Source: Alphaproteobacteria bacterium
GTDB taxonomy: Bacteria > Pseudomonadota > Alphaproteobacteria > Caulobacterales > Aquidulcibacteraceae
Reading direction: 5' to 3'
Assembly (NCBI GenBank): GCA_027488965.1
Contig: JAIYAO010000099.1
Span: 1-33,668 of the forward strand
DNA: 33,668 nucleotides
Shown here: in pieces, positions 1-33,668 of the stretch
How the letters are laid out: each line of letters opens with the position of its first letter
How positions within the stretch are numbered: the first letter of the stretch is position 1
The notes under the pieces: model-generated
Databases searched by the model: none
What the model saw: the letters and a program-made list of their open reading frames with translations, nothing else
Told to the model about the DNA's origin: nothing
Translations under genes and position numbers: made by a program

Positions 1-80
1 CGCTGTAGGATAAGCACGCGCGCGAGGCGAACTCAGCACAGCACCAAGAGCGGTTCTCGACCCGATCGTTCCAGCTCTTC

Positions 81-186
81 AGTCATTCCGGGGCGGCCGC
101 AGGCCGAACCCGGAACCCAGGCGTTCAAGCCCGCTTGCGCCCCTGGGTTCCGGGTTCATCGCGTGCCGCGATGCCCCGGAATGACT
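81..186. repeat. Long nested inverted-repeat element (REP-like)
   Basis: Two perfect 14-base inverted repeats are nested. The outer arms are AGTCATTCCGGGGC at 81-94 and its complement at 173-186. The inner arms are AACCCGGAACCCAG at 107-120 and its complement at 143-156. The whole can fold into a long hairpin or cruciform of about 106 bases. It lies in non-coding DNA downstream of a minus-strand gene. Dispersed palindromic elements with CATTCCGGGGC-like ends are familiar in alphaproteobacterial genomes, but no second copy is seen in this window, so calling it a dispersed repeat is an inference. Confidence 0.75.
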
Positions 187-235
187 GTGAACTCTGCATT
201 CAGCCCATCAGCCCCCGCCCGGCCCGCGCACAACG

Positions 236-266
236 AAAAAGGGCGCGGCCCCGCAAGACCGCGCCC
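236..266 (-). terminator. Rho-independent terminator after the DUF5367-like gene
   Basis: Read on the minus strand, an 8-bp GGGCGCGG/CCGCGCCC stem (arms at 259-266 and 241-248) is followed directly by five T residues (236-240). It lies 23 bases past the stop of the minus-strand membrane protein gene that ends at 289. Confidence 0.8.
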
Positions 267-288
267 CTGACCGTTGGTGTCGCTGCGT

Positions 289-678
289 TCAGGCGCCGTC
301 GGGCGCCGTGCGCAGGTGGGAAGAGAGGATGCCGGCCACGATCACCGCCGCGTAGCAGGCGAACATGAGGGCTGCGAACTCGTTGGCCAGCGCCGCTTCC
401 AGATTCGGATACATCACACCGAAGCTGTTGATCTGGTAGATGCCGATCAGCAGGCCGGGGACGGCGAACACGGAGGCCGCTTCGGACCGGTCGTTCGGGT
501 CCACCTTGAATACGATCAGCGCCACGTAGGTCAGGGCGAACAGCACCAGCGGCAGGATGAGGAACAGCCAGGTCACGCCGCCGGGACCGCTGTTGAAGAA
601 GGTCTCGCCCGCGAAGCGAAACGCCCCCGTGATGGCAAGCCAAATAACGAACCCGACAATCAGCCAGCGTGCGATCAT
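289..678 (-). CDS. Small four-helix membrane protein (DUF5367-like)
   Basis: A 129-residue integral membrane protein. About four hydrophobic segments are visible, near residues 3-23, 33-57, 68-85 and 98-118. The N-terminus, with an arginine at position 4 followed by VGFVIWLAITGAFRFAG, resembles the DUF5367 family of unknown function; this family call is from memory of its pattern. The ATG at 678 is preferred over one 39 bases upstream because a GGAGGGAG ribosome-binding site lies about 10 bases before it and the hydrophobic segment starts at once. The gene stands alone, with a terminator downstream and a divergent acyl-CoA dehydrogenase gene on the other side. No function can be assigned. Confidence 0.7.
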   Translation of the reverse strand: MIARWLIVGFVIWLAITGAFRFAGETFFNSGPGGVTWLFLILPLVLFALTYVALIVFKVDPNDRSEAASVFAVPGLLIGIYQINSFGVMYPNLEAALANEFAALMFACYAAVIVAGILSSHLRTAPDGA

Positions 679-803
679 GCGATGGTGCTCCCTCCGGCGT
701 GACAGCGAGTCACGCACACTGGATCGGGTAATTACGGGCGCTTAACTATGCCCGCAACCGGAATCGCCCCCGGAACGACATGGAACGCAGGGGGCGCGTC
801 TTT

Positions 804-817
804 TTCGCACGTGCGAA
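804..817. promoter_or_regulatory. 14-bp perfect palindrome in a divergent intergenic region
   Basis: TTCGCACGTGCGAA is a perfect palindrome with no spacer. It is located about 60 bases before the start of mcd and about 125 bases before the divergent membrane protein gene. This is a suitable place for a dimeric regulator binding site; no regulator is identified. Confidence 0.4.
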
Positions 818-877
818 GTCCAGGGTTCCGTGCTGACGTAGAGCAAGCCTAGACTACGGGTCCCGCAGGGAGCGACC

Positions 878-2527
878 ATGACCACCGACCTTATCGCCCG
901 GCTCGACGCCGCCGTGACCGCCGTGGACGCCTACGTGACCGCCGCCCGCAAGGCCGTGGCGGGGAAGGTGGCCGCGTCCGGCCGGATCGACCGCCGCGCG
1001 CTGGACGCCGAGCAGCATGTGGCCCATGGGCTCGCCTGGGTGGCGACCTACCTTGAGACGCTGCGCGAGACCGCCGGCTGGGCCCGCGCCCTCACGGCGG
1101 CCGGCCAGTTCGGCGAGACCGAGGCGCTGCTCTGCAAGGTGCTCTTCGCGGAGTATCTCGCCCAGCTGTCGGGCGGCCTGCCCATGACCCAGGTGGAGAT
1201 GATCCGCCCGGCCGATTTCGGCACGGAGGCGGAGGCCGCAGCACTCGCCGCCGTGGTGCGTCCGCTGGTGGCGGAGGGCTCCTCCCGCGAGACGAAGGCG
1301 GCGCTCGCGGCGCTGCTGGTCGGCGCCCGCCGCAAGGCCACCGTGGAGAACACCGGCCTCGATCCCGATTTCGAGATGGTGCGTGACCAGTTCCGCCGGT
1401 TCGCCGACGACCGCATAATGCCCCACGCCCACGGCTGGCACCTGCGCGACGAGCTGATCCCCATGGAGATCGTGGAGGAGATGGGCGAGCTCGGCGTGTT
1501 CGGCCTCACGATCCCGGAAGAGTATGGCGGCGCCGGCATGGGCAAGACCGCCATGTGCGTGGTGTCGGAAGAACTGTCGCGCGCGTGGATCGGCACCGGC
1601 TCCCTCGCCACGCGCAGCGAGATCGCCGCCGAACTGATCCTCACGGGCGGCACCGATGCGCAGAAGGACTTCTGGCTGCCCAAGATCGCCACGGCCGAAA
1701 TCCTGCCCACCGCCGTGTTCACCGAGCCGAACACCGGCTCCGACCTCGGCGCGCTCCGCACGCGCGGCGTGAAGGAGGGCGACAAGTACGTCGTCACCGG
1801 AAACAAGACGTGGATCACCCACGCCGCGCGCGCCGACCTGATGACGCTGCTCGTGCGCACCGATCCCGCCACCGACAACTTCAGCGGCCTGTCGATGCTG
1901 CTGGCGCCCAAGCCCCGCGGCGAGGCGGGCGTGGATTTTCCCGCCAAGGGGATGACGGGCGGCGAGATCGAGGTGCTCGGCTACCGGGGCATGAAGGAGT
2001 ACGAGATCGGCTTCGACGGCTTCACCGTGCCGGCGGCCAATCTCCTCGGCGGCGTGGAGGGACAGGGCTTCAAGCAGCTGATGGCGACGTTTGAAAGCGC
2101 GCGCATCCAGACGGCGGCGCGGGCGGTGGGCGTGGCGCAGTCGGCGTTCGAGCTGGGCCTCGGCTACGCGCTCGACCGCAAGCAGTTCGGCCACGAGATC
2201 TTCCAGTTCCCCCGCGTTGCCAACAAGCTGGTGATGATGGCGGCGGAGATCATGGCCGCGCGCCAGATCACGTATTTCGCCGCACGCCGGAAGGACAGCG
2301 GCAAGCGCTGCGATCTTGAAGCGGGCATGGCCAAGCTGCTCGCCGCGCGCGTGGCGTGGGCGGCGGCGGACAATGCGCTGCAGATCCACGGCGGCAACGG
2401 TTTTGCGCTGGAGTACGCCATCAGCCGCGTGCTGCAGGACGCGCGCATCCTCAACATCTTCGAGGGCGCCGGCGAAGTGCAGGCCATGGTGATCGCGCGG
2501 CGCCTGCTCGAAGACGGCGCCAATTGA
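878..2527 (+). CDS. mcd: (2S)-methylsuccinyl-CoA dehydrogenase-type acyl-CoA dehydrogenase
   Basis: A 549-residue flavoprotein, predicted to oxidise (2S)-methylsuccinyl-CoA to mesaconyl-CoA in the ethylmalonyl-CoA pathway for acetyl-CoA assimilation. Ordinary acyl-CoA dehydrogenases are about 380-400 residues. This one carries an extra N-terminal region of about 150 residues (ending near the KATVENTGLDPDFEMVRDQF stretch), a hallmark of the Mcd branch. The flavin and substrate region is visible as FTEPNTGSDLG and TGNKTWITHAARADLM. Near the C-terminus HGGNGFALEY is followed by DARILNIFEGAGEVQ, where Glu529 is the expected catalytic base. The start follows a GCAGGGAG site. No other pathway gene (ccr, ecm, mch) is in the window. 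A different substrate within the same extended subgroup is possible. Confidence 0.8.
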   Translation: MTTDLIARLDAAVTAVDAYVTAARKAVAGKVAASGRIDRRALDAEQHVAHGLAWVATYLETLRETAGWARALTAAGQFGETEALLCKVLFAEYLAQLSGGLPMTQVEMIRPADFGTEAEAAALAAVVRPLVAEGSSRETKAALAALLVGARRKATVENTGLDPDFEMVRDQFRRFADDRIMPHAHGWHLRDELIPMEIVEEMGELGVFGLTIPEEYGGAGMGKTAMCVVSEELSRAWIGTGSLATRSEIAAELILTGGTDAQKDFWLPKIATAEILPTAVFTEPNTGSDLGALRTRGVKEGDKYVVTGNKTWITHAARADLMTLLVRTDPATDNFSGLSMLLAPKPRGEAGVDFPAKGMTGGEIEVLGYRGMKEYEIGFDGFTVPAANLLGGVEGQGFKQLMATFESARIQTAARAVGVAQSAFELGLGYALDRKQFGHEIFQFPRVANKLVMMAAEIMAARQITYFAARRKDSGKRCDLEAGMAKLLAARVAWAAADNALQIHGGNGFALEYAISRVLQDARILNIFEGAGEVQAMVIARRLLEDGAN

Positions 2528-3015
2528 CGTCTCTGTCTGCGCGCGCCCAGACGGCCAAGCTCGGCTTCATGCAGTCGCGCCCCGGCCTCATGCGGTGGGC
2601 GCAGCTGATCGAGCGCGAGTGCGCCTCCACGGGCGAGGCGCCGTTGCAGGTGATGCGTGCGCACCTTGCGACGCTCGACCAGAAGGCGGGCGTGGTGGCG
2701 GGTCTTTCGGGATTTCTCGGCGCCGTCATCGCCTTCGTGGCGCCGGCCGTTCTGGCGGAGCCGCGCCAGGACACCGTGGTGATCTTCCTGGCGCTGTCGA
2801 CGTTCTCCACGGTGCTGGCGGCCAGCCACGCCGTAGAGGCGCTCGGGACGGCGGCCGGGCGTGAACTGGTCGACGCCGACCTCGAGACCTCCCGGATCGT
2901 GCGCCTGGCGCAGCGCGCCGCCAACCACACGGTGAGCGTCCGCTACCTGCAGGCGGCGGCCGCGGGCCTGGGGCTTCTGTCGGGGGCCTACTTCTCGGAC
3001 TACATGCCGTTCTGA
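2524..3015 (+). CDS. Small membrane protein of unknown function
   Basis: Predicted product of 163 residues if started at the TTG that overlaps the mcd stop (TTGA), or 148 residues from the ATG at 2569. The start is uncertain and neither has a strong ribosome-binding site. After a charged N-terminal helix (LIERECASTGEA) there are hydrophobic segments AGVVAGLSGFLGAVIAFVAP, VVIFLALSTFSTVLAASHAV and YLQAAAAGLGLLSGAYF, separated by a polar helix. The pattern of an acidic-KA motif (DQKAGVVAGLSGFLG) opening the first helix pair is loosely like Pycsar-type transmembrane effectors (DUF5706), but no cyclase is adjacent and the match is weak. It probably shares the mcd transcript. Confidence 0.6.
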   Translation: MTSLSARAQTAKLGFMQSRPGLMRWAQLIERECASTGEAPLQVMRAHLATLDQKAGVVAGLSGFLGAVIAFVAPAVLAEPRQDTVVIFLALSTFSTVLAASHAVEALGTAAGRELVDADLETSRIVRLAQRAANHTVSVRYLQAAAAGLGLLSGAYFSDYMPF

Positions 3016-3058
3016 AGCCGGGCACGGTTTGTCAACCAGACGGTGCTAGCATCCCGCA

Positions 3059-3319
3059 ATGATCCGCGGGCTCTTCCTTCTCGCATTTCTCGCTGCGTGC
3101 GGCGGCCCGCCCGTCGCGCAAGAGTATCCTGCAGAGGCGCGGGCGCGCTTTGCGGAAGGGTGCCCCACGGGCGATCCCAAATGCGACTGCGCCTGGGACA
3201 TGCTCACCCGCACCATGACGTTCGAGGAGTACGAAGCGGCCATGGACCGCTACAGCGCCGAAGGGCTGATGGACCCCCGCCTCACCGCGGCGCGGCTGGA
3301 GTGCCGGGAGGCGACGTAG
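3059..3319 (+). CDS. Small cysteine-rich lipoprotein of unknown function
   Basis: An 86-residue protein with a short signal peptide and a lipobox LAAC (residues 11-14), so Cys14 is the probable lipidation site. The mature part has four further cysteines (35, 42, 44 and 82), including a CDC pair, consistent with disulfides in the periplasm. I do not recognise the family. It is convergent with recR: its stop is immediately next to the recR stop, with no intergenic base. Composition matches the neighbours and the start has only a modest ribosome-binding site. Confidence 0.6.
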   Translation: MIRGLFLLAFLAACGGPPVAQEYPAEARARFAEGCPTGDPKCDCAWDMLTRTMTFEEYEAAMDRYSAEGLMDPRLTAARLECREAT

Positions 3320-3934
3320 TCAGAACGGCCGCCGCGACGTGAGCGCCGCCAGCAGCGTGCCCTCGTCCAGCAACTCAAGCTCCCCGCCCACGGGCACGCC
3401 GTGCGCCAGCCGCGTCACCGCAACATCCACGCCCTGGAGCCGCTCCGTGAGGTAGTGCGCGGTGGTCTGCCCATCGACGGTGGCGTTGAGGGCGATGATC
3501 ACCTCGCGCACTTCAGGGGCGGCGGCGCGCTCCACCAGCTTGCCCACGCGCAGGTCTTCCGGGCGCACGCCGTCCAGCGCCGACAGCACGCCGCCCAGCA
3601 CATGGTAGCGCCCGCGGAACACGCCCGCCCGCTCCAACGCCCACACATCGCCCACTTCGCCCACGACGCAGATGAGGCCCTGGTCGCGGGTGGGGGAAGC
3701 GCAGATGGCGCAGGGGTCCATGGCGTCGAGCGACCCGCACGCGCTGCACGCCTTCACCTTCTCGCTCGCCTCCACCAGCGCCTGCGCCAGCGGCGCCAGC
3801 AGCGTGTCGCGCTTCTTCAGCAGCGCCAGCGCCGCCCGCTGCGCGCTGCGCCGGCCGAGGCCCGGCACCTTGGCCAGCAGGTCGATGAGCTTCTCGATCT
3901 CGGGACTGACGGAGGGAAGGCGGGAACTGCGCAT
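3320..3934 (-). CDS. recR: Recombination mediator RecR
   Basis: Predicted 204-residue RecR, which works with RecO/RecF to load RecA on gapped DNA. Order of features: helix-hairpin-helix [18 protein letters not shown] (about 22-39), a C4 zinc finger with Cys63, Cys66, Cys75 and Cys78, and a Toprim domain opening with [14 protein letters not shown], followed by the conserved end [17 protein letters not shown]. The length is normal for the family. The ATG shares one base with the stop of the upstream PIN-like gene (TGATG). A GGAGGC ribosome-binding site lies inside the 3' end of that gene, so recR translation is likely coupled to it. It is the last gene of the dnaX-ybaB-recR transcript. Confidence 0.95.
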
Positions 3935-4260
3935 CAGCGATCGCCTCCGACGAGGGTCGCTGCACCCTTGCTGCATGTTGGGAGCGCTGCGAGCAGCGCC
4001 GGCACGAGAGGCAGCATGTCCTTGATCCGGTTGCTCGGCGCCACGAGCACCACCACGGCCAAGTCCAGGCCCGACAGGTTCTGCTGGTGGCGGAGGTTCT
4101 GGTCGACCGTGAGAAACACGTCGAAATCGCCTGCGCACAGGGCGAGGAGTGCGCCGTTCTTGATCGACGTCCACCCCATCTGCCGGGCTGTGCGTACATC
4201 GTGGCCGGCGATGTGGCGCAAGATCCGCGTATTCACGCACTCATCGAGAAAGATCTTCAC
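3934..4260 (-). CDS. DUF5615 PIN-like protein, probable toxin
   Basis: A 108-residue protein of the DUF5615 PIN-like (Mut7-C-like) type. The N-terminal FLDECVN (Asp6, Glu7) and the later [14 protein letters not shown] (Asp47, Asp53) fit the acidic metal-binding positions of PIN nucleases. Family members commonly pair with DUF433 antitoxins, as in the mycobacterial VapBC45 type; here the DUF433 gene is directly upstream. The start is GTG, overlapping the antitoxin stop by four bases (GTGA), and its own stop overlaps the recR start. By family knowledge it is a putative RNase toxin; activity is inferred. Its place inside the dnaX-ybaB-recR operon is unusual. Confidence 0.8.
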
Positions 4261-4466
4261 GGCAATGTTTCGAGCAATCGGTGCGTGGCGTCCTCGAGAA
4301 AAGCGATCACCTGTTCGCGGCTGACCGTGGGAAAGCCGTCCAGAAAGTCGTCGATGGTTTCCCCGCCCTCGATGTGGTCGAGCAAGGCCTGCACAGGCAC
4401 GCGGGTGCCGGAGAAGACCGCGGCGCCGCTCATGATCTCGGGGTCGCGCGAAACGACGGTCGACAT
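4257..4466 (-). CDS. DUF433 antitoxin-like protein
   Basis: A 69-residue DUF433 protein. Diagnostic stretches are SRDPEIMSGAAVFSGTRVPV, LLDHIEGGETIDDFLDGFP and VSREQVIAFLEDA. This winged-helix-like family is usually an antitoxin for DUF5615 PIN-like proteins. It starts 14 bases after the ybaB stop with a GAGAGG site, and its TGA overlaps the GTG of the DUF5615 gene by four bases. It probably neutralises that protein and may bind DNA; autoregulation is doubtful because it has no obvious promoter of its own. Confidence 0.85.
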   Translation of the reverse strand: MSTVVSRDPEIMSGAAVFSGTRVPVQALLDHIEGGETIDDFLDGFPTVSREQVIAFLEDATHRLLETLP

Positions 4467-4480
4467 GGGCGTCGCCCCTC

Positions 4481-4804
4481 TCAGAACGGCATCTTGAAGC
4501 CGGGCAGCATGCCCATGCCCGAGGTGGCGGACTTGAACTCCTCGTTCTGCGCCTCCTCCAGCTTGCGGCGCGCGTCGTCGTGGGCGGCCTTCACGAGGTC
4601 CTCCACGATCTCCTTCTCCTCCGGCTTCATCAGCGAGGCATCGATGACGATGGAGAGCAGCGCGGTCTTGCCGGTGAGCCGCACCTTCACGAGGCCGCCG
4701 CCGGCGGTGCCTTCCACCTCCATGGCCTCCAGCTTCGCCTGCGCCTCGGCGATCTTGGCCTGCATGGCCTGCGCCTGGCGCATGATCTGGGAAATGTCCT
4801 TCAT
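4481..4804 (-). CDS. ybaB: YbaB/EbfC nucleoid-associated protein
   Basis: A 107-residue small dimeric DNA-binding protein of the YbaB/EbfC family. The N-terminal helix carries DISQIMRQAQAMQAKIAEAQ, then the family core GTAGGGLVKVRLTGK and the second helix ending EEFKSATSGMGMLPGFKMPF. Its role is broad nucleoid association, and it is linked by conserved gene order to dnaX and recR. The ATG lies one base past the dnaX stop with an AAGGAAGG ribosome-binding site, so translation is likely coupled to dnaX. The usual neighbour recR is displaced downstream by the DUF433/DUF5615 pair. Confidence 0.93.
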   Translation of the reverse strand: MKDISQIMRQAQAMQAKIAEAQAKLEAMEVEGTAGGGLVKVRLTGKTALLSIVIDASLMKPEEKEIVEDLVKAAHDDARRKLEEAQNEEFKSATSGMGMLPGFKMPF

Positions 4805-4805
4805 C

Positions 4806-6488
4806 TCAACCTTCCTTGCGGCGTGAACGGGGGGCGGGGCGCAGCGGCACGACTTCGCCGGCCGTGGCGGGATCGGGCTTCTTCCAGTCGACGATCTCGG
4901 CGTCGGGGAACGCTGCCAGCGCGTCCGCCACGAACGGGTGGCGCTTCAGGTCTTCCAGCGCGGCGGCGCGTTCCTTCGCGCGCCGTTCGGCGAAGCTCTC
5001 CACGCCCGTGGCGGCGTCGGCGCGCACTTCCCAGAGCGCCCCTGTCCAGTCGAGCAGCCGGCGGGCGAGCCGCGCGGGGACCTCCTCCGGCATGCCGGGC
5101 GCCGGCGCAAACACGATCACGCCGGGCGCGAACGACGACAGCCGCACATAGCGTTCCACCGCGATCTGGAGATCGACGTCGCGATGCGCCTCGATGAGGG
5201 CCAGAACGTCGTCGAAGCTGTTGATGGTGGGGGTTTCGGCGCGCGGGCCTTCCGGGGCGCCCGGTGCGCGCGTCTGAAGGCTCGCCACGCCCGGTCCGCC
5301 GCGCAACATGCGCGCGATCTCTTCCGGCGGCGGCAGGGAAGCGGCCGCGCACAGGCGCACCAGCGCCATCTCCGCCGCAGCGATCGGTTCCGGCGCGCGG
5401 ACCGCTTCTTCCAGCGCCTTCAGCAGCATCTGCCAGAGGCGCGAGAGCGCGGCGGGCGACGTGGCGGCGGCGATGGCGCGCAGCCGCTGCGCCCAGTCCT
5501 GGCCGCCGACGATGCGCGCCTCGGGCCCCAGCGCCTGTACGCGCGCGGCCTCGTGCGCCATCTCCAGCAGGTCGCGCAGCACCAGCGCGGGATCGGCGCC
5601 GCTGTCGTACTGGGTCCTGATCTCCGTGAGCGCGGCCTTCGCATCGCCCGCCAGCACCGCATCGAACAGGTCCGCCACGCGCAGGCGATCGGCAAGGCCC
5701 AGCATCTCGCGCACATCGGCGGCGGAGACGGGGGCGGCGCCGCCCTTCTGCACGATGGCCTGGTCGAGCAGCGAAAGGCCGTCGCGCACCGAGCCTTCGG
5801 CGGCGCGCGCCACCAGCGCGAGGCCGTCCGGCTCCACGTTGACGCCCTCCTTCGCGCAGATGCGCGCGAGGTGCGCGGCGAGTTCGTCGGGCGCGATGCG
5901 CTTGAGGTCGAACCGCTGGCAGCGCGACAGCACCGTCACCGGCACCTTGCGGATCTCCGTGGTGGCGAAGATGAACTTCACGTGCGGGGGCGGTTCTTCC
6001 AGCGTCTTCAAGAGGCCGTTGAAGGCCTGGTTCGACAGCATGTGCACTTCGTCGATGATGTAGACCTTGGTGCGCGCCGAGACGGGCGCGTAGCGCACGC
6101 CCTCCTGCAGCTCGCGGATGTCGCCGATGCCCGTGCGGGAGGCCGCGTCCATCTCGAACACGTCGGGGTGGCGGCTTTCCATGATCTCGCGGCAGTGGAT
6201 GCCCAGCGGATCGAGCGTCACCGATGGGCCGTCCACCGTGGCGGACTTGTAGTTGAGGGCCCGCGCCAGCAGGCGCGCGGTGGTGGTTTTGCCGACGCCG
6301 CGCACCCCGGTGAGGATGTAGGCGTGGGGGATGCGGTTCAGCGCGAAGGAATTGGCGATGGTGCGCACCATCGCGTCCTGGCCGATGAGATCCTCGAAGG
6401 TGCGCGGGCGGTACTTCCGCGCGAGCACGAGGTAGCCGCCCGCCGGCTTGGCGTCTGCGAACAGGGCGGGGGCGGAATCATCGCTCAT
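4806..6488 (-). CDS. dnaX: DNA polymerase III subunits gamma/tau
   Basis: Predicted 560-residue clamp-loader ATPase. Features: Walker A GVRGVGKT (61-68), Walker B VYIIDEVHM (142-150), sensor 1 FIFATTEIRKVP, and the SRC motif (188-190), followed by the clamp-loader lid and collar domains and a variable C-terminal tau-like region. The zinc module of the E. coli protein is reduced to a single cysteine (Cys99), as I recall is common in alphaproteobacterial DnaX. I see no A-rich slippery heptamer, so no programmed frameshift is suggested. The ATG at 6488 is preferred over in-frame ATGs up to 39 bases upstream because family members begin close to it. First gene of the dnaX-ybaB-TA-recR unit. Confidence 0.93.
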   Translation of the reverse strand: MSDDSAPALFADAKPAGGYLVLARKYRPRTFEDLIGQDAMVRTIANSFALNRIPHAYILTGVRGVGKTTTARLLARALNYKSATVDGPSVTLDPLGIHCREIMESRHPDVFEMDAASRTGIGDIRELQEGVRYAPVSARTKVYIIDEVHMLSNQAFNGLLKTLEEPPPHVKFIFATTEIRKVPVTVLSRCQRFDLKRIAPDELAAHLARICAKEGVNVEPDGLALVARAAEGSVRDGLSLLDQAIVQKGGAAPVSAADVREMLGLADRLRVADLFDAVLAGDAKAALTEIRTQYDSGADPALVLRDLLEMAHEAARVQALGPEARIVGGQDWAQRLRAIAAATSPAALSRLWQMLLKALEEAVRAPEPIAAAEMALVRLCAAASLPPPEEIARMLRGGPGVASLQTRAPGAPEGPRAETPTINSFDDVLALIEAHRDVDLQIAVERYVRLSSFAPGVIVFAPAPGMPEEVPARLARRLLDWTGALWEVRADAATGVESFAERRAKERAAALEDLKRHPFVADALAAFPDAEIVDWKKPDPATAGEVVPLRPAPRSRRKEG

Positions 6489-6573
6489 GGCTTCCACCAC
6501 CATATAGGGGGCGGCGGGCAGGGCCAAACCGCGCCCCCCGACGGCCTTCGGCCGCCACTTCCCCCGCGTGCGG

Positions 6574-6924
6574 TCAGTAGAAGAACCGCTCCTCGGTCAC
6601 CTTGCCGTTGCGCACGGTGTAGAGCCCGACTTCCTCCATCTGGATACGCTGGCCGCTTTCCTTCTGGGTGACGTCGATCCTGAACACGAGGGCGAACTGG
6701 TCGCCGTTCACGAACGGCCCCTGGACCTCGTAGGCGTGGACCTCGTGCGCGCCGAACCACCAGACGCTCTTGCCGTGCACGGCCTCGCGCCCCTCGAGGC
6801 GGGCCATGGGGCCGTCCATGTTCTCGATGCTGACGACATCCTCCGACCACATCGCCTCCGCGGCGGCGTAGTCTTGGCGACGCAGGGCCTCGGTGAAGGT
6901 TTTGGCGGTGTCCGTGATGGCCAT
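6574..6924 (-). CDS. SnoaL/NTF2-like small protein
   Basis: A 116-residue protein with the NTF2-like alpha+beta-barrel pattern: an N-terminal helix pair (TFTEALRRQDYAAAEAMWSE), then VVSIENMDGPMARLEGREAV, then alternating strands ending VGLYTVRNGKVTEERFFY. SnoaL-like and DUF4440-like proteins include isomerases, hydratases and non-enzymatic binders, so no substrate is assigned. The ATG at 6924 is chosen over one at 6951 because a GGAG site lies about nine bases before it. It is preceded on the same strand by a TetR regulator gene 90 bases upstream, which could control it. Confidence 0.75.
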   Translation of the reverse strand: MAITDTAKTFTEALRRQDYAAAEAMWSEDVVSIENMDGPMARLEGREAVHGKSVWWFGAHEVHAYEVQGPFVNGDQFALVFRIDVTQKESGQRIQMEEVGLYTVRNGKVTEERFFY

Positions 6925-7014
6925 GGGCGAGCTCCGGAGTGCTGAGAACAAAAAGGGTACATCATGGGCGGACGCCGGGCAAGCCGGATGCGGCGGACGA
7001 CAGCCGCGCTGCGG

Positions 7015-7641
7015 CTACCGTCCGGCGAACACCAGCCGGACGTAGGTCCGGTAAAGCATGATCTGGCGGGGCAGCAGGGCCGCATCGCCGAACGACCGCG
7101 TCTGGATGATGCCGCCGTCCATGACGGCGCTCAGCATGTCGGCCATCGCGTCGAGATCGACCTCCACCTGCGGCGGGTAGCGCGCCACGATCGCGTCCAG
7201 CCGCGTCCGGAACGTCCGCCGCAGCGTCAGGTGGAATGTGCGCAGCAGGGCGCGCAGGTCGTCGTTCAGCAGCTGCTGCTGATAGGCGTAGGAGGCGACG
7301 ATGCAGCCCGGATGGCCGCCGGGCAGCGCGTCGGCGAGGTCGGCGAGAAGCTTCAGGAAGATGAGGAAGCCGTGCAGCGGATCGTCGTTGAGCGCGTCGG
7401 CCTGCACGAACAGCCCGTCGATCAGCTCGGCCTCGCGCGCGATATAGCGCTCGATCAGCGCCTTCGCGAGATCGTTCTTGTCCCGGAAGTGATAGAAGAA
7501 ACCGCTCTTGGTGATGCCGGCGGCGGCGATCAGCTCCTCGATGGAGGTCGCGGCGAACCCCTTCGCCAGCACCGCGTCCTCGGCGAGGTCGAGGAGGCGC
7601 TGGCGCGTCTGGCCGCCCTTGCTGAGAACTCTCACGGTCAT
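7015..7641 (-). CDS. TetR/AcrR family regulator
   Basis: A 208-residue one-component repressor. The N-terminal helix-turn-helix is clear: RQRLLDLAEDAVLAKGFAAT, then IEELIAAAGITKSGFFYHF, then RDKNDLAKALIERYIAREAE. The C-terminal ligand domain (about 60-208) is typical of TetR_C regulators of fatty-acid-like or aromatic ligands, with no close match that I can name. The ATG at 7641 is preferred to one 27 bases upstream because the helix-turn-helix then starts at the usual distance. It is divergent from the microprotein-TPR-hydrolase genes across 227 bases, with an imperfect dyad at 7662-7680 close to its start. Confidence 0.88.
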   Translation of the reverse strand: MTVRVLSKGGQTRQRLLDLAEDAVLAKGFAATSIEELIAAAGITKSGFFYHFRDKNDLAKALIERYIAREAELIDGLFVQADALNDDPLHGFLIFLKLLADLADALPGGHPGCIVASYAYQQQLLNDDLRALLRTFHLTLRRTFRTRLDAIVARYPPQVEVDLDAMADMLSAVMDGGIIQTRSFGDAALLPRQIMLYRTYVRLVFAGR

Positions 7642-7661
7642 GGCGAAACCATACCACAGGT

Positions 7662-7680
7662 ACAGCACCGCCGGTGCAGT
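7662..7680. promoter_or_regulatory. Imperfect dyad, possible TetR operator
   Basis: ACAGCACC and GGTGCAGT flank three bases, a 19-base dyad with one mismatch. It sits 21 bases upstream of the TetR gene start, in the divergent region before the microprotein-TPR-hydrolase genes. The position fits an autoregulatory operator. The match to any known TetR site is not established. Confidence 0.3.
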
Positions 7681-7868
7681 CGGCGCGGCCGAAAGGCGGC
7701 GCTACAGTGGCGGCGACCGGACGAGTTTCACAAAACGCCTTGCCGGACAAGCACATGCGTCGAACGGCGCGAACCGCACCATGAGACGGCTAGTGCCGGG
7801 GGCAGGCGCTGCGCCACTCTGGACCTCCGCCGCGACCCTGCGGCTGCGCCATCCAGGAAGCCACCGTC

Positions 7869-7943
7869 ATGTTTGGACCCGAAGTTGCGTTTCTCCTCCC
7901 CATCGTGGCCGCCCTCGCCTGGGCTGTCTTCGACGACCTCTGA
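7869..7943 (+). CDS. Putative 24-residue membrane microprotein
   Basis: A short open reading frame of 24 codons with an AGGAAG ribosome-binding site eight bases before its ATG. The peptide begins MFGPEV and continues AFLLPIVAALAWAVF, then ends DDL. That is one hydrophobic span just long enough to cross a membrane with an acidic end. It is followed after 18 bases by the TPR-protein gene. Good ribosome binding, strand, position and composition support it, but such short frames arise by chance and no homologue is known to me. Confidence 0.45.
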   Translation: MFGPEVAFLLPIVAALAWAVFDDL

Positions 7944-7961
7944 GCTGAAAGGAAAACCCTC

Positions 7962-9281
7962 ATGTTGCACGACCAGTTCGGACTCCCCGTCTCCACGTCC
8001 TCCGCCGCGGCGCTAGCGCATTTCGAGGATGCGACGCGGGCCATGCGCCTCTATCGCGGCGATCCCGTCGGCGATCTCGACGCCGCGCTCGCCCTCGATC
8101 CGGAGTTCACGCTCGCATGGGCGGTCCGCGCCGGGTTGCTGGCCCAGCAGACCGACCACGCGTTCGCCGACGAGGTGGACCGTTCGCTGCGCGCGGGCGC
8201 CGCGTCCGCGTCGCGCGCCACCGACCGCGAGCAGGCGCACCTGGCGGCGGCCACGGCGTGGGCGCAGGGGCGGTATCACGACAGCATCGCCGATTTCGCG
8301 CGCATCGCGCTCGACCACCCGCGCGATCTGGTCGCCATCCAGAGCGCGCACGTGGGGTGCTTCTTCACCGGCCGTCAGGCCGACCTGCGCGACATTCCTC
8401 TCGCGGCCCTGCGCGCATGGAGCACGGACGATCATGCCCGCCACGCGGTGCTCGGCATGGCCGCGTTCGGCCTCGAGGAGTGCGGGGACTATGCCCGCGC
8501 GCAGGCGATGGGGGAGGACGCCACACGGATCGAGCCGCGCGACGCGTGGGCCGTGCACGCGGTCGCCCACGTCCACGAAATGCGCGGGGATGTTTCCGGC
8601 GGCGCCGCATGGCTGAACGCGTTCGCCGACGCGTGGGCGCCGGACTGCGCGTTCGCCTATCACAACTGGTGGCACCTTGCGCTGCTCGACCTCGACCGCG
8701 GAGACCACGCCGCCGCGCTCGCCGTCTATGACGGGAAGGTCCGCCCCGCCGACAGCGACGTGGTGTTGGAGTGGATCGACGCCTCGGCGCTGCTGTGGCG
8801 GCTACGGCTGGAGGGCGTCGATGTCGGCGACCGCTGGACGCCCCTCGCCGCGCGGTGGGCCCGCGCGGCCGAGGATGGGATCTACGCCTTCAACGATCTC
8901 CACGCGGTGATGGCGTTTCTCGGCGCCGGACGCAGCGACGACGTGCGGCGCACGCTCGCCGCCATGCGCCGGGCCGCCGCCGGTGCGGGCGACAACGCCG
9001 AGATGACGCGCGCGGTGGGTCTGCCGCTCGCGGAGGCGTTCGTGGCGTTCGAGGACGGCCGCTTCGCGGAAGCCGTGGACGTCATCGCCCGCGTGCGCGG
9101 CATCGCGCATCGCTTCGGCGGCTCCCACGCGCAGCGCGACATCCTCACCCTCACGCTGATGCACGCGGCCCTGCGCGGCGGGCTGAAGGGCGCAGCGGAA
9201 GCCGTCGCAGCCGAGCGTGTCGCACTCAAGCCCGAAAGCCCGTGGGCGCGGCGCCTCGCCCAGCGCACCCGCGCCCTTTGA
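7962..9281 (+). CDS. Tetratricopeptide-type helical repeat protein
   Basis: A 439-residue soluble protein made of helical pairs. Repeats are recognisable by patterns such as DAALALDPEFTLAWAVRAGL, the stretch HLAAATAWAQGRYHDSIADF with ALDHPRDLVAI, and AQAMGEDATRIEPRDAWAVH. No signal peptide or membrane segment is seen. The overall arrangement resembles StaR-like tetratricopeptide proteins, whose function is poorly defined. An AAAGGA site precedes the ATG. The alpha/beta hydrolase starts 14 bases after its stop, so the two are probably co-transcribed. Confidence 0.7.
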   Translation: MLHDQFGLPVSTSSAAALAHFEDATRAMRLYRGDPVGDLDAALALDPEFTLAWAVRAGLLAQQTDHAFADEVDRSLRAGAASASRATDREQAHLAAATAWAQGRYHDSIADFARIALDHPRDLVAIQSAHVGCFFTGRQADLRDIPLAALRAWSTDDHARHAVLGMAAFGLEECGDYARAQAMGEDATRIEPRDAWAVHAVAHVHEMRGDVSGGAAWLNAFADAWAPDCAFAYHNWWHLALLDLDRGDHAAALAVYDGKVRPADSDVVLEWIDASALLWRLRLEGVDVGDRWTPLAARWARAAEDGIYAFNDLHAVMAFLGAGRSDDVRRTLAAMRRAAAGAGDNAEMTRAVGLPLAEAFVAFEDGRFAEAVDVIARVRGIAHRFGGSHAQRDILTLTLMHAALRGGLKGAAEAVAAERVALKPESPWARRLAQRTRAL

Positions 9282-9295
9282 ACGGAGGACATCTC

Positions 9296-10177
9296 ATGCC
9301 GACGACGGAAACCGTGACCCTGCCCGATGGCGTCTCCCTGCCCGTCTTCGTGCGCGGCGACGTGCGCGCGTCGACGCCGCTGCTGATCCTGCACGGGTAT
9401 TCGGACTCCCATCTCTCGCTTGCGCCGCTGATCGCCGCGCTGCCGGCCTCCCTGCCGGTGATCGCGCCGACGCAGCGCGGCCACGGCGCGGCGGACAAGC
9501 CGCACGGAGGCTACGCCATCGCAGACCTGGCCGCGGACGCCTTCGCGATCCTCGACGCGCTCGGCGCGCCCCGCGCCACGGCGGTCGGTCACTCGATGGG
9601 CGCGGCCGTCGCCACGCTCATGGCGGCGTCACGGCCCGCGCGTGTGGACCGGCTCGTGCTGATCGGCGCCTTTGCGGACATGGCGTCCAACCCGGACGTG
9701 CGCGGGCTCCATGAGGGGGTCTGCGGGCTGTCCGATCCGGTGGACGCGACCTTCGTGCGCGCCTTTCAGGCCGGCACGCTGTCGACGCCGGTGGCCGACG
9801 CTTTCTTCGAGATGGTCGTCGCGGAGAGCCTGAAGCTTCCGGCGCGGGTGTGGGCGGCGCTGTGCGCCGGCTTCCTGGAGGTGGACCTGCCTGGCGCCAT
9901 GAGGGCGGTGCAGGCGCCGACGCTGGTGGTCTGGGGCGACGAAGACGGCTTCTGCAAGCGCAGCGACCAGGACGCCATTCTCGCCGCGATCCCTGGCGCG
10001 ACGCTGCGCGTGCACGGCGGCGCCAACCATGCGGTGCACTGGGAGCGGCCGGCGGCCGTCGCCGCCGATATCGCCGCGTTTCTCGACGAGGCTGCAGGAA
10101 TGGCTGCAGGCGGGCGAGGTGCAGACAGGACGGCGACCCGTGCGCTACCCGTTGCGGCTGCTTCCTTCCGGACCTGA
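9296..10177 (+). CDS. Alpha/beta hydrolase overlapping the SRP RNA gene
   Basis: A 293-residue alpha/beta-hydrolase-fold enzyme. The oxyanion region is ILHGYSDSHLS, the nucleophile elbow is AVGHSMGAAVAT, the acid loop is VVWGDEDGF, and the histidine is in GANHAVHWERP. The serine-acid-histidine triad is complete, so it should be an active esterase or related hydrolase. Substrate is unknown. The fold ends at about AAFLDEAAGM. The remaining codons run into the region antisense to the ffs RNA, and the TGA at 10175-10177 is read from the antisense of the conserved SRP core. The final 25 or so residues are therefore probably constrained by ffs. It follows the TPR gene by 14 bases, with a GGAGGAC site. 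Confidence 0.88.
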   Translation: MPTTETVTLPDGVSLPVFVRGDVRASTPLLILHGYSDSHLSLAPLIAALPASLPVIAPTQRGHGAADKPHGGYAIADLAADAFAILDALGAPRATAVGHSMGAAVATLMAASRPARVDRLVLIGAFADMASNPDVRGLHEGVCGLSDPVDATFVRAFQAGTLSTPVADAFFEMVVAESLKLPARVWAALCAGFLEVDLPGAMRAVQAPTLVVWGDEDGFCKRSDQDAILAAIPGATLRVHGGANHAVHWERPAAVAADIAAFLDEAAGMAAGGRGADRTATRALPVAAASFRT

Positions 10178-10209
10178 CCGGGTTGGCGGGACGCCCGTCC
10201 GCCGCCTGC
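10106..10209 (-). ncRNA. ffs: Small SRP RNA (4.5S-type)
   Basis: On the minus strand the conserved SRP RNA core is present: GGTCAGGTCCGGAAGG (10174-10159) followed by AAGCAGCC. Flanking arms can pair: GCAGGCGG at 10209-10202 with CCGCCTGC at 10113-10106, and inner bases GGACGG...GC with the downstream GCCGTCC. The length of about 104 bases fits the single-hairpin bacterial RNA that binds Ffh for co-translational targeting. The exact ends are estimated from pairing and the promoter. The RNA overlaps the 3' end of the plus-strand hydrolase gene. Confidence 0.93.
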
Positions 10210-10219
10210 CTGCGGTGCG

Positions 10220-10248
10220 CATATCGCCCGTCGCGCCCGGGGGCGCAA
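10220..10248 (-). promoter_or_regulatory. Likely sigma-70 promoter for ffs
   Basis: On the minus strand TTGCGC (10248-10243) is followed by a 17-base spacer and GATATG (10225-10220). The predicted start is near 10213, only a few bases before the paired 5' end of ffs. Confidence 0.55.
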
Positions 10249-10267
10249 GGTGGACGGACCGACCTCG

Positions 10268-10285
10268 CTAGACCGTTCGGTCTAG
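10268..10285. promoter_or_regulatory. TetR-type operator (NemR-like box)
   Basis: CTAGACCG and CGGTCTAG flank TT, giving a perfect 8-bp-arm palindrome. It contains the TAGACC-N4-GGTCTA pattern of the NemR/TetR class of operators. It lies 28 bases before the thioesterase ATG, and overlaps a possible promoter TAGACC-N17-TAGTGT. The downstream TetR gene is the obvious candidate regulator. Confidence 0.75.
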
Positions 10286-10313
10286 TCGCGGTAGTGTGGG
10301 GCAGGAGCCTCCC

Positions 10314-10730
10314 ATGACCGACGCGCCCGAAGGATTCGCCCCCCATTTCCGCCGGAGCCCGGTCACCGATCCGTGGGAGCCGCTGTACTCCCGCCGCACG
10401 GACGACGCCGTCGAGATCGGGCTGCGGGTGGCGGCGGCGCACTGCAACTCTCGCGGGTTCGTCCACGGCGGCGTGATCGCGGCGCTGGCGGACAATGCCA
10501 TGGGCCTTTCTCTGGGGGTCGCAGCGGCGGCGCAGGGCGGCGCGCTCACCCGGCTCGTCACCGTCAATCTCGCGGTGGACTATCTGGCCAGCGCGCAGGT
10601 CGGCCAGTGGCTGGTGGTGGAGCCCCGCGTGCTCAAGGCCGGGCGCACCATGGGCTTCGCGGACGCGCTGGTGCGGGCGGACGGCGCGCCGGTGGCGCGG
10701 GCCAACGGCGCCTTCAGCGTCGCGGCATGA
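10314..10730 (+). CDS. PaaI-type hotdog thioesterase
   Basis: A 138-residue acyl-CoA thioesterase of the PaaI/YdiI hotdog group. The catalytic-loop motif is RGFVHGGVIAALADNAMG, where HGG and the following Ala-Asp fit the family, and the C-terminal strand pair ends ADGAPVARANGAFSVA. Length is normal. The ATG at 10314 with GCAGGAG before it is chosen; an upstream in-frame GTG at 10296 would cover that ribosome-binding site. The stop overlaps the start of the TetR gene by four bases (ATGA). Substrate is unknown, but the TetR partner and operator suggest inducible turnover of an acyl-CoA or aromatic acyl-CoA. Confidence 0.88.
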   Translation: MTDAPEGFAPHFRRSPVTDPWEPLYSRRTDDAVEIGLRVAAAHCNSRGFVHGGVIAALADNAMGLSLGVAAAAQGGALTRLVTVNLAVDYLASAQVGQWLVVEPRVLKAGRTMGFADALVRADGAPVARANGAFSVAA

Positions 10731-11317
10731 GTGCGGCCGCATCGGCGGACGCCCGCCCGGCCACGCGGGAGCGCCTGCTCGCCGCCGCCCGGACGCTGTT
10801 CCAGGCGCGGGGGTTCCACGGCGTGGGCGTCAGCGACATCCTGGCCGCCGCCGAGGCCCCCAAAGGCTCGCTCTATCACCATTTTCCGGCCGGGAAGGAC
10901 GATCTCGCCGCCGTCGCCGTGGCGGGCATCGCAGCGGATGTGGCGGCGTTCATCGCGCAGCGGTCGGACGCGGGCGCGGCGGGCGCCGACATCGTGGCGG
11001 CCATCGCGGACATGTGCGCGCGCCGCATGGCGGCGGAGGCGTTCGCGTGGAGCCCGCTCATCTCGGCCATGGCGGCCCAGGCGGGGCCGGAGACGCCGCG
11101 GCTCGCCGCGGCGCTGGCGCTGGCGTACGCCGGCTGGCGGTCCGCCCTCGCGGCTGCCTTCGTCCGCGACGGGCTGCCGCCGGCGCGGGCCGCAGAGGCC
11201 GCCACCCTCGCCGTGCTGAGCCTGGAGGGGGCGGTGATCGTCGCCCGCGCGCAGCGGGACACCGCCTGCCTTGCGGGGGTGGCCCCGCTCATCGCCCGGT
11301 TCGCCGCCGCCGGTTAA
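10727..11317 (+). CDS. TetR/AcrR family regulator (LmrA/YxaF-like)
   Basis: A 196-residue TetR-type repressor. The DNA-binding segment reads RERLLAAARTLFQARGFHGV, GVSDILAAAEAPKGSLYHHF and PAGKDDLAAVAVAGIAADVA. The conserved GFHGVGVSDI and KGSLYHHFPAGK pieces are typical of the LmrA/YxaF-like branch. It overlaps the thioesterase gene by four bases, so the two are co-translated. The palindrome at 10268-10285 upstream is its likely target. Residues 70-196 form an alanine-rich ligand domain. No ligand can be inferred from sequence. Confidence 0.88.
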   Translation: MSAAASADARPATRERLLAAARTLFQARGFHGVGVSDILAAAEAPKGSLYHHFPAGKDDLAAVAVAGIAADVAAFIAQRSDAGAAGADIVAAIADMCARRMAAEAFAWSPLISAMAAQAGPETPRLAAALALAYAGWRSALAAAFVRDGLPPARAAEAATLAVLSLEGAVIVARAQRDTACLAGVAPLIARFAAAG

Positions 11318-11376
11318 CGGCTGTTCGCCATGTTGGCCCGATCGCTGCATGGGGCGGGGTCCCGCCCGAGGATCCC

Positions 11377-11544
11377 ATGCAGCGCCGCCTTCACCTTCTC
11401 CTCGTTGACCGCCGCGGCGCCACGGCCGTGGAGTACGGGCTGATCGCGGCGATGATCTGCGTCGCCACGGCGGGGGCGCTGTCGCTGCTGGGCGTCGCGC
11501 TGCGGGCCATTTCGCTCGCCATCGAGGCGTCGCTGATGTCGTGA
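11377..11544 (+). CDS. Flp/Fap-type pilin subunit
   Basis: A 55-residue prepilin. The cleavage and assembly motif RRGATAVEYGLIAAMI is present, with Gly14 | Ala15 as the processing site and the conserved Glu-Tyr at positions 5 and 6 of the mature chain, followed by a hydrophobic helix. The start has a GAGGA site. Flp pilins assemble Tad-type pili, but no tad assembly gene, prepilin peptidase or second pilin is in the window. It is therefore an isolated copy, either serving a distant tad locus or a remnant. The preceding TetR gene ends 59 bases upstream. Confidence 0.85.
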   Translation: MQRRLHLLLVDRRGATAVEYGLIAAMICVATAGALSLLGVALRAISLAIEASLMS

Positions 11545-11598
11545 CGGCCGCAGCGCCGTTCGCTTGACGTTCCTTGCGGCGCTTCATAGCTATTCGCC

Positions 11599-12114
11599 AT
11601 GGCCATCCGACGCATCCTCACCGTTCCGGACCCGCTCCTGAAGACGGTCTCCAAGCCCGTGGAGGGCGGCGTGACGGACGCGCACCGCGCGCTCATGGAT
11701 GACATGCTGGAGACCATGTACGACGCCCCGGGCGTGGGCCTCGCCGCGATCCAGATCGGCGTCCCGCTGCGGATCATCGTGATGGACATCGCCCCCAAGG
11801 ATGCGCCGCGCGAGCCCCGCTACTTCGTGAACCCCGAGATCGTGTGGGCCTCCGAGGAGCTGAAGAGCTGGGAGGAGGGCTGCCTTTCGGTGCCCGAAAT
11901 CTACGACGATGTGGAACGCCCGGCCCGGGTGAAGCTGCGCTACCTCGATTACCATGGCGCCGTGGTGGAGGAGGACGCGGAGGGGCTGTTCGCCGTCTGC
12001 ATCCAGCACGAGATGGATCACCTGGAGGGCGTGGTGTTCATCGACCACCTCTCGCGGCTGAAGCGCGACAGCGCCATCCGCAAGGTCCGCAAGGCGCAGC
12101 GGATCGAGGCCTGA
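11599..12114 (+). CDS. def: Peptide deformylase
   Basis: A 171-residue metalloenzyme that removes the formyl group from nascent N-terminal methionine. All three motifs are intact: [10 protein letters not shown] (Gln52), EEGCLSVPE (Cys95) and QHEMDHL (His137, Glu138, His141), giving the Cys-His-His metal site and catalytic glutamate. It is followed on the same strand by the CADD-family gene and fmt. No insertion or truncation is seen. Confidence 0.97.
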
Positions 12115-12208
12115 GGCTTCGGGCGCGCCGGAGGGCTTTTGCCCGCCGCTGATCCCCGCTAACAACGTTCTCGCGCGCCATCCGGGCGCGGTCCACAAGG
12201 GGTGCCCC

Positions 12209-12895
12209 ATGGCCGACGGCTTCGCCACGCTTTCCACCGCCGCCCGCATCGACGGCCACGTCGCCGCCCATGCCATGCTGGCGCACCCGTTCTACCAGGC
12301 GTGGACCGAAGGCAAGCTCTCCAAGGATGTGCTGCGCGCGTACGCCATGCAGTACTTCCACCACGTGGAGGCGTTCCCGCAGGCGGTCTCCGCCACCCAT
12401 GCAAACTGCCCCGACCGCGACGGCCGCCGCCTGCTGGCGGAGAACCTCGCCGAGGAAGAGGGCGTTGAGGCCGGCAAGACCGATCACGCCACCCTGTGGC
12501 TCGATTTCGCCGCCGCCATGGGCGCCGATGAAGCCGCCGTCCGCGCCGTGGCGCTCAACCCCGAAACCACGGCGCTGATCGAGACGTTCCGCCGCCTGTC
12601 GCGCCAGTCCTACGCCGCGGGCCTCGGCGCGCTCTACGCGTACGAAACGCAGCTGCCGGCGGTGGCGACCACGAAGATCGACGGGCTCGACAAGTTCTAC
12701 GGCGTGACGGACGCGTCCGCGATCCGCTTCTTCAAGGTGCACGAGACGGCGGATGTGGAGCACAGCGCGGTGTGCCGCACGCTGCTGGACCGCCTCCCGG
12801 CCGACCAGCGCGCGGAAGCGGAAGCCGCGGGCCTCGAACTCGCCCGCGCGCTCTCCGGCTTCCTCGATGGCATGGGCCGCGAGGCCGGCCTCTGA
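12209..12895 (+). CDS. CADD-family TenA-like oxygenase, probable pABA synthesis
   Basis: A 228-residue heme-oxygenase-fold protein of the TenA/PqqC superfamily, in the CADD (folate-related) branch. The opening LAHPFYQAWTEGKL and the AYAMQYFHHVEAFPQAVSA stretch match. The expected dinuclear metal ligands are visible: acidic residues at 82-84, His93, Glu146 (YAYETQ), and His178, Asp182 and His185 (VHETADVEH). In the chlamydial homologue CT610 a tyrosine (Tyr27) and a lysine (Lys152) are reported to be consumed in making p-aminobenzoate; Tyr29 and Lys156 occupy these positions here. It lies between def and fmt, 94 and 22 bases away. It may supply folate-linked chemistry; whether it does is inference. 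Confidence 0.85.
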   Translation: MADGFATLSTAARIDGHVAAHAMLAHPFYQAWTEGKLSKDVLRAYAMQYFHHVEAFPQAVSATHANCPDRDGRRLLAENLAEEEGVEAGKTDHATLWLDFAAAMGADEAAVRAVALNPETTALIETFRRLSRQSYAAGLGALYAYETQLPAVATTKIDGLDKFYGVTDASAIRFFKVHETADVEHSAVCRTLLDRLPADQRAEAEAAGLELARALSGFLDGMGREAGL

Positions 12896-12917
12896 CATCT
12901 GCCCGGCCTGACGCGCG

Positions 12918-13850
12918 ATGACGATGCGCATCGCGTTCATGGGGTCCCCGGATTTCGCTGTCCCGGCGCTGGCGGAACTGCTGGCGCGGGGGCACGAGGT
13001 GGCATGCGTCTATGCGCAGCCGCCGCGTCCCGCGGGCCGCGGCCAGCAGCTGCGCAAGACGCCGGTGCACGCCTTCGCCGAGGCGCGCGGCATCGAAGTC
13101 CGCACGCCGAAATCGCTGAAGAAGCCGCCGGAGCAGGCCGCGTTCGCCGCGCTGCACGTCGATCTCGCGGTGGTCGTCGCCTACGGCCTCATCTTGCCGA
13201 AGGCCATCCTCGAAGCGCCCAGGCACGGCTGCATCAACCTGCACGGCTCGCTGCTGCCCCGCTGGCGTGGCGCCGCCCCCATCCAGCGCGCGCTGATGGC
13301 GGGCGATGCGGTGACGGGCGTGCAGGCCATGCGCATGGAGGAGGGGCTCGATACCGGCCCCGTGATCCTCTCCGCCGAGACGGAGATCGAGTTCGACGAC
13401 ACCGCCCAGACATTGCACGACCGCCTCGCCGCCCTCGGCGCGCCGCTGCTCGCCGATGCGGTGGCGCTGATCGAGGAGGGCCGCGCCGTGGAGACGCCGC
13501 AGGCGACCGAGGGCGTCACCTATGCGCACAAGATCGATCCCGCGGAGGCGCGCATCGACTGGACGCGGCCCGCCCGCGACATCGACCGCCAGATCCGCGG
13601 TCTCTCCCCCTTTCCCGGCGCGTGGTTCGAGATGGCCAGCCCGCAAGGGCCCGTGCGCATGAAGGCGCTCATGTCGCGCGTGGCGGTGGGCGACGGCGCG
13701 CCGGGCACGCTGCTGGACGATCACCTGCGCGTGGCCTGCGGCGAGGGCGCAGTGCGCCTGATGCGCGTGCAGCGTGAGGGCCGCCAGGCGCTGGACGCCG
13801 AAGACTTCCTGCGCGGCGCGGGCGCGCCGGCGGGGCTCGTGCGCACATGA
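12918..13850 (+). CDS. fmt: Methionyl-tRNA formyltransferase
   Basis: A 310-residue enzyme that formylates initiator Met-tRNA using 10-formyltetrahydrofolate. The N-terminal Rossmann domain starts [14 protein letters not shown]. The catalytic asparagine and histidine lie in [18 protein letters not shown] (Asn107, His109), and the aspartate in GLDTGPV (Asp145). The C-terminal OB-like domain runs from about 205. The second ATG, two codons on, would also be a usual start. The stop overlaps the GNAT gene by four bases. The previous gene is the CADD-family gene. Confidence 0.97.
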
Positions 13851-14347
13851 GGATCCGGCCCGTGGTCGCCGCCGACCATGAGATCGTCGACGGCATCGTG
13901 CGCGCGGCGTTCCTCGCAGAGTTCGGCCGCGCCGACGAGCCTGCGCTCATCGCGCAGCTGCGCGCGCTCGACGATGTGGTGCTTGAACTGGTGGCGGTGG
14001 AGGACGGCGCCATCGCGGGGCACATCCTGTTTTCGCGCGCTGCCATCGATGCGGGCGGCAGGAAGCATCCCGCCCTGCAACTCGCCCCGGTGTGCGCCGC
14101 GCCGGAGCTGCAAGGGCGCGGCATCGGATCTGCGCTGATCCGCAACGGTCTTGAGTGGATGGCGGCGCAGGACGAGACGCACGTCTTCGTGCTGGGCGAT
14201 CCCGCATACTACAGCCGTTTCGGCTTCGCGGCGCAGGACGCAGAATCCTACGTCTCGCCGTGGCCGGGGCCGCACTTCATGCTGAAGCGCCTCTGCGCCG
14301 GCGGGCCTGCGCGCGGGCGTCTTGTCGTGTCGAAGGCGTTCGGCTGA
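13847..14347 (+). CDS. GNAT family N-acetyltransferase (YhbS-like)
   Basis: A 166-residue GNAT acetyltransferase. The acetyl-CoA pyrophosphate loop is QGRGIG (89-94), within [17 protein letters not shown], and a later [14 protein letters not shown] fits the YhbS-like subgroup. The substrate is unknown; GNATs act on amines of small molecules or proteins. It is translationally coupled on both sides: ATGA overlap with fmt and a one-base TGATG overlap with truA, so it is a firm member of this operon. Confidence 0.9.
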
Positions 14348-15093
14348 TGCCGCGCTACAAGCTCACGATCGAATACGACGGCGGCCCGTTCGCCGGCTGG
14401 CAGCGCGTCGCCACGGGGCCGAGCGTGCAGTCCACGCTCGAAGCGGCGGTGGAAAAACTGTGCGGCGAAGGCCGTGACGTGGTGGGGGCGGGGCGCACCG
14501 ATGCGGGCGTGCATGCGCTGGCGCAGGCAGCGCACGTGGACCTGCCGAAACCGCTGGAGGCGGACGTGGTGGCCAACGCGCTGAACGCGCATCTGCGCCC
14601 GGCGCCCATCTCGGTGCTGTCCGCGGAGATCGTCGCCGACGATTTCCACGCCCGCTTCGACGCCGTCCACCGCGTCTACCGCTACCGCATCCTCAACCGC
14701 CGCGCGGACGCCGCCCTCGATCGCGGCCGCGTCTGGCGCATGGGCCGCCCGCTGGACGCGGAGGCGATGGACGATGCCGCGCAGGCGCTGGTCGGTGCGC
14801 ACGATTTCACCACGTTCCGCGACACGCACTGCCAGGCGAAAAGCCCGGTGAAGACGCTCGATGTCGCGCGCGTCCTGCGCTTCGGGGAAGAGGTGGAGCT
14901 GGCGTTCGAGGCGCGCTCCTTCCTGCATCGCCAGGTGCGCTCCATGACGGGCACACTGGCCGAGGTGGGCATGGGCCGGATGCGCGTGCGCGACGTGGCG
15001 GCCGCCCTCGCCGCGAAGGATCGCGCGCGGTGTGGCCCCGTGGCGCCGGCGGAAGGGCTCTATCTGGTGCGGGTGGACTACGCCGCGAAGTAG
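14347..15093 (+). CDS. truA: tRNA pseudouridine synthase A
   Basis: A 248-residue enzyme that makes pseudouridine at tRNA positions 38-40. It opens [17 protein letters not shown], and the catalytic aspartate is Asp52 in [12 protein letters not shown]. Conserved [24 protein letters not shown] and [13 protein letters not shown] follow. Length is typical. It starts one base into the GNAT stop. Its last 16 bases overlap the convergent dapE gene. Confidence 0.97.
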
Positions 15094-16232
15094 CGCTTCA
15101 GCACTGCGGCGTACACGCCCGCGAGATCGCGCACGTCGTCCACGCGCACCCGTTCGTCCACCATGTGCGCGGTGGCGTTCTGCAGGCCCAGTTCGGCGAC
15201 GGGGCAGTAATCCTTGATGTAGCGCGCGTCGGACGTGCCGCCCGTGGTGGATAGCTTCGGTGTGCGCCCGGTGGCGTCTGCGACGGCTGCGCAGACGAGA
15301 TCGGTGAACGGGCCGGGCGTGGTGAAGAAGGGCTCCGCGCCCGCGCGCGCCTCCACCGTCACCGTGGCGCCGCGGGCGTAGCGCGCCGTGCGTTCGCGGC
15401 ACTCCTCGATCCACGCCAGCAGCGAGTCTCCGGTGTGGTTGGTGTTGAAGCGGATGTTGAACTTCGCGGTGGCCCGCGCGGGGATCACGTTGTGGGCGGC
15501 GTTGCCCACGTCGATGGTGGTGATCTCGAGGTTCGAGGCGTCGAAGCCCGGCGCCCCGGCGTCGAGGATGCGGTGGCGCAGGTGATGCACGAAATCCAGC
15601 AGCACGCCCACGGGATTGATGGCCAGCTTCGGGTAGGCCACGTGACCCTGCCGGCCTTCGATGGTGATCACGCCGTTCAGGCTGCCGCGGCGGCCGTTCT
15701 TCACCGTATCGCCCAGCAGGTCGACGCTGGTGGGTTCGCCGACGATGCAGTGGTCGATGGTCTCGCCCTCGCGCGCCAGCGCCTCCAGCATCTTGCGGGT
15801 GCCGTCGATGGCGGGGCCTTCCTCGTCCAGTGTGATGAGGAAGCTGATGGAGCCGGGCGGCGGGCCTTCCGTCTCCACGTGGCGGGCCACAGCGCTCACC
15901 ATCGCGGCGATGGCGGATTTCATGTCGGCGGCGCCGCGGCCGTAGAGCCATCCGTCGCGGATCTCGGCGCCGAAGGGATCGGCGCTCCAGGCGGCGGCGT
16001 CGCCCACGGGCACCACGTCCAGATGGCCGGCGAAACAGAGGTTGGGCGCGCCGTCGCCCAGCCGCGCATAGAGGTTGTCCACCTCGCCGAACCGCCGGCG
16101 CGAGATGCGGAAGCCGAGCCGCTCGAGCGGTTCGATCAGCACCGCCAGGACGTCGTCGTCGTGCGGCGTGATGCTGCGGCGGCGCATCAGCGCCTGGGCG
16201 AGCGGCAGGGGATCGGACAAGTCCATCGCCAT
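15078..16232 (-). CDS. dapE: Succinyl-diaminopimelate desuccinylase
   Basis: A 384-residue M20-family zinc amidohydrolase that frees LL-diaminopimelate in lysine and peptidoglycan precursor synthesis. The first metal motif is FAGHLDVVP (His70, Asp72), the bridging aspartate is in [10 protein letters not shown] (Asp103), and the catalytic LDEEGPA follows (136-138). The C-terminal [10 protein letters not shown] is typical. The ATG at 16232 or the one two codons on could be used. The 3' end overlaps truA by 16 bases tail-to-tail. Upstream a small exported-protein gene on the other strand separates it from dapD. Confidence 0.96.
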
Positions 16233-16370
16233 GCACTTAGGCGGTCGGGGGGCCCGTTGGAAGCGCCAAGGCCGCGCCAGAATGTCATGGCGATGCGGTT
16301 GCACGGTGCGGGCGCAACGGTATGGTCCCGCCGCCCGCCCGGAGAGCGGGATTTCACAGGGAGATCGCCG

Positions 16371-16718
16371 ATGAAGACTGTTCTGGCCGCCGCCGCCTTC
16401 GCGCTGTCGTTCGCCGCCGCGCCCGCCTTCGCGGACGCCACCGCCGACACCTTCGCCGCCAACACCGTGGTCGCCACCGCGGCCAACGGCGCGACGCTGA
16501 AGTTCAAGTTCAATCCCGGCGGCGCCTACACCATGACGGCCGGCGACCAGACGGTGACGGGCGCATGGGCGGTGGAGAACGGCCAGTTCTGCCTGACGCC
16601 GGCGGGCGGCGAGAAGTCGTGTTCGCCCCACAGCCCCAACCGCAAGGTGGGCGACACCTGGCAGGTCACGGGCGCGGACGGCGTGGCCTACACGGTCACC
16701 GTGCAGCCGGGACGATGA
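16371..16718 (+). CDS. Small exported protein of unknown function
   Basis: A 115-residue protein with a clean signal peptide (MKTVLAAAAFALSFAAAPA, cleaved after AFA at about residue 21). The mature part of about 94 residues looks all-beta and has two cysteines, in QFCLTPAGG and KSCSPHS, which probably pair. The closing segment VGDTWQVTGADGVAYTVTV is regular beta. A GGGAG site precedes the ATG. It lies antiparallel between dapE and dapD, divergent from dapE. I do not recognise the family. Confidence 0.75.
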   Translation: MKTVLAAAAFALSFAAAPAFADATADTFAANTVVATAANGATLKFKFNPGGAYTMTAGDQTVTGAWAVENGQFCLTPAGGEKSCSPHSPNRKVGDTWQVTGADGVAYTVTVQPGR

Positions 16719-16728
16719 CCCGACGCGG

Positions 16729-16750
16729 ACGGGCGCGCGTGCGCGCCCGT
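16729..16750. terminator. Hairpin between convergent genes
   Basis: ACGGGCGCGC, GT, then GCGCGCCCGT, a perfect 10-bp stem with a two-base centre. It sits between the stops of the exported-protein gene (plus) and dapD (minus). There is no long T run, but the position fits a shared transcription end. Confidence 0.6.
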
Positions 16751-16755
16751 TCGTC

Positions 16756-17565
16756 CTAGTCTCGCAGCAGCTCGTTGATGCCGGTCTTGGAGCGCGTCTG
16801 CGCGTCCACGGTCTTGACGATCACGGCGCAGTAGAGCGACGGCCCGCCGTGCGGGTCCGGCAGGGCGCCGGGCACGACGACGGCGTACGGCGGCACTTCC
16901 CCGCGCGTGACAGCGCCGGTGGCGCGGTCGACGATCTTGGTGGACGCGCCCAGGTACACGCCCATGGACAGCACCGCGCCCTGGCGGACGATCACGCCTT
17001 CGGCCACTTCGCTGCGCGCGCCGATGAAGCAGTCGTCCTCGATGACGACCGGGTTGGCCTGCAGCGGCTCCAGCACGCCGCCGATGCCCACGCCGCCCGA
17101 GATGTGCACCCGCGCGCCGATCTGCGCGCAGCTGCCCACCGTGGCCCAGGTGTCCACCATGGTGGCCTCGCCCACGTGGGCGCCGATGTTCACGAAGGAC
17201 GGCATCAGCACCGCGTTGCGCCCGATGAAGGCGCCGCGGCGCACCACGGAGCCGGGCACCATGCGGAAGCCCGCTTCGCGGAACCTGTTCTCGCCCCAGC
17301 CTTCCGTCTTGAGCGGGACCTTGTCCCACGCGCCGTCCATCGGGCGGTTGTCGTTCAGCCGGAAGGACAGCAGCACGGCCTTCTTCAGCCACTGGTGCAC
17401 GGTCCAGGCGCCGTCGGCGCCGGGGCTCGCCACGCGGGCCTGGCCCGCATCGAGCAAGTCGAGGGCTGCGACCACGGCGTCGCGCACGGGGCCCTTGGTG
17501 GCGGGGGAGAGCGTCTCGCGCGTGTCCCACGCGGCGTCGATGGCGGTCTGGAGATCTGTGGTCAT
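16756..17565 (-). CDS. dapD: Tetrahydrodipicolinate N-succinyltransferase
   Basis: A 269-residue hexapeptide acyltransferase in the succinylase route to diaminopimelate. After an N-terminal helical domain, the left-handed beta helix is visible as [37 protein letters not shown] and [20 protein letters not shown]. The end TGINELLRD is typical. The start overlaps the upstream HAD gene by four bases. Its closest pathway partner, dapE, is beyond the exported-protein gene. Confidence 0.97.
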
Positions 17566-18233
17566 TGGTGCTGGCTAGGGGCGGGCGGCGGCGGCGTCAA
17601 TGCGGTGCGCAGGAATGCGTGGAGGCTTGGCGTGGCGTGGTCCACCGTCGGGCCCGCCACGGCCGTGGCGCCGACCAGCACCGTCGCAAAGCCCAGCCCC
17701 TTGGCGGCGGCGAGGTTGAGGGCGTGGTCCTCGAACATCACGGCGCGGGCGGGCGCAAACCCGCACAGCGCCGCCATCCGCGCGAACGCTTCGGGCTCCG
17801 GCTTCGGAATCCAGTCCACGTCCTCCAGCGAAACGATGCGCTCGAACACGTCGCCGAAGCCGAGGTGGGCGATGATTTCGTGGGCGTAGGTGCGTGCGCC
17901 GTTGGTGAACACGAAGCGCCGGCCGGGCAGCGCGCCGATCAGGCCTGCGAGCTCGGGGTCGGGGGCCACGCCGTCGAACGACACATCGTGCACGTCTGCC
18001 ATGAACGTCGCGGGATCGACCCCGTGGTGCCGCTGCAGGCCGACCACGGTGGCCCCGTACAGGTGGTAGTAGCGGTTCTGCAGCGCCAGCGCCTCGTCGG
18101 CGGGCAGGCCGGTGAGGCGCTGCACGTAGGCCGTCATCCGGTCGCCGATGGCGCCGAAGATGGCGTGGTCGGCCGGGTAGAGCGTGTTGTCGAGATCGAA
18201 CACGAAGACGTCGCGGCCGGCGAATGGCGTCAC
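17562..18233 (-). CDS. HAD pyrimidine 5'-nucleotidase-like phosphatase
   Basis: A 223-residue HAD-superfamily hydrolase. Motif I is [10 protein letters not shown], motif II is FVFTNG, motif III includes Lys in [10 protein letters not shown], and motif IV is MFEDHALNL. The LDNTLYP opening followed by a helical cap places it with the pyrimidine 5'-nucleotidase (YjjG/SDT1-like) group. The gene commonly sits beside dapD in alphaproteobacteria, but its role in that setting is not clear. The start is GTG, in GTGA overlap with the upstream gene, and the stop overlaps dapD. Confidence 0.88.
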
Positions 18234-19588
18234 CGGGGCGGCTCCTGCGGCGCGGGCGCCGCAGGGGCCGGCGTCTTCGGGGCGGGAGCGCGCTGGCCTG
18301 GCAGGGTCAGCGTGGTGCGGTCGTCGGTGCGGGTGACGATTCCGGACGGCGCGGGACGCCGGGGCGGAAGAGTCTGGCCTGCGTCATCGCTCGCCACGGC
18401 GCCGGCGCTGGCGGGGGCGCGGCCGCGCGCGAACCCTGCGCCCGGCAGCACGCCGGGCGTATCGGCGGTGGCGCTGGTCGTGGCGCTGCGCTGGGGCCGG
18501 GCCCCGGCGGGCAGGAAGTCCGCTTCCGCAAACTCCACCACAAGGCCTTCGCGCCCGTCGCTGGAGATCGCGGTGAACAGCGTCTCGTCGTAGTAGCGGT
18601 CGGCGCACCGCTCGCGGCCGATGATGGCGAACTTGGTGGGGCTGGTGCAGAAGGTTTCGCCTGCGGCGGCGAGATAGCGTTCGCCCTGCGGGCTCTCGAG
18701 CGCGGCGTGCACGAAGTACACGGTCTGCAGCAGCGGATCGTCCACCGCGCGGGCGCAGCCGCCGGGGCCGAGCGGCCACCAGCCGCGGCTTTCCCAGCCT
18801 TCGCCGCGCCGGCGCGCCACGGCGGACCAGATCCGCCCCGACGTGCGGTTGCACAGCGTCAGCCCGATGGCGGCGGCGCGACGGCGCGCGGCGTTCTCCA
18901 GCGCATCGATCACCTGGTCCTCGTTGGCGTTGGCCGGGATGTTGGCCTCCGCGCGGAAGCGCTGGATGGCGGCGGCGGCGCGGCGGGGATCGGCGCCGCC
19001 GGACGCGGTGCGCGCGTCGTAGCCGGCGTCCGCCAGCAGGCGCTGCAGGCCCTGGCTGCGCGCGCCGAACAGCGTGTACTGCGAGGCCTCCGAAAAGCTG
19101 GTGCGCCACGCATCGCGCTTGTTGATCTGGACGCGGCGGAACGTGCGCTCCTCCAGGCCCATCTGCTCGCACGAGGGCGGGTTCTGCACGGCGAACGAGG
19201 CCGTGGGATCGATGCACAGGCGCGCATCGCCGCCCCACTGGCGGCGGCCGCCGCGGTGGGCGGGCGAGGTGCGGGCATAAACGTAGTGCACGCCGCGCAC
19301 GAGCGGGCCGGGCGCTGCGGTGGCGCACTGGCCGGGCCGCAGCCGGATCCATCCCTGCACCACCACCGCGCGGTTGTCCGGGCGGCCCGTGGCGGCTTCG
19401 AGGACGTAGCTGGTCTGGTTGCACAGCTGCCAGCCGCCGCCCGCCGCCGCCTTGGCGGCCGGGCGCTGCTGGGCGTTGGCGCCGGCGCCGAGGCCCGCCA
19501 CGGCGCACACGCCCACCGCCACGCCGATGAGCGCGCCGAGAAGGCTCCGCCAGCGGCGCGGATCAGCGGATGAGCGTGCCGGCGCCAT
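18230..19588 (-). CDS. Exported tandem DUF1036 protein
   Basis: A 452-residue exported protein. A signal anchor (about 14-38, [20 protein letters not shown]) precedes two DUF1036-like regions. The first starts [20 protein letters not shown], the second [15 protein letters not shown], both with the conserved GW/PG-C pattern (LRPGQC and LGPGGC). Between them lies a region like a peptidoglycan-binding helical domain ([20 protein letters not shown]). The C-terminal 110 residues are low-complexity proline and alanine. DUF1036 has no assigned function. Its start lies 26 bases inside the 3' end of argB, and its stop is coupled to the HAD gene. Confidence 0.8.
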
Positions 19589-20495
19589 GATCGGTGAACA
19601 GCTCCATGAGCAGGGCGTGAGACTGGCGACCGTCGAGCACGACCGCGGCCTCCACCCCGGCGTCGAGGGCGGCGATGCAGGTCTCGAGCTTGGGAATCAT
19701 GCCGCCCGACGCGACCCCATCTGCGATCAGCTTCTTGGCGTCATTGCGGCTCATCTCGCGGATCAGCTGCTTGTCCGCATCGAGCCCACCGGCCACGTCG
19801 GTCAGCAGCAGGAAGCGCTTGGCGCCCAGCGCGCCGGCGATGGCCCCGGCGGCGGTGTCGGCGTTGATGTTGTAGGTGGCCCCGTCGGCCGCCACGCCGA
19901 TGGGCGCGATGACCGGGATGTAATCGTCGGCGGCGTTGATGAGCGCCTCGATCAGTTTCGGATCGATGGCGGTGGGTTCGCCCACGAAGCCGAGGTCCAC
20001 CACCTGCTCGATGCTGGAGTCCGGATCCCGGCGGGTGCGGGACACCTTCTCGCAGGTGATGAGCTTGGCGTCCTTGCCCGACAGGCCGACGCCGCGCACG
20101 TCCGCCTCCGCGCCCGCCATGGTGATGAGGTGCGACAACTCCTTGTTGACCGCGCCGGACAGGACCATCTCGGCCACTTCCATCGTCTGCGCGTCTGTCA
20201 CCCGCAGGCCGTCCACGAACGCAGACTTCACGCCCGCCTTGTCGAGCATGCGGCTGATCTGCGGGCCGCCGCCGTGCACCACGACCGGGTGGATGCCCAC
20301 GAGCTTCAGCAGCACCACGTCGGCGGCGAACTTCCGCGCGGTTTCGATGTCGCCCATGGCGTGGCCGCCATATTTGATCACCACCGTCTCGCGATCGTAG
20401 ATCTGGATGAACGGCAGCGCCTCCGCCAGCGTCTTCGCGGTGGCGAAGCCGTTGCTGGCGAGCATGGCGGACGTGTCGGGGGGCTGTTTCGTCAC
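19563..20495 (-). CDS. argB: Acetylglutamate kinase
   Basis: A 310-residue amino acid kinase that phosphorylates N-acetylglutamate in arginine synthesis. Diagnostic parts are [31 protein letters not shown] and [11 protein letters not shown], with the nucleotide-binding stretch [14 protein letters not shown]. The N-terminal helix (about 15-35) suits the arginine-sensitive hexameric form. The start chosen is GTG at 20495; an internal ATG lies 30 bases on. It leads a four-gene run with DUF1036, HAD and dapD. Confidence 0.96.
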
Positions 20496-20556
20496 CGCCG
20501 CCGTGTAGGGCGCCCGGGGGCGCGGTGGAAGGGGATTGTCGCGCGGCCGACAGTGT

Positions 20557-21798
20557 TCAGGGGCCGGCTGCGACCTCGCCGACGTGATGGGCGGGGCGTC
20601 CGATGAGCAGGAACCCCAACGCGCCCAGCACGAACGCTGCGCCCGCGGCGATCACGGCCATGTCATAATCGCCCGTCCAGTCGTAGCTGCGCCCGATGAG
20701 CAGGATCCCCACGATCGTGCCGGTGTAGCCGATGGTGAGCACCGCGCCGAAGATGGCGCCGTAGCAACGCATCCCGAAGACCCGCGACACGAACCACGCC
20801 AGCACATCCGTCTCTGCACCCTGCTGGATGCCGATGAGCGCCGCCGCCGCGAACGCGAGCCCAGGCATGCCGGAAAACAGCAGCGCGCAGCCCAGCGCCG
20901 GCGCCAGCGTGAACGCCGCCGCCACCCGCGCGGCAGGCAGCCGGTCCAGCAACGCCCCGCAGCCCAGCCGGCCCACGATCAGCCCGCCCGCGTACAGCGA
21001 CAGCGCCTGCGCAGCACTGGCGGCGGTAAGGCCCCGCTCCTCCAGCAGCGGCGCAAGCTGGCTGAGCAGGCCCGTGCCCGCCGCGTTGATCGCCGCCAGC
21101 GCCAGCGCCATCATCCAGAACGGGCCCGTGCGCATCGCTTCGCTCACGCTCATGCCCTGGAGGGCCGGCGCCGGCGCCTCCGCCGCGTCCACGGTCTTCG
21201 CGGCGGGTGGAGTGGGGCGCACCAGCAGCAGCATCGCCGGCAGGCCGATGCCCAGGGCAAGCGCTGCGAGCGCAAGGTACCCCGCGCGCCAGCCGTGTTC
21301 GGCCATCACCGCCTGCAGCAGCGGCGGGGAGACGATGGCGAACACCGACACGCCCAGCGTGGAGATGCCGAGCGCCAAGCCACGGTGGCGGTCGAACCAC
21401 GCATTGATGGGCCGGGTGTAGACGAGCGCGCCCGAGCCCACGGCAAACAGCCCGTAGAACGCCGACAGCGCGAGAAAGCCGAGCAGCGGCCCGTCGAAGG
21501 TGGCGAACGTCAGATACAGCGCCACAAGGCCTATGGTGCAGGCCGTCGCCACCGGCTTGAACCCGATGCGGTCCACCAGCCAGCCGATCAACGGAGACGC
21601 CAGCGCGCCGAGGCCGGCGATGGCGAACACGCCCGCGATGTCGCCGCGCGACCAGCCGAACTCGGCCTGCAGGCCGGAGACGAACAGGCTGGAGATGTAG
21701 AAGAAGAGCCCCCCGCCGGTGCCCGCGCCCAGCGCCACGCCGATCACGATGGGCCAGCCCCGGCGCCATTCCGCGGACGACGCTTGCGCAGGGCTCAT
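20557..21798 (-). CDS. MFS transporter (monocarboxylate/oxalate-type)
   Basis: A 413-residue 12-helix major facilitator protein. The loop 2-3 motif is [12 protein letters not shown], and the repeat in the second half is [13 protein letters not shown]. The N-terminal helix ([20 protein letters not shown]) and [18 protein letters not shown] fit the OFA/monocarboxylate group, although substrate is unproven. The central loop between helices 6 and 7 is short and rich in Ala and Pro. The pterin dehydratase gene ends seven bases upstream, so the two are probably co-transcribed. Confidence 0.85.
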
Positions 21799-21805
21799 GC
21801 GCGCG

Positions 21806-22090
21806 TCACGGCGCGATCTCGTCGCAATACTTCGCCAGCTGCACGTCGAGGGCGGTGACGCCGTCGGCGTCGTGCGTGGTGAGCGTGATGTCCACCCGGT
21901 TGTAGACGTTGGCCCACTCGGGATGGTGGTCCATCTGCTCGGCCTTCAGCGCCACCTGCGTCATGAACGCGAAGGCGTGCTTGAAATCGGAGAACTGGAA
22001 GCGCTTGGCGATGGCGTCGCGGCCGTCGACCCGGCGCCACTCCGGAACCTGCGCGACGGCCGCCTCGGCGCCGATCTTCGTGCGATCCAT
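21806..22090 (-). CDS. phhB: Pterin-4a-carbinolamine dehydratase
   Basis: A 94-residue protein of the DCoH/PhhB family, which recycles 4a-hydroxytetrahydropterins. The active motif [20 protein letters not shown] carries the paired histidines. Preceding it is [20 protein letters not shown]. Length is normal. No phenylalanine hydroxylase is in the window, so the substrate partner may be elsewhere, or it may act in molybdopterin or folate metabolism. It is 10 bases from the HAD gene and seven from the MFS gene. Confidence 0.93.
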
Positions 22091-22100
22091 GCTGCTGCTC

Positions 22101-22745
22101 CTATGCCACCGGCAATCCCGTCAGCGCCGCCAGTTCGCCCAGCATCTGCGCTTCGGTTTCGGCCTTGATCGTCGCCATGCCCATGGCGCGGGCTGGCTTC
22201 AGGTTTACGCCGAGATCGTCGAGATAGATGCAGGCCTTCGGGTCCACGTCGAGCGCTTCGCACATCAGCGCGTAGATGCGCGGGTCCGGCTTGCGGATGC
22301 CCAGCTTCGAGCTTTCGATCACGTGGTGGAACAGGGACATGATGCCGGCGACGGCGGCGGCCTTCTCGGCGCTGCCCGCCATGCCGGCCCCCGCGCCGGT
22401 CTTCACGTTGTTGGTGATGCAGCCCACCTTGTACTGCGCCCGGCAGGCGTTGAGCGCCGCCACCACCTTCGGGCGCACGTCCCCCGATAGCAGCGGCAGC
22501 ACGTCCGCGCCGCGCACGGGGTGGCCCAGCGCGGTGCTCTCCGTGAGGAAGCGGGTGTCGAATGTGGCGGGGTCGATCTCGGCGCGCTCGAACAGCGCCC
22601 AGGCGTTCGCATCGGGATTTGTGGCGTTGACGGTGCGGATGAAATCCGTGGGCAGGCCCTGCGCGGACTCGAAGCGGTTGAAGGCCTCGAAGGGCGAGGT
22701 GGTGAATACGCCGCCGAAGTCCCAGATCACCGCCGCGAACGCCAT
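22101..22745 (-). CDS. HAD-IA hydrolase (ACAD10/epoxide hydrolase N-domain-like)
   Basis: A 214-residue HAD-superfamily hydrolase. Motif I is [17 protein letters not shown], motif II is CITNNVKTG, motif [17 protein letters not shown] and motif [14 protein letters not shown]. The WDFGGV opening followed by a helical cap is typical of the group found in ACAD10 and soluble epoxide hydrolase N-domains. The substrate is unknown. It is the first gene of a short minus-strand group with the pterin dehydratase and MFS transporter. Confidence 0.87.
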
Positions 22746-22849
22746 GCCGAACCCTTAACGTGATGTTGAGGCTGCAGTCGTAAGGTCGCACGCTCCCGGT
22801 GGAAAGCCCGCCGGCCCGCGATCAGACCCAACGACAAGGGAGGGCGCCC

Positions 22850-23122
22850 GTGACCCGGTTCCTCGTTTCCGAAGAAAACCCCGGCGGCTACAAGCTGGAG
22901 GACATCCTCGTGGTGCTGCGCGCCGACGTGCTCAAGCGCTGCGCCAAGGTCGCCACCGACGACCGCCCGGAGGCGCAGCACGTGGTGGCCAACAACATGG
23001 AAGTGCTGCGCTGCCTGACCCAGGCCATCGAGCTTGCCCGGGACTCCACGCGCACGCTGGACAAGGCGTTCGGCCCCACGAAGGCGTTCGAGGGCGGGCC
23101 GCCCAGAGTGGGTGTGGCTTAG
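22850..23122 (+). CDS. Small conserved-looking protein of unknown function
   Basis: A 90-residue soluble protein starting at GTG, with a strong AAGGGAGGG ribosome-binding site six bases before it. An in-frame ATG at 22799 is possible but has no such site. Sequence: VTRFLVSEENPGGYKLEDIL, then a long amphipathic helix with VLRADVLKRCAKVATDDRPE and VVANNMEVLRCLTQAIELAR. It is predicted mainly helical. Two cysteines are spaced in the helices. I do not recognise the family, and no partner is suggested by context. Confidence 0.7.
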   Translation: MTRFLVSEENPGGYKLEDILVVLRADVLKRCAKVATDDRPEAQHVVANNMEVLRCLTQAIELARDSTRTLDKAFGPTKAFEGGPPRVGVA

Positions 23123-23199
23123 TAGGCGTGGCCTAACGGGCATCGCCTGAAGCACGCCCGGCCCCGACGCGAACATCGGGACCGGCCGCGTCGTTCAGG

Positions 23200-24801
23200 T
23201 CAGCCGCCCGGCAGTTCGCCCGGCTTGGCTTCGTGCCCGCCCACCACTTCGCCCTTGGCGAGCTTGGAGTGCGACAGGCCGTAGAGGAAGTACACGCCGA
23301 ACCCGATCACCAGGTAGATCAGGAAGAAGTTCCGCGTCTGCGTATGCGCCATCAGCGCCATCAGCAGGATGAAGCACATCAGCGCGCCGAGGCCCGCCAC
23401 GGGCAGCATCACCGCCGTCGGCATCCGGAACGGCCGCTTCATGTCCGGGCGCGCAAAGCGCAGGTAGATCACCGTGATGCAGATGATCCCGAACGCCACC
23501 AGCGTGCCCACGTTGGTGAGGTTGGCCAGCGAGTCGAGGCTCATGAACCCCGCAAAGCCCGATGCCAGCACGCCGACGATGATCGTGTTGATCCACGGCG
23601 TCTTGAACTTCGGGTGCACCTTGGCGAAGGCCGGCGGGATCAGGCCGTCGCGCGACATCGTGTAGAAGATGCGCGTCTGGCCGTAGAGCAGCACGAGCAT
23701 CACCGACGACAGGCCCGCGATGGCGCCGATCTTCACCAGCGTGGCGAACCAGCCGAGCCCGATGGCGTCCACCGCCATGGCGATGGGGGCGGGGTTGTTG
23801 AGCTGCTGGTAGGGCACGATGCCCACCAGCACGGCGCAGGTGAGGATGTAGAGGATCGTGCACACGATCAGCGAGCCGAGGATGCCGATGGGCATGTCGC
23901 GCGCCGGGTTCTTCGATTCCGCGCCGGCGGTGGAGACGGCCTCAAAGCCGATGTAGGCGAAGAAGATCGTGGCCGCCGCGGTGATCAGGCCGCCCATGCC
24001 GTAGGCGGGAGCGTCCTCGCGGGCGGTGACGACGTCGCCGAGGGCGCGCCAGATCTGGGCGCCCAGGCTCATGTCCGTGCCGGGCGGCGGGGCGGGGACC
24101 TGTTCGGGGATCAGCGGCGTCCAGTTGGCGGTGTCCACGAACGGCGCGCCGATGACGATGAACGCCACCACGACGCCCACCTTGATGAAGACGACCACGT
24201 TGTTGACCGAGGCCGATTCCGAGACGCCCACGGTGAGCAGCATGGTCACCGCGCCGATGGCCAGGAGGGCCGGCAGGTTCACGACGCCGACGCCGAGGAC
24301 TTCGTTGGTCTTGGCGTCCAGCACTTCCACGCCCGGCGCCGCCTGCAGGGCGGCGGGGATCGTGATGCCGTAGTCGCCGAGGAAGCTCACCACATAGCCG
24401 GACCAGCCCACCGCCACGGTGGAGGCCGCCAGCCCGTACTCCAGCACCAGCAGCAGACCCATCACCCAGGCGACGATCTCGCCCATGGAGGCGTAGGAGT
24501 AGGAATAGGCCGAGCCGGAGACCGGGATGGCCGCCGCCAGCTCCGCGTAGGCCAGGGCCACCAGCGCGCACAGCGTGCCGGTGATGATGAACGAGATCAT
24601 GATGCCCGGGCCAGCGAACTCCGCCGCTGCGCGCCCGGTGAGGACGAAGATGCCGGTGCCGATGATGCAGCCGATGCCCAGCAGGACGAGGTTCCAGGCG
24701 CCGAGCGTCTTTTTCAGCTCCCCCTGCTCATGCTCCGTGTGCATCTGTTCGACCGACTTGCGGATGAAGATCCGCCCGAGGCCGTTCGGTCCATTCGCCA
24801 T
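23200..24801 (-). CDS. APC-family amino acid permease
   Basis: A 533-residue transporter with 12 or more helices. The family opening is GELKKTLGAWNLVLLGIGCI followed by IGTGIFVLTG. GSAYSYSYASMGEIVAWVMG and FFAYIGFEAVSTAGAESKNP are also typical of the cationic amino acid (CAT/YhdG-like) branch. A soluble loop of about 60 residues lies between helices 6 and 7. The ATG at 24801 is chosen because the long upstream open frame lies over another gene. No strong ribosome-binding site is seen. It lies 185 bases downstream of the histidine kinase gene on the same strand. Confidence 0.9.
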   Translation of the reverse strand: MANGPNGLGRIFIRKSVEQMHTEHEQGELKKTLGAWNLVLLGIGCIIGTGIFVLTGRAAAEFAGPGIMISFIITGTLCALVALAYAELAAAIPVSGSAYSYSYASMGEIVAWVMGLLLVLEYGLAASTVAVGWSGYVVSFLGDYGITIPAALQAAPGVEVLDAKTNEVLGVGVVNLPALLAIGAVTMLLTVGVSESASVNNVVVFIKVGVVVAFIVIGAPFVDTANWTPLIPEQVPAPPPGTDMSLGAQIWRALGDVVTAREDAPAYGMGGLITAAATIFFAYIGFEAVSTAGAESKNPARDMPIGILGSLIVCTILYILTCAVLVGIVPYQQLNNPAPIAMAVDAIGLGWFATLVKIGAIAGLSSVMLVLLYGQTRIFYTMSRDGLIPPAFAKVHPKFKTPWINTIIVGVLASGFAGFMSLDSLANLTNVGTLVAFGIICITVIYLRFARPDMKRPFRMPTAVMLPVAGLGALMCFILLMALMAHTQTRNFFLIYLVIGFGVYFLYGLSHSKLAKGEVVGGHEAKPGELPGG

Positions 24802-24846
24802 GCGAGAAAACCCCCGTCGCGGCCGCACGCGGCCCGCTGTCTGGAA

Positions 24847-24859
24847 CACCACTGTGGTG
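24847..24859. promoter_or_regulatory. Short palindrome upstream of the permease
   Basis: CACCAC, T, GTGGTG is a perfect 6-bp-arm palindrome, about 46 bases upstream of the permease ATG. It may be an operator. No regulator is matched. Confidence 0.3.
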
Positions 24860-24986
24860 GGGGCGGACCCTAACGGTGTCCCCGGACTGCGGCAATCCGG
24901 CCGGCTGGAGAAACCGCCATGGCGGCGAAGGGCGCCCGCGCCGCGGGCGGGCCGCCCGGGACAGGGCAGGAGGGGCCCCCGACCGA

Positions 24987-25664
24987 TCAGGCGGTGGCGG
25001 GCACGTCCAGCCGGTAGAGGGCGCCGAGCGACCCTGTGGTGAACGTGCTGCGGCCGCCGAGCTGGCGGGTCAGCGCCCGGATGACGCGGAGGCCGAGACC
25101 CCCGTCGCGCCCGGGATCGAAGCCTTCGGGAAAGCCCACCCCGTCGTCCTCCACGCTGATGCTGAGGCCCCCGGTTCCGACGCCCATGCACGCCACGTGT
25201 ACCCGGCCGGGCAGGCCGGCGGGGTGGGCGTACTTGGCGGCGTTGGCGACGGCTTCGCAGACCACGAGGGCGATGGGCAGGACCCGGTCCCGCGACAGCT
25301 GCAGGTCGCCGGCGTAGCTCTGGGTCAGGGTCATGTCGGTCGAGGCGGCGACGGTGTCGGACAGCGTATCGCAGATCTCGCGCAGGAACCCGCCGAGATC
25401 GACCGTGCCTTCGCCGGGCCGGCGCGACAGCAGCCGGTGCAGCCTGCCCACGGCGTCGATCTGGGTGGCGGCGGCGCGCAACACTGCGCCTGCATCGATC
25501 GGGGCGGTCGTGTCGGCGGCGCACGCGCGCATGCGCACCAGGCCCGCGATCATCGACAAATGGTTGGCGATGCGGTGGTCGATCTCGGACGCCGCGATCG
25601 TGAGATCGTCGTCGGGCGCCATCCCGTTCTTGAAAGGGACGGCGAGTGTCGCGCCATTGTGCAT
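24987..25664 (-). CDS. HisKA_2-type sensor-less histidine kinase
   Basis: A 225-residue soluble kinase core. The phosphoacceptor helix has EIDHRIANHLSMIAGLVRMR (His30), of the HisKA_2 kind common in alphaproteobacterial general-stress and light signalling. The catalytic domain has N-box CEAVANAAKYAHP, G1 EDDGVGFP and G2 GGLGLRVI. There is no transmembrane or PAS sensor region in front, so input must come from a partner. The ATG at 25664 with GGGAG upstream is preferred over a TTG one codon earlier. No response regulator is in the window. Confidence 0.85.
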   Translation of the reverse strand: MHNGATLAVPFKNGMAPDDDLTIAASEIDHRIANHLSMIAGLVRMRACAADTTAPIDAGAVLRAAATQIDAVGRLHRLLSRRPGEGTVDLGGFLREICDTLSDTVAASTDMTLTQSYAGDLQLSRDRVLPIALVVCEAVANAAKYAHPAGLPGRVHVACMGVGTGGLSISVEDDGVGFPEGFDPGRDGGLGLRVIRALTRQLGGRSTFTTGSLGALYRLDVPATA

Positions 25665-25927
25665 CAAGGCAGGTCTCCCGGCGCCCGGCGTGTTCTTTCA
25701 TCGCCGCCCTGCCGGCGCCAGTTAAACATCCGAAGGAAATGAAAAGTATTCGCGGTCAGATTGTGCAACGAATACATGAAGCGTGGCCGCCGCCGCAAGC
25801 TCAAGGCGCAATCATGGCCCAACAACGGCCATTTGCGGCGAAGGGAACCAATGCGCAGGCGTGGGCTTATCCGGTTTCGGCGCCGAATGAGTAAGCCCGT
25901 GGCGCAGGCGAAGACGTGAGAAAAGGC

Positions 25928-26182
25928 ATGTCCGATCTGAACCGCGAAGAACGTCTGCAGATCATGCTGACCCCGGCTGAGCTGCAGGCCCTCGATGACT
26001 GGCGCTTTGCGCGCCGCATGCCGAGCCGCGCCGCCGCCGTGCGCGAACTTCTCCGGCGCGGCCTGCAGGCGGAAGGTTGGGAAAGGGCCGACGGATCCCG
26101 GTCCGGCCACTACGGCGTGACGGGCGAAAGCCGCGGCGCGGGCTTCCGCATGGCCAAGACGGATTCGGACGCCGATCGCTGA
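25928..26182 (+). CDS. Ribbon-helix-helix DNA-binding protein
   Basis: An 84-residue protein with an RHH (CopG/Arc-like) N-terminal domain: RLQIMLTPAELQALDDWRFA, RRMPSRAAAVRELLRRGLQ. The C-terminal tail is polar. Such proteins bind DNA as dimers or tetramers and often are antitoxins or autoregulators, but no toxin gene is adjacent. The ATG at 25928 is chosen over a GTG at 25916, which lacks a better site. The 263 bases between it and the divergent kinase gene hold no other gene that I can support. Confidence 0.8.
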   Translation: MSDLNREERLQIMLTPAELQALDDWRFARRMPSRAAAVRELLRRGLQAEGWERADGSRSGHYGVTGESRGAGFRMAKTDSDADR

Positions 26183-26227
26183 TCCTCGTCGTGACCGGTC
26201 AGGCCCAGCGCCTGGCCGGCGCAGCGC

Positions 26228-27394
26228 CTAGCGTTTGGCGCCCAGCAGGTTGCGCGCCACCACCCACTGATGGATTTCGGTGGGGCCGTCGTAGATGCGC
26301 ATGTTTCGGGCGTGCATGAGCATCATGTGCAGCGGCATTTCCCGCGTCATGCCCATGGCGCCGTAAAGCTGCATGGCGCGGTCCACCGTCTCGAACCCGA
26401 GCTCCGTGCCGTACGCCTTCACCATCGACACCTGCGTGCGTGCGTCGCGTCCCTGGTCGATGCGCCAGGCGGCATCGTACGCCATCAGACGCGCCGCGTG
26501 GATTTTGGTGGCCGCTTCCGCCACCCAGTTCTGCACCGTCTGGCGTTCAGACAACGCCGTGCCGAATGTCACCCGCTGCGGCGCGTACTCCACCATCATG
26601 TCGAGCGCACGCTGCGCGAGGCCGATGCCCCAGCACGCCATCTGGAGGCGGCGCGTGTTCAGCCGGATCTGCATCGGCGCAAAGCCTTGCCCCTCCGCGC
26701 CCAGCAACTTGTCGGCGCCGACGCGGCAATCCTCCAGCGCCACCTCGTAGGTGGTCTCTCCGCCCAGCATGGGGATTTCGCGCAGCACGTTGAAGCCGGG
26801 CGTGCCCTTGTCCACGATGAACGCCGACATGCCGCCGCGGGCGCGCTTTTCCTTGTCGGTCACGGCCATCACGATGGTGAAGTCGGCGACCGCCGCGCGG
26901 GTGATCCAGATCTTGCGGCCGTTGAGCACCCAGTCGTCGCCGTCGCGTTCCGCCCGCGTCAGCATGCCCGCGGGATCGGAGCCCGCGCCGGGTTCGGAGA
27001 TGGCGATGGCGGAGATGGTTTCGCCGCGCGCGTAGGGCGCGAGGTACTGTTCCCGCTGCTGGTCGTTGCAGGTGGCCATCAGCATGCGCAGGTTCGGGCT
27101 GTCCGGGCGCAGCGTGTAAGGCACGATGGAGCGGCCCATCTGCTCGTTCACCGCCACCAGCGCCACCCACGGCAGGTCCGCCCCGCCCATCTCGGCCGGC
27201 GCGTCGAGGCCCCACAGCCCCATGTCGAGCGCCGCCTTGTCCAGCCGCGCGCGCTCCTCCGGCAGGAGCTCGACGCTGGCCCCCGCGATGTCGCGCGCCA
27301 GCACCGCGGCCTCCAGCGGCAGCAGCTGATCGGTCACGAACCGGCTGACCAGATCGGCCAGCATGCGATGGTCCTCGTCGAGCTCGAAGTGCAT
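26228..27394 (-). CDS. Acyl-CoA dehydrogenase
   Basis: A 388-residue flavoprotein of the acyl-CoA dehydrogenase family. The flavin region is visible as ISEPGAGSDPAGM and NGRKIWITRAAVADF, and the C-terminal active motif is RIYDGPTEIHQWVVAR. In place of the glutamate of medium-chain enzymes the expected base position is an aspartate (Asp369), as in the ACAD10/11-like branch. It may act on hydroxylated or branched substrates; not assigned. Start ATG follows GGGAGAG. It is divergent from the VOC gene. Confidence 0.88.
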   Translation of the reverse strand: MHFELDEDHRMLADLVSRFVTDQLLPLEAAVLARDIAGASVELLPEERARLDKAALDMGLWGLDAPAEMGGADLPWVALVAVNEQMGRSIVPYTLRPDSPNLRMLMATCNDQQREQYLAPYARGETISAIAISEPGAGSDPAGMLTRAERDGDDWVLNGRKIWITRAAVADFTIVMAVTDKEKRARGGMSAFIVDKGTPGFNVLREIPMLGGETTYEVALEDCRVGADKLLGAEGQGFAPMQIRLNTRRLQMACWGIGLAQRALDMMVEYAPQRVTFGTALSERQTVQNWVAEAATKIHAARLMAYDAAWRIDQGRDARTQVSMVKAYGTELGFETVDRAMQLYGAMGMTREMPLHMMLMHARNMRIYDGPTEIHQWVVARNLLGAKR

Positions 27395-27438
27395 ATGTCT
27401 CTCCCGTTGGTACTGGCTTAGCGACCGGGAGGGCGGAG

Positions 27439-27834
27439 GTGAAGTTCCACCAGGTGACGCCGTTCATGCACGTCCAGGACCTCGAGGCCGCGCTTGCGTT
27501 CTTCCGGGACCTGCTGGGCTTCACGGTCGACTTCCGCGCGAACAACTACGGGTATGTCAGCCGCGGGCCTGTGGCGTTTCGCCTGCTGGAAGAGAAAGAC
27601 CCGGCGTGTGCCGCCCCGCCCGGCAACCGGCGCTTCGCCTACTACATCGATGTGGAGGGCGTGGACGATATCTTCGCATCGCTGAAGCCGAAACTCGACA
27701 CGTTGCCCGCAGGCGATGTGCACGGGCCTGTCGATCAGCCCTACGGGCAGCGGGAGTTCATGGTGCTCGCGCCCGATGGCAACCTGCTCGCCTTCGGCGA
27801 GAGCATGGCGCAGATCTCTAGCCGAGGACCGTGA
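27439..27834 (+). CDS. VOC-superfamily (glyoxalase/bleomycin resistance-like) protein
   Basis: A 131-residue protein with the vicinal oxygen chelate fold. Start at GTG with GGGAGG upstream; the first strand is KFHQVTPFMHVQDLEAALAF, followed by FRDLLGFTVDF. The second half has YGQREFMVLAPDGNLLAFGE, with a metal-ligand glutamate expected near the end. The typical members are dioxygenases, isomerases or drug-binding proteins; no substrate is inferred. It is divergent from the acyl-CoA dehydrogenase gene. Confidence 0.85.
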   Translation: MKFHQVTPFMHVQDLEAALAFFRDLLGFTVDFRANNYGYVSRGPVAFRLLEEKDPACAAPPGNRRFAYYIDVEGVDDIFASLKPKLDTLPAGDVHGPVDQPYGQREFMVLAPDGNLLAFGESMAQISSRGP

Positions 27835-27883
27835 CCAGCGCGAAGGCGATGGCGAAGTCGATCAGGCGCGTCAGCGGCCACAC
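27818..27883 (-). CDS. Possible 21-residue membrane microprotein
   Basis: A 21-codon frame starting GTG four bases after the stop of the minus-strand 72-residue protein gene, with AAGG about 11 bases upstream. After VWPLTR the peptide is hydrophobic (LIDFAIAFALVTVLG), one membrane span. It overlaps the 3' end of the convergent VOC gene. Chance occurrence is quite possible; it is recorded because the hydrophobic span and spacing are unexpected in non-coding GC-rich DNA. Confidence 0.3.
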   Translation of the reverse strand: MWPLTRLIDFAIAFALVTVLG

Positions 27884-27887
27884 GGGC

Positions 27888-28106
27888 TCAGACCTTCGCG
27901 TCGGCCACGAGGCCGGTCGGGGCTGCGGGCTGGTCGGGGCGATAGGCGCCGTCGGCGGCGTCCCGGGGCAGGGAGAGCCCGGCCACCTGCGCCACGAAGG
28001 TCGCGGCGTAGTACCGGGCGGGCGCAGCGCCATCGGTGGCGCGCCGTCCGTAGCGGCGTTCAGCATCGGGTCCGGGGAGCCGGGGCGCTTCCATGGCATT
28101 GCCCAT
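27888..28106 (-). CDS. Small conserved-looking protein of unknown function
   Basis: A 72-residue protein with an arginine- and proline-rich N-terminal half and a central stretch PARYYAATFVAQVAG, of the kind seen in short alphaproteobacterial proteins. A second possible start is four codons downstream. It has no signal peptide or membrane helix. It is followed on the same strand by the putative 21-residue frame. The overlapping minus-strand frame from 28099 is not preferred in this part, because this one has the more protein-like composition. Confidence 0.5.
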   Translation of the reverse strand: MGNAMEAPRLPGPDAERRYGRRATDGAAPARYYAATFVAQVAGLSLPRDAADGAYRPDQPAAPTGLVADAKV

Positions 28107-28159
28107 GCAACCCGGGCGCCAAGGGTTTATGGGCGTTAACCGAGGCGCGCCGGCACTCT

Positions 28160-28192
28160 TTTTTCTTCCCCCGCGAAGCGGGGGAAGAAAAA
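28160..28192. terminator. Strong bidirectional terminator
   Basis: A perfect 15-bp stem: TTTTTCTTCCCCCGC (28160-28174), loop GAA, and its complement (28178-28192). The ends give runs of T on both strands. It lies downstream of phaR (minus) and upstream of the minus-strand small gene, so it chiefly serves phaR. Confidence 0.9.
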
Positions 28193-28227
28193 GCTAGGGG
28201 AAGAAAAAGCTAGGGGATGAAAAACTA
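28181..28227. repeat. Short tandem repeat at the phaR terminator
   Basis: The 16-base unit GGGGAAGAAAAAGCTA occurs twice in tandem (28181-28196 and 28197-28212). A third diverged 15-base copy, GGGGATGAAAAACTA, is at 28213-28227. The first copy is part of the terminator stem; the third contains the phaR stop codon. Confidence 0.9.
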
Positions 28228-28851
28228 CGGTTTCCGCTTGCCGCTGAGCTGGTCGAGCTGGCGCTGCATCACTTCCATCTGGCGCTTCAGGTCGCCGATG
28301 TCGGCCTCGCTTTCCGCCGCCGGCGGGGCGGGCGGGGGCGTCTGGGCCGCGAACGGGGCCCACAGGCGCATGGCCTGCTCGAACATCGCCATGTTGGCGC
28401 GGGCCTGGTCCTCGAACGCCCCGATGGGGCTCTTGCCGGACCACGCCTTGGTGATCTGGTCGCGCCACTGGTCCTGGGCGGAGGTGAACTTCTCCATGCT
28501 CATTTCCAGGTACGCCGGCAGGAAGCCCTGCATGCTGTCCCCGTAGAACCGGATCAGGCGGCGCAGGAACTGGACCGGCAGCAGGTTCTGGCCCTGCTTG
28601 CTCTCTTCCTCGAAGATGATCTGGGTCAGCACGGCGCGGGTGATGTCGTCGCCGGTCTTGGCGTCCTGGACGGTGAAGTCCACCCCGGCGCGGACCATCT
28701 CGGAGAGGTGGTCCAGCGTCACGTAGGAGCTGGACGCTGTATTGTAGAGCCGTCGGTTGGCGTACTTCTTGATGACCACGGGCGGACCGCCGGGCTCGCG
28801 CGGCGCCTGCTCACTCTCGCCGGCATCGGTGCTGGATTTCGGGTCGGCCAC
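28225..28851 (-). CDS. phaR: PhaR, polyhydroxyalkanoate synthesis regulator
   Basis: A 208-residue PHA-responsive repressor. The N-terminal domain has PVVIKKYANRRLYNT and SYVTLDHLSEMVRAGVDF (about 25-60). The PHB-accumulation region LLPVQFLRRLIRFYGDSMQG follows, then a proline-rich linker and a C-terminal coiled coil (DIGDLKRQMEVMQRQLDQL). Start is GTG at 28851 with AAGGAG eight bases upstream. In the family it binds PHA granules and represses phasin and its own gene. The thiolase gene lies 2.7 kb away beyond a three-gene module. Confidence 0.95.
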   Translation of the reverse strand: MADPKSSTDAGESEQAPREPGGPPVVIKKYANRRLYNTASSSYVTLDHLSEMVRAGVDFTVQDAKTGDDITRAVLTQIIFEEESKQGQNLLPVQFLRRLIRFYGDSMQGFLPAYLEMSMEKFTSAQDQWRDQITKAWSGKSPIGAFEDQARANMAMFEQAMRLWAPFAAQTPPPAPPAAESEADIGDLKRQMEVMQRQLDQLSGKRKP

Positions 28852-28918
28852 GGGGTGCGCTCCTTCGCGCTCGGGCGCGGCTGGGGGTCAGCCCATAGAA
28901 TCACTCTTCGCGTCCGCC

Positions 28919-28960
28919 ATTGCAAGGTCGGCGTGCTGCATTGCGGCATTCGCCTGCAAC
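28919..28960. promoter_or_regulatory. TGC-rich cluster upstream of phaR, possible PhaR site
   Basis: Several TTGCA/TGCAA-like words cluster here: ATTGCAAG (28919-28926), GTGCTGCATTGCGGCAT (28933-28949) and CCTGCAAC (28953-28960). PhaR proteins are reported to bind TGC-rich sites near promoters of their targets. On the minus strand TTGCAA, a 19-base spacer and TTCTAT could be the phaR promoter. Autoregulation is inferred. Confidence 0.35.
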
Positions 28961-29022
28961 GCTTGCGGCGCGGGCAGGGCGCACCCCGCCCGCGCTTCGA
29001 CCCCCGCCCCGCGCATGGCCCC

Positions 29023-30087
29023 CTAAGGCCTCGCTTCAAGGATCATGTTGAAGGGCCCCTGCGTGGCGCGGCGCACGCGCGTAAAGCCGCCGGCCTTCAC
29101 CGCCTGGGTGACCTTCGCCTCCCCCGCCTGCGCGCCCAGCGCTGCACCCACTTCCTGATCGAGCGACGTCGGCACGCAGATCATCGTCGAGGCGTTGTAG
29201 TACAAGCGGCCAACGGCATTCATGTTCTCCTGCGGCGTGTCCCCGGCGATGGGCTCCACGATCATCCAGGCGCCGTCCGGCTTCAGCAACTGGCGCACCT
29301 GAGCTGCGCACCCCGCGGGGTCACCCATGTCGTGAAGGCAGTCGAAAACGGTCACGAGGTCGAAATCGCGGTCCGTGATGTCCTTTGCAGCCGTCGTTTC
29401 GAAGCGCACACGTTCGCTCACGCCATGGGTTTGCGCGTGCTTGCGTGCTTCCAGGATCGAAGCTTCGTGGAAATCGTAGCCAACGAAGGTGCTCTCCGGA
29501 AATGCTTTGGCCATCAGCAGCGTCGAGAATCCGACGCCGCAACCGATGTCGGCCACCTTTGCGCCGGCCTTCAGTCGCGCCTCCATGCCGTCCAGCGCCG
29601 GAATCCACTCCTGCACCATGGCGTTGACGTAGGTCGGCCGGAAAAACGCCCCTACGGAGCAGAACAGGCAGCCTGCGCTGTCGCCCCAGCGGACGCCCTT
29701 GCCGGTCCGGAAACCGTCTTCCACCTTCGCCTCGCCTTCAACCATGGCCGCCGCGAGATCGAAGGCCCCGGCGAGATAGACGGGACTGTCCTTGATCGCG
29801 AACACCATCGCTTGTTCAGGCGAGAGGCTGAACCGGGCGCTCACGGGATCATGGCTGACGAAGCCGTTGGCGGCCTGCGCCAGCGCCCATTCGCGCACAT
29901 AGCGTTCGGCGAGGCCGCCCGCGCGCGCGGCCAGTTCCGATGCCGTCGCGGGGCCGTGGGCGTGCAATGCATCGAAGAGGCCGAGGCGGAAGCCGATGCG
30001 CGCCGTCGGCACGCTGAACGCTCCCCCTAGATCGCCCAGCATCTTGCCGACGAAGGCGTTAAGCTTGTCCGGGTTCACTTCGCTCAT
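29023..30087 (-). CDS. SAM-dependent methyltransferase with winged-helix N-domain
   Basis: A 354-residue class I methyltransferase. The N-terminal part (about 30-90) looks like a dimerising winged-helix domain (FRLGLFDALHAHGPATASEL). The SAM-binding motif I is KVADIGCGVGFSTLL (177-191), followed by FVGYDFHEASI and motif IV region FDLVTVFDCLHDMGDP. This layout is that of the Rv2258c-like/O-methyltransferase group; the substrate is unknown. It follows the DUF4242 gene on the same strand, across a palindrome-rich 94-base gap. Composition looks slightly less GC-rich than in neighbours by eye. Confidence 0.88.
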   Translation of the reverse strand: MSEVNPDKLNAFVGKMLGDLGGAFSVPTARIGFRLGLFDALHAHGPATASELAARAGGLAERYVREWALAQAANGFVSHDPVSARFSLSPEQAMVFAIKDSPVYLAGAFDLAAAMVEGEAKVEDGFRTGKGVRWGDSAGCLFCSVGAFFRPTYVNAMVQEWIPALDGMEARLKAGAKVADIGCGVGFSTLLMAKAFPESTFVGYDFHEASILEARKHAQTHGVSERVRFETTAAKDITDRDFDLVTVFDCLHDMGDPAGCAAQVRQLLKPDGAWMIVEPIAGDTPQENMNAVGRLYYNASTMICVPTSLDQEVGAALGAQAGEAKVTQAVKAGGFTRVRRATQGPFNMILEARP

Positions 30088-30104
30088 AGTGATCTACCTT
30101 TCCT

Positions 30105-30146
30105 GAATAGTTCGCGCGCGGACTATTTGCCCACGCGAACCTATTC
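30105..30146. promoter_or_regulatory. Nested inverted repeats before the methyltransferase gene
   Basis: GAATAGTTCGCG (30105-30116) and CGCGAACCTATTC (30134-30146) are complementary apart from one extra base. A second inverted pair, AATAGT/ACTATT, is nested around GCGCGC. It lies 18 bases upstream of the methyltransferase start, in the gap after DUF4242. A promoter-operator is plausible. Confidence 0.45.
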
Positions 30147-30181
30147 GCGCGGTCTCGTGATGTGGGCCTGCGGGGCCGGTT

Positions 30182-30463
30182 TCAGTTATTGGCCGTCAGC
30201 GGATCGATGATCAGCGGCACTTCAGTGATCCGGCCGGCGGGAATGCCGCTGAGTTCTGCGTGTCGGCGAATGTCATCCTCGTTCTCAGCGAGGTAGATGC
30301 AGAAGGTTTTGTCGCCCGCGACGTAGCTGTGCTGCCAGTGCAGGCCATTCCCGATCTTGCCGATCGCCTGGTTGGAGGCGCACGCTGCGCCGCACAACTC
30401 CACGATGGACATGCCTCCGATGCCGGGGATGTCGCGTTCGATCAGGTACCGCTTCAACGCCAT
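30182..30463 (-). CDS. DUF4242 (SCO4226-like) protein
   Basis: A 93-residue protein of the DUF4242 family. It opens KRYLIERDIPGIGGMSI, has LHWQHSYVAGDKTFCIYLAE in the middle and ends RITEVPLIIDPLTA, all typical. The Streptomyces homologue SCO4226 binds nickel, so a metal or small-ligand role is possible; His residues in the central strand are present. It is divergent from the LysR gene, with the methyltransferase gene downstream. Confidence 0.9.
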   Translation of the reverse strand: MALKRYLIERDIPGIGGMSIVELCGAACASNQAIGKIGNGLHWQHSYVAGDKTFCIYLAENEDDIRRHAELSGIPAGRITEVPLIIDPLTANN

Positions 30464-30530
30464 CCGCCTCGCTCCCTGCAGCCCGGTGGGCCAGTTAGCG
30501 CCCGCGCCGCGGCACGCTCAAGCTAATCAT

Positions 30531-30563
30531 TCTTTGCATCACTAAAGAAAAACCTTAGTAAGG
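30531..30563. promoter_or_regulatory. AT-rich divergent promoter region with dyads
   Basis: Within a GC-rich chromosome this stretch is AT-rich. It includes CTTT/AAAG around GCATCACT and the short palindrome CCTTAGTAAGG (30553-30563), directly before the LysR GTG. LysR regulators often bind dyads between themselves and a divergent target. The DUF4242 gene is that target here. Confidence 0.4.
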
Positions 30564-30566
30564 TCT

Positions 30567-31511
30567 GTGGTCGTTCCGTCCTACCTGAAATCATTCCAGG
30601 CGCTTGAGCTCGCCCTGCGCACCGGATCGCTGAGGGGCGCGGCGGACATCTTGTCCATCACGCCGGCGGCCGTCGGCCAGCGGATCAAGACGCTGGAGGA
30701 CTATCTGGGGATTGATCTGGTGGTGCGCGGCCGGTCGGGCCTGCGGCCGACGCCGGCGCTTTCGGACGCCCTGCCGCACCTCAGTCGGGCCTTCATAGAA
30801 CTTGCCGCGGCTGCCGAGGCGCTCGATTTCCAGCGTTTCAACGACATCCAGATCGCGGCCAACTCCGACTGGGTTGAACTTTGGCTTTTGCCGCGGCTGC
30901 CAGAGTTCCGGGCCGCCTTCCCCAACACACGCTTTTGCATCAACGGGGAGGGGGACGCCCCGCTGCGATTGGGCCAGACCGATGTCGAAGTCAGCTTCGG
31001 CCCACGCCGCCAGGATGCCCGTCATGCACCGCTCTTTGCGGACTTCCTCATTCCCATCAGCTCGCCCGAAAACGCCGCACGCATCGGCAGGCTGCGCGGG
31101 GATCGTCTCGAAGGGTTTCCGTTGCTGCATCTGGATTTCTATTGCAACGATCCGTCCGCCATTGGCTGGCCTGAGTGGGTGGCGGCGCACGGCCACCGCG
31201 CGTCGGCGGCGGCGCGAGGCATCAGATTTCAGCGGATCGCTTCAGGGCTCGAGGCCGTCTTGTCGAACGCGGGCTTGATGATCTGCGGCCTTGCGCTTGT
31301 GGCCGAGCGGCTGGCGGCGGGCGCGATTGTGCTCCCGTTCTCACCGCGGACGGGTGTCTGGACGGCATGGACTTTCCAGGCGCGCTTTCGTCACGAATCG
31401 AGCCGGGGCGGCCCGGTCGCGCGCTTCCGTGACTGGTTGGAAGCCGAAGCGGGCGCGACGCGCAGAACGCTGGCGGAACTTGCCGGCTCGCCCCCGCCCA
31501 GCGACCGCTGA
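30567..31511 (+). CDS. LysR-family regulator (GcvA-like)
   Basis: A 314-residue LysR regulator. The N-terminal helix-turn-helix is [20 protein letters not shown], then [20 protein letters not shown] and [14 protein letters not shown], all matching the GcvA-like branch. The effector domain runs from about residue 90. Start is GTG, with AAGG just upstream; no ATG is nearby. It is divergent from DUF4242-methyltransferase, which it likely controls. The next gene, the thiolase, starts 79 bases after the stop on the same strand. Confidence 0.88.
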
Positions 31512-31590
31512 GACGGCTGTTCCGGCGCGCGCTTCCCTTCGTCGCGCCAGTGTAGCAGTAAGGGGAAAACCCCGCGAGGAGCCCGCACCC

Positions 31591-32760
<1,170 letters not shown>

Positions 32761-32773
32761 TCTGGTCTTGAGG

Positions 32774-32792
32774 GGCGGCGCCTGGCGCCGCC
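32774..32792. promoter_or_regulatory. Perfect hairpin before the lipoprotein gene
   Basis: GGCGGCGCC, T, GGCGCCGCC gives a 9-bp perfect stem, located between the thiolase stop and the ribosome-binding site GGAGGAGGG of the lipoprotein gene. It could attenuate transcription or mark the 3' end of the thiolase message; there is no T run. Confidence 0.4.
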
Positions 32793-32809
32793 TTGGAGGA
32801 GGGAAACCG

Positions 32810-33418
32810 ATGAAGACGAAACTTCTGGTCGCCGCATCCGCGATGCTGCTGATGGCCGCCTGCACGCCGCCGTCCGCGCCTACTGCTGAAGCGCCCGCCG
32901 CCGCTGCGCCGGCGCCCGTCGTGCTGCCGACGCAGGCCGATGTGGACGCGCTCTACGCCAAGCTCGACGCCGCCCTGAAGGCCCGCGACGCCGCCGCGAT
33001 GGCCGCGCTCTATGTGCCGGGCGCCGTGTCCATCCACGCCACGCAGAATGCGCTCGACAAGTTCGACCCCGCCACCGCGCAGACAGGCCTCGCCGAGTGG
33101 TTCAAGACCGAGCCCGCCTACACGGCCAACGCCATGGAGACCCAGATCCTCGACGCCGACACGGTGGTGGTGTCCGGCCTCGCAACGATGGATTTCAAGC
33201 GCAACGGCCGGCCCACCTGGATCGTCCAGCGCTTCACCGACGTGTGGCAGAAGCAGGCCGACGGCCAGTGGCTGATCGCGGCGAGCCACGTTTCCAACGC
33301 GCCCCAGCCCGTGGCAGGGCGTCTGCCGCCGCTCACGCCCGCCGCGGCGCCCGGCCCCGATACGCCGCCGCTCGGCGGCGCAACCCCCATGCCCGCGCCG
33401 GAAGGCGAGAAGAAGTAA
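32810..33418 (+). CDS. NTF2-like lipoprotein (DUF4440/SnoaL-like)
   Basis: A 202-residue predicted lipoprotein. The signal peptide ends in a lipobox MAAC, with Cys18 the likely lipidated residue. A proline/alanine-rich linker (about 20-50) precedes an NTF2-like domain (about 55-170): ADVDALYAKLDAALKARDAA, YVPGAVSIHATQ and a C-terminal strand group with WIVQRFTDVWQKQADGQWLI. The tail is proline-rich. NTF2-like domains bind small molecules or partners; the function is unknown. The ATG at 32810 has GGAGGAGGGA upstream. Confidence 0.8.
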   Translation: MKTKLLVAASAMLLMAACTPPSAPTAEAPAAAAPAPVVLPTQADVDALYAKLDAALKARDAAAMAALYVPGAVSIHATQNALDKFDPATAQTGLAEWFKTEPAYTANAMETQILDADTVVVSGLATMDFKRNGRPTWIVQRFTDVWQKQADGQWLIAASHVSNAPQPVAGRLPPLTPAAAPGPDTPPLGGATPMPAPEGEKK

Positions 33419-33443
33419 TCCCCGCGTCCAGGGGATCGATCAG

Positions 33444-33469
33444 GAGCCCGGCGTAAGCCGGGCTCTTTT
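33444..33469 (+). terminator. Rho-independent terminator after the lipoprotein gene
   Basis: GAGCCCGGC, loop GTAA, GCCGGGCTC, then TTTT. It lies 25 bases past the stop of the plus-strand lipoprotein gene. Confidence 0.9.
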
Positions 33470-33490
33470 GTTGCGCGCATCCGGAAATGA

Positions 33491-33523
33491 AAAAGCCCGG
33501 AAGCGCTGGGCTTCCGGGCTTTT
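33491..33523. terminator. Bidirectional terminator
   Basis: AAAAGCCCGGAAGC and GCTTCCGGGCTTTT form a 14-bp stem around GCTGG. T runs follow on both strands. It lies downstream of the minus-strand gene that enters at the end of the window, and just past the first terminator of the plus-strand lipoprotein gene. Confidence 0.85.
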
Positions 33524-33545
33524 ACGGAGAGGGATGCGGCGGCGG

Positions 33546-33668
33546 CTAGAACGTGTCGCGCAGGGCGGAGGCGTCCAGCGTCAGCGGCTCGTCCAGCGCC
33601 GTGAAGGTGGCCACGGTGATCACGTTGGCCGGTTCGATGGCCGGCAGGCGGACCGGCGCCGGCGCGCC
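33546..33668 (-). CDS. Partial gene, C-terminal 40 residues
   Basis: The minus-strand frame entering from the window edge is open for 40 codons and ends in TAG at 33546-33548. The peptide includes RLPAIEPANVITVATFTALD and closes with LDASALRDTF. The protein-like composition and the terminator just after the stop support a real gene. The family cannot be recognised from this much sequence. Confidence 0.7.
   Translation of the reverse strand, partial: GAPAPVRLPAIEPANVITVATFTALDEPLTLDASALRDTF

Follow-up and report, generated by a model that had tools for sequence, protein, structure and literature searches.

A predicted CADD-family self-sacrificing p-aminobenzoate synthase encoded between def and fmt in an alphaproteobacterial genome

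A link between the CADD family and folate was noted as early as 2007 (PMC1971073). Two members serve as the closest points of comparison for this study: CtCADD (CT610) of Chlamydia trachomatis and NePabS (NE1434) of Nitrosomonas europaea. According to PMC11965152, NePabS, a self-sacrificing p-aminobenzoate (pABA) synthase of a free-living bacterium, is biochemically proven; its gene, ne1434, adjoins glyA and complements an Escherichia coli pabABC deletion (Satoh 2014, as cited in PMC11965152), and putative relatives occur in Wolbachia, Rickettsia, Chloroflexi and Sphingomonas. A first-pass annotation of the locus described here had regarded such a system outside Chlamydia as notable, a point that this published work had already anticipated; CADD enzymes beyond Chlamydia are known, and what is new here is the genomic context. 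In a literature search whose scope left most subscription papers outside, we found no work connecting CADD or a pABA synthase with a deformylase and a formyltransferase, and no published title or abstract describing a def-CADD-fmt gene order or an exclusion between CADD and PabB.

The window, that is, the whole stretch of DNA that was analyzed, is 33,668 nucleotides long. It contains a complete open reading frame with an ATG start that encodes a protein of 228 amino acids and lies, as the first-pass annotation had placed it, between genes whose profile scores identify them as def and fmt:

11599 to 12114, + strand: def, peptide deformylase, the upstream neighbor (PF01327, 182.8 bits; TIGR00079, 161 against a cut-off of 104)
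12209 to 12895, + strand: predicted CADD-family self-sacrificing pABA synthase, 228 aa (from TIGR04305, phmmer against the PDB, the structural model and Foldseek)
12918 to 13850, + strand: fmt, methionyl-tRNA formyltransferase, the downstream neighbor (TIGR00460, 269.7 against a cut-off of 201.5)

The gaps are 94 nt between def and the CADD gene and 22 nt between the CADD gene and fmt, with all three genes on one strand. The cofactor of Fmt is 10-formyl-tetrahydrofolate. A promoter and terminator scan gave 0 sites, about equal to the number in shuffled sequences.

Searched against the NCBIfam profiles, the 228-aa protein scored 259 bits with TIGR04305 (CADD family putative folate metabolism protein), for which the cut-off is 200. 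Its top sequence relatives in the PDB by phmmer were 9pj4 (E 1.1e-43), which carries the PDB name 4-aminobenzoate synthase, 1rcw (CT610; E 1.1e-40) and 8va9 (E 1.5e-40). An AlphaFold2 model computed from an input of 12 aligned sequences had a mean pLDDT of 94.7 and a predicted heme-oxygenase-like helical fold that is nearest to CtCADD. Ranks 1 to 4 of a Foldseek search with this model were all CtCADD/CT610 (the first with TM 0.89/0.94, rmsd 1.6 and 36% identity), and rank 5, PqqC, followed far behind (E 4e-8).

We then compared the residues on which the chemistry would depend in an alignment of 41 rows, comprising the window protein, 10 of the 11 loci of one set, the divergent locus L014, 27 other loci of the host family, locus L043 and the matching stretch of 9pj4. 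The codons of principal interest are the following:

12293 to 12295, + strand: Tyr29, the predicted consumed tyrosine (pABA ring), in the column of CT610 Tyr27 and NePabS Tyr25 (roles as given in PMC11965152)
12455 to 12457, + strand: Glu83, the predicted first metal ligand, conserved in 41/41 rows
12674 to 12676, + strand: Lys156, the predicted consumed lysine (pABA amino group), in the column of CT610 Lys152 and NePabS Lys159 (roles from the same source)

The six metal ligands, three histidines and three carboxylates, are all present in the window protein. Like Glu83, residues His93, Glu146, His178 and His185 occur in every row, and Asp182 occurs in 40/41. Position 82 is E in 36 rows, D in 3 and G in 2, and position 84 is E in 38, so that Glu83, as the only invariant acid among positions 82 to 84, is likely the metal ligand; the first-pass annotation had named the other five ligands correctly and had left the sixth as "acidic 82-84," which is now narrowed to Glu83. 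Its proposal that Tyr29 and Lys156 correspond to the consumed residues held up as well, since phmmer alignments with CT610 and 9pj4 place them in the columns of the Tyr and Lys whose consumption has been reported, and each is conserved in 40/41 rows. The same frequency was found for Tyr45, Tyr49 and Trp97, in the columns of NePabS Tyr41, Tyr45 and Trp99. For all five of these residues the sole exception comes from genome G053, whose L043 is a paralogue scoring 95 bits. A loss of the acidic ligand was also considered, the stretch from Glu83 to His93 being 3 residues longer than that of CT610, and was rejected: the length differs among relatives, Glu83 is invariant, and residues 85 to 92 form a loop in the predicted model.

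Comparison with NePabS was made through 9pj4, which is one residue off a published NePabS peptide and is hence a close relative of it. The window protein shares with NePabS the consumed Tyr and Lys columns, the counterpart of the essential Tyr41 (Tyr45 here), those of the helper residues Tyr45 and Trp99 (Tyr49 and Trp97 here) and Phe177 (Phe174 here), and differs in having Tyr145 where NePabS has Phe148 (PMC11965152); an additional stretch of about 9 residues after residue 68 of 9pj4 is absent from the window protein. With CtCADD it shares the fold, the six ligands, the columns of the consumed residues and Tyr141 (Tyr145 here), whereas Tyr170 of CtCADD is replaced by Phe174. Unlike the chlamydial case, the window locus has no folate-gene operon, and the host genome is of free-living-type size (3.3 Mb). 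At the level of sequence, the match of the 228-aa reading frame to the CADD/NePabS type was confirmed as real and far beyond chance, and profile, modeled fold and residues likewise confirm it as a predicted self-sacrificing pABA synthase of that type.

Two further positions, Tyr141/Tyr170 in CADD and Phe148/Phe177 in NePabS, are reported to govern metal preference, and the F148Y variant of NePabS to be about equally active with Fe/Fe and Mn/Fe (PMC11965152). The corresponding pair in the window protein is Tyr145/Phe174, which was found in 39/39 CADD genomes of the same class that were checked (28 in the 41-row alignment and 11 in the control set described below). Loci L010 to L013, from records titled Bdellovibrionales, Granulicella, Gemmatimonas and Acidobacteriaceae, have Tyr/Tyr; L014 has Phe/Tyr and 9pj4 has Phe/Phe. 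By analogy with F148Y, Tyr145/Phe174 would represent a natural F148Y-like state and hence possibly a cambialistic enzyme, able to use either Fe/Fe or Mn/Fe. This pair, a naturally occurring counterpart of the variant made in the laboratory, makes the proposed rule of metal selection testable without mutation.

We examined the host genome (3.28 Mb in 200 contigs; completeness 100, contamination 0.79) for the canonical pABA enzymes. Its single protein with the chorismate-binding domain PF00425 adjoins a TrpG-type subunit, scores as TrpE (TIGR00564, 552.8 against 517.7) and falls under every PabB cut-off shown (264.1 against 328.4 for the PabB model TIGR00553); as this lone enzyme is TrpE, the PF00425 search with family scoring found no PabB in the host. 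Of its two class-IV aminotransferases (PF01063), one scores as a branched-chain and the other as a D-amino-acid transaminase; both lie below the PabC cut-offs. Dihydropteroate synthase (DHPS) is present (297.7 against a cut-off of 162.6). The host genome therefore shows the combination that marks CADD members: judged by its genes it is capable of folate synthesis, with DHPS kept, yet no PabB or PabC was found in it. These results answer in favor of the first-pass annotation, which had proposed the search for pabA, pabB and pabC; of the two observations that it had named as speaking against it, an intact pab set and a misalignment of Tyr29 or Lys156, neither was found.

CADD looks like the sole route to pABA in the host, apparently replacing the usual enzymes, and by analogy with the described enzymes the gene product very probably makes pABA at the expense of two amino acids of its own chain. 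To the reading that a single-turnover heme-oxygenase-like dimetal oxygenase is the cell's own pABA route, in place of PabA, PabB and PabC, we assign a probability of roughly 0.87. We infer the reaction itself from CtCADD and NePabS, and the role as sole pABA source is our own proposal. Following the steps and residue roles reported for those two enzymes (PMC11965152 and PMC13108848), the dimetal site formed by Glu83, His93, Glu146, His178, Asp182 and His185 would activate O2, and an oxidizing equivalent would travel to Tyr29 along a radical chain of the aromatic residues Tyr145, Trp97, Tyr45 and Tyr49. The side chain of Tyr29 would be severed from the backbone and oxidized to give the ring and carboxylate of pABA, and Lys156 would donate the amino group. 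Each protein copy would yield at most one pABA and would then be spent, the pABA being taken up by DHPS (FolP). One pABA per protein is costly, and this counts against the reading. Given the 3.3-Mb genome, its folate-making gene content and the finding of no PabB, the genome-wide case suggests that in free-living bacteria pABA synthesis by self-sacrifice serves as a working housekeeping pathway, rather than being a peculiarity of genome-reduced parasites.

CADD scored over its cut-off in 28 of the 60 genomes of the host family. At most one PF00425 protein was counted in 26 of these and at least two in the other 2, in contrast to 5 and 27, respectively, of the genomes without CADD (Fisher p 7e-10, by a test that ignores descent and on genomes many of which are draft assemblies). 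Among the 45 family genomes with a completeness of 90% or more and a contamination of 5% or less, the corresponding counts were 18 and 2 with CADD and 1 and 24 without (p 2e-9, again ignoring descent). The raw family counts had been 25/3 against 5/27, with G014 placed among the genomes that have two such proteins. That placement was rejected and G014 counted as having one, because its additional match proved to be the end of its one trpE, repeated where a contig end overlaps. Within the family, genomes tend to have either CADD or a second chorismate-binding enzyme, the two being nearly exclusive. The five genomes with neither are G012 and four that are 57 to 79% complete (G017, G037, G040 and G044). 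DHPS was over its cut-off in 27 of the 28 CADD-bearing genomes, the exception being G011. Within the genus of the window, G029 has CADD and one PF00425 protein; G028 lacks CADD and encodes two additional PabB-like proteins. We classified eight of the second or third chorismate-binding proteins, drawn from 6 genomes, and only counted those of the other genomes; four exceeded the PabB cut-off of TIGR00553, and four scored best with a PabB model but under the cut-offs. They include standalone frames of 463 to 515 aa, a PabA-PabB fusion (G058, 762 aa) and frames of 622 and 639 aa (G056), a variety that suggests more than one PabB origin.

As a control for descent, we used a single-gene tree of 168 columns, built on the Def proteins of 51 family genomes. 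The CADD label changes 9 times on this tree, and well-supported branches require 6 of the changes. Among independent pairs contrasting in CADD, PF00425 on average differed in the opposite direction in 4.6, showed no difference in 1.4 and never differed the same way; the median sign-test p was 0.0625 because only 6 supported pairs exist. The exclusion thus owes something to shared ancestry in part. Close relatives that differ in their pABA route offer a natural setting in which to ask why one protein is spent per vitamin precursor. In a tree of CADD proteins, 27 of the 28 family copies group together (90/80 support) and the copy of G033 falls with those of family f5 (93/77), groupings beyond which we draw little, as several branches are long. 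Order-wide, CADD was over the cut-off in 30/398 genomes; the two outside the host family belong to family f5 (G063 and G174), and each combines CADD with one PF00425 protein and DHPS. Class-wide it was over the cut-off in 10/385 genomes, that of the window included. The other nine have, counted by profile match only, no PF00425 protein (four genomes) or one (five genomes), and none has two; DHPS was matched in 8 of them and was over the cut-off in 7.

The alternative that fares best, though we judge it improbable, is that the protein makes pABA without being its only source, the host relying mainly on external pABA or on a side reaction of TrpE/TrpG combined with a transaminase-type lyase. TrpG-type subunits are known to serve both pathways. 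D-amino-acid transaminases can have lyase activity (PMC8105722). Two CADD-bearing family genomes, G033 and G056, also encode PabB-like proteins, which counts against CADD as a sole route. In addition, ten genomes that seem to make folate have DHPS, one PF00425 protein and no CADD (G012 in the family; G092, G183, G203, G321 and G342; G069, G259, G314 and G218), indicating that the need for pABA can be filled otherwise, by uptake, a missed gene or another route. Against this, the lone PF00425 protein of the host passes the TrpE cut-off and falls short of the PabB one, and of the 19 family genomes that have a completeness of 90% or more and no more than one PF00425 protein, 18 retain CADD.

A single PF00425 protein was rejected as proof by itself, since it also occurs without CADD in family f2 and in four other genomes. 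The order-wide search gave no CADD match in f2, where 47 of the 93 genomes have one PF00425 protein and 45 have two. DHPS was tested in 19 of those 47; it was present in 5 and none was over the cut-off in 14, which for this reason look like folate auxotrophs that need no pABA. It was found in all 10 of the two-PF00425 f2 genomes tested and in four further genomes, outside f2, that have one PF00425 protein and no CADD (G069, G259, G314 and G218). Folate synthesis has seemingly been lost repeatedly in near-complete genomes of the order, as in G088, G111, G211 and G258 of f2.

Slightly less probable again is that the protein is an ordinary small-molecule dimetal oxygenase, similar to BesC, UndA or PqqC, acting on a free substrate. 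PqqC, BesC, UndA and FlcD have the same fold and, as far as homologues were examined, the same ligands, and the protein matches the models of PqqC (TIGR02111, 45.6 bits) and BesC (NF042919, 40.7 bits) weakly; these scores, however, are far under the respective cut-offs of 240 and 500. As a control for specificity, 33 further homologues were placed on the alignment, 11 over the TIGR04305 cut-off and 22 below it, the latter being those whose loci were fetched from the family and class searches, of which the class search listed many more matches. All 11 homologues over the cut-off keep Tyr29, Tyr45, Tyr49, Trp97 and Lys156. In contrast, none of the 22 below it keeps Tyr29 or Lys156, although 20 have all six ligands; the weakest two homologues, L142 and L143, align poorly. 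Nor would a small-molecule oxygenase explain why CADD and a further chorismate-binding enzyme nearly exclude each other.

Gene order was assessed from about 1.5 kb fetched on each side of the 28 family loci, some of which stop at contig ends. On the same strand, def lies upstream of CADD in 24/28 and fmt downstream in 22/28; one or both adjoin it in 27/28, G033 alone showing neither. At the Def loci of genomes without CADD there (n = 27), def and fmt lie at most 58 nt apart in 11 and at a greater distance in 5; the remaining 11 showed no fmt. That the protein modulates deformylation or formylation, or is a structural partner of Def/Fmt with no pABA role, is very improbable in spite of this shared position, as copies away from def and fmt (G033, L008, L074 and L075) keep the same residues, and def and fmt persist in genomes that lack CADD, side by side in 11/27 loci. 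The first-pass annotation had linked the gene to the use of N-formylmethionine; the conserved order behind that link is real, and the functional coupling is one that we can only infer. As a guess, the dose of CADD may be set by translation needs through its position between def and fmt.

A more far-reaching version of the self-sacrificing pABA synthase reading would hold that in this free-living lineage the whole pABA supply comes from spent proteins, that the def-fmt position ties their dose to translation initiation, formyl-folate demand and growth, that Tyr145/Phe174 marks a third natural metal type working with Fe/Fe or Mn/Fe, and that the route was swapped with PabB several times among close relatives. 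As a whole, we consider this version unlikely.

Elsewhere, CADD adjoins folP, at 1.1 kb in L012 (a Gemmatimonas-titled MAG) and at 0.5 kb in L118. Pfam searches of the neighbors in L074, L075 and L008 allowed no folate gene to be named; the neighbors of copies outside the def-fmt position include sdhA-like, coproporphyrinogen oxidase and other non-folate genes. At locus L078 of G033, CADD (5688 to 6368, - strand) is 32 nt from folD (6400 to 7272, - strand), and a sarcosine oxidase beta gene follows (8170 to 9423, + strand). This copy near soxB is a second, more distant CADD with 58% identity, and G033 also has directly adjacent def and fmt genes and a PabB-like protein; the L078 copy may provide extra pABA for a folate-hungry demethylation pathway.

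The gap between def and fmt is a variable spot, with reading frames of about 400 aa in L088 (G028) and L090 (G012), and with an opposite-strand membrane-protein-like frame, which we take to resemble YihY, in L092 (G032) and L097 (G043). Locus L005, from a record titled Hydrogenophilaceae, resembles the alphaproteobacterial records in its gene order, def-CADD-fmt-truA, with a CADD identity of 75%; its title is possibly wrong. Three genomes of the host family, G056, G043 and G053, each have two DHPS-type matches over the cut-off at separate places. G056 and G043 each have three chorismate-binding proteins, and contig C24 of G056 carries one DHPS-type and one chorismate-binding gene about 156 kb apart.
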